This document shows, one piece after another, positions 1 through 64,000 of a stretch of 64,000 nt of DNA (the first letter of the stretch is position 1; every line of letters begins with the position of its first letter). The notes beneath the pieces are model-generated. The model ran no database searches and was not told the origin of the DNA. It saw only the letters and a program-made list of their open reading frames with translations. The stretch spans positions 60,785 through 124,784 of the forward strand of contig JAOADG010000004.1 of NCBI GenBank assembly GCA_026417415.1. The letters run 5' to 3'. This DNA comes from a bacterium (GTDB lineage Bacteria; Electryoneota; JAOADG01). Both the position numbers and the translations under genes were made by a program.

Positions 1-659
1 CCATATTTGCTTCTAATCTGTTTAAGTGGACTAAGTTTTTCTTTTAATTGGTAGGGATCACCATCCGCAAGATCGCCCGGAATGAGAACTAATGAAGGAT
101 TGCGTTGGTTGATCGCATCCACGACTTTTTTTGCAAATGCTTGACGATTTACTGAACCTATGTGTAAATCACTGATGAGTACAATTTTGGTTTGATCTAA
201 ATCTGGCGAAAGATTGTTGAGGGGGACTTCAAAGGTTCGTACTACAAAATCACCTTTTGCTACACGAATGGCAAATAATGAAATAAGAATCGCAACCAAC
301 AATCCGCCGCCTGCAAACACTTGTCTAATAGTAGCGGTAGGAATGGATAGAAACCGATGGAGGTGAATGATATTGCTTAATCCATATAAAATTTCTGCTA
401 AGATACCGAAAAGAAAAAAGTACACAGCAAAACCAAGCCAATACGATGCAAGTCGTAAATTGAAATCAGTAAACTCATTGGGAAACCTTCGTCCTATAAT
501 GACAGAAAGTAAATACCACAAAGAGAGGCATAAAAAAACAATTTTTAACCAGAGTTGATCGGGAGAAATGTTCCATGCAAATCGGAATTGACGGTAAACA
601 ATCCAATGCATTAAGAATGTGAAAAGCAAGACAGTAAGGAAAAAAAGTAGAAATCGCAT
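1..659 (-). CDS. Metallophosphoesterase with N-terminal TM segments (YkuE/YaeI-like), partial at window edge
   Basis: Manual reverse-strand translation from ATG at 659 (MRFLLFFLTVLLFTFLMHW...) gives hydrophobic segments then ...IVLISDLHIGSVNR...NPSLVLIPGDLADGD, the calcineurin-like DxH...GD motifs; runs off the left edge. Confidence 0.8.
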   Translation of the reverse strand, partial: MRFLLFFLTVLLFTFLMHWIVYRQFRFAWNISPDQLWLKIVFLCLSLWYLLSVIIGRRFPNEFTDFNLRLASYWLGFAVYFFLFGILAEILYGLSNIIHLHRFLSIPTATIRQVFAGGGLLVAILISLFAIRVAKGDFVVRTFEVPLNNLSPDLDQTKIVLISDLHIGSVNRQAFAKKVVDAINQRNPSLVLIPGDLADGDPYQLKEKLSPLKQIRSKY

Positions 660-741
660 AATTCTCCAAATCAATGAAAAAGATAATACGTTAGTTTTTG
701 AATCTGTTGTTCCTATACTATTTTAAGAAAAAGGAGACCGT

Positions 742-1746
742 ATGACTGAAGCATTAAGAGCGCTTTTATTGGATTGTATAGAATATGCAGGAATGTTCCC
801 ACCTGCAAAGTTGCCCTTTCAACAAGCATTTGATAACTATGTAAAATATCAAATTGAAAAAGAAAGTTGGATTCTATCTCGATTGATTTGTCCAATTCAC
901 GAATTGTCATCCTTACAAAATCAAGTAGAACAAAATTCTTTGAACGTTTTGCCCATACGAATATCGGTTTTGCTTAATGCGAACAACAGTGGAATGGCCA
1001 ATGCTACACAAGTATTAGATGAACTACGAACCATAATTTCTTTTACTCAAGAAGTATATCCAAATATCATGGTGGAAACTGCTGAGGCCAAACTGTCCGA
1101 AGAGTTTGTACGTTTTATAATAAACGATATCCGACATGACCCACTTTCTTCTGACTTGACACCGTTTGCAGAAAGTATTATTCAATCCGTATCGGAACAG
1201 CAACATCCATTACACCACATCTTTTTTGAATTACCTTTTAATGGAACTTCTATTTCTATCTCTGTTTTTAAGCAGATGTTACTTGAATTGGATAAAATCA
1301 ACTACTTCTTAAACCATCACGGATTTTCTACGAGAATAGGGATTAAGGTTCGCTGTGGGGGTTTAAACTCTATTCTGCCAACTTTAGCAATGAGTGAGGT
1401 GATTCTTGAATGTGCTAAGTTAAATGTTCCATTCAAAGCCACAGCGGGTCTTCACTATCCGTTTTTTGACATCAAGCGAAATGAAAAGTATGGATTTATT
1501 TCACTATTTTCCGCTTGTGCATATGCTTATTCTTTTCCCAATGAAACGTTAGATGTTATTCAAGCAATCCTTACTGAGAACGAGCCACAAAATTTTCTTT
1601 TTGATGATGAAGGATGGGTTTGGAAAAAACAACACTTTCTAACCTGTGAACAAATTTCCACTTCAAGAAAATTGTTTCAGTCATTCGGGAGTTGCAGTTT
1701 TGAAGAACCTATTCAAGAGTTAAAGCGATTAAAATGGTTGGATTAA
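742..1746 (+). CDS. Conserved uncharacterised protein adjacent to fumarylacetoacetase
   Basis: 334 aa ORF, RBS aaaggag upstream, 3 bp gap to fahA-like gene; starts MTEALRALLLDCIEYAGMFPPAKL. Confidence 0.75.
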   Translation: MTEALRALLLDCIEYAGMFPPAKLPFQQAFDNYVKYQIEKESWILSRLICPIHELSSLQNQVEQNSLNVLPIRISVLLNANNSGMANATQVLDELRTIISFTQEVYPNIMVETAEAKLSEEFVRFIINDIRHDPLSSDLTPFAESIIQSVSEQQHPLHHIFFELPFNGTSISISVFKQMLLELDKINYFLNHHGFSTRIGIKVRCGGLNSILPTLAMSEVILECAKLNVPFKATAGLHYPFFDIKRNEKYGFISLFSACAYAYSFPNETLDVIQAILTENEPQNFLFDDEGWVWKKQHFLTCEQISTSRKLFQSFGSCSFEEPIQELKRLKWLD

Positions 1747-1749
1747 ACT

Positions 1750-3027
1750 ATGGATGAATCAAACGATCCTAACTTACAATCTTTTCTACCTGTTGCTCCA
1801 ACAAATGGATTTCCAATACAGAATTTACCTTTTGCAATTGCATCCCGTAAGGGTTGCTGCAACGATGAGAAATTTGCAGTTACCCGAATTGGGGATACCA
1901 TCATTCACCTTGGCCAATTAGAAGAACTGGGATTTTTTGATGATACACCTATTGGTGGCCGTTCAATTTTTTCACAACCGTATTTAAATGATTTCTTAGA
2001 ATTTGGAAACCATGCTTGGATTGAAGTTAGAAAAAAACTAATTGAACTTTTTAAAAAAGATAACTCTATCCTTCGTGACCACGAGGAATTAAAAAAATCA
2101 ATTCTTTTTGAACTTCACGAAATAGAATTTCATTTACCTGTAAGGATAGGAGATTACACTGATTTTTATTCCTCTAAACAACATGCAACGAATGTGGGAA
2201 TCATGTTTAGAGGAAAAGAAAATGCACTTATGCCGAATTGGCTCTATCTTCCCGTGGCTTATCATGGGAGAAGTAGTTCCATAGTGATAAGCCATACATC
2301 AATCAAGCGGCCATATGGACAGATTAAACCTCAAGATGGTGCACCTATCTATTCAGCATCTAAACGGTTGGATTTTGAGTTAGAGGTTGGAGCCATTGTT
2401 GGAATAGGAAACCCATTAGGACAACCGATCCCGGTGGATGATGCAGAAAATCATATATTCGGATTAATGTTGGTAAATGATTGGAGTGCGAGAGATATTC
2501 AGCAATGGGAGTATCAACCATTAGGTCCATTTCTCGGGAAAAATTTTGCAACTTCCATTTCACCGTGGATTGTCACAATGGAAGCATTAAAACCGTTTCG
2601 TTGTTCTGCTCCAATACAAGAACCAAAACCGCTTACCTACTTACAAGAAACGGAACGATATACTTACGATATCCAATTAGAAATTGAATTACAAACAAAA
2701 GATGACCATACAACCACTCAAATTTGTTCCACAAATTTTAATACTCTCTATTGGACACTTAAACAGCAAATTGCTCATCACACAATCAATGGCTGTAACT
2801 TACGAACTGGCGATTTGTTGGCATCGGGGACAATTAGTGGAGACCATGAGCATTCATACGGTAGTTTGCTCGAACTAACGTGGAACGGAAAAAATCCGAT
2901 TCATTTGAATAACGGCAAAACAAGAACATTTCTTGAAGACGGAGACACCGTGATTATACGTGGGTATTGTCAAAACAAGGATTATACCATAAGTTTTGGT
3001 GAAGTGGTTGGTACGATAGTCAATTAA
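1750..3027 (+). CDS. fahA: Fumarylacetoacetase
   Basis: 425 aa; YHGRSSSIVISHTSIKRPYGQ, FELEVGAIVG, LVNDWSARDIQQWEYQPLGPFLGKNFATSISPWIV, LASGTISG are FAH signatures. Confidence 0.95.
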   Translation: MDESNDPNLQSFLPVAPTNGFPIQNLPFAIASRKGCCNDEKFAVTRIGDTIIHLGQLEELGFFDDTPIGGRSIFSQPYLNDFLEFGNHAWIEVRKKLIELFKKDNSILRDHEELKKSILFELHEIEFHLPVRIGDYTDFYSSKQHATNVGIMFRGKENALMPNWLYLPVAYHGRSSSIVISHTSIKRPYGQIKPQDGAPIYSASKRLDFELEVGAIVGIGNPLGQPIPVDDAENHIFGLMLVNDWSARDIQQWEYQPLGPFLGKNFATSISPWIVTMEALKPFRCSAPIQEPKPLTYLQETERYTYDIQLEIELQTKDDHTTTQICSTNFNTLYWTLKQQIAHHTINGCNLRTGDLLASGTISGDHEHSYGSLLELTWNGKNPIHLNNGKTRTFLEDGDTVIIRGYCQNKDYTISFGEVVGTIVN

Positions 3028-3031
3028 AGCG

Positions 3032-4339
3032 ATGGAAACTGTTCTTACCGAAATCTTGTTTATTCTTTTTCTAATTGTTGTAAATGGCTTTTTTGCTATG
3101 TCTGAAATTGCAATTTTAACTGCGCGACGCGAAAGGTTACAACTGTTATCAAAAAAAGGTGATGAACGTGCTAAGACAGCATTAGAATTATCGGAATCAG
3201 ATAGTAAATTTTTATCAGCCATACAAATTGGGATTACCTTAGTTAGTATTCTTGCTGGTGTGTACAGCGGTGCCACCATAGCACAGAAATTGAGTTTACT
3301 AATTACTCAACATGTGCGAATTCTTTCCGATTATGCTACCTTCATTGGCTTTTCTATTGTAGTGGTATCCATTACTTTTTTAACCCTGTTGTTTGGTGAA
3401 TTGGTTCCTAAACAGATTGGAAGAAGGCATGCAGAAGTTGTTGCCATGCGTGTAGCACAACCGATGAAAGGGTTGCTTTTGTTAGTTTATCCTTTCGTAA
3501 TGGCGTTATCCTCACTGACTACTTTGTTTATGAAACTCTTAGGTGCCAAAAACCAGAAACAAGATATTGTTTCCGATGAAGAGTTGATTTTGATAATTGA
3601 ACAGGGAACCAAACATGGAATCTTTGAAGAAGAAGAAAAGAAAATGGTGGAAGGAGTTTTTGAGTTGGACGAAATTAGTGTTGCGGAGTGTATGGTCCCT
3701 GTAACCGACGTAGAGTGGATTGATACGGCTTCTACCTATCAAGAAAATTTGTCTATTCTTGTAAACACAACTCATACCTATTTACCGGTAGCAGAAAGAT
3801 CGTTTGATCAAATTCATGGTGTATTACGTGTAAATCAAGCGCTGAATGAACTTATACAAAAGAATAAAGTAGATTTTTTAAGTCATTTAAAGCCACCCAT
3901 TTTTATTCCTGAAAACACCACCTTACTGGATGCTTTGAATGAAATGAACCGACATCAATTTCATTTTGCTTTTGTGGTAACTGAATATGGATCTGTGAAA
4001 GGCATCATTACCAGCAACGATGTTTTTGAACAGTTGGTTGGTGGAGTGATCACTTTACAAAAAGAAGAGGAAGCCAATGCGACTTGCTTGTTACGGGAAG
4101 ACGGTTCCTATCTTGTGGATGGTACCTACAATTTAGAGGATTTTGCGGAAAAGTTTAATATCCCCAAAGAGGCCTATGAATCAATTCCTGCAAATACGGT
4201 TGCAGGTTTATCGTTGTATATCCTTGAAAAGATTCCAAAGACGGGAGATAAATTTGAGTGGCATCACCTTCTAATAGAAATTGTGGATATGGATGGAAAA
4301 CGGATTGATAAATTGTTAGTAAAATCTAAAACAAATTAA
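3032..4339 (+). CDS. CNNM/CorC (HlyC) family transporter-associated protein with CBS domains
   Basis: 435 aa; N-terminal DUF21 membrane domain (FFAMSEIAILTARRERL), central CBS pair (VAECMVPVTDVEWI), C-terminal CorC_HlyC domain. Confidence 0.9.
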   Translation: METVLTEILFILFLIVVNGFFAMSEIAILTARRERLQLLSKKGDERAKTALELSESDSKFLSAIQIGITLVSILAGVYSGATIAQKLSLLITQHVRILSDYATFIGFSIVVVSITFLTLLFGELVPKQIGRRHAEVVAMRVAQPMKGLLLLVYPFVMALSSLTTLFMKLLGAKNQKQDIVSDEELILIIEQGTKHGIFEEEEKKMVEGVFELDEISVAECMVPVTDVEWIDTASTYQENLSILVNTTHTYLPVAERSFDQIHGVLRVNQALNELIQKNKVDFLSHLKPPIFIPENTTLLDALNEMNRHQFHFAFVVTEYGSVKGIITSNDVFEQLVGGVITLQKEEEANATCLLREDGSYLVDGTYNLEDFAEKFNIPKEAYESIPANTVAGLSLYILEKIPKTGDKFEWHHLLIEIVDMDGKRIDKLLVKSKTN

Positions 4340-4366
4340 AAAGGCACTGTTGCCAGTGCCTCTTTA
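4339..4366. terminator. Bidirectional intrinsic terminator between convergent genes
   Basis: AGGCACTG-ttgc-CAGTGCCT perfect 8 bp stem (4342-4361) flanked by A- and T-rich sequence, between convergent CDSs. Confidence 0.7.
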
Positions 4367-4384
4367 ACTTCAATTCATAAAAAA

Positions 4385-5290
4385 CTATTTTTTGAAATCC
4401 TTTAGAATCTTTACCACTTCGGTTCCAATTTTATCTTGTGCTTCTACAGTACTAGCACCAATGTGAGGTGTTACAGAAACATTTGGTAAGGATACAAGTT
4501 CTGAATTGAAATTGGGTTCACCAACAAATACGTCAATACCAGCACCCCGAATTTTTCCGTTTTTCAATCCTTCAATTAAGGCCGTTTCATCAATTACACC
4601 ACCTCTTGCAGTATTGATCAAAATAACACCCGATTTCATTTTAGCGATCTCATTTGCTCCGATCACAGGGGGTTCACCTTTTGCAAGAGGAATGTGTACA
4701 GAAATGATATCAGCAGTGGTTAAAACAGTTTCAAAGTCGGTTTGCTCGATCATTGGATGCTGAATGGTAATGTATTTATCGTATGCAATGACCTTCATTC
4801 CTAAGGCATGACAACGGACAGCCAATTCGGTTCCAATTCGTCCGCAACCGACCAGCCCTAAAGTTTTACCACAAAGTTCCATTCCTTTAGCAAATGCTTT
4901 CTTTTCCCACTGTCCATTTTTCATAGTAATGTTTCCTTGGGGGATAAAACGTGCGATTGCAAACATATGTGCTAAAGCAAGTTCTGCAACGGAAACACTA
5001 GAAGCATTGGGAGTATTCATCACCTTTACACCAAACTCTTTTGCAGAGGCAGAATCGATGTTGTCTGTACCAACACCTCCACGGATGATTAACTTCAAAT
5101 TTTTCCCTGCTGCGATCACTTCTCGGGTTACTTTTGTGGCAGAGCGAACAATGATAACTTCAACATCTGCTATGGCTTTGACCAATTCTTCAGGGGTATA
5201 GGACTGTTCAATGACTTCATAACCGATTGACTGAAGTTCTTTTACTGCACTTTTGGCTAATCCATCTGTAATTAGTACTCGCATGCTCAT
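4385..5290 (-). CDS. serA: D-3-phosphoglycerate dehydrogenase-like 2-hydroxyacid dehydrogenase (short form, no ACT domain)
   Basis: 301 aa; IIRGGVGTDNID, LGLVGCGRIGTELA, LINTARGGVIDE, TPHIGAST. Confidence 0.88.
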   Translation of the reverse strand: MSMRVLITDGLAKSAVKELQSIGYEVIEQSYTPEELVKAIADVEVIIVRSATKVTREVIAAGKNLKLIIRGGVGTDNIDSASAKEFGVKVMNTPNASSVSVAELALAHMFAIARFIPQGNITMKNGQWEKKAFAKGMELCGKTLGLVGCGRIGTELAVRCHALGMKVIAYDKYITIQHPMIEQTDFETVLTTADIISVHIPLAKGEPPVIGANEIAKMKSGVILINTARGGVIDETALIEGLKNGKIRGAGIDVFVGEPNFNSELVSLPNVSVTPHIGASTVEAQDKIGTEVVKILKDFKK

Positions 5291-5295
5291 TCTCC

Positions 5296-6384
5296 TTATG
5301 CTTGTACATTAGTCGGTAAGGTTTTTAGAATGTCATCAATATGATCTAAAAGTTCTTTCATTTCAGCATCGGTAACATCACCCATATGTGCAATACGGAA
5401 TGTTTTCTCTTTAAGATCGCCATAACCATTGGAAATTTGAAATCCTCGTTTGCCCAATTCTTTATTGAGATCTGCTACTACGATTCCTTTTGCATTTACA
5501 GCACAAGTCAACGTTTTAGAACAGTATTTTCTTTCAGGGAAAAGTGGAAATCCATGACTCTCCACAAAGTTGCGAGTCATTTCTGCCAATCGTTTGTGTC
5601 GTTCCCAACGATTGTCAAGGCCCTCGGCAAGGATATCATCCAACTGTGCATCCATTGCAAAAATTTGTGGAATAGCTGGAGTTGCAGGAGTTTGGTTTTT
5701 ATCGTTGTATTTTTTCATATCCAGAAAATCAGTGTAGTATCCACGATATTTTACTGTAGCCGCTCGTTCAAATGCACGATTTGAAATTGCGGAAACCGTT
5801 AATCCTGCAGGTAAAGCAAACGCCTTTTGAACGCCAGCCAACACGACATCTAAACCCCATTCATCCGTGGGTATTTTCACACCAGCCATACAAGAAACCG
5901 CATCTACACAAAACATCACATCTGGATACTTTTTCATCACTTCAGCAATCTCGTCAATGGGTGATTCTACACCAGTAGAGGTTTCGTTCATCACCACGGT
6001 TAAACAATCAAATTCGCCACTTTGAAGTTTCGCATCAATCATTTCTGGTAAAATGGGCTTTCCCCATTCTACTTGCAACACTTCGTTGGGAATACCGTTT
6101 GCGGTGCACATTTGTGCCCAACGTTTAGAAAATGCACCGTTAACACAAGAAAGCACTTTTTTATTGGATAAATTTCTCACACATGCTTCCATAACCAATG
6201 TTGAACTTGATGCCCAAAGAAAGACATCATTTTTTGTGTACAATACTTGTTGGAGTTTTGGTAGAATGCGTCCATGTAAATCTGAATAATCTTTAGAACG
6301 GTGCCCAATTTGTGGAGTTGCTAATTTCGCTAATATGGAAGGGCGTACTTCGCTTGGCCCCGGGATAAATAGTTTCTTATGCAT
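5296..6384 (-). CDS. Class V aminotransferase (phosphoserine aminotransferase / alanine-glyoxylate aminotransferase-like)
   Basis: Starts MHKKLFIPGPSEVRPSILAKLATPQIGHRSKDY; PLP-lysine region GVQKAFALPAGL; upstream of serA-like gene. ORF track extends to 6465; start trimmed to ATG at 6384 with GAGGT upstream. Confidence 0.85.
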   Translation of the reverse strand: MHKKLFIPGPSEVRPSILAKLATPQIGHRSKDYSDLHGRILPKLQQVLYTKNDVFLWASSSTLVMEACVRNLSNKKVLSCVNGAFSKRWAQMCTANGIPNEVLQVEWGKPILPEMIDAKLQSGEFDCLTVVMNETSTGVESPIDEIAEVMKKYPDVMFCVDAVSCMAGVKIPTDEWGLDVVLAGVQKAFALPAGLTVSAISNRAFERAATVKYRGYYTDFLDMKKYNDKNQTPATPAIPQIFAMDAQLDDILAEGLDNRWERHKRLAEMTRNFVESHGFPLFPERKYCSKTLTCAVNAKGIVVADLNKELGKRGFQISNGYGDLKEKTFRIAHMGDVTDAEMKELLDHIDDILKTLPTNVQA

Positions 6385-6534
6385 ATGTACCTCATTATTG
6401 GTGGGAAAATGAAGAATTAAGGATCTCAAACTGTAACAAGTATTAGGTTCAGGAGATCCAATCACTGAACCTTGGGAGAAACTCTACTAAAAGGTAATAT
6501 TTTTCATAAAATTTGACAAATAACACCCTGTTTG

Positions 6535-7470
6535 TTAATCAATTGGTTGAGTAGAATTCACCAAGAAAGGCAATCCGAATAAAACACCACGTGGTTCAAT
6601 TCTAAATCCTTCCCATTGAAACAATTCAAATAGGAATCGTAGGATGGTAGCACCACTTGGCAATGTTTTGACACGATCAAGCGGTATCCCCGGTATCTGT
6701 TTTCGTTCTTCCTCGGGTAAGGTGACCAACTGATCGTAGATAGAATAAAAATCACTTTTTTGAACGATGGTGCAGTTTAGACCGTAAGGATCTTCTACCA
6801 AAGCACCTACCAGTAGTGAAGAAAATGCTACTGCAGTACCTCCAACAATTCTAGGCATAGTGGTTTTAGGCAATGCACTTTGTAAGGGTAAAAAATCATT
6901 GGAGTACAGATCAATCAATTCATAATAAGCACGGGTTGTGAGTGGATCTTTTTGAAACTTTCGTGTCAATACCGATGCACCTATTTGCACCGAATAGGAG
7001 ACCACTTTTCCATTTTTTTTCCAAATAAATTCTGTACTTCCACCTCCCAAATCTATGATAACCTCATCATAATCTCTTAAGGAGGGATCGCCGACGCGGC
7101 TATGTGCGCCGTGCCAAGCGGCCAAAGCTTCTTCATCTGGTGAAAGAACTTTGGTGGGATAACCAAACTTTTGCTCTAAATCCATCATCCAAAGAGATCC
7201 ATTCCGAGAGTTACGAATAACAGCAGTTCCTGCAAATAACCCTGAATGGGTTTCATCTTCTAACCATTGGTGTTTTTCAGATAACAAGGAACGTATGCGA
7301 GCTTCTTCTTGTTCTAATAGGACAGACGGAATTTCATTATGTTGATCTAAGCCAAGTCCAAAGCCGTTAGTCCAATAGCCGCGCTGTATTGGATGCACTG
7401 CATTCAACTCCATTTTTCCAATCATCCAAAGTGTTGTTTGTGTACCAATATCCAAATAAATCCCATTCAT
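6535..7470 (-). CDS. Ppx/GppA-type exopolyphosphatase / pppGpp phosphatase
   Basis: 311 aa; DLGGGSTEFIW, GGTAVAFSSL; actin-like ATPase fold pattern. Confidence 0.85.
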   Translation of the reverse strand: MNGIYLDIGTQTTLWMIGKMELNAVHPIQRGYWTNGFGLGLDQHNEIPSVLLEQEEARIRSLLSEKHQWLEDETHSGLFAGTAVIRNSRNGSLWMMDLEQKFGYPTKVLSPDEEALAAWHGAHSRVGDPSLRDYDEVIIDLGGGSTEFIWKKNGKVVSYSVQIGASVLTRKFQKDPLTTRAYYELIDLYSNDFLPLQSALPKTTMPRIVGGTAVAFSSLLVGALVEDPYGLNCTIVQKSDFYSIYDQLVTLPEEERKQIPGIPLDRVKTLPSGATILRFLFELFQWEGFRIEPRGVLFGLPFLVNSTQPID

Positions 7471-9890
7471 ATTGATGCTCGTTTGAATTGAAGTTTAGAA
7501 AATAGATACGCTATGCCACCTATAAATAGCGATAACAGGGATATAACAAAAACCAATGATGAATACCCTATTTCATTAGTAAAAAAGTATTGGATAAAAA
7601 AACCGAACAAAAGCACGAACCCGCTAAAAAACATTGCTTTTTGATATGGTACGAAACCAATCAAAATGGAAAGGTATAAAAAAGAAAACATGGCAGTTTG
7701 GTAACTCCAGCCAAATCCTATCCCGAGTCCACATAGAATGAATAAGCATAATAGATTCAATCCATACATCCGATCAGTTTCAAATATAAATTGAAAAAGG
7801 AAGATACATAGAACAAGCAAAGCAATTGCTAAGAAGATCCATCGCTTTCGCTCAATATCTCTTAAGAGAGCAGGCCCAGAACAAAAGACACCTTTTGGAA
7901 GTAAATTTTGAAAGGATTGTTTTGGAAGTGGTGGATAAGCAATGATGATGGTACTTCCGTTTGGAAGTTGAAACAATTTAGACCAAGCGATGAATCGTTT
8001 AGCATCATAGTTAGATCGCGCTTCAATGGTTTCTTGCTTCATTCTAAGGTGACTGATAAACTGTTGATCGTACCATTTTACAAATTCATCTTGACTTAGG
8101 TCAGTAATTGCTTGTGCGATGTGGTGAACCGATTTCTTCTGATTTTGGAACCGTTCCCAAGCATCAAACAGTGGTTGATCATCCGAAAAAGTTTTTACCA
8201 AATTATCCAAACGATCATTCAAGCGATAGATTGAAGAAAGGAATGATTCTCGTTTGATTTCAATTTCTCGCTCACCAATCAATCGTTTTCTACGTAAGGT
8301 ATCCAATGGTGTCCAGTTGGTTCTACCCGGTTTGAACCATTGCTTTTCTTCTTTACTTAGTTCACGTAATGTCCAAAAAAATGGGTGATACATTTCCAAC
8401 TCAGGATATTGACTACGGAGCATTAAAAGGAATTCTTTATCTAATGTTGAAGAAACGGGTCCAATCCAATATGGTGTGATTTCAAAGGGATTGGTTTTAT
8501 TTTCCGAATAGAACAATTCAAGCAGTGACCATTGAAAATGGTTTCTTAAAAAAAACAACATAACCCCAACACTTACAAAGAGAACAAGTAAACTGTAACG
8601 GATAGAAGGTTTAGATTTTTTCTGTGGAAGAATCCATTCTTGTTGTGGTGTGCTGTTAGAATAGATTTTCCATTCTGCAATAGACCAAAAAAATGAAAAA
8701 ATACTTCCAAACCATATCCCAACGATACCTATTGCCAGGCGTGAAATTTCAGCATTGTCCAACACCATGATAGAGAGTAAAAAAATTATAGAACCAAGAA
8801 GAGGGTATTTCTTTTGTCTCACATATTGTTGAATATTACGGTTAGGATTTTGCGAAAGACAAAGACCTTTGGTGATGTTCGCCAGATACCAACCGAATAG
8901 AAATGGCAATGGGATCAACAATAAAAACAAGACATCCAACGGTTGTAAAAACCATTTCCAGAAAGCCAGCGTCCAAATACCGTTTGAAATCATACTGTAC
9001 AGATAGACCCATACGGTTTTTCGATCTTGTCTAAATTGAAAAAAAAGAATTCCGATGAGTAAAGTTCCAACCCCTAAAAACCATTGGAACATAAACTGAG
9101 TACATTTTTGTGTTTGAGTAGATAATCCTTGAAAAGAAATCGCCAAAGAATTGTTTGCAGAATAGGTTGATAAAGGGGTTGGTTGAGGTAGGGAGGAAAA
9201 CCGTAACATGATGCTATTTTCATGTTCGCGCCATGTATCCAATTTCATTGCTTGCCATAAACGTTGAAACTTATGATGGGAAGTGGATTTAGAGGATGTG
9301 TCCAAAGAATTCAACTGATCAAGTTCATTTTGAAGCATTTCAAAGTATTGAAAACAGGCACGAACAACTTCTCGTGGGGGTTTATGGGAATACTCGGTAA
9401 TAGAATCAATCCAATCGGCAAACCAATGAAAACGCACTTCCGGTGGGTCATCTCCACACAGTAAACGAAAATTGAGGTAAGGTGCTTGATAGGTTTGAAG
9501 TTGGTATAACGTTTTGAATTCATTTTGAAATGGACTATGTAGATGGTTGGGAATTGTATCTTCGTAATTTTGAAGGATAGAATCGATGAAACCTGCTTGA
9601 AATAGATTGTTGGGATAATCTGAATCAAAAAGTAACAAACAACTTTCTTGTCCACCATTTCCTTGAATTGGACGTAATTTGTTCATACGGTCCCATTCGG
9701 GATGGTAAGTGCCTAAAGTTGCACCATGTTCAAAAGAAAAGTGAATTTGAAAAACCCAATACAGTGCTATGGTGGTGATTGTTAACAATGTATAACGAAA
9801 AACGTTTGGCCATTCAAGTGGGGCGACTAAAAAAAGATTTTCATCTTTAGGTTCTGTTGAAGTGGACATAGAAGAAAAAAGAATAGACAT
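7467..9890 (-). CDS. Large membrane protein with RND/MMPL-like topology
   Basis: Single N-terminal TM, soluble loop, cluster of TMs, second soluble domain, C-terminal TM cluster. ORF track start is 9929; internal ATG at 9890 or 9869 more plausible. Confidence 0.6.
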   Translation of the reverse strand: MSILFSSMSTSTEPKDENLFLVAPLEWPNVFRYTLLTITTIALYWVFQIHFSFEHGATLGTYHPEWDRMNKLRPIQGNGGQESCLLLFDSDYPNNLFQAGFIDSILQNYEDTIPNHLHSPFQNEFKTLYQLQTYQAPYLNFRLLCGDDPPEVRFHWFADWIDSITEYSHKPPREVVRACFQYFEMLQNELDQLNSLDTSSKSTSHHKFQRLWQAMKLDTWREHENSIMLRFSSLPQPTPLSTYSANNSLAISFQGLSTQTQKCTQFMFQWFLGVGTLLIGILFFQFRQDRKTVWVYLYSMISNGIWTLAFWKWFLQPLDVLFLLLIPLPFLFGWYLANITKGLCLSQNPNRNIQQYVRQKKYPLLGSIIFLLSIMVLDNAEISRLAIGIVGIWFGSIFSFFWSIAEWKIYSNSTPQQEWILPQKKSKPSIRYSLLVLFVSVGVMLFFLRNHFQWSLLELFYSENKTNPFEITPYWIGPVSSTLDKEFLLMLRSQYPELEMYHPFFWTLRELSKEEKQWFKPGRTNWTPLDTLRRKRLIGEREIEIKRESFLSSIYRLNDRLDNLVKTFSDDQPLFDAWERFQNQKKSVHHIAQAITDLSQDEFVKWYDQQFISHLRMKQETIEARSNYDAKRFIAWSKLFQLPNGSTIIIAYPPLPKQSFQNLLPKGVFCSGPALLRDIERKRWIFLAIALLVLCIFLFQFIFETDRMYGLNLLCLFILCGLGIGFGWSYQTAMFSFLYLSILIGFVPYQKAMFFSGFVLLFGFFIQYFFTNEIGYSSLVFVISLLSLFIGGIAYLFSKLQFKRASI

Positions 9891-9974
9891 CACATTTGAA
9901 ATGTATTGACAAATTGGAAAACATTGCAATGGTATGGATTGATATGTAATTTCAGAGACAAAAGGAATGATGAA

Positions 9975-10724
9975 ATGTCTTCAAAAATAGAAAATAATCC
10001 AAAACAGATCGTAATCCACTATACCGATCATCTTGACTTAAGTAGAAAAATTGGAGCTGCATTAAGTGAAGAATTTGAGGTGATTCATTGGAACAAAGAG
10101 AACCTTTCCAGTGAATCATTGAAAAACGTATTACCTGCTATTTTTTTAATTGATCTTTTGTCAATAAATCCTGAACTAATAGTAAAACTTGTAACCTATC
10201 AAAATGAGAATGAACTAAAACATTTCTGTTTATTCACTTATCTTTTTTCACCCGCAATCAAATCAGATGAACATCTGTTTTTGAGTACATTTACAATGCA
10301 GCCGTTACCGATTTCTTTTCAACATTTAGGAATAAAAACCAAAGAAATTTTCAAACTATGTTTAGAACAATCTGAACAGAAAGATTTCATCGTACTTGAA
10401 GCCAAACAACAAACCATTCAGCAACTGACGGTTACATTGTCGCATCACATAAACAATTCATTAACAGTGATTTTAGGAAACATGGAAGTTCTCGATCCTA
10501 ATAATGCGAATGATGTGGTTCAGTTTATTCATCACACAAAATTTCATATCAATAAAATTTTAGCAGTATTGGATACTTTACAACATATGGCTTATAAAGA
10601 CCGATTAAATTTAATGCAACTTGTAGGGAAAAAAGATTATTTGTTTGATATTCAGGAAGAGTTAGCCAAACGGCTTGAAATGATGGGTGAAAATCTATCC
10701 GAAAACCTCACAACTTGGAAGTAA
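9975..10724 (+). CDS. Histidine-kinase dimerisation (HisKA/DHp)-like protein lacking an ATPase domain
   Basis: H-box-like QLTVTLSHHINNSLTVILGNMEVL; ORF stops about 90 aa later with no N/G boxes. Start chosen at ATG 9975 with aaagga upstream. Confidence 0.6.
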   Translation: MSSKIENNPKQIVIHYTDHLDLSRKIGAALSEEFEVIHWNKENLSSESLKNVLPAIFLIDLLSINPELIVKLVTYQNENELKHFCLFTYLFSPAIKSDEHLFLSTFTMQPLPISFQHLGIKTKEIFKLCLEQSEQKDFIVLEAKQQTIQQLTVTLSHHINNSLTVILGNMEVLDPNNANDVVQFIHHTKFHINKILAVLDTLQHMAYKDRLNLMQLVGKKDYLFDIQEELAKRLEMMGENLSENLTTWK

Positions 10725-10740
10725 TTGGAAAAAAGAGGGA

Positions 10741-12606
10741 ATGTTGTTTTGGATCCCTATTGATTTACCCCCTGTAAAACATTATCCCGCAATTCAAAGC
10801 ATTGTTGAAGATACATTACCTATTGATCTTACCTCTGTACAAGCACGGTTGATTTTATCCCGTTCTCCTAACCAATTGACAGCCCAAGTTCATTTGCAAG
10901 GGAGAGTTTTACAAGAAGGTGATATTGAACTACATCAAGAAAATCTTGGGATTAGCCAAGTGACAGGAACACCATCTCCCAATGCTTTTCAAGTGTTGAC
11001 AGATCGTATCCGTATTCACTATTCTCCCCCCTTACAAACCAATCAAGAATTTTTACTCTCTATACAATATACAGTATCACCTTCACCCAATCTGTTTACT
11101 TTAGGATATCAGCATTTACCCACAATCGCATTTACTTTTAATGAACCTTTTGGTGCCAGAAAATGGTTACCGATCCACGATGTACCTTACGATCGGTTTC
11201 GCTGGTCTATTTCTGTATCTGCACCATCAGAATGGGTCACCGTTAGCAATAGCACACAAGCGATTACGGACACTTCTTATGGAACCACGAATTCTACCCT
11301 AGTTCCTTATTTGATCCATTTTGCATCTGCTGAATACCAAACTTGGAATGAATCGGTTACCACGCCACAAGGTAGCACCCTTCAATTGGCTTATTATGTA
11401 AGACCCAATTTTTTCAATGCTGCGCGAAACGATTGGCAACGGACACCTCAGATGATTCAAGTGTTTTCCGAATTAATAGGTGAGTACCCGCATTTGCTGG
11501 ATGGCTACGGAATGGTAGAAGCACCGATACTTGGTGGGAGTGCTGCAATGGAACATTTAGCAATGAGTACGATAGGCAGCAATTTAATTACCGGTGATAG
11601 AAGATACGAATTGGTTGTGGTGCATGAATTGGCACATCAGTGGTTCGGTAATGCGGTTACTCCCTCTTCGTTTCAGCACATTTGGCTCAATGAAGGTTTT
11701 GCTTCCTATATGGAAAGTTTATGGTTAGAGCAGCTCCCTGATGGAAATCCGATTGAGCATCGCAAACGTCAAGCAGAAAACTATTTTCGTGAGTACAAGA
11801 CATTACGTTTTCCTTTATCTCAACCCCCTCCAAATCATCTTTTTTCAGCAACTGTGTATTACAAAGGTGCTTGGGTGCTTCATCAGTTAAGAGTTCGTTT
11901 AGGAGATGATGAATTTATTCGGAGATTAAGACAATATTACCTTCAAAATCAATCCTCAACCAGATCCATTGCATCTACACAATCCATGATTCGATCGTTT
12001 ACTTTTGATGGCAATGATGTAGAAACAGAACATTTCTTAACAGAGTGGATGGACAATATTGGACATCCAATTTTACGATATTCCTTTACAAAAGAAGCAA
12101 GCGGCACCAGAATTTTTATCCAACAAGTTCAGCCAACAGCTATCTTTTATTCTGGGATACCTTTGCAGATTGAGCATCGGAATAGGTTACAAAGCGAGTA
12201 TAGATACATCTTATTGCGAAATAGATCCATTTCGGAATTTTGGGAGAACGTTCAACCTGAAAATCTATATTGGGTTTGGAACGATTCTGCACTGGTAGAG
12301 TTTGAAACCATACCGGATGAACGTGTTAGAACAGTGCCAACATCTGCAAAGATCAAACTCATTTCTAATCCTACTACCCATACGGCTACTTTACTGCTTT
12401 CTATTCAATTCAATGGAATTTTTGATGGAGAGATCGCCCTATTTGACCCACTGGGTAGAATGCTGATGATGCAACCTATACAAAAAATTTCTACTGGGGA
12501 AAGGTACATTCAATTTTCGCTACCCAATTTACCTTCAGGGTATTATGTTTGGTCGCTTCAAATAAGTAAATTCCATACAACTACACCAATGATCTATCTT
12601 AAATAA
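10741..12606 (+). CDS. M1 family metallopeptidase with C-terminal sorting-domain-like region
   Basis: HELAHQWFGNAVTPSSFQHIWLNEGFASYME (HExxH...E), GSAAMEHLAM (GxMEN-like); C-terminus ISNPTTHTATLLL...GRMLMMQPIQKISTGE...LPSGYYVWSLQ resembles a type IX sorting CTD. RBS aagaggga before ATG 10741. Confidence 0.9.
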   Translation: MLFWIPIDLPPVKHYPAIQSIVEDTLPIDLTSVQARLILSRSPNQLTAQVHLQGRVLQEGDIELHQENLGISQVTGTPSPNAFQVLTDRIRIHYSPPLQTNQEFLLSIQYTVSPSPNLFTLGYQHLPTIAFTFNEPFGARKWLPIHDVPYDRFRWSISVSAPSEWVTVSNSTQAITDTSYGTTNSTLVPYLIHFASAEYQTWNESVTTPQGSTLQLAYYVRPNFFNAARNDWQRTPQMIQVFSELIGEYPHLLDGYGMVEAPILGGSAAMEHLAMSTIGSNLITGDRRYELVVVHELAHQWFGNAVTPSSFQHIWLNEGFASYMESLWLEQLPDGNPIEHRKRQAENYFREYKTLRFPLSQPPPNHLFSATVYYKGAWVLHQLRVRLGDDEFIRRLRQYYLQNQSSTRSIASTQSMIRSFTFDGNDVETEHFLTEWMDNIGHPILRYSFTKEASGTRIFIQQVQPTAIFYSGIPLQIEHRNRLQSEYRYILLRNRSISEFWENVQPENLYWVWNDSALVEFETIPDERVRTVPTSAKIKLISNPTTHTATLLLSIQFNGIFDGEIALFDPLGRMLMMQPIQKISTGERYIQFSLPNLPSGYYVWSLQISKFHTTTPMIYLK

Positions 12607-12627
12607 ATCTTCACCAAAGGGAATAGA

Positions 12628-14601
12628 ATGAAACTACGATTTCTACACTGGATTGTTTTGATACCAATAATAGCCAATGGTTCAGAGCTTCCCCCTACCA
12701 TTGAAAAAGCATTTCAATCAAATCCAGAACGTCAATCCATCCCGATTTGGGTACTTCTCCCATTACCTGAAAACGATTATCTGAAAGATCTCACTTTCTT
12801 TCAAGTTCTACCGGAAGCGTCAAAGAATAGACGCATCTTACACAATTCCAAACCCGATTTTCGTGATCGTCCTATAACAAGAGAGTGGGTTGATAAAATT
12901 CTACAAACAGGTGCAAAGTTCCGAACCGTTTCTAGGTATTTGCAAGCAGTATCCGTAGAAGCCACTCGTGAGCAAATAAGAGAAATCCTTCAAATACAAG
13001 GAATTGTTGGTGTGCGGCCGGTTGCACAGGGTAGGAAAACCAATACGAAAATCCAAAAAATAGATGAACCTTCAACTATATTAGAACTTGATTCACTCCC
13101 CTACGGAAGAGCACGCGCACAAATCCAACAAATCAACGCGATCCCACTGTTAGAGCAAGGTTATTCCGCAAAAAATGTCATTGGTGGAATATTGGACACA
13201 GGTTATCGTTTAACACACGATACATTTGACAGTTTGACTATTTTAGCACAAAGAGATTTTATCTTTAACGACAACAATGTTGCCAATGAACCACAAGATA
13301 CTTCTGAACAATGGGTACATGGGACAATTTGTCTCTCTGTGCTGGGAGGTTATACTCCGAACGAATTGGTTGGTCCTGCCTATAAGGCAACCATGATCGT
13401 TGGGAAAACAGAAAATGTTCGCAGTGAAACCCCGGTAGAAGAAGATTACTATGTGGCTGGTTTGGAATGGTGTGATTCTTTAGGAGCGAGGGGAGTGTCC
13501 ACATCTTTAGGATACATTGATTGGTATACTTGGCAAGATATGAATGGAGATAATGCACTTTGTACCCAAGCCGTTGACATTGCTGCTTCCCGTGGAATGT
13601 TGGTAGCAACTGCAGCTGGAAACGAAAATGGGAGCGAATGGAACCACATCATTGCACCCGCAGATGCAGATTCTTGTTTAGCGGTGGCAGCGGTGGATAC
13701 CTTGGGAGTAGTTGCTACATTTAGCAGTCGGGGTCCATCTTACGACGGACGCATCAAACCAGAAGTTGCCGCGTGTGGTGTTTTTACGAGGTGTGCTACT
13801 CCAAGTACCAATCATTCTTTTTCAAGAGCACACGGTACTTCTTTAGCCACGCCTCTTGTTGGTGGTGCGATGTTGTTGCTTTGGGAAAAGCATCCCTATT
13901 GGACTGCAATGATGATGCATCGTGCATTGAGGTTGACTGCCTCACAAGCATCTAATCCTGATACCATCTTGGGGTGGGGGATAATCAATGTGGCTGCTGC
14001 GGACACCTTTACTTTTGGTGGAAACAGATCTCCCCGTATCGATTCAATGGTTGCCATTGAAGGGATTACAGCAGGATATCGGTTATATTATGCAATTCAT
14101 GATTTAGAAAACGATTCCCTGATTTTTGATATCACTGCTGTTTATGAGGTTTTACCAGAACAATTTTTAGGGCGGTTCTTAGTACCCAGTGGGACTTCTT
14201 TTATAGATATTCCTGCACCGAGCAACAGCCCTTTGTATTTAGAAGCAATCGTATCCGATAGAGTTCACATTTTACAAAGAATGGTCCCTATTGTGCAGAC
14301 CACAATCAAAGAACAAAATCAATCATCAATACCGAAGAATTTTCGTGTATCCATATATCCCAATCCGTTCAACTCTACGCTAAAGGTTTTCATAGATATA
14401 GAACATCAAGATAATGTAGAATTCAAAATATATAACATTCAAGGAAAATTGGTCTGGCAAAAACATTGCACCAATTTGGATAAAGGAACAAATGAGATTG
14501 CTCTCAACTTTCAAAATACTCCAATTGGAAGTGGAATCTATCTATTTCAAGTAAAAACAGAAAAAGAAAATCAATTCATAAAATTGGTTTATATGAAATG
14601 A
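12628..14601 (+). CDS. Subtilisin-like S8 serine peptidase with T9SS-type C-terminal sorting domain
   Basis: Signal peptide MKLRFLHWIVLIPIIANGS; GGILDTGY (Asp), WVHGTICLSVLGG (His), HGTSLATPLVGG (Ser); CTD FRVSIYPNPFNSTLKVFIDI...GIYLFQVKTEKENQFIKLVYMK. Confidence 0.93.
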   Translation: MKLRFLHWIVLIPIIANGSELPPTIEKAFQSNPERQSIPIWVLLPLPENDYLKDLTFFQVLPEASKNRRILHNSKPDFRDRPITREWVDKILQTGAKFRTVSRYLQAVSVEATREQIREILQIQGIVGVRPVAQGRKTNTKIQKIDEPSTILELDSLPYGRARAQIQQINAIPLLEQGYSAKNVIGGILDTGYRLTHDTFDSLTILAQRDFIFNDNNVANEPQDTSEQWVHGTICLSVLGGYTPNELVGPAYKATMIVGKTENVRSETPVEEDYYVAGLEWCDSLGARGVSTSLGYIDWYTWQDMNGDNALCTQAVDIAASRGMLVATAAGNENGSEWNHIIAPADADSCLAVAAVDTLGVVATFSSRGPSYDGRIKPEVAACGVFTRCATPSTNHSFSRAHGTSLATPLVGGAMLLLWEKHPYWTAMMMHRALRLTASQASNPDTILGWGIINVAAADTFTFGGNRSPRIDSMVAIEGITAGYRLYYAIHDLENDSLIFDITAVYEVLPEQFLGRFLVPSGTSFIDIPAPSNSPLYLEAIVSDRVHILQRMVPIVQTTIKEQNQSSIPKNFRVSIYPNPFNSTLKVFIDIEHQDNVEFKIYNIQGKLVWQKHCTNLDKGTNEIALNFQNTPIGSGIYLFQVKTEKENQFIKLVYMK

Positions 14602-14688
14602 AACAGTTGCTTTTCTTATTCCATTCCGTTAAATTGCTTCGTTTAATTTTAGAAATAAACTAAATCTTTATGGTAATTTGGTTGTGTC

Positions 14689-15243
14689 GTGCGATTATTT
14701 CTTGCTGTTCCGCTCCCTGCTGAAGTTCAAAAGGCGTTGTCAAAATTTAGTGGTGCATTAAAAGAGATTGGTGGTGCAAAAGGGACTTATCCTAAAGCTA
14801 CAGATATGCACATTACCCTCCAATTTTTGGGTGATGTGGATGAAGAAAAGAAAAATGGGTTAGTCAGCAATTTGTACCAAAGTTTATCACCCTATAAAAA
14901 TTTACCAGATATTTCTATTGAACAAATTGGGGCGTTTCCGAATATGAAATCGCCGCGTGTGATTTGGGTTGGAGGTATCGCTTCTGAACCATTACTTCGT
15001 TTAATGGATACAATCAAGGATGAAACTAAAAAAATCGGGGTAGTACCTGAATACAAAACATTTATACCGCATGTTACCATCATGCGTATCAAACATATAG
15101 AAGATTCACGCAAATGGGTAGCAGGGCTGATGAAATTGCGCTGGACACCTCAAATTGTTCCATTGCAAAAAGTGGTTCTGTTTCAAAGTCAACTAACAGA
15201 ACATGGCCCAATTTATACAGAACTCAATTCATTTGGTTTATAA
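14689..15243 (+). CDS. thpR: RNA 2',3'-cyclic phosphodiesterase
   Basis: 184 aa, GTG start; [10 protein letters not shown], two HxT motifs ([16 protein letters not shown]). Confidence 0.92.
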
Positions 15244-15260
15244 AATCAAGAGGTTTTTTT

Positions 15261-16322
15261 ATGGCTGAAAAGGCAGATAAATCTAAAGTCAATTCATCAA
15301 GCACTACTGATTCCGCGCAAAAAGAAAAATTGCAAGCATTAAACAATGCTGTATCGCAAATTGAGAAACAGTTTGGTAAAGGGACGTTAATGCGTTTAGG
15401 GGATCGTCCCAACAATGATTCTGTTTCGGTAATTCCTACGGGCGTGTTATCTCTTGATGCAGCGCTTGGGATTGGGGGTATTCCGCGTGGAAGAATTACA
15501 GAAATTTTTGGACCTGAAGCATCCGGTAAGACAACTTTAATGTTGTCTGTGATTGCTGAAGCACAAAAATTAGGAGGAATTGCTGCATTTATTGATGCGG
15601 AACATGCACTTGATCCATCGTATGCGAAAAGGATTGGTGTGGATGTAGATAACCTATTGATTTCTCAACCGGACAATGGTGAACAAGCGTTGGATATCGT
15701 AGAGACGCTTGTTCGTTCCAATGCGCTGGACGTTATTGTCGTGGACAGTGTCGCAGCGCTGGTCCCTAAAGCAGAAATCGAAGGGGATATGGGTGACGCT
15801 CACGTCGGTCTTCAAGCAAGATTAATGTCACAAGCACTTAGAAAATTGACAGCAGTGGTTTCTAAATCCAATGTTGCGCTCATTTTCATCAACCAAATTC
15901 GTATGAAAATCGGGGTGATGTTTGGAAATCCAGAAACCACTACAGGGGGGCAGGCATTAAAATTCTACTCAACCATTCGTTTAGATATTCGTAGAGTTGG
16001 TCAAATCAAAGATGGAGAAGAATCGACGGGAGCAAGAACTCGCGTTAAAGTGGTAAAAAACAAAATGGCACCGCCATTCAAAGAAGCAGAATTTGATATT
16101 CTATTCGGTAGCGGAATATCAAAAGTAGGTGAAATCATTGATTTGGCGGCTGAAATGCAAATTCTATCAAGAACCGGAACGTGGTATTCATACGGTGATG
16201 AAAGATTAGGACAAGGTAGAGACCGTGTCAAAGCTGTTTTAATTGAAAGGCCGGAACTTCTAAACAAATTAGAAACTGAAGTAAGGCAGCATCTGGGACT
16301 ACCGTTCACAAAAACGGCGTAA
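15261..16322 (+). CDS. recA: Recombinase RecA
   Basis: [25 protein letters not shown] (Walker A), [29 protein letters not shown] at 15261; ORF track's 15114 start is an in-frame extension overlapping thpR. Confidence 0.98.
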
Positions 16323-16355
16323 CCTTACCTTGTTCAATGATTCCCAATTAACTCA

Positions 16356-16859
16356 ATGGTGTCGGAAAGAAAAGACAAACTCTTAAAAACGTTGGCTAAA
16401 CAAGATCTGACAATTTGGCAAGCCAAAAAAAAATTGAGCGATTGGGGATTTGGTCAATCGGAAATTCAAGAACTCATCAAGGAATGTGTTCAAAAGAATT
16501 GGTTGAACGACTTTCGGTATGCAAAACGATTCATTGAAAGGAAATTAGCGAAAGGGTATGGAAGAAATCGTATAGAACTCGAACTTAGAACACGAGGGAT
16601 ACCCGAAGATCTATGCAAATCGGCATTTCGTGAGGTTCAAGCCGAGCAGGAACAATCAGAAGAAGTAACCTTGCAAAATGTTGCCGAAAATGAATGGAAG
16701 AAACTTGACCATTTGCCAATGGAAAAGCGGGTAAACCGATTGATAGGTAGGTTATTACGACGCGGTTTCTTGCATCATCAAGTGATGAATATCGTACGTT
16801 CCCTTGAACAAAGGGAGAAAAGAAACTATGTGGGAAGAAACGAACAAGAAGAAGGATGA
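16356..16859 (+). CDS. recX: Regulatory protein RecX
   Basis: 167 aa directly after recA; repeats LTIWQAKKKLSDWGFGQSEIQELI..., NWLNDFRYAKRFIERKLAKGYGRNRIELELRTRGI. Confidence 0.9.
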   Translation: MVSERKDKLLKTLAKQDLTIWQAKKKLSDWGFGQSEIQELIKECVQKNWLNDFRYAKRFIERKLAKGYGRNRIELELRTRGIPEDLCKSAFREVQAEQEQSEEVTLQNVAENEWKKLDHLPMEKRVNRLIGRLLRRGFLHHQVMNIVRSLEQREKRNYVGRNEQEEG

Positions 16860-18465
16860 AGAGATAAACAACGAAAAAAATGAATCTGAAACCAATAAGG
16901 AGGAAACTCAAAGGAACACAAACGAAGCACAGAATGAACAATTATACTCAGAAGAAATAGATAGCAACACTACGGCCAATGATAGAGAAATTCAGAGTCA
17001 AACGTCTGAAGAATCAAGTAGTGTTCCTGATTTGACACCGGTAAAACCGCAGTTTGAATTGCCATCGTATCTGACAGGTCAATTGTCGGAAAAACCACCA
17101 GAAAAGAAATCCATAGAAACTGAGAAAACACCTACACCGAATGTGGTTTTTCCGCCCGGCTTTACCCCTCAGGTCTCAATAGGTCCTATAGAGGGCCATC
17201 CATTAGAAGGGTTTGGCAAAAAGAAAATCCAACAACCTGAGCTGTTTGAGTTGGAGCCAGCGAGTTCTCCCAATACAACGGAACAACAAAAGGAAGAACA
17301 GGAAACGGCTTTTCAAGAAGAACAATTCACCCTAACCACCACGTCAAGCGATGAAATTGCTGACCATTTGGATGCTACACAAGAATCGGTGTCAGAAACA
17401 GAAACGATTCAAATAAAACCTGAATTTGAAGAGTATCCTATAGATTCTGAAACGATTAGCCAAGAACAGTTTGAATCTCCAATCAAAGAAGAATTCACAG
17501 AACCAGAAGAAAAAGAACCGATTAAAACAGTACCTACGTTAGCTTTTCGTAGTGACAAAACTGCAGAAAGTACTGAAAGTGGAAAAACCAACGGTCTTCA
17601 AACCGCAAAAACAGCACAAGCAACGAAGACGGGAACCACAAAAACCACTTCAGTTAAAGTGGATACCAAATCCCCTAAAACCGAAAAAGCGGATCAATCT
17701 CCATCACGTACAAAACCAAGAGAGGCCCCTGCGACGGTATCTTCTGCCTCAAGACAAGATCCAAACCAACTACGTGGTTCTACTCCAAGAAGTACTGCAG
17801 AGATAGGAAAAAATGAGGGTGTCATACGCAGCAATTTGAGCGGAAACGTGGGCGGCGGTCCATCGGATAAAAGCAAAACCACCTCACAACAACCTGCCTC
17901 TAAAGTCATGCAAAAAAAAGAGGTTAGACAAGATCGTTCCCGTGAAGAAAAAAGAGAGGTCCGACCTCGTGAAACAGAAGATATTTCGCTAGAAACTCTG
18001 AAAAGGCGAGTATCAGAATTGACACCTAAAGAACGAAAAATTTTAAATGAGATTTTATCCAATAAAAGAATTTCTCGCAATCTCAATGAAGTTCTCGAAA
18101 AGGATACTTTGGCAGCTGAAAAACTGTTTCAATGGTTTGGAAAAACTGTTTGGATTATCGTTTTTAGTTGTCTTATTATTGCTCTTGCTTTATATGGTTT
18201 AGTATTAGGTGAAGGGAAGTTGACGAGATTATCGTTATGGATTGCAGGGACTTTAGGTGTGATATGGATGTTGGTGATTACGGCAGGTTTAAGAGCGTTG
18301 ATGATTCGAGAAGTGACGAAAGCAAAACTCGAATTTGAGGAAAAATTAAAATTAGAGCTTAATGTTCGTGCAATTACAGAACGGTTGAATAGTGAAATTG
18401 CACCGAGAATCCCTGAAATGATGAGTGCAATAAAGAAGATTTTGGAGAAGGTGTCTAATCGATAG
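16828..18465 (+). CDS. Hypothetical low-complexity (E/T/K/P-rich) protein with two C-terminal TM helices
   Basis: MWEETNKKKDEEINN...; about 400 aa disordered, then helical region and VWIIVFSCLIIALALYGLVLG / LSLWIAGTLGVIWMLVITAGL TM segments; overlaps the 3' end of recX. Confidence 0.75.
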   Translation: MWEETNKKKDEEINNEKNESETNKEETQRNTNEAQNEQLYSEEIDSNTTANDREIQSQTSEESSSVPDLTPVKPQFELPSYLTGQLSEKPPEKKSIETEKTPTPNVVFPPGFTPQVSIGPIEGHPLEGFGKKKIQQPELFELEPASSPNTTEQQKEEQETAFQEEQFTLTTTSSDEIADHLDATQESVSETETIQIKPEFEEYPIDSETISQEQFESPIKEEFTEPEEKEPIKTVPTLAFRSDKTAESTESGKTNGLQTAKTAQATKTGTTKTTSVKVDTKSPKTEKADQSPSRTKPREAPATVSSASRQDPNQLRGSTPRSTAEIGKNEGVIRSNLSGNVGGGPSDKSKTTSQQPASKVMQKKEVRQDRSREEKREVRPRETEDISLETLKRRVSELTPKERKILNEILSNKRISRNLNEVLEKDTLAAEKLFQWFGKTVWIIVFSCLIIALALYGLVLGEGKLTRLSLWIAGTLGVIWMLVITAGLRALMIREVTKAKLEFEEKLKLELNVRAITERLNSEIAPRIPEMMSAIKKILEKVSNR

Positions 18466-18473
18466 TAGATCAA

Positions 18474-18502
18474 AAAGGCGGACCATCAAAGTCCGCCTTT
18501 CG
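18474..18502. terminator. Intrinsic terminator between convergent genes
   Basis: AAAGGCGGAC-catcaaa-GTCCGCCTTT perfect 10 bp stem. Confidence 0.85.
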
Positions 18503-18515
18503 AATTTATCTAAAA

Positions 18516-18914
18516 TTAATAGGGCTTGCCGGTCCCAATACCGGGAGCATTGCCACGGATCCACTGATTGATTTTAATGCGATCCGCTTCCGATAAGAAG
18601 ATGCCCATATCATTTTTGGGGGGCATTTTTTGATTAACGATCACGACTTTATAAATCTTCCAAATGTTCTTTCTTATCTGGTCTGGATCTTTCAAACTCA
18701 AGTTTTTTCTAATCATTGAGCCACCATGGCACTCAATACAACTAGCTTCAAAAATGGGACGTATATCTTCTTCCCACGTTAATTTGGTTTCTGCGTAAGG
18801 TGGTTTCGTACTACAGCCAACAAGAAAGAAAAAAGTGAAAAAAGCAATCACTGTTGTAAGATGAATTAGAAACATAGATGACCCCTTTGCTTCCTTAACC
18901 AATAAAGTAATCAA
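18516..18914 (-). CDS. Small c-type cytochrome-like lipoprotein
   Basis: 132 aa; lipobox FFFLVGCS; DIRPIFEASCIECHGGS (CxxCH) and QKMPPKNDMG. Confidence 0.8.
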   Translation of the reverse strand: MITLLVKEAKGSSMFLIHLTTVIAFFTFFFLVGCSTKPPYAETKLTWEEDIRPIFEASCIECHGGSMIRKNLSLKDPDQIRKNIWKIYKVVIVNQKMPPKNDMGIFLSEADRIKINQWIRGNAPGIGTGKPY

Positions 18915-19001
18915 ACAAAAATAGAAAGAAAAATCGTACTTGAATCTGTAAATTTGAAAAAATTATTCAAACACTTTGTTATTCATTGATAATCATCGTG
19001 A

Positions 19002-22000
19002 ATGGAATTAATTAATTTTTTACTTCCAAAACTCAATAGTCCATCCCTTCAACGTATTGTAGAACGTTCGTTACGTGGGTTTAGCACCATCGTAAAAGCA
19101 GAGCCACTCTCTTTTCCATCCATTATCGCTGCCCTATTGGTTCAACAAAGTCAGTTTCGTTCTTGTAAAAAAATCATTCTCGTAGCAGAAAATCGGTTGG
19201 AAGCAGATGCCATCCACGACGATGCAAATGCTTTACTTGGAAAAAACGTGTTTTTGGTATCTCAAAGAGAAGCATTCCCGGGAGATGTATTAGGTGCGCC
19301 AGATAATGAGAAAAGCGAACGTGCGATTGCTTTACAAGCGTTCTACCAGCCAGATGAAAAGCATGTTCCTGCATTATTTGTTATGCCTGCAGTGGTGCTA
19401 CTTGAAGGGATATCAAAACCTGAACCTCCAATCCGTTTTCAAGTAGGTGATTTATTAGATCCGGAAGAACTATCTGAAACTCTTGTCAAAGCAGGATTTG
19501 ATAGACAAACCACAGCAACTGAACCAGCTGAATTTGCAAGACGCGGTGGAATCTTTGATATCTATGGTTGGGGACAGAACCAGATAGTAAGAATCGAGTT
19601 GGATGATATTGTGATTGAATCCATTCGTTTTGTAGATCCGATTACTCAACGATCGATTCAAGAAGTGAATGCAGCATCCATTCTCATTAACGATCCTACT
19701 CAATCCAGCAACGAATTTTTGTTGGATCAAATCAATCCTAACGAGGCCATATTCATTTTTTCAGATTTTACTAACATTCATTTCACTTGGCAAGATTGGG
19801 AAAAATCTGTTCAAGAGAGAGAGGATCTTGAACTTCCACCCTATCTTTCCGTAGAAGAGGTGTATAGTAAACTGAAACATTACACCAAAGTTCTATTTGC
19901 TCCATTAGAGTTGGATAAACAGATTTTCCAGAATTTAATCAACGGCGAAGAGATCCAAGAAGTAAAAATTCCTTATCAACCACTGGGCTACTACCGAGGC
20001 GATTTAGAAACTCTTGAAGGGCAATATCGAAATTCAAAAAAGCAAGGATGGAATTGCGTTCTTTTATGTGATACTGAGAGACAAAGAGAGCGTCTATACG
20101 ATTTATTTGAGGAAAAAGAAAATAGTGTACTATCAGAAATTCCAATCGGTATTCCCTCTATCCATCATGGATTTCATTTACTGGATTCCAAATTAGTCGT
20201 TTACACAGAACATCAGATATTTGGGAGAACAAGGAGAAGAGGTAGGTACAAACAATTTATACCATCAAAAACAGAGATGAAATCCATTGAAGGAATTCGT
20301 CGTGGTGACTATGTAGTGCACATTGATCATGGAATTGGTCGTTTTGAGGGATTAGAAAAGGTTAGAATTTTAGATAGTGAACAAGAGTGTTTTCGAATTG
20401 TATTTGCGGGTGGTGTATCGGTGTTGGTACGAATGGAAAATTTTTCCAAAATACAGTTGTACCGCTCCGAAGATCCCAACCCTCCATTATCCAGAATTGG
20501 CGGTTCTGAATGGGCAAATGCTAGAACGCGTGCAAAGCGTATGGCAAACGAAATGGCAAAACAGATTATTAATCTGTATGCCAATCGTGCGATTGTTCAA
20601 AGGCCACCTTTACCGCCGGATGGTGCTACTCAACACGAATTTGAAATATCTTTTGAATACGAAGAAACACCCGATCAATTAACTGCTACAGAAGAAATTA
20701 AAGCCGATTTACAAAAAGAACAACCGATGGATAGGTTATTAATTGGTGATGTGGGATTCGGAAAAACTGAAGTTGCTATGCGAGCAGCATGGAAAGTCGT
20801 ACAAGAAAATAAACAAGTTGCTGTCATCTGTCCTACCACAGTTTTGGCTGCTCAACATGGAAATACATTTCGTGAACGATTTCGTTTCACAGGTGCAAAC
20901 ATTGAAGTACTCTCCAGATTTACTTACCCAAAGGATGTAAAAAGAATTTTAGAAGAGTTAAAGCAGGGAAAAATTGATATTCTGATTGGAACGCATCGTT
21001 TGTTAAGTAAAGATGTACAATTTAAAAATCTTGGTTTATTGATTATTGATGAAGAACATAAATTTGGTGTACGCCATAAAGATGAACTAAGAAAAAAACG
21101 TTTGGAAGTAGATGTACTAACATTGTCTGCCACACCCATACCGAGAACATTACAAATGGCAATATCCGGTGTGCGGGACGTTAGTTTCATTCGGACAGCG
21201 CCTGCGGAAAGATTACCGGTAGAAACAGAGGTAGTTGCATACGATGAAAGAATTATTAAAGAGGCCATTTTAAGAGAAATTTCAAGAGGAGGTCAAGTTT
21301 TCTTTGTCCACAATCGTATTGAAACCATGCCGCAAATGGTAGAAAAATTGAAGCAATTGCTTCCAAATGTTTCGTTTGCAATGGCTCATGCCAAACTACC
21401 TCCACATCAATTAGAAAAAATTATGTTGGACTTTATCCAAAACAAATATCATGTTCTTGTCAGTTCAATGATTATTGAATCTGGAATTGACTTGCCCAAT
21501 GTGAATACCTTAATTGTAAATCGTGCGGATCTACTTGGCTTGGCACAACTTTATCAATTGCGTGGAAGGATTGGGCGAAGCAATCGTCAGGCATATGCAT
21601 GGTTGTTGACACCACCAGAGTCAATCCTTTCAGGAAATGCAAGAAAACGGCTTCGGACTCTGCAAGAGTTTTCAAATTTAGGAACAGGTTATGAAATCGC
21701 TTTACGAGATTTAGAGATACGAGGTGCAGGGAATTTATTGGGTAAAGAACAATCCGGAATGATCACAGAAGTGGGTTTAGAACTTTATCTTGAAATGTTG
21801 GAAGAAGCCATACAACAAATTCGAGAAGAAAGCAAGATTGTTGCTCAGGAACTTGAGACCGAAAGTACTCCGATTCGAATAGAGTTTGCAGGAGATGCCT
21901 TTCTTTCTTCGGATTATATTGAAGACATTCAAGAACGTGTAGAAGTGTATCGTAGGTTGGAAAAAATGAATGAGAGAAATGAAGTATTGGATATTCAAGC

Positions 22001-22385
22001 AGAACTCAAAGATCGATATGGGAAAATTCCCAAAGAAACGGAACGTCTTTTAACAATTGTAAATTTGCGTATTCTTGCAAAGAAACTCAAAATCTCCACA
22101 ATAACAGTACAACGCAATTCTATATTACTGGTCGCAAATCTGGGAAATGTAGTTCCAACAGCACAAGATGAAAAAGTATTGGCTTGGATGAATCAATTCA
22201 AATCCATTTTAGATAGTAAAAATGCGTTTGTTGTTACTAAACCCTTTGGCATTCAGATATCTAAGACACTATCCCAAGATTTTGACGATTTTATCCAACG
22301 CACGATAAACGATTTATACTTTTGTTGCACATCAAGTCAAACGGATGCGGTTGTTCAAGAAATTGAAACAAAAGTTGTCCAATAG
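19002..22385 (+). CDS. mfd: Transcription-repair coupling factor Mfd
   Basis: 1127 aa; DYVVHIDHGIGRFEGLEKV, RLLIGDVGFGKTEVAMRAA, TLSATPIPRTLQMAISGVRD, LRGRIGRSNRQAYAW. Confidence 0.98.
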   Translation: MELINFLLPKLNSPSLQRIVERSLRGFSTIVKAEPLSFPSIIAALLVQQSQFRSCKKIILVAENRLEADAIHDDANALLGKNVFLVSQREAFPGDVLGAPDNEKSERAIALQAFYQPDEKHVPALFVMPAVVLLEGISKPEPPIRFQVGDLLDPEELSETLVKAGFDRQTTATEPAEFARRGGIFDIYGWGQNQIVRIELDDIVIESIRFVDPITQRSIQEVNAASILINDPTQSSNEFLLDQINPNEAIFIFSDFTNIHFTWQDWEKSVQEREDLELPPYLSVEEVYSKLKHYTKVLFAPLELDKQIFQNLINGEEIQEVKIPYQPLGYYRGDLETLEGQYRNSKKQGWNCVLLCDTERQRERLYDLFEEKENSVLSEIPIGIPSIHHGFHLLDSKLVVYTEHQIFGRTRRRGRYKQFIPSKTEMKSIEGIRRGDYVVHIDHGIGRFEGLEKVRILDSEQECFRIVFAGGVSVLVRMENFSKIQLYRSEDPNPPLSRIGGSEWANARTRAKRMANEMAKQIINLYANRAIVQRPPLPPDGATQHEFEISFEYEETPDQLTATEEIKADLQKEQPMDRLLIGDVGFGKTEVAMRAAWKVVQENKQVAVICPTTVLAAQHGNTFRERFRFTGANIEVLSRFTYPKDVKRILEELKQGKIDILIGTHRLLSKDVQFKNLGLLIIDEEHKFGVRHKDELRKKRLEVDVLTLSATPIPRTLQMAISGVRDVSFIRTAPAERLPVETEVVAYDERIIKEAILREISRGGQVFFVHNRIETMPQMVEKLKQLLPNVSFAMAHAKLPPHQLEKIMLDFIQNKYHVLVSSMIIESGIDLPNVNTLIVNRADLLGLAQLYQLRGRIGRSNRQAYAWLLTPPESILSGNARKRLRTLQEFSNLGTGYEIALRDLEIRGAGNLLGKEQSGMITEVGLELYLEMLEEAIQQIREESKIVAQELETESTPIRIEFAGDAFLSSDYIEDIQERVEVYRRLEKMNERNEVLDIQAELKDRYGKIPKETERLLTIVNLRILAKKLKISTITVQRNSILLVANLGNVVPTAQDEKVLAWMNQFKSILDSKNAFVVTKPFGIQISKTLSQDFDDFIQRTINDLYFCCTSSQTDAVVQEIETKVVQ

Positions 22386-22393
22386 AATCCAAC

Positions 22394-23449
22394 ATGTTCT
22401 CTTCCGATCAACACATTCAAACGCTTGCTCAACTATTTAGGAATTATTTTCAATACTTGCCTACTTCAGTAGTTCAATTGAAAGGAGATGCGTCTGCCAG
22501 AACTTTATATCGGATGCAACATCGCAATCAATCCGTGATAGGTGTATATGGTCCAGATGTTTACGAAAATCGTGCATTTATTGGTTTTACAAAATCTTTT
22601 TTACAATGTGGTTTTCCTGTCCCTCAAATTTATACTGTTTCAAAAAACGAATTGTATTACCTAGAAGAAGATTTGGGTGATGTCACACTCTATAACCTTG
22701 TGCAACAAGTAAAACCGTCTATTTATACTCACCCTGACCCACAATACCTTCGTAGGCATTATGTTGATGCCATTGAATACCTCATTCAATTTCAAACCGA
22801 ATTGGTTCATTGGATAAATTGGGAACTTTGTTACCAAACAAAAGTATTTGATGAAACGGCTTGGGAAACCGATATCAACAACTTTCTTTTCTATTTTATA
22901 AAATCTTTCTACACTTCGGATGATAATGAATGTGAAGCAATGAAAAAGGAGTTAATTCTACTCTATTCTTATCTCAGAAAAAATTCATTAGAATACTTTT
23001 TGTACAGAGATTTTCAATCAAGAAACATTATGGTAACCGGAAAAGGATTGTATTTTATTGATTACCAATCTGCACGTAAAGGGGCATTGCCTTATGATTT
23101 GGCCGCTTTACTCTATGATGCACGTGCAAATTTATCAAATGATTTTAGAGAAGAGTTAAAAGATTTTTATACGGATAAAATTTCGTCAAAAATTGCACAA
23201 TCTGAGTGGAAAAAAATTAAGGAATCGTTTCCCTTTTACGCGATAATCCGTATTCTTCAAGCATTGGGCAGTTATGGACGAAATGCAAAGATTCATAAGA
23301 AAAAAGAGTATCTTGAATCCGTTCCGTTTGCACTTGCCAATTTAGTTTCAATCCTACAAAAACATTCATACCAAACATTGTTTCCAATTCTATGGAAATT
23401 CGTTCAAAACGGATTCACTCCACTGCATAGGTTAGAAAAAGAGATATAG
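22394..23449 (+). CDS. Aminoglycoside-phosphotransferase-fold sugar kinase (AmgK-like)
   Basis: 351 aa; GDASARTLYRM, EDLGDVTLYNLV, FLYRDFQSRNIMV...FIDYQSARKGALPYDLAALLYD. Confidence 0.85.
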   Translation: MFSSDQHIQTLAQLFRNYFQYLPTSVVQLKGDASARTLYRMQHRNQSVIGVYGPDVYENRAFIGFTKSFLQCGFPVPQIYTVSKNELYYLEEDLGDVTLYNLVQQVKPSIYTHPDPQYLRRHYVDAIEYLIQFQTELVHWINWELCYQTKVFDETAWETDINNFLFYFIKSFYTSDDNECEAMKKELILLYSYLRKNSLEYFLYRDFQSRNIMVTGKGLYFIDYQSARKGALPYDLAALLYDARANLSNDFREELKDFYTDKISSKIAQSEWKKIKESFPFYAIIRILQALGSYGRNAKIHKKKEYLESVPFALANLVSILQKHSYQTLFPILWKFVQNGFTPLHRLEKEI

Positions 23450-23451
23450 CA

Positions 23452-24600
23452 ATGCTACAAGATCTGCTTATCCGCATTTATAGTTTTAGTTATCACAACC
23501 AACATTTGAAATTGTTTGATCCTGCAGGGAATGGGGGTGGTTTTGTTTTTGATTGTCGTGCTTTACCTAATCCACATAGAGATGAACGGTTGCGTCATCA
23601 AACGGGAATAGATGAACCAGTTCAGCGATTTATGCTTTCGTATAGAGAGACCAACCAATTTCTAAACCACTCCTTTCAACTTATTCTTCAAACGATTGAG
23701 AATTTCAAAGGACGTGGATTTCAACACCTGCAAGTTGCCTTTGGTTGTACAGGGGGTAGGCACCGTTCTGTATTTTGTGCTGAGTGGTTGTCAAAAGCAT
23801 TGAAAGAACAAGGGTATCATACAAAAACGGTTCATTGGGAATTGGAACAAACTGAGGTTCAGTATCGTAAACGTCGTGGCATGATCTTGGCTGCTGGCTT
23901 TGGAACACGGTTGTTACCACTCACGTCCTCTACTCCAAAAGCATTGATTCAAGTTGACTCCAAAACTATGTTGGATTGGACAGTTGAGGCATTATCTCAA
24001 GCAGGTTGTACCGAGATCGTGATAAATACACATCATCATAGAGAAATGGTTTACCAATGGTGGAAAAACGCAAAATTTCCAAATGTTTCAATGGAACTGT
24101 CCATTGAACCAGAAATTTTAGGGACTTGTGGCGGAATACGAAAAGCACTTCCATACCTACACTCTCCCAACCCAGTAATCATTCATAATTGTGATATATG
24201 GACGGACTATCCACTTCATGAACTATTTTCCAAGATAGAAAACCAATTTGACCCTTCATTATATGCTGTATTAGTGGTATCCGAAAGACCATCTTCCAGT
24301 TATTTTTTAGTTAATGATAATTATGAAATATGTGGAATTTCTATAAAAGAAAAAGTTTTCCAAATACGCCCCCTTGAAAGCGAGTGGAAGGAGTTTGCAT
24401 TTTCAGGCATCCATTTCTTGTACCCACAAGCATTGGAGCAAATGGTCGCTTCCACTCATTTTAACATTATTGATTTATATATTGATTGGATCAAGCAAGG
24501 TAAAAAAATTCAAGTGCTCCCTGTGAATGGAAATTGGTTTGATATGGGAACATTTGAGAAGTTAGAAACATTAAAACAGTTTTTACAGTCAAGAAAGTAA
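23452..24600 (+). CDS. Fusion of RapZ C-terminal domain with MurU-like nucleotidyltransferase
   Basis: N-terminal half FDPAGNGGGFVFDCRALPNPHRDERLRHQTGIDEPV...VAFGCTGGRHRSVFCAEWL is RapZ C-terminal-like; from aa 144 MILAAGFGTRLLPLTSSTPKALIQVDSKTMLDW...NTHHHREMV is a sugar-1-phosphate nucleotidyltransferase. Confidence 0.9.
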   Translation: MLQDLLIRIYSFSYHNQHLKLFDPAGNGGGFVFDCRALPNPHRDERLRHQTGIDEPVQRFMLSYRETNQFLNHSFQLILQTIENFKGRGFQHLQVAFGCTGGRHRSVFCAEWLSKALKEQGYHTKTVHWELEQTEVQYRKRRGMILAAGFGTRLLPLTSSTPKALIQVDSKTMLDWTVEALSQAGCTEIVINTHHHREMVYQWWKNAKFPNVSMELSIEPEILGTCGGIRKALPYLHSPNPVIIHNCDIWTDYPLHELFSKIENQFDPSLYAVLVVSERPSSSYFLVNDNYEICGISIKEKVFQIRPLESEWKEFAFSGIHFLYPQALEQMVASTHFNIIDLYIDWIKQGKKIQVLPVNGNWFDMGTFEKLETLKQFLQSRK

Positions 24601-24628
24601 AAAAACGGTGTGTTTCACACCGTTTTTT
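24601..24628 (+). terminator. Intrinsic terminator
   Basis: ACGGTGTG-ttt-CACACCGT followed by TTTTT, directly after the stop codon. Confidence 0.85.
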
Positions 24629-24647
24629 ACTGTAATTCAGCAACTTT

Positions 24648-25694
24648 TTATTCTACCCAATCCGCAATAAATACATTTGTTTCACCAGGTTTTGAATGAA
24701 ACCGATTCGAACAAAAGACCAATTTTTTCCCATCCTTGGTAAACATTGGAAAGCCATCAAATTCATTGTGATAGGTTATACGTTTTAAGCCGCTACCATC
24801 TATATTGATCATATATAACTCAAAATTTCTTGGACTATCCATATTTGAACTAAAAATGATCCGTTTTCCATCTGGATGGAAAAAGGGAGCAAAGTTTGCA
24901 GCACCATTATTGGTCACCTGTCGTATATTTTTCCCATCTGCATCACATACAAATAGCTCTAATCGAGTCGGTCGCACCAATCCACTTTCTACCAATTCTT
25001 GATAATCTGCCAATTCTTTTTCTGTTTTTGGACGACTTGCACGAAAGACCAATTTTTTTCCATCCCAAGAGAAAAAAGCACCACCATCATAACCTTTTTC
25101 ATGAGTAATTCGTGTAACGTTGGAACCATCCAAATTCATGGTATAAAGTTCGGGATCACCATCTCTTGTAGAGGTGAAGACGATTTTATCCCCTTGGGGG
25201 GATACAGTTGCCTCGGCATCATAGCCCTTAACATTGGTTAACGGTTTAAGATTACTACCATCCGATTTTGCTACAAAAATATCAAAAGAGTCATACAGCT
25301 TCCATACATACCCTTTTGTACGATCTGGGGTTGGAGGACATTTTGGGTCATACAAATGTGTAGAAGAATATAGAATTAAACTATCACCGGGTAGAAAATA
25401 AGCACAAGTTGTCCGACCTAAACCGGTTGAAACCATCTTTTTATTAGAACCATCTACATCCATAGTGAAAATCTGATCACATTGAAGGTCGCCCACGGTT
25501 GCCTGAAAAATTAATTGGTTTTCTGAAAAAGAAAAGTATGCTTCTGCGTTTTCTCCCCCGTTGGTCAGCATTCTTATATTTTTTAAGTGCTGCTCTTCTG
25601 GAAATCGATAGGTATCTAAAATTAGATCTTCAGCACAAGCAACTTGTGAAATCACAATGTAAGCAAACCAAAGGAAAAATAGATTCAATTTCAT
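24648..25694 (-). CDS. TolB-like / PD40 beta-propeller secreted protein
   Basis: 348 aa, signal peptide; repeated D-G-S-N-x-x-x-T / P-x-G-x-K-I-V-F-x-S motifs (SPQGDKIVFTSTRDGDPELYTMNLDGSNVTRIT). Confidence 0.88.
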   Translation of the reverse strand: MKLNLFFLWFAYIVISQVACAEDLILDTYRFPEEQHLKNIRMLTNGGENAEAYFSFSENQLIFQATVGDLQCDQIFTMDVDGSNKKMVSTGLGRTTCAYFLPGDSLILYSSTHLYDPKCPPTPDRTKGYVWKLYDSFDIFVAKSDGSNLKPLTNVKGYDAEATVSPQGDKIVFTSTRDGDPELYTMNLDGSNVTRITHEKGYDGGAFFSWDGKKLVFRASRPKTEKELADYQELVESGLVRPTRLELFVCDADGKNIRQVTNNGAANFAPFFHPDGKRIIFSSNMDSPRNFELYMINIDGSGLKRITYHNEFDGFPMFTKDGKKLVFCSNRFHSKPGETNVFIADWVE

Positions 25695-25857
25695 AATTTA
25701 ACCCCGTAAAGTAAGAAAGTAAATGTAATCCAAAGCAAGGGATCAAGCAAGTGGTTGATTTTTTAAATAGGTATAGGAAATTATAGAAAACAAGTTATAC
25801 GATTTGGATAACGTAAATTGGATTTTTATATTGAGATAAATATAGAAGGAGGGCAAA

Positions 25858-26640
25858 GTGTCAAATACAAAAGAAATTACCTTGACCATCAACGAACAAG
25901 TCAATCAAATAAATGATCGAATCATAGATTTAAGCGAACAATTGCCTCAATTGCTTAGTGCGAGAAAATATAGTGAAGCCAAATTAACTGTGGATTCTAT
26001 TTATGTATTACTTAATGTATTGGAAAAATTGAGTACTATAGAAAATGAATTGGCCAGATTACCAGAATTGTTAAGTTCATTAACGCAATCAACACAAGAT
26101 ATAATCCAATTGGAATCTAAAGAAATTTCTCCCAAACCGTCTAAAATTATAAAAAAACCAGTTAAAAAAGTGATCGTTGAAAAAAAATCTCAAGAAGAAC
26201 TCGTAGCTACACAAGAAAAAAAATCAGTTAAAAAAGTATCTAAGAAATCTCTACGAAAAGGCAGACCTACCAAAGAAGAATTTGAATCTGCTGAAAGATT
26301 GCCAAGACACGAACAGAAAGATTTTTATTTTCCCATTTTGGAAGTTCTACAAGAAAACAATGGCAGACAAACAGGTGCTCTTACCATCTTAGGCATCAAA
26401 AACAAAATCGGGGATACATTTTTAGCAGGTGATTATGAATTTATCGGCTCCAATAAAGCGCCACGATGGCAAGTGGTCGCACGTTGGGCACAAAACAAAC
26501 TGAAACAATTAGGATTGGTTACTTCGTTAGAACGTGGCATTTGGGCGTTAACTGATACAGGAAAAGCACTTGTCAATGGAAAAATTCAATTCACTCCTGA
26601 GCAAATTGATAAGATGAAAGTACCGATTACCATTTCATAA
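25858..26640 (+). CDS. Coiled-coil protein with Lys-rich linker and C-terminal Mrr_N-like winged-helix domain
   Basis: GTG start after aggaggg RBS; C-terminus APRWQVVARWAQNKLKQLGLVTSLERGIWALTDTGKALV; linker RKGRPTKEEF. Confidence 0.7.
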   Translation: MSNTKEITLTINEQVNQINDRIIDLSEQLPQLLSARKYSEAKLTVDSIYVLLNVLEKLSTIENELARLPELLSSLTQSTQDIIQLESKEISPKPSKIIKKPVKKVIVEKKSQEELVATQEKKSVKKVSKKSLRKGRPTKEEFESAERLPRHEQKDFYFPILEVLQENNGRQTGALTILGIKNKIGDTFLAGDYEFIGSNKAPRWQVVARWAQNKLKQLGLVTSLERGIWALTDTGKALVNGKIQFTPEQIDKMKVPITIS

Positions 26641-26664
26641 CTCCATGTAAAGATATTTTTCGTT

Positions 26665-26691
26665 AGGGCGGGTACTATAACCGCCCTTTTT
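26665..26691 (+). terminator. Intrinsic terminator
   Basis: AGGGCGG...CCGCCCT stem followed by TTTTT. Confidence 0.75.
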
Positions 26692-26753
26692 GATTTTGCA
26701 ACTAAGTTACGTCTTTTGTACACTAACGATATAACCCAATCAATTCAACTGGA

Positions 26754-29351
26754 GTGTATATGAAAACAGTTTCTATCCTTTTAATCTTTCTGACTCTAAG
26801 TATGGCTACTTTCGCACAAAACAATCAACCTCCACAAATCAAAGGGATAGGATTATCTACCCATCCTATGACGACCCATTCGGGAACCAGTGGCATTTTA
26901 TCTTTGTGGGGTAATCCTGCAGGCGTCGCTACTTATGGCGGTGCAGGGTTTGTATGGATGCTTCCGATGGATAGCACCAACTATTTAAAAGATTTTACGG
27001 CAGCAGTTAAATTAGGTGGTTTTGCATTCTCTGGTGAATGGAAAAACGATGTTCCACAGAATACACCAAAAACTGCAGTGTATCATATGGTTATGAGTGC
27101 TGAAATCAATGATGGAATTTATTTTGGATCGCGATATCGTTTCTCAAAAAATCTGCCTTGGCAAAATGAATGGAGCGTAGGTCTTCTAACACGCCCCTAT
27201 TCGTGGCTTTCAATAGGTGCTACCGCAAAAAACATTAATCAGACAAAAGTACTTAACGAAAAGACAAAGCCATCCTACGATTTTGGATTTGCATTAAGAC
27301 CTTTGGCTTGGATGTCTTGGAAACATAGTCATCGCATCACTTTGGCAACTGATGTCACTATCTATGAAGAAAATTCTACACTCGTAACCAATCGTAATCC
27401 TGTAAAATATGGTGATAAACTTAATCCAAGATTTTTTTTAGAAATAGAACCTGTTAACGGATTGAAACTTCAAACTCAATATGCAAGTGATGATAAAGAG
27501 TTAAAAGTGGGATTAGCTTTAGCAACCGATCAATCAGCAGTGATGCATTCGGTTCGCACGAAAGATGGAAAAATGGTAGGTGGTTATTCTGGTACTCTCT
27601 ATGAAGACGAACTACTTACCTTACCTATCCATTTAGAGAAATTCTTAGTGAAAATGAAAGTACCCATAACATTAGAAGAAGAAAAAACACCATTTAGTTT
27701 CTTTTCAAAACCACAACCTCAATTGGAAAATTTTCTGAAAAAAATTCGTCGTCTATCTAAGGATCCGCAAGTAGTAGGATTGGTATTAGAAATTGAAGAG
27801 ATTCAATATCCTATGTCCACACTTCAAGCGGTGATGCGAGAGTTGAAACAATTTAAAAAAGAAGGTAAAAAGATTTATGTCTATTCAAAATCAATGAGCA
27901 ATCGTTCCTATGCATTGGCTACCATTGCGGATAAAATTTATTTACATCCTGAAGGTGAAGTATTTTTAATTGGGTTTGCTACAAGTGGACTCTACCTGAA
28001 AAAAACACTGGATAAATTAGGTATAGAAATGGAAGTTGAAGCAAGCGGTCCACATAAAACAGCCCCCAATATGTTTACTGAAGATCGAATGACCGAAGAA
28101 GACAGAGCACAACGAGAATGGTTGGTTGGTGATTTATACCGACAGTTTGTAGAAATGATTGCAACCAACAGAAACTGGACTATTGAGAAAACGAAAGAGA
28201 TTATTGATAACGGCCCTTATTTATCAGAAGAGGCAATTCAAGTGAAACTGATTGATTCCACAATCTATGAAGATCAGATTGAGACAGTAATTCAAGAAGC
28301 ATTTACAGGGAAAAAAGTATCGGATAAAGAATCGAAATTACTGTTTGTTAAAATGCACAAAAAAGATGATATAGAAATTCTAAATGCATCTGAATACTTT
28401 GAACAACCGGATATTGATCCACGATGGGATAGACCATTAGAACCAAAAATTGCAGTCATTTATGCTGTAGGTTCAATCACTACGGGCAAATCGGATCCGG
28501 GTGGATTCTTGAACACAAAGACCATGGGTAGTGAGACGATGGTAAAATTGATTCGAAACGCAAGAAAAAACAAACAGGTTAAGGCCATCGTACTACGCAT
28601 TGATTCACCTGGTGGTAGTGGTTTTGCATCAGATGAAATCTGGAGAGAATTGATGTTATGCAAAACCGATGAGAAGACCAGAAAACCGGTCATTGTTTCT
28701 ATGGCTAGTATGGCTGCTTCAGGTGGATATTACATTGCCATTCCAGCAGATACTATAGTTGCAGAAGAAGGAACCATTACCGGTTCTATCGGTGTATTTG
28801 CAATGAGGCCAGTGATTGATAGTACCTTGAAGAAAATTGGAACCAATTATGAAGAAATCAAATTTTCAAAACGAGCGGGAATGTTTAACATTATGAGAAG
28901 ACATACACCCGATGAACGTAAAGTCGTGGAAACCATGGTGAAAGAATTCTATCGTAAATTTGTTCAGAAAGTTGCGGATGGAAGGAATATGAAATGGGAA
29001 CAAGTTGATTCCATCGGAAATGGAAGAGTATGGACAGGAATGCAGGGTTACAAAAATGGTTTAGTAGATACTTTGGGTGGGTTAGATCTTGCCATTGAAA
29101 TCGCAAAACAAGCTGCGAAAATTCCTGATCGTATCAAGCCGGATGTGATCGTTTATTCAAGACCTAGCGGTTGGGATCCTATGGTAGAAATGCAAACCTT
29201 AGTTTATCGTGCATTACCGGAATCTGTTCGTAGTTCTATTCAGAAAGCGCAAGCAATAAAAAACATAGAACAAGGTGGTGTTTTGCTGTTAGCACCCGAT
29301 TGGGTTAGAGATGAAGTTATCCAAGAAAATGATGCTTTCTTCAAAAGATAA
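26754..29351 (+). CDS. sppA: Signal peptide peptidase SppA (67K type, S49) with N-terminal beta-barrel-like domain
   Basis: Signal peptide; about 270 aa beta-strand-rich N-terminal region; GPHKTAPNMFTEDRMTEEDR (Lys), VLRIDSPGGSGFASDEIWRE, MASMAASGGYYIAIPADTIVAEEGTITGSIGVF (Ser). Confidence 0.9.
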   Translation: MYMKTVSILLIFLTLSMATFAQNNQPPQIKGIGLSTHPMTTHSGTSGILSLWGNPAGVATYGGAGFVWMLPMDSTNYLKDFTAAVKLGGFAFSGEWKNDVPQNTPKTAVYHMVMSAEINDGIYFGSRYRFSKNLPWQNEWSVGLLTRPYSWLSIGATAKNINQTKVLNEKTKPSYDFGFALRPLAWMSWKHSHRITLATDVTIYEENSTLVTNRNPVKYGDKLNPRFFLEIEPVNGLKLQTQYASDDKELKVGLALATDQSAVMHSVRTKDGKMVGGYSGTLYEDELLTLPIHLEKFLVKMKVPITLEEEKTPFSFFSKPQPQLENFLKKIRRLSKDPQVVGLVLEIEEIQYPMSTLQAVMRELKQFKKEGKKIYVYSKSMSNRSYALATIADKIYLHPEGEVFLIGFATSGLYLKKTLDKLGIEMEVEASGPHKTAPNMFTEDRMTEEDRAQREWLVGDLYRQFVEMIATNRNWTIEKTKEIIDNGPYLSEEAIQVKLIDSTIYEDQIETVIQEAFTGKKVSDKESKLLFVKMHKKDDIEILNASEYFEQPDIDPRWDRPLEPKIAVIYAVGSITTGKSDPGGFLNTKTMGSETMVKLIRNARKNKQVKAIVLRIDSPGGSGFASDEIWRELMLCKTDEKTRKPVIVSMASMAASGGYYIAIPADTIVAEEGTITGSIGVFAMRPVIDSTLKKIGTNYEEIKFSKRAGMFNIMRRHTPDERKVVETMVKEFYRKFVQKVADGRNMKWEQVDSIGNGRVWTGMQGYKNGLVDTLGGLDLAIEIAKQAAKIPDRIKPDVIVYSRPSGWDPMVEMQTLVYRALPESVRSSIQKAQAIKNIEQGGVLLLAPDWVRDEVIQENDAFFKR

Positions 29352-29370
29352 AAAGTATATGAACAAAAGG

Positions 29371-29406
29371 GAAAGAGTAGGAGTAAACTTCTACTCTTTC
29401 TTTTTC
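29371..29406 (+). terminator. Intrinsic terminator
   Basis: GAAAGAGTAG-gagtaaactt-CTACTCTTTC followed by TTTTTCT. Confidence 0.8.
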
Positions 29407-29419
29407 TAAGGAGATAAGG

Positions 29420-30451
29420 TTGAAACAAGAAGACAAAGGATTTTGTTGGACGATCTCAGAATTTCAACGATTTTTTACTACTGATCCTATAACCAAATTT
29501 TTATGGAAAAGTGATGATCCTTGGAGTAAACAAGCACAAGGTCTATTTCTTCTTCATCCTTCCTTATCACCAATTGAATGTAATGCGAATGAAATTGAAA
29601 GTTTAAGACAAGGCATCATCGCTTTATTGACACGAAAAAATATTTCCATCATTCCACTAAGAAAAGGTGAAATCACTTTCTCTCGCGATGAGAATGTGAT
29701 TGGAATTCGTTATTCCACTCCAAATTCAATATGGCAAAATAAAAGTTTTAGTATTTATGATTTAATACTATTGGCTGATCAACTTTTTCCGACGAGTTTT
29801 TGTGTAGAAAGCAATTTACAAACCCAAGTTGTACTTGCTGCACCACATTCACCATCAGAATCTAAAGTCCATATTCTAGTTCGTGAGGTAGCAAAATTAT
29901 TAAACTGCGGGTTTGTGATTGCATTTGGTTTTCGTGATTCAAAAAGTAAGTATTTCCCAACTCCAATAGGTCGTTTTATTCATGTCAATAGACCTTATGA
30001 AGTTTTACTCAATGAAAAAAACAGAAAGGTATCTGTAAAAACTCAACGTGCTGAAATGGCTTATCAACAATACATCCAAAATCTACAATTAGCCTCAAAA
30101 TCAGAATTACCCATTCCATTTTTAGTCGAAATTCATGGCGCTAAAAATCGAATTCCAAACTATATTCAAATCGCGCAAAATGGTTTCAAAATGGTTCAAA
30201 TTGAAAAAATAAAAGAAATCGCTGTTGAAGAAGCAAAGAACCTTTTACCAAAAACAATAGAGGTGATCGTAGAACAAAACGATGTAAATCTTTTTTTCCG
30301 TGCAAAACAAGCCAAAAAGCATGGTTCAATGCATCCATCCATATCCAAACAATCACTTCATATAGAAATTCCTAAAGCATTGCGTGAAGATCAGACCATT
30401 CAAGCAACCATAAATTTTTTGTTTCAATGTATACAGAAAATTATTCCATAG
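29420..30451 (+). CDS. Hypothetical protein (weak resemblance to N-formylglutamate amidohydrolase-like fold)
   Basis: 343 aa, TTG start after AAGGAGATAAGG; VVLAAPHSPSESKVHILVREVAKLL...GRFIHVNRPYEV...LVEIHGAKN. Confidence 0.65.
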   Translation: MKQEDKGFCWTISEFQRFFTTDPITKFLWKSDDPWSKQAQGLFLLHPSLSPIECNANEIESLRQGIIALLTRKNISIIPLRKGEITFSRDENVIGIRYSTPNSIWQNKSFSIYDLILLADQLFPTSFCVESNLQTQVVLAAPHSPSESKVHILVREVAKLLNCGFVIAFGFRDSKSKYFPTPIGRFIHVNRPYEVLLNEKNRKVSVKTQRAEMAYQQYIQNLQLASKSELPIPFLVEIHGAKNRIPNYIQIAQNGFKMVQIEKIKEIAVEEAKNLLPKTIEVIVEQNDVNLFFRAKQAKKHGSMHPSISKQSLHIEIPKALREDQTIQATINFLFQCIQKIIP

Positions 30452-30464
30452 AGGTTATTGAAAT

Positions 30465-31595
30465 TCATACAAACAAACTTGTTAGTGTATTCAATAATTT
30501 TTCTTCTTGTGGTTCCCACAAACAATTTTCTTGAACCCATTTTTGTCCAATAGAAACTTCTTGTTCAGTTTTATCCCAACTGGTCAATAGCGTTCGTATT
30601 TGTGAAGCGAGTTCTTGAGCATTTTCAGAAACATAATACAAGCCCGGCAAATGTTCAGGAAGAACTTCTTTTAGTGCAGTAAGAGGTGTAGAAATCACAG
30701 GTACACCCCAACCCAAATAGTAAAAGATTTTTTGGGGGATATTGTAGCGATAACGACGCATACTGGTAGGCATGACTGCGATCTTCGCTAAACTCATCAA
30801 ATCATAATTTTCTTCTAAAGAAACGTATCCACGATGTTCAACAAAGTTTTGAATTCCACGTTTTGTAAGTGCTTCTTCCCATGGGATTAAGGAAGGATCA
30901 GATGGGGGAGGCCCAGTAAAAATCATTCGTACAGGAAAGTTGTTTTTCACTAAAATTTCAATGGCATCAAGAATAAGCATACCATTTCTTTCAGGTGTTA
31001 GAATTCCACCGTAATGAAGTTCAGGGTGTTGTGAAGGACGTAACGGTTTTTTTCTAAACATTTCATCACGAAAAGGAAAGTTCATTAAGGCAATACAATT
31101 TTGTACTCCTTGTTCTGAATAGTATCTCGCTGTAGGTGTATCACTTGTAAGAACTAAATCAACTTGTCTTGACCATTGTGGAATTTTATGATAGGTGATC
31201 CAATGAAAGAACGGCTTTCGTAGCCAACCACGAGCGTAAGATGCAAAAGGTAAGACGTCTGGATAGTATTCATAAGAATCAAAAATCACTTTACATCCTA
31301 ATTTTCTTTTAAGAGAAAGTGACATTGGCAACATTTCAGGAGCATTGATTTGGATTATATCGGGTGCTTTTTTGAGCATCAGTGTTTGATACAACTTTAT
31401 TCGCTGCAAACGTTCAGAAAAACTTTGTCCACCAGCAAACCCAAAAATTCTTATTCCATCCACTTCTTGATATTGAAACGATGCACGTGCATAAATTTCA
31501 ACATCATAGATTTTCGATTGGGATCGTGCAATGCGCCACAACCTTATGTAATCCCAAGAAGAAATGGTCGCTAAATGTGCAATGCGTAATCTCAT
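30465..31595 (-). CDS. Glycosyltransferase family 4/1 (GT-B)
   Basis: 376 aa; GGILTPERNGMLILDAIEILVKNNFPVRMIFTGPPP, ...YYLGWGVPVISTPLTALKEVL. Confidence 0.88.
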   Translation of the reverse strand: MRLRIAHLATISSWDYIRLWRIARSQSKIYDVEIYARASFQYQEVDGIRIFGFAGGQSFSERLQRIKLYQTLMLKKAPDIIQINAPEMLPMSLSLKRKLGCKVIFDSYEYYPDVLPFASYARGWLRKPFFHWITYHKIPQWSRQVDLVLTSDTPTARYYSEQGVQNCIALMNFPFRDEMFRKKPLRPSQHPELHYGGILTPERNGMLILDAIEILVKNNFPVRMIFTGPPPSDPSLIPWEEALTKRGIQNFVEHRGYVSLEENYDLMSLAKIAVMPTSMRRYRYNIPQKIFYYLGWGVPVISTPLTALKEVLPEHLPGLYYVSENAQELASQIRTLLTSWDKTEQEVSIGQKWVQENCLWEPQEEKLLNTLTSLFV

Positions 31596-32761
31596 TGATT
31601 TGTAATGGTAGAATCAGATTGACGTTCAATTTCCCACATCCCTTTTGGTTTTACCAAAAAAGATTTAATGAGTCCATGAAGTGCAGCAAAAGTAACTAAA
31701 ATGAAGTAGTAGGGAAGACCAAAAACACCTAATCGTAAATTTAGTCGTGATAAAAATCCACCCAATATTCCAATGATCCAGAATAAAGCAATCGCATGGA
31801 AAAATAAGAAATAGAAAGATGAATGTTCTTTAAGAAAATAGGAAAGTGGAAGTAAAGGAAAAAAGAATAAAAACGATGACCACCGTAAAATCTTGTGTAC
31901 AAAAAGCTGATAGGTCATAAGAGGATGTCGAAAAAAATTCAAGTACTCAATTTTCCAAAACAAACTATAAGCAGATTGAAACACAATTCTTACCTTCCTC
32001 TTATATTCGGTCCGTATGTGTTTGCTACCTTGGGCAAATGCAAATGCAGTGGGTTCAAAAAGAACCCAAAATCCTTTTGAAGCAACCATCAATTGGGTGA
32101 TAAAATCATGATTTAAAAAAGGTGGTATCTTATCTAACAACTCTCTCCGTGCAGCAAACAGATCACCAATGCCACCCACGAGCAACCGATATGCACGAGA
32201 TTCAGTGAATTTCAACCAATTCTCAAAATTCCAATACACACTTTCTTGTTCGGTACCCGTGAATTGTTCACCTTTACCGTAAATAGAGTTACCACACACC
32301 ATTCCAACTTTTGGGTTAGAAAAGTGTGCAATGATTCTTTTCAAACTCTGTTTTTCTAACAAAGGATCAGCATCCGTAAACACCACAATTTCCGATGAAG
32401 AAGCTTGAACAGCACGATTCAAAATTTCTGTTTTTCCAACCCGCGGACATTCTAAAAGTTCAATTCCCTTATCTTGAAAACTTTTTACAATTTCATTGGT
32501 GCGATCGGTAGAACCATCAGATGCAACGATTATATGAAGTTTTTCTTTTGGATAATCTAGTTTAAGAAGATTTTCTAATTTTTGCTGAATGACCGATTCT
32601 TCGTTATGTGCAGCTACAATTAAACTCACAGTAGGATAGTTTTGAAGTGGTGGTGCTACAATTTTTTTTCGAAATTGAGAGATGAGAACACTTGAAACTG
32701 GGTACCACAAATAAGTTATCAATAGTAAGGCAAGGCATATCCAAAACAAAATTTCTACCAT
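31592..32761 (-). CDS. Glycosyltransferase family 2 (membrane, processive-type)
   Basis: 389 aa; PTVSLIVAAHNEESVIQQKLENLLKLDYPKEKLHIIVASDGSTDRTNEIV, VVFTDADPLLEKQSL; C-terminal TMs. Overlaps next gene by 4 nt. Confidence 0.92.
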   Translation of the reverse strand: MVEILFWICLALLLITYLWYPVSSVLISQFRKKIVAPPLQNYPTVSLIVAAHNEESVIQQKLENLLKLDYPKEKLHIIVASDGSTDRTNEIVKSFQDKGIELLECPRVGKTEILNRAVQASSSEIVVFTDADPLLEKQSLKRIIAHFSNPKVGMVCGNSIYGKGEQFTGTEQESVYWNFENWLKFTESRAYRLLVGGIGDLFAARRELLDKIPPFLNHDFITQLMVASKGFWVLFEPTAFAFAQGSKHIRTEYKRKVRIVFQSAYSLFWKIEYLNFFRHPLMTYQLFVHKILRWSSFLFFFPLLPLSYFLKEHSSFYFLFFHAIALFWIIGILGGFLSRLNLRLGVFGLPYYFILVTFAALHGLIKSFLVKPKGMWEIERQSDSTITNQ

Positions 32762-32836
32762 AAAACACTCAAATCAAAAAACGATTCGCTAAAACATCGT
32801 TCACATAAATTTCTATCTTTTAACTTGAAAAAGTTG

Positions 32837-33850
32837 TTAATTTTTTGTTTCACTTAAACTTGTGGAATGTTTGGGCTGAACTTTTTCACTGGGTGAGATA
32901 TAATGTTTTGCGTTGTTTACTGCAATGGCAGCTTCACTAAATCCAGTTGAAATTAATCGGATTTTCCCTGGGTGATAAACTATATCTCCAGCGGCGAAAA
33001 TTCCCGGAATGTTGGTGGACATATCAAAATCAACGACTACGCCGTTTCCGCGGATATTCAATCCCCATTCTTTGATGGGTCCCAAGTTGGTTAAAAAACC
33101 GATAAAACATAAAATCGCATCTACAGGAAAAGTTTCTTCATCACCGGTAACATTATTGACAATGGTTGCTGCCTCGACTTTATCTTCGCCGTGTATGGCT
33201 TTTAATTGATATTCGGTTTTTACGCGGGCTGAAGTTTTCAATAGTTCACTTACATTCATTTCATGGGCTTGAAATTTTTTCATTAAGTGAATTAGTGTTA
33301 ATTCTTTGGCATGAGGAACTAAAGTTAAACCCCAATCCACTGCACTATCGCCACCACCGATGATAAGAAGCCGTTTTCCATAAAATTGTTCAGGATTACG
33401 GATGATATAGTACACACCGCGATCTTCTAATTTTTTAGCATCTTGTATATCAAGTTTTCTTGGTAAGAATGCTCCTAAACCACAAGCGATAAGAACTGAT
33501 TTTGCAAAGAAAAATTCATTCTGATGACTCATTAATTCAAATCCGTTTTGAAATGGACGTACCACATCAATTCTTGTATTTAAATAAAACGATGGGTTAT
33601 ATCGTTCTGCTTGTGTTTTTAAATTTTGAACCAACTCTTCAGCGAAGATAGCTGTAAAACCAGGGACATCATAAATCTTCTTTTTAGGATACAGTGCTTG
33701 AAGTTGACCACCCGTTTGTGCCATACTATCAAATACCACCGTGCTCATTCCACGTAAACCAGCATAGAAAGCAGCATATAGACCGACTGGACCTGCACCC
33801 ACGATGGCAATGTCTAGAAATTGAAATTGAGAATGGTCTCCATCTGGCAT
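32837..33850 (-). CDS. Ferredoxin--NADP(+) reductase, thioredoxin-reductase-like type
   Basis: 337 aa; DIAIVGAGPVGLYAAFYAGLRG, RLLIIGGGDSAVDWGLTL, GIFAAGDIVYHPGKIRLISTGFSEAAIAVNNAKHYI; lacks a redox CxxC. Confidence 0.92.
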   Translation of the reverse strand: MPDGDHSQFQFLDIAIVGAGPVGLYAAFYAGLRGMSTVVFDSMAQTGGQLQALYPKKKIYDVPGFTAIFAEELVQNLKTQAERYNPSFYLNTRIDVVRPFQNGFELMSHQNEFFFAKSVLIACGLGAFLPRKLDIQDAKKLEDRGVYYIIRNPEQFYGKRLLIIGGGDSAVDWGLTLVPHAKELTLIHLMKKFQAHEMNVSELLKTSARVKTEYQLKAIHGEDKVEAATIVNNVTGDEETFPVDAILCFIGFLTNLGPIKEWGLNIRGNGVVVDFDMSTNIPGIFAAGDIVYHPGKIRLISTGFSEAAIAVNNAKHYISPSEKVQPKHSTSLSETKN

Positions 33851-33851
33851 A

Positions 33852-34064
33852 TCAATTCTCCTGATATAGGTAACGGTCTAATTCTGCTTGAAGTAGTAAT
33901 TTATGTTTATTTTCTTCTGCTGCTAATTCTAAAAACATCTGACGTGTTGCAGGATTGGTCATGCGTTGGGCTAAACGCAAATAGACACGTTCAGCATCAA
34001 TTTCGTGGTTAAGAGCCCACTGAATCGCTTCAATTGGACTAGCATCAATCGGCGGTTCGTTCAT
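33852..34064 (-). CDS. Short (70 aa) rubrerythrin/ferritin-like two-helix protein
   Basis: EIDAERVYLRLAQRMTNPATRQMFLELAAEENKHKLLLQAEL; ExxH-type diiron motif, only half of a four-helix bundle. Confidence 0.75.
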   Translation of the reverse strand: MNEPPIDASPIEAIQWALNHEIDAERVYLRLAQRMTNPATRQMFLELAAEENKHKLLLQAELDRYLYQEN

Positions 34065-34190
34065 AAGAATCCTCGTCTTATTTTTTGAAAGTTAACTTAT
34101 TCAATTATATTGTGCAAATACAATAATATTCAAACGGATTTCTAATTCAAACACACAATTTCTACAAAACTTAAAACAAGAAAAAGGTTA

Positions 34191-35642
34191 ATGATGCAAC
34201 AAGTACGTGTGAGATTTGCACCTTCGCCAACGGGATATTTACACGTGGGAGGAGCAAGAACAGCCCTTTTTAATTGGTTGTGGGCTAGGCATACGAATGG
34301 AAAATTTCTATTAAGAATTGAGGATACCGATCAATTACGTTCCACACCGGAAGCAGTGGAAGCCATTTTAGTTGGAATGAAATGGCTTCAAATGGAACCC
34401 GATGAACCTGTTTTATTTCAAATGACAAGACATCAAGAACACATTGATCTGTGTTATGAGTTGTTAGAAAGAGGTGCTGCATATGCCGATTTTTCTGATC
34501 CGGAGATAGAAAATCAAAAACGAGAAGCCATGACAAAAGCAAAATTGCAATACAAATTTGATGGCTCAATGTATAGATCTATTCCTATATCGGAACAAAA
34601 AAAACGCATGGAAAATGAACCTGGCAATTTTGCAATTCGATTGAAAATTCCTGAAGGTAAAACTCAATGGAATGACATTGTTCATGGGTCTATTGAAATC
34701 AACCATGCAGAATTAGATGATTTTGTAATTTTAAGAAGAGATGGCACACCTGTATACAACCTTGCAGTAGTATCTGACGATCATTTTCAACAAATCAATT
34801 TGGTGTTAAGGGGTGATGATCACATTTCCAATACTCCCAAGCAAATTCTTATCTATCAAGCCATGAATTGGGAAGTTCCGAAATTCGGACATTTACCTAT
34901 GATTTTAGGAACGGATAAAGTCAAACTTTCTAAACGGCACGGAGCCACTGCTGTTGGCGATTATCAAAAATTAGGGATACTACCTGAAGCAATGATAAAT
35001 TTTTTAGCCTTATTAGGATGGGCACCCGGTGATGATACAGAAGTAATGTCTATTGATGAGTTGATCAATAGATTTTCTTTAGAAAGAATCAATGCAAAAG
35101 CGGCAGTATTTGATTTGCAAAAGTTGTATTGGTTAAATGGTCAGCATATTAGCAGAACACCAACAAAACAACTAATAGACAAATGTGGTGGTATTGATCA
35201 AATCAAAGAAACCACAGGAACTAGCGAATTAACTGTTGAACAAATTACCAAATCGTTAGAACTTTGGAAAACCAGAGTCAAAACGTTAGATGAGTTGATT
35301 TCGTATGCACAAATCATTTGGAAAGACCCATTAACTTATGACCAAGAAGGGTTAAAGAAACAATTTCAAGATCCAAAAGCAATCAATAGATGCTTAGCAC
35401 TTGCCAATGCTTTTGAGAAATTAGAAACCTTCACTCACGAAAGTACAGAAGCCGTTTTAAGAAAGTTGGCAGAAGAAGAAAGTCAAGCGTCTGGTGAAAC
35501 CATCCCTGCGGGTAGGTACATTCATCCCTGCCGTTTAATGTTAACCGGTTTGACGGTAGGACCAGGTTTATTTGATTTAGTTGTCGCTATCGGAAAAGAA
35601 GCGGTTGTGCGAAGGTTGAGAAAAGCACAACAATTAACTTAG
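34191..35642 (+). CDS. gltX: Glutamyl-tRNA synthetase
   Basis: RFAPSPTGYLHVGGARTALFNWLWA, DKVKLSKRHGATAVGDYQKLG. Confidence 0.97.
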   Translation: MMQQVRVRFAPSPTGYLHVGGARTALFNWLWARHTNGKFLLRIEDTDQLRSTPEAVEAILVGMKWLQMEPDEPVLFQMTRHQEHIDLCYELLERGAAYADFSDPEIENQKREAMTKAKLQYKFDGSMYRSIPISEQKKRMENEPGNFAIRLKIPEGKTQWNDIVHGSIEINHAELDDFVILRRDGTPVYNLAVVSDDHFQQINLVLRGDDHISNTPKQILIYQAMNWEVPKFGHLPMILGTDKVKLSKRHGATAVGDYQKLGILPEAMINFLALLGWAPGDDTEVMSIDELINRFSLERINAKAAVFDLQKLYWLNGQHISRTPTKQLIDKCGGIDQIKETTGTSELTVEQITKSLELWKTRVKTLDELISYAQIIWKDPLTYDQEGLKKQFQDPKAINRCLALANAFEKLETFTHESTEAVLRKLAEEESQASGETIPAGRYIHPCRLMLTGLTVGPGLFDLVVAIGKEAVVRRLRKAQQLT

Positions 35643-35657
35643 AGAAATCATTTCGTT

Positions 35658-36929
35658 TTATTTCATTCCAATCACAATTTTTAGTGTGATCGGCTCATTG
35701 TTTCGCAACACAACCATTGTTACTTCATCACCGGGGTGATGTTGATCTAAAATGGTCATATAATCTTGTAACGAATTCACAGGTTTTCCGTCAAATTCAA
35801 TCACTTGATCACCCGACTGAACACCTGCACGATGGGCAGGTGAATGTTCGGTAGCACCCAACAAAAAAAACCCCTTTTCAGTATTTTTAAAATCCGGAAT
35901 AACACCAACATACACGTGAAACTTGTTGGATCGTTTTGTTACAACTTTTTCTGGGAGAGGTGTAAAAGCAATGGCTTCTTCAATTTGGCTTAATTCAATC
36001 ACCAATGAAGTGACCCATTGCGAGATCATTTCTATCCCTTGTGAATTGATTTTTGTTGCCACATCAGTCGGACGGTGATAATCGGTATGTGCACCCGTGA
36101 AGAAAAATAAAAATGGAATGGATTGACGATAGAACGGCAAATGGTCTCCTGCTCCGAAGCCATCGTTAATTTTGCTTAACTGGAATTGAAAATCTAAATT
36201 CCTTTTCTCTAAAAGCGGTTCCCATTGTGGTGATGTTTTTGTACCATACACAATTAAATTTTTTAAACTATCCAACCTACCTACCATATCTAAATTGATC
36301 ATTGCGACAATGTGAGTATTGGATTGGAGAAATTGTTTCACCAATGCTTCTGAACCTTTCGCGTTCCACTCTTCTGCATCAAATGCAACGACAAGTACAC
36401 TTCGTTTCAATGCATCTTTTTTAGATTGTAAAGAACGTGCAATGGTCAATAACGCTGCTATTCCAGAAGCATTGTCATCTGCACCCGGATGAAGTACAGA
36501 GTCACGTGATTTTAAATAAGATAATTTTCCACCAAAACCAATATGATCAAAATGGGCTCCAATCACAATGTATTCATTTTTTAAAGAAGAGTGATTTCCA
36601 CGAATGATGCCGACTACATTATTGCCTTGTATGGATTGCGTAGATATTGTTGAATCAAGTACACAAGTAAATGGTATCAAAAAATCTTTTTTCCGTACTT
36701 TTGTTTCATGATGATCATTTTTTTGAAAGGGTTCTAATCCTAATTCTTTGAAACGATAACTCAAATAATCTGCAGTGCGTTCAGCACCAATGGTTCCAGC
36801 TGAACGGCCCATGAAAAAGTTAGAAGAGAGAATGGACACTTCTTCCAAAATGGGATCTGAAAATGAGTTTCTACTGATAGCAAAAATGCTAGTCAAGAGA
36901 AAAAAGAAATAGATATATTGTTTATTCAT
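35658..36929 (-). CDS. M28 family zinc peptidase with C-terminal PDZ domain
   Basis: VIGAHFDHIGFG, HPGADDNASGIAALL, FDAEEWNAKGSEALV; C-terminal PDZ: SPAHRAGVQSGDQVIEFDGKPVNSLQDYMTIL. Confidence 0.92.
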   Translation of the reverse strand: MNKQYIYFFFLLTSIFAISRNSFSDPILEEVSILSSNFFMGRSAGTIGAERTADYLSYRFKELGLEPFQKNDHHETKVRKKDFLIPFTCVLDSTISTQSIQGNNVVGIIRGNHSSLKNEYIVIGAHFDHIGFGGKLSYLKSRDSVLHPGADDNASGIAALLTIARSLQSKKDALKRSVLVVAFDAEEWNAKGSEALVKQFLQSNTHIVAMINLDMVGRLDSLKNLIVYGTKTSPQWEPLLEKRNLDFQFQLSKINDGFGAGDHLPFYRQSIPFLFFFTGAHTDYHRPTDVATKINSQGIEMISQWVTSLVIELSQIEEAIAFTPLPEKVVTKRSNKFHVYVGVIPDFKNTEKGFFLLGATEHSPAHRAGVQSGDQVIEFDGKPVNSLQDYMTILDQHHPGDEVTMVVLRNNEPITLKIVIGMK

Positions 36930-37218
36930 GCTGATTTAATTTCTGCTGAATTTTTTCTAAATCTTTTTTTAATCGTCGTATCATTTCTAAGCGGTGTTGA
37001 ACTTCAGTATGAGAAAGATCAAATGCATTTTTTTCCACAAGTTCAGCAACCAATTCCCCTAATGCTAAATAGGCACGATCTAAACGTTGGTTGGCTGCTG
37101 TGAGTGATAATTTCAAACGAGTTAACGATACAATCCGATCGGTTTGATGAAGAATAAAATCAGCAAGGTTTCCTGATTCAAGTTCTTTCTTTTTTGTGGA
37201 TTTCATCAATCTTACCAA
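36922..37218 (-). CDS. Small coiled-coil hypothetical protein
   Basis: 98 aa, overlaps both neighbours by several nt; helical heptad-like sequence. Confidence 0.65.
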   Translation of the reverse strand: MVRLMKSTKKKELESGNLADFILHQTDRIVSLTRLKLSLTAANQRLDRAYLALGELVAELVEKNAFDLSHTEVQHRLEMIRRLKKDLEKIQQKLNQHE

Positions 37219-39836
37219 GTAAAATGATAATCAAGTTGCAAACGAAAACTCAACTCTCTATTGGTGACATGATCACCACCAAAAGGTTTTGCATAGGGTA
37301 ATGTTCGTGGATCCTCATTTGCACGCGAAGGTGGGTTGTTGTTTCTTCTAGCTTGAACATTGGTAAGGGGAAATTGTCGTTCGGATGTAATTTTTGTTTT
37401 GATAGAAAGGCCTTGACCTATACGTGAACCAGTTGCAAAGTACAATCGTAAACCATTTCCATCACGTACATAGAAATCACCTTCTTCGTAATTCCAAAAG
37501 AAACCATCATATATCGTGGCACCACCACCAAACCAAAACGAACGATTTACATGATGTGTAAAATCCACACCAAATGCTTCTGAAGGAGAAGCACTTTGAC
37601 CACTTACAGGTGAACGTCCATTTGGAGAAGTTTCATATATTAAACGTGGACGTGGTGCAAAACGTGTAACAGCGTAGTTATACATCAAACGAATTTCATC
37701 AAAATTAGAGAGTCGTACACTACTTTGTATTCTGCTTTGCAAGGCACGATAATACATTGGGCTTTCGTGATTCAAATAATCTCTGGACTGATCCGACAAG
37801 CGAATGTTGAATCGAAGCGGAAAAATCGGACGATATTGTAAACGTACCACCCAACGATAGTATTCTGCTTGGTCACTGCGGCGCGTCCATTGATCGAGTT
37901 CCCAACTGGTGACCAGCTGTCTCAAGAATTGGTAACGCCCACTAAACATCCATCCGCGTTCAGGTTGTGGTTGAAATGAATTGTCATACAATTGACCCAA
38001 AGTTACGTCTCGCAAATAATATTCGTCTTCTAAAATTGATCCTTTGTACCTTGCGTAATTACTGAAACCGCGGTCAAAGGGATTGTCGTAACCAACATCA
38101 CGATCACGATACAACAACAATACATTCAAAGAAGAATACTGTGCGTAAAGAGAGGTAACAATTCCTTTCGGATCATCTCCCCAACGAAAATAGGAACCAT
38201 CATTTTCTAATTCACCATACTCACCTTGAAAGGAAAAATTGTTGTAAACGGCCTGCCAATCAAAACCATAAACCCGTATCTTTGATTTTGCTTTTTTCCA
38301 AAGTTTACTAGTAGAACGATTTGCATAGCCCAAAAGAATTTCTTGATTGGCGCGATCGTCATTGATTTCATCCACTTCTTTTCCTAATACCAGCGTATTG
38401 CTGTCTAATATCGGTGCGATCGGCCTGTCGTAAAGTGCTTCTACCCAACTAGTACCCAAACGAATGCCTGTAATTGGTAAAATTGCAAGATTACCTGCAA
38501 AAATTGTTTCACGCGTATTGTCTAAATACGTTTGAATACCCGGGTACTTATCTAACAACGTGTCTTCAAGAGCACCATTACTAGGATTAATCCAAGTAGA
38601 ATCCATGGGTGGACGTGAATCGTAGTGAATACGTGGAGATAACACAATAAAACGATTGATACTACCATCTGGGTTGAGTACTGCGTCTTTCCAATCACTA
38701 CTGTACAACATTGTACTCTCAAAAAGTTTTGTGCGTGCTTCAAAAGCTAACCCACGATAGGTAAATTGTTCATTAGATGATAAATCGCCATGAATGCCTG
38801 TTATGTTTTTGTTGTAACCGAATCCCGTGTTTCTGGGTGCAAAATAATCTCCACTTGAAAACACCACACCTTGTCCAAATCCTGCTTGATAATTTCCTAC
38901 AATCAAGCGTTTCAAAGTGATTGGACCGAACTGAAGATACTCACGTTGAAAATAAATTTTACCTTGAGGAAGAGAAATTGAAGCAATTGGATGTTCGTAT
39001 AAATATCGTTCGTATCGCCCTTTATGAGTAGAAATTCCAAACTTCCAATGTCCAAAACCCAATCTTAACTTCACTTGTGTATCCGTTCGATTTTGAGGTA
39101 CCACATCTTCACGAATAGCACTCATATTATCTGGTAGATAAGGGGTATCAAAACTACGTATTTGAAAGAAACCACGAATCTTTTGTGGTGCCTCTACCGT
39201 TTCATAAGTTAAAAATGATCTTGCGTTTGTATAACCCCAGTAAGATAGACCGGGTGTTTGGCGCAATTCACGTTGACTTTGAATTAAATTTCCGCTTTCC
39301 ACTCGTTTACGAATGGCTACTGCATCTACGGGACTTACATTTTGAATATCCGTCAACTCTTCAATGGTGGCAGTATTTACATTGATTGGTTCAAGAATTT
39401 GATCCGCCAATTGATCCGCCAACCCTTCACTAAATCCATCATCGCTAACCAATTGTTCCATCCGATATGCATTGGCTTCACGACGCTGTAAAAATGGATC
39501 GTCTAAAAAAGGTGATCGTACTAGAACTTTACCACGTAATTTTTCCACAGCATTGCGAGAAAGACCGTGAGTGTCAAATAGGTCAAAGAAATTTTCATAG
39601 GGGCCTTCATATAAAATCCGATTACGAATGGATTGAATTTCATCATCCGTTAATCCCAACTGTTTGAGTTCTTCATTCGTTGCTGAATTGAGATCCAGAA
39701 TAGAAGTTGGCTGTGGAGTAGAGGTAATAGCAGGGATTGAACTTTCAGTTGGTTCTTCGCTTCCATATTGAGCAAAACCCAATGGAATACCTAAAGAAAA
39801 AAGAATGCTTAATAAAAGAAGTAATCTAAAAACCAT
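37212..39836 (-). CDS. Outer-membrane beta-barrel protein with N-terminal helix-hairpin-helix motifs
   Basis: Signal peptide; ILDLNSATNEELKQLGLTDDEIQSIRNRI and INVNTATIEELTDIQNVSPVDAVAIRKRV (ComEA-like HhH); long strand-rich region ending FRLQLDYHFTW. Confidence 0.85.
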   Translation of the reverse strand: MVFRLLLLLSILFSLGIPLGFAQYGSEEPTESSIPAITSTPQPTSILDLNSATNEELKQLGLTDDEIQSIRNRILYEGPYENFFDLFDTHGLSRNAVEKLRGKVLVRSPFLDDPFLQRREANAYRMEQLVSDDGFSEGLADQLADQILEPINVNTATIEELTDIQNVSPVDAVAIRKRVESGNLIQSQRELRQTPGLSYWGYTNARSFLTYETVEAPQKIRGFFQIRSFDTPYLPDNMSAIREDVVPQNRTDTQVKLRLGFGHWKFGISTHKGRYERYLYEHPIASISLPQGKIYFQREYLQFGPITLKRLIVGNYQAGFGQGVVFSSGDYFAPRNTGFGYNKNITGIHGDLSSNEQFTYRGLAFEARTKLFESTMLYSSDWKDAVLNPDGSINRFIVLSPRIHYDSRPPMDSTWINPSNGALEDTLLDKYPGIQTYLDNTRETIFAGNLAILPITGIRLGTSWVEALYDRPIAPILDSNTLVLGKEVDEINDDRANQEILLGYANRSTSKLWKKAKSKIRVYGFDWQAVYNNFSFQGEYGELENDGSYFRWGDDPKGIVTSLYAQYSSLNVLLLYRDRDVGYDNPFDRGFSNYARYKGSILEDEYYLRDVTLGQLYDNSFQPQPERGWMFSGRYQFLRQLVTSWELDQWTRRSDQAEYYRWVVRLQYRPIFPLRFNIRLSDQSRDYLNHESPMYYRALQSRIQSSVRLSNFDEIRLMYNYAVTRFAPRPRLIYETSPNGRSPVSGQSASPSEAFGVDFTHHVNRSFWFGGGATIYDGFFWNYEEGDFYVRDGNGLRLYFATGSRIGQGLSIKTKITSERQFPLTNVQARRNNNPPSRANEDPRTLPYAKPFGGDHVTNRELSFRLQLDYHFTW

Positions 39837-40704
39837 AACTAATGCCTACCAGATGTGTAGCAGCGAGCGAAGGATGAGAAACGAAAGTATAATCCATTCG
39901 GAGTTTTGAAAAATTCTTAAGACCAAATCCAAGTGCAACACGATTTGGATTGGAACGAATTCCCAATCTAATATCCAAATAGGGATTGATCTCAAATTCT
40001 GAACCTGCTTTAACGATTTGGTTGCCTCCAAGTGTACGCTCTAACTCAATTCCAGTATATACTCCACGATAAGGAGAATAGCCAATAGTTCCACGTACAA
40101 CACTCGGTAACTCATTTTCAACTACAGATCCCATCGTCGGGCGGTTGAGATTGGTGACATGAAAACCCACAGCGGTTCTTTGCCAAAGTAAACCATACAC
40201 ACCAGCATCAATACCAAAAGCTTGATTACTTCCTAAAGCATGTCCATTCATAGATGTACCAAAAGATTGGGAGTAATACTTTAGAGTATAACCGAATGCC
40301 AAACTGGTCTGAATATCTCTTTGTAGATAAAATGCGTGTGAAAGTGCAAGAGCAGTTTCGTTTGATAAGGAGACGTTCGCATACTTTACACCACCATTGA
40401 GCAAACCAATTCCACCGACTCCATAAGATTTTGGAAGTGGCATTGCAAAGTTTGAATGATAAAGTGTATAAAAATTTTGTTGATATGGTCTTGTGAAAGC
40501 GGCACTTGCACATAAGGATTGGATTGTAACCAAAGCAGCTGGATTTTGAAAGACGTGAGACGGATCACCTGCTAAAGCACTTGTAGCCCCGATTGCACCA
40601 AATCTAGGTGTTGGTGGCTCTACATCAGTAAACACTTGTGAAAGTGCAACATGGGTATAAACAGAAATATGAATGAGAATAAAAAGTATCGTTATTTTTT
40701 TCAT
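39826..40704 (-). CDS. PorV/PorQ-like outer-membrane protein
   Basis: 292 aa; signal peptide, GAIGATSALAGDPSHVFQNPAALVTIQ, strand-rich, C-terminal SYGF. Confidence 0.8.
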   Translation of the reverse strand: MKKITILFILIHISVYTHVALSQVFTDVEPPTPRFGAIGATSALAGDPSHVFQNPAALVTIQSLCASAAFTRPYQQNFYTLYHSNFAMPLPKSYGVGGIGLLNGGVKYANVSLSNETALALSHAFYLQRDIQTSLAFGYTLKYYSQSFGTSMNGHALGSNQAFGIDAGVYGLLWQRTAVGFHVTNLNRPTMGSVVENELPSVVRGTIGYSPYRGVYTGIELERTLGGNQIVKAGSEFEINPYLDIRLGIRSNPNRVALGFGLKNFSKLRMDYTFVSHPSLAATHLVGISYGF

Positions 40705-42674
40705 AACTTAGTTCCAATAACTATAGGAGCAACCGCTTGTTTAATGGTACCATTTTGGTTTGATTGAATTTGCAATAGATATGTACCTAATGGAAGTTTT
40801 CTACGATATTCATCTTTTCCATCCCAAAGAAATTCACCAACACCGACACTGGTTTTATCAATTAAGGTAGCAATAAGTTGACCTTTCATATTGAATATGC
40901 GAAGTATAATTCTACTCCCTGAAGGAGCGCCATAGCGTATGGTGACCTGTTCATTCCAATCCGGTACTAAAACTTTGGCAGGAATCTCAACGAAGGTACT
41001 CACTGCTTCACCTAAACTGCGATCTTGTTCAATAAAATCTTCTGCATAACCTGCTAACATTTGAAAATCGTTGTTGTATTGAGACGCTACGCCGCGAATT
41101 TGAAAGACGCGTCCAACTAACTGAGTCAATGGTAACGAATCTCCACTTGCAACCCGCACTTTTCGTAAATTCATACTATCCCAAATGCGGATGATCATTG
41201 TTCCTGAACCATCATCAATTAACATATTAGTACCACCGCCAACATTTGGATCAACAGAAACAATTCTACCCGTGACCTCTACGAAACTTCCTGATGCATA
41301 ATAAGCAGGATTGCCAGTCCGTGTAAGTTGTCGTTGTAAAGGATAATCACCTGTACGTAATCGTATCGGATTTCTAAGTCCGTATCCAGTATCAATGGCG
41401 GTCATTGATGCAGCACCGCTCACTTGCAATGCACCACTATATTGACTTACTGTAGCATTCATTCGTACTAAATAACCACGTTTTAAATTGGGAAAATTTG
41501 CTGGTCCCGCCGCTTCACTGATGTACAGACCAATGCCGCTACTTGTATCTGCAAGATAAGCGTCAGTTCTCATACTACCACTGGAGGTTGTTCTACCTTG
41601 AATGTAAACAACGACACCCTCTACTTGAACAGTTCGGTTCATTAAGGAATCTGGGTTGTCAATGATAAATTGAATAGGGACAATATTGTTGGGAAAGTTA
41701 ACTGTAAAGGTACGTTCTGCAGTGGATGCAATAGCACCTAAAGCATCTTTGGCTAAAATCCGATAACGTACGGTTGTACCCCACCACCAAGGTCCCATAG
41801 TCATTTCATATTGTTGGTTTTCAATAAGAGGAATTGGAATCGAATCTGTAGGTAAGTTATTCACGATCCGATTCATCCAAACCGCAACTACACCATCTTC
41901 ATCAGTTATTGTAGCACGAACGGTAACACGTTGGTTAGGAAGAGGTTGTACTGGATCCTGAACCACATTGGTAATAATTGGAGGATTGTTTCCGTAAACT
42001 TCAAAATCACTATCAGATCTCGGTTCAAGTTGATATACGTTGCTAGAAATTTGACGTAGATTCCCTTTTACCCACCGAAACGAATCTCCAACAGCATAAG
42101 TTTGATTCCATCTTCCTCCACTACCATAACCTTTTACGTTGATTTGATGAGTACCATCGGAAATGGTGATTCCATCAGGTAAAATAGCAGATACTGAAAC
42201 GTTTGGTACACCGATAAACATTCCTTCATAAGGTTCAGCAGTGCTTTCATTAACCAATAAAGCAATGGGTACAACACACGGAACAACAGACCAAACATTG
42301 CTTGATATTACACGAACGCTATCGTTGGTGAAAACTGCCAATTGGGTTTGGTTATTGGATTCTTGGACTGTGCCTTGAATTAGAATGGAATCACCAACTG
42401 CGAGGGTCAGTGTACGATTGGTTCTTACGAATAAACCGTGATAACCACTTGTGTCCCGATCTTGGATAAAAAAACTTCTCGTTCCACCAGCACCAGCATT
42501 TATTCCAATTCCGGTTACAATGCCACCAACCTGCAAACGTTGATTTACGTAGGGCGACGGTCCACCAGGAATGAATGGGTTGTACTGTATGTCATAGACA
42601 GTATAAACTTGTGCATAAATAAAACTTGTATGAACAAGGATGTACAGTAAAGATAAAAATGTGCGTGTTTTCAT
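40701..42674 (-). CDS. Secreted multi-OB-fold protein with FlgD-like/T9SS-type C-terminal domain
   Basis: 657 aa; OB-like YVNQRLQVGGIVTGIG...SFFIQDRD...GDSILIQGTVQE and NRTVQVEGVVVYIQ...FVEVTGRIVSVDP...LIDDGSGTMIIRIWD; C-terminus SRIILRIFNMKGQLIATLIDKTSVGVGEFLWDGKDEYRRKLPLGTYLLQIQ. Confidence 0.82.
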   Translation of the reverse strand: MKTRTFLSLLYILVHTSFIYAQVYTVYDIQYNPFIPGGPSPYVNQRLQVGGIVTGIGINAGAGGTRSFFIQDRDTSGYHGLFVRTNRTLTLAVGDSILIQGTVQESNNQTQLAVFTNDSVRVISSNVWSVVPCVVPIALLVNESTAEPYEGMFIGVPNVSVSAILPDGITISDGTHQINVKGYGSGGRWNQTYAVGDSFRWVKGNLRQISSNVYQLEPRSDSDFEVYGNNPPIITNVVQDPVQPLPNQRVTVRATITDEDGVVAVWMNRIVNNLPTDSIPIPLIENQQYEMTMGPWWWGTTVRYRILAKDALGAIASTAERTFTVNFPNNIVPIQFIIDNPDSLMNRTVQVEGVVVYIQGRTTSSGSMRTDAYLADTSSGIGLYISEAAGPANFPNLKRGYLVRMNATVSQYSGALQVSGAASMTAIDTGYGLRNPIRLRTGDYPLQRQLTRTGNPAYYASGSFVEVTGRIVSVDPNVGGGTNMLIDDGSGTMIIRIWDSMNLRKVRVASGDSLPLTQLVGRVFQIRGVASQYNNDFQMLAGYAEDFIEQDRSLGEAVSTFVEIPAKVLVPDWNEQVTIRYGAPSGSRIILRIFNMKGQLIATLIDKTSVGVGEFLWDGKDEYRRKLPLGTYLLQIQSNQNGTIKQAVAPIVIGTKL

Positions 42675-42841
42675 TGCTATCCAGCGTAATTTGAATTTTA
42701 CGAATATAATGATGGATTAAGTTTGAAAAAAATTTGAATGCGTTGAAAAAGCAAACACTAATCTAGCAAAAAAATTTGTTTCTTACTTTGGAGGTGAAAA
42801 AAATTCAACGGATAAGTTTGCAACGAAAAAAGAAAAACAAT

Positions 42842-43384
42842 TTATCTTCTATACCGTTTTTCTTTTAAGTGGTTCGCTAAGTACAACGCAATTCCCAGTG
42901 CAAGCAACACCAAACCAAATCCCCAATCATCACCTTCAATAATGTTGGCAATAACAAAAGCAGCACCAACAAAACTGAGAATTAAGGGCCATTTGTATGG
43001 ATTATAGGTAGTAGAGGTTTTTGTATCTTCTGTGATCATTTGAATAGCACGTGGATCATCAGGTAAAAGAGGGACACCTTTTTCAATAGCAGCCATCCGT
43101 TCTTGATGACGCAACTCATTTTTACGCATTGCATATTTAATAAAAAAATAGGTAATGAAACCTGCAACAATAAAAAATGAAATTGGAACAATTAAATTTT
43201 GCCAAGGTATGTTGCCAATCTCAATGGTTTTAGAAGAAGGAGTTTTAATTAAAATAGAAGGAGAAGTATCAGATTTAGTAATACTGATATCAGCAATTGT
43301 ATCCCCTTTGAAAACAACAACTTTGCGATTTCCAACATCAACAGTTTGTGATGTAATTTGAACAGTATCTTTACTCATGGACAC
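42842..43384 (-). CDS. Small membrane protein, DUF6249-like
   Basis: 180 aa; TM followed by KNELRHQERMAAIEKGVPLLPD and two C-terminal TMs. Confidence 0.7.
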   Translation of the reverse strand: MSMSKDTVQITSQTVDVGNRKVVVFKGDTIADISITKSDTSPSILIKTPSSKTIEIGNIPWQNLIVPISFFIVAGFITYFFIKYAMRKNELRHQERMAAIEKGVPLLPDDPRAIQMITEDTKTSTTYNPYKWPLILSFVGAAFVIANIIEGDDWGFGLVLLALGIALYLANHLKEKRYRR

Positions 43385-43574
43385 CTCTTTAACAATACCT
43401 TATTTGTTGCTAAGTTAGTGAATGTATGGTTAGAAAAGGTTGCAACCAATTGTAGAGTGGTTCAATTGGGATAACAAACATTATTAGAAAGAGTGCAACC
43501 AATGGTTCCATTTGAGATACTAAAGAAATAAAGTGATCCCTTTAGGTTGCATTATTCAACTTTGAGAATGAAAC

Positions 43575-44069
43575 TTGGAATTATCTCCAAAGGAATTCGC
43601 AGAACTTGTCGAACGGGAATCGCCGAAATTAGCCACCTTATTGGCAAGGTTGATTCCAGTGCGTGATCGAGTGCCGGATTTATTACAAGATGTGTGGATC
43701 GCTGTGTGGAGAGGATTACCATGGTTTAGAGGTGAAAGTGCGATTACAACCTGGATTTGGAAGATTGCTTATCGTACTGCGTTAAAAGAAAGAAATCGCA
43801 TCTACGGACGGTTGGACACAGTAGAACTCTTAGAGGAGATGGATAGTTCAAAACATACCTTATCTGTAGAAGACGAAATAGATAGAAAAGACACTTTGGA
43901 AAAAATGATCTCGTGTTTGTCACCTATACAGCGAACCGTGGTGACAATGTTTTACTTAGAAAATTTTTCTATTTCCGAGATTGCAGAAATCATTGGACAA
44001 GCAGAAGGTACTGTGAAAAGCCATTTATTTCGTGCCAGACAAAAAATGATGCAAACTATAAGCGAGTGA
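43575..44069 (+). CDS. ECF-type RNA polymerase sigma factor
   Basis: 164 aa, TTG start; region 2 DLLQDVWIAVWRGLPWFRGESAITTWIWKIAYRTA and region 4 LSPIQRTVVTMFYLENFSISEIAEIIGQAEGTVKSHLFRARQKM. Confidence 0.93.
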   Translation: MELSPKEFAELVERESPKLATLLARLIPVRDRVPDLLQDVWIAVWRGLPWFRGESAITTWIWKIAYRTALKERNRIYGRLDTVELLEEMDSSKHTLSVEDEIDRKDTLEKMISCLSPIQRTVVTMFYLENFSISEIAEIIGQAEGTVKSHLFRARQKMMQTISE

Positions 44070-44072
44070 ACT

Positions 44073-44453
44073 ATGAACACGAATTTTCAAAATGAAAAAC
44101 AAGAATATAGATTGCCACAAGAATTAGAAGAATATCTATCCAAACCACTTCCTCTTAAACTTCCAAACCCAAAGACAATGGCACAAAGAGCCATACAACT
44201 GGGCGATAGACGCACAGTTAAAAAATGGGAGATACAAATCACACCAATTTTGGCAACCTTAACTTTGGCAGCACTGCTGGAGTCAGTTTACAATTGGTGG
44301 TTAAAATTAAGTTTTACCATTAAAATACCAGTAGGTCCATTCTTGCAATTGTGGGATAATTTTGTCATCAGTCATGGTTTGATTTGGGTCATTCTTGCGA
44401 TGGGCTCCATGTTCTATCTTGCCTTCGCATTTTTTACCAAAAAAAACTCTTAG
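44073..44453 (+). CDS. Small membrane protein downstream of ECF sigma factor (candidate anti-sigma)
   Basis: 126 aa, 3 nt after the sigma gene; two hydrophobic segments. Confidence 0.65.
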   Translation: MNTNFQNEKQEYRLPQELEEYLSKPLPLKLPNPKTMAQRAIQLGDRRTVKKWEIQITPILATLTLAALLESVYNWWLKLSFTIKIPVGPFLQLWDNFVISHGLIWVILAMGSMFYLAFAFFTKKNS

Positions 44454-44553
44454 AGGTAAGCCAAGTACTCTAAAAAGTGTGCATTTTTTGCACTACTAAG
44501 TGAAATTTTTGCAACGAGCTTTAATAGGTCTATTTTTCTTTAAATTTTGGCAA

Positions 44554-44585
44554 TTTGATTATCCGATCACAACATACTATCTTTG
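44554..44585 (+). promoter_or_regulatory. Bacteroidota-type promoter-like motif upstream of pilin gene
   Basis: TTTG (44554-44557), 20 nt spacer, TATCTTTG (44578-44585), fitting TTTG-N19-TAnnTTTG. Confidence 0.45.
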
Positions 44586-44794
44586 CATTGCCTCTTTTAT
44601 CGTATTTTTCAGAAATGGGCATTCATTTTGCGACCATTCTTAAGAAGTGAATTCTGAACTTCAACGGTATCTGCGAAATTATCGGGTGGGTTGAATTACA
44701 GAGTTGCATTCTATATTTGGTTGTTGTATCATAAAAAACTGTATGGCGATATCTGAAACGCCAATCGTTAACCGCAAACTTAGTTGGAGGTTCT

Positions 44795-45211
44795 ATGATG
44801 AATAAGATCCGCAAATCGAAGGGCTTTACCCTTATTGAAGTTCTGGTGGTGGTTGTCATTGTGGCAATCTTAGCGGCAATTTCGGTACCCATTTATATCG
44901 AATATGTTCAAGGAGCACGTGCTGCTGATGCGCAAGCTACGCTTGGTGCGATTTTGAACGCTGCTAAAATGTATGCACAGGACCTAGGCGAAGACCCACC
45001 AAGTGTTGAAATCCTTGAAGAACTTGGGTATTTCACCATTGACCCATCTACCAAACGTCAATGGACATTCACCATTATTGGTGCTAATCCAATTACTCAA
45101 ATTCAAGCCATTTCAACTGGTGAAATGAAGGGTGGTGCCGGAAAAACAGTTACACTAGACGTGGCAACTGGTAAGTTCTTCGGTTACGGCCTACCTACAG
45201 AAGAAGAATAA
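44795..45211 (+). CDS. Type IV pilin / prepilin
   Basis: KSKGFTLIEVLVVVVIVAILAAISVPIYIEYVQGARAADAQATLGAI. Confidence 0.95.
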   Translation: MMNKIRKSKGFTLIEVLVVVVIVAILAAISVPIYIEYVQGARAADAQATLGAILNAAKMYAQDLGEDPPSVEILEELGYFTIDPSTKRQWTFTIIGANPITQIQAISTGEMKGGAGKTVTLDVATGKFFGYGLPTEEE

Positions 45212-45233
45212 GTCAACACGATTATTAACGGTT

Positions 45234-45285
45234 GGTTACAGATGACCGGCGGGTGCAGATCTGTGCTCGCCGGCGTGTCGTAACC
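45234..45285. repeat. GC-rich palindrome / long hairpin between pilin and pilT-like gene
   Basis: CCGGCGGGTGCAGATCTGTGCTCGCCGG (45246-45273), flanked by GGTTAC (45234-45239) and GTAACC (45280-45285). Confidence 0.75.
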
Positions 45286-45309
45286 AAAAAACATTTGGAG
45301 AAACGAACA

Positions 45310-46395
45310 GTGGTAATTGACGAACTATTGCATTTTTCCGTTGACCAGGGCGCTTCTGATTTACATCTATCATCCGGATCTGTTCCTATGATTCGGGTGC
45401 ATGGAAAAATGCGCAAACTGGCATTACCTGAAACTCCACCCGATGAGTTACGTGAAGCAATCAAAGAGATTTTAACCGAAGATCAATATGAACGACTCGA
45501 AGAGCAAAAAGAAATTGACCTGTCGCATATGATCTTTGACAGCCCACAGGCACAAAAAATGATGCGGCCTAAAGCCCGTTTTCGTGTCAATATTTTCCAA
45601 CAAATTCAGGGATTAGCCGCAGTTTTTAGAACCATTCCTGGCGAGATTAAAAGTTTTGAAGAGTTAGGTCTCCCAGAGGTGATGAAAGATTTGGCACTTA
45701 AAGATCGTGGTTTAGTGCTACTTACTGGACCCACAGGTTCAGGAAAATCCACTTCATTAGCGACAATGGTGGACCACATTAACGAATATAAAAACTTACA
45801 CATTATTACCATTGAAGATCCCATTGAATTCTTTCATACTTCAAAAAATTGTATGATTAACCAACGTGAGTTGGGTGCAAATACGCATAGTTTTGCGAAT
45901 GCTTTACGAAGCGCTTTGCGTGAGGATCCGGACGTAATTCTCGTGGGTGAAATGCGTGACTTGGAAACCATTTCTTTGGCTTTAACTGCAGCAGAAACAG
46001 GGCATTTGGTGCTGGCCACGTTGCATACCTCTAGTGCTGCGAAAACCATTGACCGTATTATTGATATATTCCCCTCAGGTCAAAAAACACAGGTTCGGTC
46101 TATGTTGGCTGAATCGCTTGAAGCAGTAGTTTCCCAAAAATTGTTGCCTAAAAAAGATGGTAGGGGTCGTGTCGTCGCACTAGAAGTAATGGTTGCTACA
46201 ACTGCAATCCGTAATCTGATCCGTGAAGATAAAATTTACCAAATTCCTTCCGTAATTCAAGCAGGTGGGAAAGCAGGTATGCAGACACTGGACCAAGATT
46301 TGCAACGCTTGTTAGCGAAGGGGCTCATTGATCGTGAAACAGCTGCTCACGTGGCTGACAATCCTCGACTCTTTGAGGTGAACTTGAACGAATAA
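45310..46395 (+). CDS. pilT: Twitching motility ATPase PilT
   Basis: ASDLHLSSGSVPMIRVHGKM, LTGPTGSGKSTSLATMVDHIN, EDPIEFFH, ALRSALREDPDVILVGEMRDLETISLALTAAETGHLVLATLHTSSAAKTIDRIID. GTG start at 45310 after TTTGGAG; ORF track starts at 45232 inside the palindrome. Confidence 0.95.
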   Translation: MVIDELLHFSVDQGASDLHLSSGSVPMIRVHGKMRKLALPETPPDELREAIKEILTEDQYERLEEQKEIDLSHMIFDSPQAQKMMRPKARFRVNIFQQIQGLAAVFRTIPGEIKSFEELGLPEVMKDLALKDRGLVLLTGPTGSGKSTSLATMVDHINEYKNLHIITIEDPIEFFHTSKNCMINQRELGANTHSFANALRSALREDPDVILVGEMRDLETISLALTAAETGHLVLATLHTSSAAKTIDRIIDIFPSGQKTQVRSMLAESLEAVVSQKLLPKKDGRGRVVALEVMVATTAIRNLIREDKIYQIPSVIQAGGKAGMQTLDQDLQRLLAKGLIDRETAAHVADNPRLFEVNLNE

Positions 46396-46421
46396 AATTC
46401 TATACGTGTCTCTTTGGTGTT

Positions 46422-47000
46422 TTGGAGGTGTTTATGATGAAAGAAAAAAAACCTATGTTCCTTCCGAAATGGCTAAAAAATTCAAGAAGCAGAGGCGGTT
46501 TAACATTATTGGAAGCCGCAGCCAGTTTCTTGATTTTAGGAATAGCATCCGTTGGTGCCATTAAAACCTTCACCATTGGGCGTGTCGGCCTCGAATCTGA
46601 ATACGAATACAAAATGGCAGGCGAACTTCTGCGTCAAAAGACCGAATACATCATTGGTGTTGTCCATTCCATGATGCCAGAAGATTGGCCTTCTGAGTTG
46701 AACTACGATGATTTACGTGGAGAAGAGGTGGTCATTGACTATCGTGGGCAAGGTCAACGTGGTGCGGCGATTGGGAACAATCGTGATGTAATCGGTAGAA
46801 TTCATTTTAGTGCGGTTCGTGAGTACGACGATCCAACTACTCCAATTATTAATCCGGATTGGTACAATGTTCATACCTATATTGAATGGATTGGGCCTAT
46901 CAGAACGGCATGGCAAGACGGTTTAGCGGGTGGAAGGCCAAGAGGACAAAGAGAGCGCATTGATTTTTATGCACGTGTTGTTCCAACTTGGATTCAGTGA
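46422..47000 (+). CDS. Minor pseudopilin (GspI/PilV-like)
   Basis: RSRGGLTLLEAAASFLILGIASVGAIKTF prepilin signal with Glu5. Confidence 0.82.
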   Translation: MEVFMMKEKKPMFLPKWLKNSRSRGGLTLLEAAASFLILGIASVGAIKTFTIGRVGLESEYEYKMAGELLRQKTEYIIGVVHSMMPEDWPSELNYDDLRGEEVVIDYRGQGQRGAAIGNNRDVIGRIHFSAVREYDDPTTPIINPDWYNVHTYIEWIGPIRTAWQDGLAGGRPRGQRERIDFYARVVPTWIQ

Positions 47001-47017
47001 AAAGGGAGGGTTGTCAG

Positions 47018-47704
47018 ATGAAAAAATGGTTTAGAAAACAAGGTGGATTTACATTTATTGAGATGGCTGTAACCTTTGGAATGGCTGCGTTTTCCTTAAT
47101 CGGATTCGTTTATTTGTGGGCACAAATCGCAAAACAAGAAGCAATTAGCAGTAGAGAAAATATTGTAGATGGATATGGCAATTTTTTGATCTATCGCATT
47201 GCACAAGATTTGAAAAACGCTTATGACTATAGATTGACGGGACGATTGTATGGTTTGGACGGAATTGAATGTCGGATAGTAAACTACACCAATGTACTTC
47301 CGGAAACATTGATTGTGAGATGGCAGTTATTTCCTAATGGAGATGCTGAAAGGCGCCAAATGGGTCGTAACCAAATTACGGAAAGAATGTTTCGTGAATA
47401 TGGTGCAGTATTACAAAGATTAAAACCAGAAGAATCCATTCGTGCGTCTAAGTTTTTGATTAAACCTGCAGGTTCTTTGTATTTACGACAGCGTGACTAT
47501 GCTTTATTAGATTCATCTGCAGTACAAATTGAATTGGCGCTTGATTACACAAAGCAACCTACCCGACTGACCTCGTTTGACGGTCCTGAAGGTCGCATTC
47601 AAGAACCTTATATGCGAAGATTTCAATGGCAAACAATGCTGTATCTAAAGAACAAACACATTTACAAACTCAAACGGTTTGCTGAAGAAGCTGCAGGTCA
47701 ATAA
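47018..47704 (+). CDS. Minor pseudopilin (GspJ/PilW-like)
   Basis: MKKWFRKQGGFTFIEMAVTFGMAAFSLIGFVYLW prepilin signal; RBS gggaggg before ATG 47018. Confidence 0.82.
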   Translation: MKKWFRKQGGFTFIEMAVTFGMAAFSLIGFVYLWAQIAKQEAISSRENIVDGYGNFLIYRIAQDLKNAYDYRLTGRLYGLDGIECRIVNYTNVLPETLIVRWQLFPNGDAERRQMGRNQITERMFREYGAVLQRLKPEESIRASKFLIKPAGSLYLRQRDYALLDSSAVQIELALDYTKQPTRLTSFDGPEGRIQEPYMRRFQWQTMLYLKNKHIYKLKRFAEEAAGQ

Positions 47705-47730
47705 GAATAGGATGGAAAGGTAGGGTGATT

Positions 47731-49278
47731 ATGAAAACGGTATTCAAAAAACAATCGGGTCATACCTTAGTATTTGCTGTCCCTATGGCGGCGTTGCTCC
47801 TCTTTAGTTCTTTAGCTTACTTGAAATGGCAAGTAGCTGCACAACAACTAAGCAGGCACCAAGTCGCTGCAACTCAGGCCTATTATACTGCACAAGCAGC
47901 AGTTATTAAAGTACCACTGGCTTATATGCGTATGCGTAGGCCCAACGAACTCCAATCTTATACAGAAATGACCTTTCCGGATGGTGTATTGGATGGTGGT
48001 TTTGGTGAGTACAAGAAACCGATGATCCAATCCTTAGGTGTTACCTCTTCTGGTGGGAATACTGGAGGAGGCCTATTAACCGTAGGAAGGGATTTTTTAC
48101 TTTCTGCGACGGGTGTAGTGAGATATGAAGATTTTCGTGGTAGAAAAATTGAAGTACGAAGAAGAGCTCAGTTGTTGTTACGGAGACAACAATTTTCGGC
48201 ATATTTCTATTTGACCAATTTTGAACAAACGCGTTTCGGTGAATTCATTTGGTTTTGGCCTCCTGATACGTTACAAGGTAGAGTTCATTCCAATTCAGTG
48301 ATTGGCATCAATGGTGGTGTTTTCCATCAATTGGTGACCTCAACTGCATCTTATTGGGCAGGTAATCATACCAATGCAACGTACTATAAAGGTAGAAGGT
48401 TGAACGTTCCACCGGTTGAATTTCCCTTTACTGCAGAATACTTACGGGCAGCTGCTGCAGGTGGCGGAGTATTTTTATCTTCCGAAGGCGGTACACAAAC
48501 GTATGGAATTCGCTTTGAAGGAAATTCAGGTGCAGTGTGGCGTTGGCCAACAGGTACCCCATCACCAATGACTCAAGGAGTTCCACCGAATGCAGGTTCA
48601 ATTGCAATTCCGGGAGGGTCTGATCTTGCTATCTTCTGTGATGGTGAATTGTGGATTTTCGGACATGTTAACGGAAGAGTAGGGATTGGTGCTGCTGGAA
48701 ATTTAAGATTGCTTGACAACATCACTTATTCAGGAACATTATACGAGAATCTTCCTTATCAAAAACCTTCCAATTCATTAGTTAGTATGATGACGCTGAT
48801 TAGTGAAGCACCGGAACCAGCCGATCGTTCCGATCCGTGGACAGGGATTCTGATTGCAAATACTCGTGCCAACGGTCGAGGTGGTGGACGTGCTGCACCA
48901 GCAGGTTCGCAACATTTGCGTGATATTGCCATTTATGGACAATTGATTGCTTTAAATTCAAGTTTTACTTTTGAAGACCAAAATGACACGTGGGATCCAT
49001 TTTTACAACCTCTACCTAACGATTATGGACAAAACAACGACGAACGTGGCACAATCTTCCTAAGAGGTGCGGTAGCTCAAAAGCGAAGAGGATATGTTCA
49101 CCGTTCCAATCGTGGTGGTACGGGCTATGCGAAAGGTTACATTTATGATGACCGATTTTCTAGTGGTTTATTCCCACCACCGTTTACGATTGATGTAACC
49201 AATGCTGGATTTGCAAAATGGGATATTGAAGGATGGCAAGATATTCCAAGAAAACCGGGAGATGAACGGTACGAATAG
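47731..49278 (+). CDS. Large minor pilin-like protein (GspK/PilX-like position)
   Basis: MKTVFKKQSGHTLVFAVPMAALLLFSSLAYLKWQVAAQQLSRHQ; pilin-like N-terminus lacking Glu5, about 515 aa. Confidence 0.72.
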   Translation: MKTVFKKQSGHTLVFAVPMAALLLFSSLAYLKWQVAAQQLSRHQVAATQAYYTAQAAVIKVPLAYMRMRRPNELQSYTEMTFPDGVLDGGFGEYKKPMIQSLGVTSSGGNTGGGLLTVGRDFLLSATGVVRYEDFRGRKIEVRRRAQLLLRRQQFSAYFYLTNFEQTRFGEFIWFWPPDTLQGRVHSNSVIGINGGVFHQLVTSTASYWAGNHTNATYYKGRRLNVPPVEFPFTAEYLRAAAAGGGVFLSSEGGTQTYGIRFEGNSGAVWRWPTGTPSPMTQGVPPNAGSIAIPGGSDLAIFCDGELWIFGHVNGRVGIGAAGNLRLLDNITYSGTLYENLPYQKPSNSLVSMMTLISEAPEPADRSDPWTGILIANTRANGRGGGRAAPAGSQHLRDIAIYGQLIALNSSFTFEDQNDTWDPFLQPLPNDYGQNNDERGTIFLRGAVAQKRRGYVHRSNRGGTGYAKGYIYDDRFSSGLFPPPFTIDVTNAGFAKWDIEGWQDIPRKPGDERYE

Positions 49279-49297
49279 TAATAGCATAAAATTGTTG

Positions 49298-49330
49298 AAT
49301 TCGGTGCTCAATGGAGCACCGAATTTTTTA
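49298..49330 (+). terminator. Intrinsic terminator
   Basis: AATTCGGTGCTC-aatg-GAGCACCGAATT perfect 12 bp stem followed by TTTTA. Confidence 0.88.
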
Positions 49331-49648
49331 TTAGTACTTGCCTTTCTTTTTACTCCTTGAGGTAATGCATTTTGATTTCTTTCATCTTTATACTATATTT
49401 CAAAATCAATGTGTAAAATGCCTTCCGTAGAACACGGAAACCAACGAACGAATAGGGATACTCAGAATTTGAAGACAAAAGTGGTTTCTCAACAGTATAT
49501 GTTTTTCATTACAGCAATTTGAAGAGGTTCAACTCGCAAATTTCTTTGTGAGTTGTCTTGACGTTTTTTTTGTGTATATTACTGTGGTCGTGGTCACACG
49601 ACCGTCTATTGTCAATTAGCATACTGAGTTGTGGGAGGTCCATCAGTT

Positions 49649-50713
49649 ATGTCCTATAAAACCTCACAACGTTTGGGACTCGATATTGGTTCACACAGTA
49701 TCAAAATCGTTTCCGCAGAACGTTCCCAAAATCGCTACCGTCTTGGTGTCGCTAAAATCATTCCGCTATATCAAGGAAATGAAATTTACGATTCTGAAGG
49801 ACCAAAAAAATCCATTGTTCTTCCCAAGATCATGGAAGCATTTAATGAATTGAAAATTCAACCAAAACGTGTAAAAAGATTAGCATCTTGTGTTAGTGGA
49901 ACTAATGTAGCCGCTAAAGAGATTAAAACCATCAATATGCCAGAAGAAGAAATGTCTTCTGCGCTTTTATCGGAAGCCAGAAAGCATATCCCATTGGATG
50001 GTACAGAATCGGTAGTGGATTATCAAATTTTAGGTGAAGATCCAAACGAGCTGGATAAAGTTCGAGTACTATTGGCAGCGACGACACGCAAACTGTATGA
50101 TGCGCATATGGAATTGTTACGTGATTTGGATTTAAAACCCGGCATTGTTGATTTAGAAGCACTTGCAGCAATTAACAGTTGGATGTTTCTCAATGAGTTG
50201 CCTGAGGATGGTGTCGTATGCTTTTTACACATTGGAGCAAGAAGAACAAATTTATCTGTAGTAGGTACAAAATCTTTGTTCTTTACTCGTGAAATTCCTT
50301 TAGGTGGAAATGCGTTTAACGAAGAATTAATGAATAAGTATGGATTAAATTGGGTAGAAGCAGAAAATGCAAAAATTTCTCAGGGGATGGAACTCAATTT
50401 ACCTGTTAAACAAAGTGATGATACTGGTGCTATCGGCTTACAACAACGTTCTACACTTGATCAATTGCGAGATGAAGTGAATCGTTCGTTGCGTTATTAT
50501 GTCAAAGAAACAGGGATGAGTGATATCCGTGCATTTTATTTGACGGGTGGAGGTTCACGATTAAAGGGAATTGATGAATACTTCCATCAAAAATACAATA
50601 TCCCTGTCGTCAAATGGAATCCGTTTGATATGATAGACGGTGGTGATGCTATCGCTCCTGAAACTGCGCCACAATTTGCAGTGGCTGTTGGATTAGCTCT
50701 GCGTGGGGACTAA
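49649..50713 (+). CDS. pilM: Type IV pilus assembly protein PilM
   Basis: LGLDIGSHSIKIVSAE, EARKHIPLDGTESVVDYQILGE, FYLTGGGSRLKGIDEYF. Start moved to ATG 49649 after gggaggtcc. Confidence 0.93.
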   Translation: MSYKTSQRLGLDIGSHSIKIVSAERSQNRYRLGVAKIIPLYQGNEIYDSEGPKKSIVLPKIMEAFNELKIQPKRVKRLASCVSGTNVAAKEIKTINMPEEEMSSALLSEARKHIPLDGTESVVDYQILGEDPNELDKVRVLLAATTRKLYDAHMELLRDLDLKPGIVDLEALAAINSWMFLNELPEDGVVCFLHIGARRTNLSVVGTKSLFFTREIPLGGNAFNEELMNKYGLNWVEAENAKISQGMELNLPVKQSDDTGAIGLQQRSTLDQLRDEVNRSLRYYVKETGMSDIRAFYLTGGGSRLKGIDEYFHQKYNIPVVKWNPFDMIDGGDAIAPETAPQFAVAVGLALRGD

Positions 50714-50716
50714 ACT

Positions 50717-51370
50717 ATGGTACGCTCATTTGCAATCAATTTAAACAAAGGTGAAGGTCAAGCGGAACGCTTGGCAAGAAGACGAAACCGTAATGATTGG
50801 ATGTTGCTTGGCGTTTTAACGATTGTGCTTGCAATCATTGCTTATTTAAATGTGAGGCAAGCAAAAGCGCTGAATGACATTGAAGATTTCAGAGTAAACA
50901 GAATTCAAGAAGTCAAAGCACGTCTTGTACAATTGACCAAAGAAGGAATGCATGTTAGCCGAGATGATGTAGAAAATCTCGCAAGAATTGATAAAGATAG
51001 AATTTTTTGGGCTGGAAAGTTAATGGCAATTGCACAAGTACTTCCTAGTGAAATGGCTGTAACGGGTCTTTTTTATCATAATCGCCAATTAAGGATTAAC
51101 GCAATTTGTCGCATTAACAAAGAAGAGAAAGAATTTGACAAAGTAGCCACTTTAATTGAACGACTGAGATCTTCTGAATTGTTCTTCACCGATTTTCAAA
51201 AAATTCAATTTACAGAGTCAAAACGAATCTCAGTAGATGACCAAGATATTTTATCTATGTCATTAGTTGCTTCTTTGGAACCCGATCAAGCCACGAAACG
51301 GATACGAAGAACAGCACAAAGAGGAACACAAGCCAAAGTTGATGCTGGTTTAGGAGGTGCAACAAAATGA
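50717..51370 (+). CDS. pilN: PilN-like pilus assembly protein
   Basis: Position after pilM; single N-terminal TM then coiled coil and ferredoxin-like domain. Confidence 0.8.
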   Translation: MVRSFAINLNKGEGQAERLARRRNRNDWMLLGVLTIVLAIIAYLNVRQAKALNDIEDFRVNRIQEVKARLVQLTKEGMHVSRDDVENLARIDKDRIFWAGKLMAIAQVLPSEMAVTGLFYHNRQLRINAICRINKEEKEFDKVATLIERLRSSELFFTDFQKIQFTESKRISVDDQDILSMSLVASLEPDQATKRIRRTAQRGTQAKVDAGLGGATK

Positions 51371-51939
51371 AAAAACTGATTGTTACATTCATTATAACTT
51401 TGGGCTTCGGATTGGGTTTTTGGTATTATTACAGTTTTTCGTTACCTGAAAAACCGAGGCAACTTTCTGCTAAAGCCAAACAGCTCCGTGATTTAAATGA
51501 ACAATTGATTTCTGCTGAAATTTTAAGTCGTGAACTTGATTTAGTAGCAAAATTGATTGCAAAAAATCTTGCAACTTCTGCTCAAGATAGTTTGGCTGAA
51601 GATGCACATTTGGGCTTTATGAATTACATTACGGATTTGTTAAGAGCCAATAAAATGGAATTGGTGAAACTAGAACCCGGAAAAAAAGAGACCAAGCCCG
51701 ATTATGTGCGTACTCCTTATACACTAATCGTGAATTGTACCTATAAACAATTTGGTGAATTTATCAATACACTTGAGAAATCTGAACGGCTAATTACCGT
51801 GACAGATTTTGATATTGACAATGATGTGAAGAAAGTAGCTCAAAGAGCAAAAGCAGGTGGGGATATTAATATACGCCAAATGCAAATGAAAATTTCTACA
51901 TTAACCTTGATTAAAAAGAAATCGCAGGCGCAAATTTAG
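51367..51939 (+). CDS. pilO: PilO-like pilus assembly protein
   Basis: Overlaps pilN by 4 nt; N-terminal TM, coiled coil, LIVNCTYKQFGEFINTLEKSERLITVTDFDI. Confidence 0.82.
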   Translation: MKKLIVTFIITLGFGLGFWYYYSFSLPEKPRQLSAKAKQLRDLNEQLISAEILSRELDLVAKLIAKNLATSAQDSLAEDAHLGFMNYITDLLRANKMELVKLEPGKKETKPDYVRTPYTLIVNCTYKQFGEFINTLEKSERLITVTDFDIDNDVKKVAQRAKAGGDINIRQMQMKISTLTLIKKKSQAQI

Positions 51940-51952
51940 AGGAGCAAAAATT

Positions 51953-52504
51953 ATGAAAGGCCGTGAACGTCTGCTGTGGTTGTTGTTAATTGTGATTTTA
52001 TTCGGTTTGATTGGTTATGGTGGTTACAATACCTTCAAAACTTCAAAAAAAATCACTGCACTCAAGTTGGAAAATGAGCAACTAAAAATTATTGGTACAG
52101 ATCCGAAACTTCAAAAAGAAGTTGAAACGTTGGAAAATAATTTGGCGAAAAGAATGGCGTTCGTTTTTCAACAAGGACCCAAAGATCCATTGAATTTATT
52201 AGAAGTGGTAAGAACAAGAAATTTCTTACAGAAACTTGGTATCAAAGGTAGTTTAGAAGATGAAAACAAAATGCGTCTGACCACTACTTTTCTGAATTCC
52301 AATGGAAATCGTGCTGCGATTATTAAAAAAGGTACCACTTCCCGTGTAGTTGCTCCGGGTGATGTGATTGATGGTTATACTGTTGCTGATATTACAGAAC
52401 GAAGAGTTACTCTGGAACGTGGTGGACAGCGGATTCAGCTACAAAACGAACTTTCACCGGAAACGATTTTTGAAATGGAGATTATGCAACGGATGAATTA
52501 TTAA
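51953..52504 (+). CDS. PilP-like protein
   Basis: N-terminal TM; C-terminal SRVVAPGDVIDGYTVADITERRVTLERGGQRIQLQ (homology-region-like). Confidence 0.7.
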   Translation: MKGRERLLWLLLIVILFGLIGYGGYNTFKTSKKITALKLENEQLKIIGTDPKLQKEVETLENNLAKRMAFVFQQGPKDPLNLLEVVRTRNFLQKLGIKGSLEDENKMRLTTTFLNSNGNRAAIIKKGTTSRVVAPGDVIDGYTVADITERRVTLERGGQRIQLQNELSPETIFEMEIMQRMNY

Positions 52505-52595
52505 ACGTTGCATTCCAAATTTTAATGACTTGTCAGAAAACTAAAGGATTTACTGGCAAACAACTCAATTTGAAAGCTAACGAGTCGGAGAACAT

Positions 52596-54023
52596 ATGAA
52601 GCATTGTATTTCCCGTCAAATCAATTCGACCCTTGTCGTCGGACTGTTCATTTTTATCCTGTTTGGTCAAACAGGGTTGGTTATCGCGGAAACCAATGAT
52701 GCGCGTTTAACGCAAAGGATCACTTTGGATGCCGATGATGCATATTTACCGAATGTGCTCGCAATCATGGCAGAAAAATCCGGTTTTAACATTGTTACCG
52801 GTCCAGGGGTATCTAAAAATGAAAAACTCACCATTAAATTAAAAGATGTCCCAATTGAGGAAGCAATGAATCTTGTTGTCCGTTCTGTGGGACTTTCTTA
52901 TGAGTTGGTGGGGAACAGTTTCCTTGTGGCACAGCCAGAATACATTCGTTCTGATGCAGGACTTACCAGTTATGTATTAAACCTACAGTATGCCGATCCG
53001 CAAGCGGTTAAGCAAATTCTTGCACAGATGAAAGCGACCGTAGAAGTGGATAGTGGTAGCGGAAAAGTCCTTGTTATTGCTTCACCCAAGGTTATGAGTG
53101 AAATTAGACGCGTGGTTGAAGCCATTGATGTACCATCCCTTCAAATTATGTTGGCTACCCGTGTGGTTGAAGTGGCTGTGGAAAATGAAGAAGAGATGGG
53201 GATCAATTGGGGACGATTGTCACCCTTTGAAATGAAAATTGCTGAGGGCGGTGGATCCTCCATTAAAATAGATCGCTTTGATGAATTTGGTGTGTTTTAT
53301 CGTCAACAACCGATCTTTGATTTTGCATTGGATTGGTTGTTGAGACACAACAAAGCAGAAGTGTTGGCAAATTCACAAGTGGCTACAATGAACGGTCGTT
53401 CAGCGGAATTAAGCGTTGTGGATGTATTCCCTTATCTTTACTCTACTACCCAACCAGTATTCAATCCGAATCAAACCAATGCGATTGCTACAGTTCCTAC
53501 AGTCACCTTAGAGCGTGAAGAGGTAGGTGTAAAACTAAAGATTACTCCAAAAGTGAATAGTGATGGATACATTACTACTACGGTCACTTCTGAAGTATCT
53601 TCAATTTTTAGTTTTATTGGTAGAAATCAAGACATTCCTTGGGTGGTCAAAAGACAGGCCACCACTACTATCCGTGTAAAAGATGGCGAATCCATCGTCA
53701 TAGGTGGTTTATTAGGGATAACACGAAAGAATACCAAACATAAAGTTCCATTCCTTGGAGATATTCCATATTTTGGTGGACTTTTCCGACATAGCTCGGA
53801 ATCAGTAAAGAAGACCGATATGATTATTGAAGTGACTCCAACCATATTAAAAGATTCTCAAACCTTTACCATGACACCAAGAGTGCAAAAGGCATACGAT
53901 TATTTGGATCGTGAACTGAGCGGTGAAAACAACGGTACTGAAAATGGTGAAAATATCGAGAATGGAAAAGAAGCACCAAAAGTGGATTATGAGGAAAATG
54001 AAGAAGTAAAACCATCTGAATAA
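52596..54023 (+). CDS. pilQ: Type IV pilus secretin PilQ
   Basis: STN/N-domains (GPGVSKNEKLTIKLKDVPIEEAMNLVVRSVGLSY) and secretin domain (VGVKLKITPKVNSDGYITT, DGESIVIGGLLGITRKNTKHKVPFLGDIPYFGGLFRH). Confidence 0.95.
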   Translation: MKHCISRQINSTLVVGLFIFILFGQTGLVIAETNDARLTQRITLDADDAYLPNVLAIMAEKSGFNIVTGPGVSKNEKLTIKLKDVPIEEAMNLVVRSVGLSYELVGNSFLVAQPEYIRSDAGLTSYVLNLQYADPQAVKQILAQMKATVEVDSGSGKVLVIASPKVMSEIRRVVEAIDVPSLQIMLATRVVEVAVENEEEMGINWGRLSPFEMKIAEGGGSSIKIDRFDEFGVFYRQQPIFDFALDWLLRHNKAEVLANSQVATMNGRSAELSVVDVFPYLYSTTQPVFNPNQTNAIATVPTVTLEREEVGVKLKITPKVNSDGYITTTVTSEVSSIFSFIGRNQDIPWVVKRQATTTIRVKDGESIVIGGLLGITRKNTKHKVPFLGDIPYFGGLFRHSSESVKKTDMIIEVTPTILKDSQTFTMTPRVQKAYDYLDRELSGENNGTENGENIENGKEAPKVDYEENEEVKPSE

Positions 54024-54038
54024 ACGGTTTTCTTACGG

Positions 54039-55664
54039 ATGATTAAATTAGGTTCTTTTCTTTTTTTAATATTCATTTTGGTATATCCGTCTCTTGCACA
54101 AAAGCAAATTGAGATTGATACTCTAAGAAGTAGTTCAACACAGCTCTTTACGCAAAATGTTTTTGAGGGTCCGATTGATCCAGATAAATACATCATCGGA
54201 CCAGGAGACCAGTTAACTTTACAAGTGATCGGTCCCTTAGAAAGTTCTTTGACAATTCTTGTTAGCCCAGAAGGGATTGCCCAAATACCGACGGTTGGCC
54301 AAGTGAATGTGGTGAATAAAACCCTATCTGATGTGGAAAATGCTATTGTAAAGTTAGCACAACCGAAATATCCGAATGCTGAATTAAAGGTGACTTTGCA
54401 AAAAGCACGAATGTTTTATGCGTCCATTAGCGGTGCAGTAAAACGTCCCGGACGGTACACAGTTTCACCTTCATTAAGAGTATCGGATTTGCTAGAATTA
54501 GCAGGGGGTGCTGAATGGAATTTAACACCACCAGATACGACTCCTGATGGTAAAATTATTCGGCTACCTTTAGAAATTGCACCGTTAAGAGGACTGCAAT
54601 TGGTACGTCAAAATGGAAAAGACACTGTTAGAGTGGATATTGAACGTTTTTTCCGATTAGGAGATATTGAGCAGAACCCTTTTTTACTAGATGGCGACCG
54701 TTTGTTTGTTCCGTATTGGACAGATAAAATCGGAACCATTCGCATTGAAGGGGCAGTATATAAACAATTATTGGTACGATATTTGCCCACTGACTATTTA
54801 AGGAACATTTTCAATTTATCGGGTGGGTTGTTGCCGGATGCTCGGGGCGATGTCCAACTCATTCGGTATAATGAAAAAGGTGAAAGAACGGTTCAGACGT
54901 TTTCTCACGAATGGGTTCTTTCAGACGATTTAGGACCCAAGTTACAGCCGAATGATTTTATCTTTGTGCAATACAAAAAAGAAGTTGCAAGGCGTGGTTC
55001 GGTGATTGTTGAGGGCGAGGTACGTTTTCCTGGGGTTTATGCTGTTGATGAAAAGACCATTCGCTTATCAGACATTCTTGAGTTAACCGGCGGTTTTACT
55101 GAAAAAGCCAACTTATCTCAGATTGTAGTGGTACGAAGATCGTTTATGGTACAACCCGATCCTGAATTCAATCGTTTGTATGGGATGGCGCGAGTAGATA
55201 TGAGTTGGAATGAAAATGAGTATTTGAAAGCGAAACGAAGGGATGTAGAACCGAGAATTGTGGTTGATGTACAGAATATTTTGACCCAAGGAAAAGGTTC
55301 TATTCACGATATCGTTCTTTTAGATGGTGACGTAATCCGTGTACCACAAAAAAATTTATCAGTCAAAGTATTGGGTCAAGTTGTGCAACCGGGCCTAATC
55401 CCTTTCAAAGAAAATGAAAATTACAAATACTATATAAAACAAGCAGGTGGGTACACGTTTAAGGCAAGAACAAGTAAAATCCGAATTATCAAAGCCAATT
55501 CTGGGCAATGGCTTAAACCGGGTTCTACAGAAATTGAAGCAGGAGATACCATTTTTATTCCGGAAAAACCTGAAGTTGATTGGTGGGCTTCTTCAAAAGA
55601 TATAATCTCTGTGATTTCTCAAATTGCAACCATAGCATTAGTTATTTATACAATAAATAAATGA
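54039..55664 (+). CDS. SLBB / polysaccharide-export (Wza)-like protein
   Basis: YIIGPGDQLTLQVIGPLESSLTILVSPEGIAQIPTVGQVNV then multiple SLBB repeats (YASISGAVKRPGRYTVSPSLRVSDLLELAGG; VIVEGEVRFPGVYAVDEKTIRLSDILELTGG); C-terminal TM. Confidence 0.9.
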   Translation: MIKLGSFLFLIFILVYPSLAQKQIEIDTLRSSSTQLFTQNVFEGPIDPDKYIIGPGDQLTLQVIGPLESSLTILVSPEGIAQIPTVGQVNVVNKTLSDVENAIVKLAQPKYPNAELKVTLQKARMFYASISGAVKRPGRYTVSPSLRVSDLLELAGGAEWNLTPPDTTPDGKIIRLPLEIAPLRGLQLVRQNGKDTVRVDIERFFRLGDIEQNPFLLDGDRLFVPYWTDKIGTIRIEGAVYKQLLVRYLPTDYLRNIFNLSGGLLPDARGDVQLIRYNEKGERTVQTFSHEWVLSDDLGPKLQPNDFIFVQYKKEVARRGSVIVEGEVRFPGVYAVDEKTIRLSDILELTGGFTEKANLSQIVVVRRSFMVQPDPEFNRLYGMARVDMSWNENEYLKAKRRDVEPRIVVDVQNILTQGKGSIHDIVLLDGDVIRVPQKNLSVKVLGQVVQPGLIPFKENENYKYYIKQAGGYTFKARTSKIRIIKANSGQWLKPGSTEIEAGDTIFIPEKPEVDWWASSKDIISVISQIATIALVIYTINK

Positions 55665-55758
55665 TTTTATACTTTATACATAGTATTTTTCTATTTCAAC
55701 AATTCTTAGGAACACCGAAACAAGTATTTCGGATTGATGAGTTAGGACGGAGGTCTCT

Positions 55759-58700
55759 ATGAAATGGAATTCAATCGTTCTGGTTACCTTACTATTGGCA
55801 TTGCTGTTGGGTAGTTGTGATCGCAATCCTTCCAGTAATCCTGGTGGTGCAGGAACCGGCAACATCGCCTCAACCATCTTAGTTACGGTCGTAGATAGGC
55901 AAGATTATCGTCTTGTAGATTTTCGGCAAGTGACCAAGACATTGGAAATCACTGCTACAGTCACAGATAATCGTGGTGCAGCAATTTCCGGCCATCGTGT
56001 ATTCTTTACTTTAACCAAAAGGCCAACTACTGCAGCATCAATTGGTTATCAAACTGTAGATACGACCAATTCTCAAGGTGTAGTTAAAGCCAATCTTGTG
56101 GTAACCATTGATACCACCGAAACGATTACGGTGACAGCAAGAAGTGCAATTGATGACCGACTGATTGGAACGGGAAGGTTAAACATCATTTTGGCGACGG
56201 ATGTGATTCGTAATTTAACACTGAACATCGATCGCAGTACCATCCAAGTTCGTGAAGGTCAACGAGATTCTGCGAGAGTTACTGCTCGAGTAACTGATTC
56301 TACCGGTGCACCCATTTCAGGTCTCACCATTGCATTTTCTATTGATTCATCGCAATATGCTTCATTGGATGTACCATCAGCAGTAACCAATAACTTTGGT
56401 GAAGCACAAGCGTGGGTACGAACAATTCCCAATCGTTATTTAGATAACATTGGAATTCGTGCGACAATTGTGGGTATGCCAACGAGTTCGCCAGTCGCTT
56501 CCCGAATTGTCTATCTTAATGTACGAGCACTTACTCGGGCTGCGAACATTATGCTTTATTGGGCAAATCCAAATGACACGTTGATTTACATTTATCCCAA
56601 CGAAGTCATCAACAAAACCTTTGTGGTCGTGGTGACGGACTCTTTTGGCGTGGAGTTGCCCAATGTTCCTGTTTACATACGAATTGTGAACAATGGAATC
56701 GGATCCATTCCACAGATTTTAAGAACAGGTGCAACGGGTAGGGACTCAATTACATGGTCAAACAATGGAATGACAGGTTGGACCTATATTCGTGGTTCTA
56801 TCGTCCCAGAAACTATGGGCAAAATTGGTTCATCTGAACCCGGTCCAGTGAGAAATGGCAATCAAACCGTTGCAAGTGTTGGTTCTAAACTTCCATCTAT
56901 ACTCGAACCGGAATACTACTATCCACTACTTGGTGAAGATGCTATGGATGCGCAAATTCAATTAGAAGTGCGTCAATTCCCATCCATTTCACCAACGTTA
57001 CAAATGGCATTCGTCGGCGGAAATGCGATCTATGCTACAGGTAATGATTCATTAACGATAAGCATTTTGCTAAGAGATGGTCTTAATCAAGGTATTCCCA
57101 ATGCAACCGTGAATTTGCAAGCAGCATACGGTGCGATTCCCTCTTCGGTAACGACCGATATTAGTGGTGCAGCGGTGGTGTATTTACGCGATATGGGACA
57201 AACCACACCTGACACGGGTGCTTTGATTACTGCAAGGTACAATGTCGGAAACGTTACCAATAATATTCGTTATTTTATCCGACCGTTACAAAGTTTAGGT
57301 GGAATAAGAATTTCGGGTAGAGATCAAGTCATTGTTAATCCAACGGATAGCGTTCAGTTTAACGCTCAAGTTTGGTTAGAAAATGGCGATCCCGCTTATG
57401 ATGGTACAAGAGTAAGGTGGTTTGTTGTTGGTAGAGGTCGGTTTGTCCAGACCTTAACCTTTGTGAGCAGTGGCTCTGCTGTCAATTATCTCCAATTGAA
57501 TCAAGGGCTGGGAACGGATACCATCCGTGCGATGGCTTTTACTGAAACGGATACAGTAACAGCTGAAACCTATTTGGTCCGCCGAACGGGTCAACCCAAT
57601 TCAATCATCTGTGCACCCAGAAATGGTCAACTCACGGTTAATGGTCCACCGCTACTGGTTACAGCAGTTGTTCGTGATTCTGCGGGCAACGTCATTGCTA
57701 ACCATCCTGTTACATGGGGTACAAGTGTTGGAACCATAACCTTTGCAGGATTTGATGATGTAGGAAACTCAACAGCGTTATTAAGCGCTAGTGGAGCAAA
57801 TGCTTCCAGTGGATTTTACTGGGGCGTTACCACCAACAACATTTCTGACTCCGTAGGTTTCCAAATTTTAGCCGATAACCCAAGAACATTGCGATTAAGT
57901 GCTGATTCACTTCGCATTCAAGTTCGTGGAACAGGTGGTTATGAACACACCATCATTCGTGGTATGGTACGTGATGGTTATGGAAATGCGGTATCTGAAG
58001 GGGTACCTGTTCGATTTACCATTATCAATGGAAACTTGTTCGGACCATTGCCAGAAAACAGACCGTACTTCTCGCAACTGGGTATTCAAACGGTGGATGT
58101 TCGTACTGCCGGTAATGGAGAAGCAGCAGTCACCTTATCCTCAGGGAACAGACCCGGTGCGGTGTTGATTGAAGCAGCGGTTCTTGATTCAATCGGTGGT
58201 TCAAGTATAGGTATTGTAGCTTCACTATCCAACGTGCAAGTGGTGGCGGGACCTCCTGCCTATATTACGGTCAGTTGGGATCGTGATAATGGTACTGCCA
58301 TTGGTGGTGGTATTTGGCGAACCAGTGCATCTGCTTTGGTTACCGACTTGTACACCAATCCAGTGGCGAATAATATTGCGGTGGCCTTTAGTGTGGAACC
58401 TGTTGGAATTGCTTCTATTGATGCAGGTTCAACGGGTAATTTAAATCCAAACGGTCAATCTGAACCCGGTAAAGCATACACCTACCTTACCTTCCACGGT
58501 TCTTATACCTTGGATACCGTTACTGTTACAGCCCGTTGCCAGAGTAGAGACACTTTGGGTTCAATCATTCAGGTTTCTGGAAGTCGGCGTGAAGCGTTAC
58601 CATTGTTTAATGGTCGTCTTCAACTTAACGTTCAACCCAGAAACTTCCATTTTGATGTAAACAATACTGACCGTGCATGGCATATGGCTTGGGCGATTGT

Positions 58701-59055
58701 ACAAGACGGTTACGGGCACTTAGTATCAAGAGCACCAGTGATTTTTGAAGTACAACGTGGACGATTGTTTGCCACTCAAGCAAACGCGGTTGCACCACCC
58801 AATGGTACAAACGCACTAGTACCTGCAAGAAGAAGAACTGGGAATTATCCGGGATATACAGACCCGAATGGTCCGGGTGCAGCTACCTTGTATATCGGTG
58901 CAACTGGTCCAAGATTATCAGCTAATCCACCTACCGGTGAAGTGTTCTTAGATCCACAAACACTAGAATCGAATAGTGAAGTCAATGCTTATGTTGAAGG
59001 ATATTCCAATATCACTTCACAGCGTGTGGTGGTTTATTATCAACGACGTCAATAG
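55759..59055 (+). CDS. Large lipoprotein with multiple bacterial Ig-like (Big_1/invasin-like) domains
   Basis: Lipobox LLLGSCDRN; repeated ITATVTDNRGAAISGHRVFFTLT..., VTARVTDSTGAPISGLTIAFSI..., ISILLRDGLNQGIPNATVNLQ..., IRGMVRDGYGNAVSEGVPVRFTI. Confidence 0.88.
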   Translation: MKWNSIVLVTLLLALLLGSCDRNPSSNPGGAGTGNIASTILVTVVDRQDYRLVDFRQVTKTLEITATVTDNRGAAISGHRVFFTLTKRPTTAASIGYQTVDTTNSQGVVKANLVVTIDTTETITVTARSAIDDRLIGTGRLNIILATDVIRNLTLNIDRSTIQVREGQRDSARVTARVTDSTGAPISGLTIAFSIDSSQYASLDVPSAVTNNFGEAQAWVRTIPNRYLDNIGIRATIVGMPTSSPVASRIVYLNVRALTRAANIMLYWANPNDTLIYIYPNEVINKTFVVVVTDSFGVELPNVPVYIRIVNNGIGSIPQILRTGATGRDSITWSNNGMTGWTYIRGSIVPETMGKIGSSEPGPVRNGNQTVASVGSKLPSILEPEYYYPLLGEDAMDAQIQLEVRQFPSISPTLQMAFVGGNAIYATGNDSLTISILLRDGLNQGIPNATVNLQAAYGAIPSSVTTDISGAAVVYLRDMGQTTPDTGALITARYNVGNVTNNIRYFIRPLQSLGGIRISGRDQVIVNPTDSVQFNAQVWLENGDPAYDGTRVRWFVVGRGRFVQTLTFVSSGSAVNYLQLNQGLGTDTIRAMAFTETDTVTAETYLVRRTGQPNSIICAPRNGQLTVNGPPLLVTAVVRDSAGNVIANHPVTWGTSVGTITFAGFDDVGNSTALLSASGANASSGFYWGVTTNNISDSVGFQILADNPRTLRLSADSLRIQVRGTGGYEHTIIRGMVRDGYGNAVSEGVPVRFTIINGNLFGPLPENRPYFSQLGIQTVDVRTAGNGEAAVTLSSGNRPGAVLIEAAVLDSIGGSSIGIVASLSNVQVVAGPPAYITVSWDRDNGTAIGGGIWRTSASALVTDLYTNPVANNIAVAFSVEPVGIASIDAGSTGNLNPNGQSEPGKAYTYLTFHGSYTLDTVTVTARCQSRDTLGSIIQVSGSRREALPLFNGRLQLNVQPRNFHFDVNNTDRAWHMAWAIVQDGYGHLVSRAPVIFEVQRGRLFATQANAVAPPNGTNALVPARRRTGNYPGYTDPNGPGAATLYIGATGPRLSANPPTGEVFLDPQTLESNSEVNAYVEGYSNITSQRVVVYYQRRQ

Positions 59056-59104
59056 TAGATTAGGATTGAAATCTATTCAATCTATAGTATCGTAGGTTAA
59101 ACAT

Positions 59105-59133
59105 AGTGGGGCACCACCTATAGGTGCCCCACT
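59105..59133. other. Perfect hairpin without U-tract between Ig-like gene and pilB
   Basis: AGTGGGGCACC-acctata-GGTGCCCCACT, 11 bp stem. Confidence 0.75.
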
Positions 59134-59160
59134 GCGAATCGAAATTTAGAAGATACAAAT

Positions 59161-60870
59161 ATGTTTGAAAAACTTGGCGAAATCCTTGTACGAGAAAAAC
59201 TTCTAACTCAAGAGCAACTCGGCAGAGCATTAGCAGAACAAAAAAATCAGCGCGGTAAGAAAATAGGTGAAATCCTAATCAGTTTAGGATATGCCGTTGA
59301 AGAGACGATAGCAAAAGGTTTAGCTGAACAAAGCGATCGTGAATACTATCCGCCAGACAAACTTCTTGAAGCAAAAGAAGAAGTATTGAATCTTGTTCCA
59401 GAAGCATTTGCAAAAGAGCACTCCGTTCTTCCGATAATGAGTGTGAATGGCGAACTGATTGTTGCAATGTCTGACCCCGATGATATTGCTGCAGAAGATG
59501 GATTAAAGAAATTGCTTAATCAACCGATCCGCCCTGTTCTTTCTTCAAGCGCAGCAATCCGCAATGCAATTGATCAGTTGTACGTTCGTATTCGAAAAAG
59601 AGGCGAAGTAAAAGAAACCATTGGTGAACTCCAGTTCTTTGCTGAAGCGGACTCGGATGATGAATCCATGGTGGATATGACCAAGGCACAATCTTCTGAG
59701 GCAGATGCCCCGATTGTGAAATTGGTGAATCTGATCATTGGTGAAGCATTAAAAGAACGTGCAACCGATATCCACATTGAAGTGCAAGGTGAAAGAGTTG
59801 CAGTTCGCTACCGTATTGACGGTGTACTTCAAGAAGTTATGAGTCCACCAAAAGCTTCCCACGCAGGTATCGTTTCAAGAATTAAAATTCTTTCAAAATT
59901 GAACATTGCTGAACGACGTCTGCCGCAAGATGGAAGATTTTCCATAAAATCACCGGAAAAAGAAGTGGACGTACGTGTTAGTATTCTTCCTACGGTAAAC
60001 GGTGAAAAAGTGGTATTGAGATTATTGGATAAAACAAGTTTCTCAATGGATCTAACTTCACTTGGTTTCGAGGAAGAAGAATTAAAAATCTTTAGGCGTA
60101 CGATTAAACAACCTTATGGAATGGTGATCGTATCAGGACCTACGGGTTCAGGTAAATCAACGACCTTGTATGCTTCATTAAAAGACATTTTATCTTCTGA
60201 AGACAATATCACCACGGTGGAAGATCCTGTAGAATACCAACTTCCTGGTATTAATCAAGTTCAAATCAAAGAAAAGATCGGGTTAACATTCGCTGCGACC
60301 TTAAGATCAATTTTACGTCAAGACCCAGATAAATTGTTAATCGGTGAAATTCGAGATGAAGAAACAGCAGATATTGCAGTTAAATTCTCATTAACAGGTC
60401 ATATCGTATTTTCAACCTTACATGCCAATGATGCACCTTCAACCATTACACGTTTAATTGATATTGGAATTCCTCCATTCTTAGTTGGCTCTTCATTATT
60501 GTTGGTGATGGCACAACGTTTGGTAAGAAGAATCTGTACTCATTGTAAAACCGAGTACCATCCTGATCCATATGAATTAGAAATGTTAAATGCTACACCA
60601 CAAGAATTGGCAAGAATTCCAAAATTCTTTTATGGAAGAGGTTGCGTACATTGTAGAAATACAGGATATTATGGACGAATAGGTATCTTTGAATTGTTGC
60701 GTGTTACACCAAGAATACGACAAATGATATTTGATAATCAAAATCAAGAAGCAATACGTCAAGCAGCATTAGAAGAAGGATTGGTGACATTACGAGCAAG
60801 TGGAATAACGAAAATTGCAAGAGGAATTACTACGATACGTGAATTGCTGCGAGTGACTACACAAGATTAA
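59161..60870 (+). CDS. pilB: Type IV pilus assembly ATPase PilB
   Basis: MshEN N-domain; ATDIHIEVQGERVAVRYRIDGVLQEV, VSGPTGSGKSTTLYASL, CTHCKTEYHPD...CVHCRNTGYYGRIGIFELL. Confidence 0.96.
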   Translation: MFEKLGEILVREKLLTQEQLGRALAEQKNQRGKKIGEILISLGYAVEETIAKGLAEQSDREYYPPDKLLEAKEEVLNLVPEAFAKEHSVLPIMSVNGELIVAMSDPDDIAAEDGLKKLLNQPIRPVLSSSAAIRNAIDQLYVRIRKRGEVKETIGELQFFAEADSDDESMVDMTKAQSSEADAPIVKLVNLIIGEALKERATDIHIEVQGERVAVRYRIDGVLQEVMSPPKASHAGIVSRIKILSKLNIAERRLPQDGRFSIKSPEKEVDVRVSILPTVNGEKVVLRLLDKTSFSMDLTSLGFEEEELKIFRRTIKQPYGMVIVSGPTGSGKSTTLYASLKDILSSEDNITTVEDPVEYQLPGINQVQIKEKIGLTFAATLRSILRQDPDKLLIGEIRDEETADIAVKFSLTGHIVFSTLHANDAPSTITRLIDIGIPPFLVGSSLLLVMAQRLVRRICTHCKTEYHPDPYELEMLNATPQELARIPKFFYGRGCVHCRNTGYYGRIGIFELLRVTPRIRQMIFDNQNQEAIRQAALEEGLVTLRASGITKIARGITTIRELLRVTTQD

Positions 60871-60917
60871 CGATTTTGTTTAATCGGAATTTTTAAGCTG
60901 TTAGGATAGGAGCAGGA

Positions 60918-62162
60918 ATGCCTCGTTATGCATACATCATAACAGATGCTGAGGGTGTCCGAAGAGAAGATGTAATTCGTGCACCATCACAACACGCTGC
61001 AATGAATGCGTTAACCAAACGCGGTGCGCGCATTATCAGTTTGAAAGAGATTAAAACCCTTGAAGTTGAACGATTGTCTGTTGCAGAGGAAATACAACTC
61101 CAAATTTACAAATGGAGAACCCATGTACCGCTTAAAACGGTAGTGTTCTTCACAAGACAATTATCAACCATGTTCTCTGCAGGTTTAACCATAGAACGTT
61201 CAATTTCCAATTTGATGGTAGAAGAAAAAAATACCAAATTCAGAAAAGTGCTTGCGGAAATTGCGAATGATATCAAAAAAGGGATGTCTCTTTCAGAAGC
61301 ATTGGCGCAACATCCGGGTGTATTTGATGGATTATACGTTGCTACTGTTCGCGCGGGTGAAGTTTCTGGTTCATTGCACGTGGCTTTAGAACAATTGTCA
61401 GATTATTTAGAAGCAACAGCAGAAACGCGAAGAAAAGTTGTTTCTGCATTAACCTATCCGATTTTAGCCATCGTGTTTATGATTTTTATTGTTACTGTAT
61501 TGGTGGTGTTTGTTGTGCCCCAGTTTGCTGAAGTGTATGCAAAATTTGGTGCTGGATTACCCGGACCAACGCGACTTTTGGTTAATATTGCACAATTGTT
61601 ATCCCAAAACTTTTTACCAGTTACAGGGATTGTAATCGCAATCATTGTTGCTATTTGGATCATTTCTAAAACAGAACGCGGTGCCTTTGTAATTGATTCG
61701 ATTAAATTAAAAATACCAGTTTTTGGTGCATTAATTGAATACTCAATCATGAACAAATTTGCCCGCACTTTTGGGATCCTCATGGGCGCTGGTGTTCCGG
61801 TTTTGGAATCCTTTAATCAAGTTCAACGTGTGGTCAATAACGAAGTGATTGGTCGTGGAATCGTGGCTATAAAGAAAATGGTTAAAGATGGATTTGCGAT
61901 TTCAATTGCATTAAAGAAATCGGGTGTATTTCCTGCAACACTGGTTCAGTTGGTCCAAACCGGTGAGGAAACCGGTGAAATGGATAAGTTGTTAGAAAAA
62001 GCTGCATACTTTTATGAAAAGCAAGTGGATGCCATGGTAGAACGAATGACGTCATTAATAGAGCCCATGTTGATTATTATTTTAGGTGGTGTTGTTACAG
62101 CAATCCTTGTTTCTGTGTACCTACCTGTGTTTAAACTCGGTCGTGCAATTGGAAGAATGTAA
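60918..62162 (+). CDS. pilC: Type IV pilus inner-membrane platform protein PilC
   Basis: 414 aa; FFTRQLSTMFSAGLTIERSI, GEVSGSLHVALEQLSDYLE, VQTGEETGEMDKLLEKAAYFYE. Confidence 0.96.
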   Translation: MPRYAYIITDAEGVRREDVIRAPSQHAAMNALTKRGARIISLKEIKTLEVERLSVAEEIQLQIYKWRTHVPLKTVVFFTRQLSTMFSAGLTIERSISNLMVEEKNTKFRKVLAEIANDIKKGMSLSEALAQHPGVFDGLYVATVRAGEVSGSLHVALEQLSDYLEATAETRRKVVSALTYPILAIVFMIFIVTVLVVFVVPQFAEVYAKFGAGLPGPTRLLVNIAQLLSQNFLPVTGIVIAIIVAIWIISKTERGAFVIDSIKLKIPVFGALIEYSIMNKFARTFGILMGAGVPVLESFNQVQRVVNNEVIGRGIVAIKKMVKDGFAISIALKKSGVFPATLVQLVQTGEETGEMDKLLEKAAYFYEKQVDAMVERMTSLIEPMLIIILGGVVTAILVSVYLPVFKLGRAIGRM

Positions 62163-62182
62163 AATCAACACAAACAATTTTG

Positions 62183-62210
62183 GAAAGGGGCGATTGCGCC
62201 CCTTTCTTTT
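62183..62210 (+). terminator. Intrinsic terminator
   Basis: GAAAGGGGCG-attg-CGCCCCTTTC followed by TTTT. Confidence 0.85.
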
Positions 62211-62226
62211 GTAATTTCTTGATCTA

Positions 62227-63246
62227 ATGGCAGAAGTATATAAAGATTTTTTTCAAACTTATATATTCCTATTCGTCATTATTTTTGGTTTAATTTTGGG
62301 TAGTTTTGCAAATGTGTTAATTTGGAGAGTCCCACGAAAACTTTCCATCATCAAACCCAAGAGCCATTGTCCAAAGTGTAATCATCTTCTTAAGTGGTAT
62401 GAAAATATTCCAATTTTGTCCTATCTATTTCTTAAAGGCAAGTGTAGCAATTGTCATACTTCAATATCGTTTCGTTATCCGATGGTAGAATTAGCAACGG
62501 TAGGATTAGCGCTATGGCCCGCACTACGTTGGCAAGGTGAACTGTTACCTATCGGATACGCTTTATTTGCTAGCCCCATTTTAATTGCGCTCATTGTCAT
62601 TGATTGGGAGTTTTTAGAGTTACCCGATACTCTTGTGTTTTCACTAGGTGTTATTGGAATTGTAAATGTAGCAATTGCAAATGGAAGTTTGAATTTGATC
62701 GCTACCCTTGTGGTAACTACAAGTTTTTTACTAATTAGTGGACTTTTGTGGTGGATGTGGCGTCGTCCTTCAACACAAAATGAAGTTAACGAGGAAGAAG
62801 AAGATGAACATTTGGAACCATCTTTGAATGATCGATTATTGTGGGGAGGTGGTGCTTTTTTACTTGGCGCTGTAGCAACTGTTGGAAGCATCATCGGTAA
62901 CATCCATTTTTCAAGTTTTATATCCTTATGGGGAATGTTAACAGGAAGTGGTTTATTGCTTACCTTGTGGGGCGTTTTTGTATTCTTAAAAGGTGAAGAA
63001 TACATTGGTTTAGGTGATGTTAAACTAATGGGAGCACTCGGAATTCCAATGGGGCCCTATGTTATGTTACTAAGTTTTGTGATAAGCGCTGTCATTGGAA
63101 TTGTAACGTGGTGCATTGGAAAATGGTTTAGTAAACATTCATCTACTCAACCATTTGCTTATGGACCAGCATTGATTCTGGGGGTATGGATTTCTTGGAT
63201 GTATGGTCAACAATGGATTGAGTGGTATCTTAATTTTCTATTTTGA
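62227..63246 (+). CDS. pilD: Prepilin peptidase PilD
   Basis: GSFANVLIWRVP, CPKCNHLLKWYENIPILSYLFLKGKCSNC (zinc site), IVIDWEFLELPD, GLGDVKLMGALG (GxGD). Confidence 0.95.
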   Translation: MAEVYKDFFQTYIFLFVIIFGLILGSFANVLIWRVPRKLSIIKPKSHCPKCNHLLKWYENIPILSYLFLKGKCSNCHTSISFRYPMVELATVGLALWPALRWQGELLPIGYALFASPILIALIVIDWEFLELPDTLVFSLGVIGIVNVAIANGSLNLIATLVVTTSFLLISGLLWWMWRRPSTQNEVNEEEEDEHLEPSLNDRLLWGGGAFLLGAVATVGSIIGNIHFSSFISLWGMLTGSGLLLTLWGVFVFLKGEEYIGLGDVKLMGALGIPMGPYVMLLSFVISAVIGIVTWCIGKWFSKHSSTQPFAYGPALILGVWISWMYGQQWIEWYLNFLF

Positions 63247-63334
63247 TGTTTTCTTTCTTGACTTAAATGAATTGTTGTTGTAGTTTGCTTGTTACAGGAA
63301 TTTACATTTGGGAATATTTTAGAAGGAGCTGAAA

Positions 63335-64000
63335 ATGAATAAAACGCTATTGTTAATCGTGTTGTTGCTAAGCATTTCAGTTGCATTTGCGGTAACACAC
63401 AAAGTTTCACCAGTTGTCAATCCTTATGAAAGAGCACCTCTGATTAATGGTGAAGAGACAATTGCTGTTGATGCTATAGGGGATCCATTTTTACCACCAC
63501 CTCCAATGGTAGATACGATCGGAAATGTTTTTCGTGCTGGTAGAACTTGGTACGAAGGGCAACATAACGGTACCATTGGACGTATGTTAGAAATTGATAC
63601 TGCTACAGGTCAAGTACACATGGTGTATATGCGTGGAATTGATTCTGGTGCAACCAACCGACACATTTTCTACAATGTGTTCAATCCAGCCACCAATTCA
63701 TTTTTGTTTGGACAATTTGGTCAAAGAGTTCCACCAGCCACCATTTCAAGATCAGGTTTTACTTCTATGGGATTTTATGCACCATCTGCTATACCTTTTG
63801 CAGCATTTCATGAAATTAACCCACGAGCAACAGGTGCAACTTCCAACGTTTACTTTGACATTGAATCGGGTATTGGTGCGTTTGTGGCTGATGCACCTAT
63901 GTCTTTGGCTTATTCAGGTGGGACGCAGATTACAGCGATTTGGCCCAGAATTTCAGTAGGACGAAATGGTGTGGTTCATGTCGTTACAACCCAAAGCACC
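63335..64000 (+). CDS. Secreted protein, partial at window end
   Basis: RBS agaaggagc then ATG 63335: MNKTLLLIVLLLSISVAFAVTHKVSPVVNPYERAPLING... open to the right edge. Confidence 0.8.
   Translation, partial: MNKTLLLIVLLLSISVAFAVTHKVSPVVNPYERAPLINGEETIAVDAIGDPFLPPPPMVDTIGNVFRAGRTWYEGQHNGTIGRMLEIDTATGQVHMVYMRGIDSGATNRHIFYNVFNPATNSFLFGQFGQRVPPATISRSGFTSMGFYAPSAIPFAAFHEINPRATGATSNVYFDIESGIGAFVADAPMSLAYSGGTQITAIWPRISVGRNGVVHVVTTQST

Follow-up and report, generated by a model that had tools for sequence, protein, structure and literature searches.

Organisation of the locus

The window, the 64-kb stretch of DNA that was analysed, was first described in a sequence-only reading as carrying five tightly packed genes on the minus strand. 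An open reading frame check found all five (here A to E) at the positions claimed (Table 1). A and B overlap by 4 nt, B and C by 11 nt and D and E by 8 nt; the C-D junction is a 7-nt overlap when TTG 37218 is taken as the start of D, and a 5-nt gap when the in-frame ATG at 37206 is taken instead. The domains described were also seen, namely OB domains in A, a PorV-like B, an HhH region and a barrel in C, and the M28 and PDZ domains of E. The five genes had been taken as one unit. When synteny was checked, the order A-B-C was kept in relatives, and this part of the proposal stood, but D and E were not kept with it. The conserved unit is therefore the first three genes only, and D and E are neighbours. 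D is found besides the window only in the nearest relative, G001, which belongs to the same family. E is missing at every other A-B-C locus examined, including that of G001, and its closest homologues elsewhere (about 31-37% identity) lie at loci other than A-B-C.

Table 1. Genes and predicted features of the locus, in window coordinates.
Feature	Position	Strand	Description
Gene A	40701..42674	-	657 aa, predicted secreted surface protein, several OB-like domains, predicted C-terminal type IX-type sorting domain
A aa 50-157	42204..42527	-	ExeM/NucH N-terminal pre-catalytic part (NF033681 6.5e-13); weak DUF5689
A aa 465-541	41052..41282	-	OB-fold nucleic-acid-binding domain PF01336, Pfam 2.2e-9
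A aa 589-657	40704..40910	-	FlgD_ig/Por_Secre_tail-like C-terminal domain, predicted type IX sorting signal
Gene B	39826..40704	-	292 aa, outer-membrane barrel of PorV/PorQ-like type, predicted to be a partner dedicated to A
Gene C	37212..39836	-	874 aa, predicted outer-membrane barrel, tandem HhH region at N-terminus
C HhH unit 1, aa 47-107	39516..39698	-	Hairpin without GhG pattern
C HhH unit 2, aa 149-210	39207..39392	-	Hairpin N-V-S-P-V-D-A
C predicted barrel, aa 220-873	37218..39179	-	About 24 strands, AlphaFold2 and Foldseek
Gene D	36922..37218	-	98 aa (TTG start), helical/coiled coil, no signal peptide; outside conserved set
Gene E	35658..36929	-	423 aa, M28 peptidase and PDZ, metal-site motifs present; outside conserved set

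Proteins A and B

The N-terminus of A, judged by eye, resembles a signal peptide. Both the ExeM/NucH pre-catalytic OB region (NF033681) and the PF01336 OB-fold are matched in 13/13 homologues of A; the match of A to DUF5689 (PF18942), at 3.3e-6, falls slightly under the cut-off. At the C-terminus FlgD_ig scores over its cut-off (3.7e-6) and Por_Secre_tail under it (0.0015), and the two are matched in 12 and 8 of the 13 homologues, respectively. The nucleolytic activity of ExeM itself requires its OB-containing region, in which there are two putative OB folds (PMC6085458). No EEP catalytic domain was found in the 13 A proteins, nor in the scanned A-type proteins of other phyla, on which lamin-tail domains occur as they do in ExeM. 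The charge of the OB segments is near neutral or weak. The structure model of A has a pLDDT of 81.5, and its best Foldseek match is a dsDNA-bound tandem-OB protein. The TM-scores are low (0.18/0.27) and the other matches are mostly generic Ig/fibronectin chains, so this result was set aside as evidence.

B matches the PorV/PorQ family model NF033709 at 6.9e-7. The score of 29 bits is well short of the cut-off of 90, yet PorV_fam is matched in 13/13 homologues (all below 0.01, the best at 5.7e-16), and B therefore appears to be a distant relative of PorV/PorQ and not a canonical PorV. PorV2 is matched in 7/13 and PorP/SprF in 2/13. A profile search of the PDB with B gave no match.

Protein C

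HHH_3 is matched in two stretches of C at 2e-9 and the comEA models at 3e-5 to 8e-5. Profile comparison with ComEA structures gave 0.003-0.012, which indicates that the tandem HhH fold is present. The sequence-only reading had regarded this region as a DNA-binding element, and had named beforehand the absence of the GhG hairpin residues as evidence to the contrary; they are absent from all 45 homologues. The second hairpin reads N-[VL]-S-x-x-D-A in 45/45, with N166, S168, D171 and A172 invariant, compared to G-I-G-P-K-K-A in ComEA. The invariant Asp aligns with K63 of ComEA, and in Vibrio cholerae the K63E change abolishes transformation (PMC3879209, from which the DNA-contact residues were also taken). 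HhH unit 1 has P and mostly S/T where ComEA has its hairpin glycines. Over aa 47-210 C carries a net charge of -10, and the 45 homologues average -8, compared to +4 for the HhH of the ComEA-like protein of the same genome. With the glycines of the hairpins and the lysine that contacts DNA gone throughout, and with the region acidic, the HhH argument for DNA binding fails, and the region was rejected as a DNA grip. The degenerate HhH, with a predicted location in the periplasm, most likely serves to dock a protein instead.

In the AlphaFold2 model about 24 barrel strands follow the HhH part, with a moderate mean pLDDT of 65. The best Foldseek matches of the model are FimD (an usher), FepA (a TonB-receptor) and porins, with E-values of 1e-7 to 1e-5, and C is accordingly predicted from the model to be an outer-membrane beta-barrel. 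HhH-plus-barrel proteins also occur in Bacteroidota, which is a lead only.

Conservation and partner genes

When genome contigs were searched, a single sequence gave no match but an alignment did. A-B-C, mostly overlapping, is present in 13 further genomes of the window's phylum, and also in Calditrichota, Marinimicrobia and Krumholzibacteriota-labelled MAGs. By ORF calling, B adjoins C at 39 of the 44 C loci (gap of 30 nt or less at 38, overlap at 31), and A adjoins B at 36/44 (gap of 30 nt or less at 31). G012 and G016 have C with neither A nor B adjoining it. Several A-B-C loci in the window's phylum are flanked by the housekeeping genes ksgA, recO and glyS, not by nucleases. A plasmid search gave no match, and no description of the A-B-C gene set was found in the literature covered, which excludes most subscription journals.

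Outside the window's phylum the operon runs on into two further genes. The first, F, encodes a FadL-like barrel; the product of the second, N, is secreted and is either a 5'-nucleotidase or an EEP-type nuclease. C is followed by F at 24 loci (20 within 30 nt), and F by N at 21 (19 within 30 nt). In Marinimicrobia the 5'-nucleotidase is fused to EEP-type nucleases, or these come next. Within the window's phylum F-N is found at a locus apart from A-B-C, often with an A-like gene after it; the window genome has F and N together outside the window, the phosphoesterase site of N is intact, and two predicted secreted EEP proteins are encoded at other loci. Orthologues of F, separated from the remaining matches by a jump in E-value from 1e-76 to 5e-25, occur in 16/17 genomes of the phylum with C and in 0/22 without it, the one exception being G029, which has C and lacks F. 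Within one mixed family, C and F are found together in two genomes and neither is found in four.

Secretion, pilus and competence genes

The window genome has a SprA_N match of 1.7e-38 in a 2182-aa frame, and within its phylum SprA is present in 35/39 genomes, as it is in all 19 of the other C-carrying genomes searched. The type IV pilus reported for the window is indeed there, as a pilus set with a PilQ-type secretin, and the genome also encodes ComEC and a separate short ComEA-like protein. ComEC is found in nearly all genomes of the phylum, with or without C, and so carries no co-occurrence signal with C. A tie of A-B-C to the pilus or to classical competence was rejected on these grounds: the pilus has its own secretin, the ComEA-like protein is separate and ComEC is near-universal.

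Interpretation

The best explanation, to which we give an even chance, is that A-B-C makes up the surface and outer-membrane components of a foraging system for extracellular nucleic acids or nucleotides. It is supported at the sequence level by the synteny of A-B-C, by the nuclease-type OB domains of A, by the SprA translocon found alongside C and by linkage to, or co-occurrence with, F and N. The suggestion of a surface assembly for DNA binding or uptake thus survives in its link to nucleic acid, but not on the HhH grounds originally given, nor with the peptidase and the coiled coil as members. A would be exported via SprA and held at the cell surface by the PorV-like B as its own partner, where it would bind nucleic acid through its OB domains. 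The secreted EEP enzymes would cleave the polymer, C and/or F would carry the cleavage products across the outer membrane, and the 5'-nucleotidase would remove phosphate, making nucleosides and phosphate available for uptake. Published DNA-degradation loci combine nucleic-acid-binding or lamin-tail nucleases with nucleotidases and transporters (PMC8289736). Linked nuclease and nucleotidase genes, as expected of an extracellular nucleic-acid degradation locus, are found outside the window's phylum in the F-N genes that follow C.

Several observations weigh against foraging. A has no catalytic domain and its nucleic-acid binding is predicted only; its OB charge is weak, and OB, DUF5689 and lamin-tail domains occur in other settings too. 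The co-occurrence of C and F is due in part to shared ancestry, and there are the exceptions of G029 (no F) and of G012 and G016 (no A or B beside C), as well as the pLDDT of 65 for C. Furthermore, 5'-nucleotidases of N's type also cleave UDP-sugars, FadL-like barrels mostly transport hydrophobic compounds, and some EEP enzymes are not nucleases.

A less probable, though serious, alternative is a general envelope or type IX module with no nucleic-acid role, in which A would be an adhesin or scaffold, B its secretion or anchoring partner, and C a barrel that serves either surface assembly or another nutrient; the OB and HhH domains would make protein or sugar contacts, and F and N would be co-selected on phosphate or lipid grounds. 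The acidic HhH region, with hairpins lacking DNA-contacting residues, fits such a module, as do the loci beside ksgA, recO and glyS and the pairing of a PorV-like barrel with A, whose C-terminal domain is of the type IX kind (cf. SprB-SprF and PG1035-PorP; PMC9143113). It is opposed by the presence of F in 16/17 genomes with C against 0/22 without, by the 5'-nucleotidase and EEP nuclease genes that share the operon in other phyla, and by nuclease-type OB domains in every A tested.

It is rather unlikely, but conceivable, that C is a new outer-membrane channel, made up of the barrel of about 24 strands and a periplasmic HhH-derived docking domain, through which, in several phyla and together with A and B, DNA or oligonucleotides would enter the periplasm with no secretin.

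Natural transformation, with A catching DNA, C (with B) passing it through the outer membrane and ComEC bringing it into the cell, is more doubtful still. There is a precedent in Riemerella anatipestifer, where a surface protein with DUF5689, a barrel adjacent to it and an HhH protein are all needed for transformation (PMC8459023), and A has its weak DUF5689 match; ComEC, the short ComEA-like protein and the pilus with its PilQ-type secretin are all present in the genome. However, the HhH of C lacks the residues essential in ComEA and has an invariant Asp at the K63 position, ComEC occurs regardless of C, the HhH protein of Riemerella is described not as a barrel but as periplasmic, and the enzymes found as partners are catabolic, with some of them expected to degrade transforming DNA. 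A single five-gene envelope operon, in which the M28-PDZ peptidase E processes the co-encoded surface proteins, is suggested by the tight packing in the window but was rejected as highly improbable, given that E is at no other A-B-C locus examined, that D is shared only with G001 and that M28 peptidases occur in every genome of the phylum.

If the foraging explanation is correct, A-B-C with its partners would be a recognisable gene set for the use of extracellular DNA and nucleotides, a major phosphorus source in sediments, in Marinimicrobia, Calditrichota and related, mostly uncultivated phyla. Two further things would be defined: the HhH-barrel proteins as an uncharacterised outer-membrane family and, within type IX secretion, a second type of cargo-plus-barrel pair. 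As C illustrates, an HhH annotation alone is no proof of DNA binding.

Comparison with known systems

The extracellular nucleases of the ExeM/NucH/YhcR type combine lamin-tail, OB and EEP domains. Their OB part is present in all 13 A proteins and the lamin-tail domain in A-type proteins of other phyla, but no EEP domain was found in A; in Marinimicrobia the EEP enzymes have genes of their own, and in the window genome they are encoded at other loci. The DNA-degradation loci of Ca. Izemoplasma and relatives (PMC8289736) similarly co-locate nucleic-acid-binding or lamin-tail proteins, nucleotidases, nucleases and transporters. They belong to another phylum with another envelope, whereas here a type IX-type surface protein is found with two or three outer-membrane barrels.

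C shares with ComEA a tandem HhH region of comparable length, detected by profile, but in C this is fused to a barrel, is acidic and has the GhG hairpins and DNA-contact lysines replaced in 45/45 homologues. The transformation genes of Riemerella anatipestifer (PMC8459023) offer three kinds of parts that match those of A-B-C. There the HhH protein is described as periplasmic, the loci are separate and the barrel is of the CarboxypepD-regulatory type. The cargo-barrel pairs of the type IX system, SprB-SprF and PG1035-PorP (PMC9143113), resemble A-B in that the gene for a FadL-superfamily barrel adjoins that for a secreted protein whose C-terminus has a domain of the sorting type, predicted in the case of A. 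They differ in that B matches PorV/PorQ throughout and PorP/SprF in only 2/13 homologues, and in that the C-terminal domain of A is FlgD_ig/type A-like.

Gene layout and extent of the conserved set

The window lies at G000:C3:60785-124784 in an assembly of 2.2 Mb and 40 contigs, and was compared with a phylum set of 39 genomes and with its own class, represented by two genomes. Five minus-strand genes, A to E, lie where the sequence-only reading placed them and overlap by 4, 11, 7 and 8 nt in order from A to E. The overlap of C and D requires the TTG start of D; an in-frame ATG would leave a 5-nt gap instead. Signal-peptide-like N-terminal stretches, as judged by eye, are present in A, B, C and E and absent from D. 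D gave no confident family match, and E is an M28 protein in which the metal-site motifs are present, plus a PDZ domain.

Positions of features in the window
Feature	Position	Strand	Description
Gene A	40701-42674	minus	657 aa secreted surface protein
Gene B	39826-40704	minus	292 aa PorV/PorQ-like barrel
Gene C	37212-39836	minus	874 aa HhH and barrel protein
C residues 166-172	39321-39341	minus	altered hairpin
Gene D	36922-37218	minus	98 aa helical protein, TTG start
Gene E	35658-36929	minus	423 aa M28-PDZ peptidase
Reductase-like gene	32837-33850		near A-B-C
Secretin and SLBB genes	52596-55664		pilus region

The conserved unit is A-B-C. The proposed five-gene operon was borne out in the order of these three genes but not in its full extent: D recurs only in G001, another genome of the phylum, and E was found at no other A-B-C locus examined, its closest relatives being M28 proteins encoded at other loci. 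C was detected in 17 of the 39 phylum genomes, counting that of the window, and A-B-C occur together in 14 of these, from families f1, f5 and f6. In G034 the C locus is truncated by a contig edge, and in G012 and G016 (family f3) C is present with neither A nor B nearby. An alignment-based search for C gave 39 loci in named records, some duplicating phylum genomes; Calditrichota and Marinimicrobia are represented among them, as are MAGs with a Krumholzibacteriota label. By ORF calling, B and C are contiguous in 39 of the 44 C loci outside the window (30 nt apart or less in 38, overlapping in 31), and A and B in 36 of the 44 (30 nt or less in 31). At several loci of the window's phylum C is followed by genes with housekeeping roles, for example ksgA, recO and glyS. 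Upstream of A, loci L021, L022, L028, L029, L034, L036, L039, L043 and L070 of the same phylum carry a large opposite-strand gene, which in L022, the one scanned, encodes a TPR and SLT lytic-transglycosylase protein. Elsewhere in the window, in the pilus region, a PilQ-type secretin is directly followed by a polysaccharide-export/SLBB protein.

The HhH region of C

C matched HHH_3 at 2e-9, in two stretches. Its model has helices to about residue 205, then some 24 long strands reaching the C-terminus, and its best structural matches were outer-membrane barrels, the FimD usher first. The suggestion that the HhH region binds DNA had been made dependent on a GhG hairpin, and alignment to structures of ComEA, the HhH competence protein, revealed that the GhG pattern is gone. 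The second hairpin reads N-V-S-P-V-D-A, compared to G-I/V-G-P-x-K-A in ComEA, and N166, S168, D171, A172 and V173 are identical in 45/45 homologues; in the first unit P and S/T replace the glycines in nearly all of the 45. In Vibrio cholerae ComEA, K63 enters the minor groove and K63E abolishes transformation, while G60V or G60E gives non-transformable cells (PMC3879209); the corresponding residues of C are Asp and Ser, respectively, both invariant. The region is also acidic, with a net charge of -10 in the window's C and a mean of -8 over homologues, the short ComEA-like HhH protein of the same genome having +4. Given the replaced hairpin residues and this acidity, C is not expected to bind DNA as ComEA does. 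As the hairpin differs yet is so strongly kept, a different function, probably protein contact, is suggested. Residues 166-172 are identical or nearly so in the 45 homologues, which span several phyla, and are unlike DNA-binding HhH.

Partners F and N

Among Calditrichota, Marinimicrobia and their relatives, F, a FadL/TodX-like barrel, directly follows C in 24 loci (20 within 30 nt), and N follows F in 21 (19 within 30 nt). The N of Calditrichota, and of some other groups, is a 5'-nucleotidase made up of a metallophosphoesterase part and 5_nucleotid_C. In Marinimicrobia an EEP nuclease-type domain stands in place of 5_nucleotid_C and the GNH[DE]F phosphoesterase motif is lost or altered, an apparent swap of enzymatic activity at one operon position; L063, L065, L071 and several other Marinimicrobia loci are alike in this, and a second EEP gene usually comes after N.

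The window's phylum has F and N at a locus of their own, which in several genomes continues with an A-like gene. That of the window genome, where N is a 5'-nucleotidase, is at G000:C20:88106-92278 (L101:107-4279), with one gene, ferredoxin-NADP-reductase-like, in between; a gene similar to it by eye lies near A-B-C. With orthologues defined at E 1e-76 or better (next best match 5e-25), F occurs in 16 of the 17 phylum genomes with C and in 0 of the 22 without. Fisher's test gave p = 4.5e-10, or 3.6e-7 when the genomes of the F alignment were removed, both values ignoring shared ancestry. Within the mixed family f3, two genomes have both F and C and four have neither. At L026 (G016) and L031 (G012) C lacks adjoining A and B, F being present in both genomes nonetheless; at one of the two, C adjoins a gene with, by eye, a SPOR-like C-terminal region. 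The window genome also encodes two secreted EEP-family proteins at other loci (L103:3213-4523 and L104:4544-5776, on contigs 8 and 13), of which, as judged by eye, one carries a type IX-like domain at its C-terminus and the other has a fibronectin-like end.

Domains of A and B, and a possible role

The OB-like domains noted in A were confirmed: A matched OB-fold PF01336 (2.2e-9), the N-terminal part of ExeM/NucH (6.5e-13), FlgD_ig (3.7e-6) and, slightly below the cut-off, DUF5689 (3.3e-6). Among 13 A homologues scanned, OB and ExeM/NucH were each matched by 13, FlgD_ig by 12 and Por_Secre_tail by 8, the last two as C-terminal domains, and no EEP catalytic domain was found. A is predicted to fold as a string of beta domains (pLDDT 81.5). 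The PorV-like assignment of B is supported by a PorV/PorQ match that is weak in B yet common to 13/13 B homologues (PorV2 in 7, PorQ in 5). SprA, the type IX pore, is encoded in the window genome as a 2182-aa frame and was found in 35 of the 39 phylum genomes and in 19/19 other C-bearing genomes searched.

We put at about even odds that A-B-C is the surface part of a system for foraging extracellular nucleic acid. A would reach the cell exterior via SprA and be retained there by B, the OB domains of A would bind the nucleic acid, secreted EEP enzymes would cut it, the products would enter via C and/or F, and N would remove their phosphate. The region of ExeM equivalent to the OB part of A is essential for nucleolytic activity, with a proposed role in substrate contact (PMC6085458), and in marine sediment bacteria DNA foraging has been tied to loci with nucleic-acid-binding and lamin-tail proteins, nucleotidases and transporters (PMC8289736). 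That A-B-C is instead an envelope or secretion module with no nucleic-acid role is rather unlikely. A transformation apparatus is improbable: the Riemerella parallel is striking, transformation there requiring an HhH protein in addition to a DUF5689 surface protein and its adjacent barrel (PMC8459023), but the likeness is one of kinds of protein, set side by side by description, and the distribution of ComEC lends no support.

Comparison with known systems

Taken singly, the parts of the putative foraging system are of known kinds. What appears to be undescribed is their combination, together with the family of HhH-barrel proteins and their degenerate hairpin; a literature search of incomplete coverage found no published description of the A-B-C gene set. 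In Bacteroidetes, cognate PorP-like barrels, e.g. SprF, keep type B cargo attached to the cell surface, and type A cargo is proposed to be carried by PorV (PMC9143113). The adjoining A and B would resemble such a cargo-barrel pair of the SprF type in the placing of A beside a barrel, with the difference that the barrel B is PorV-like.
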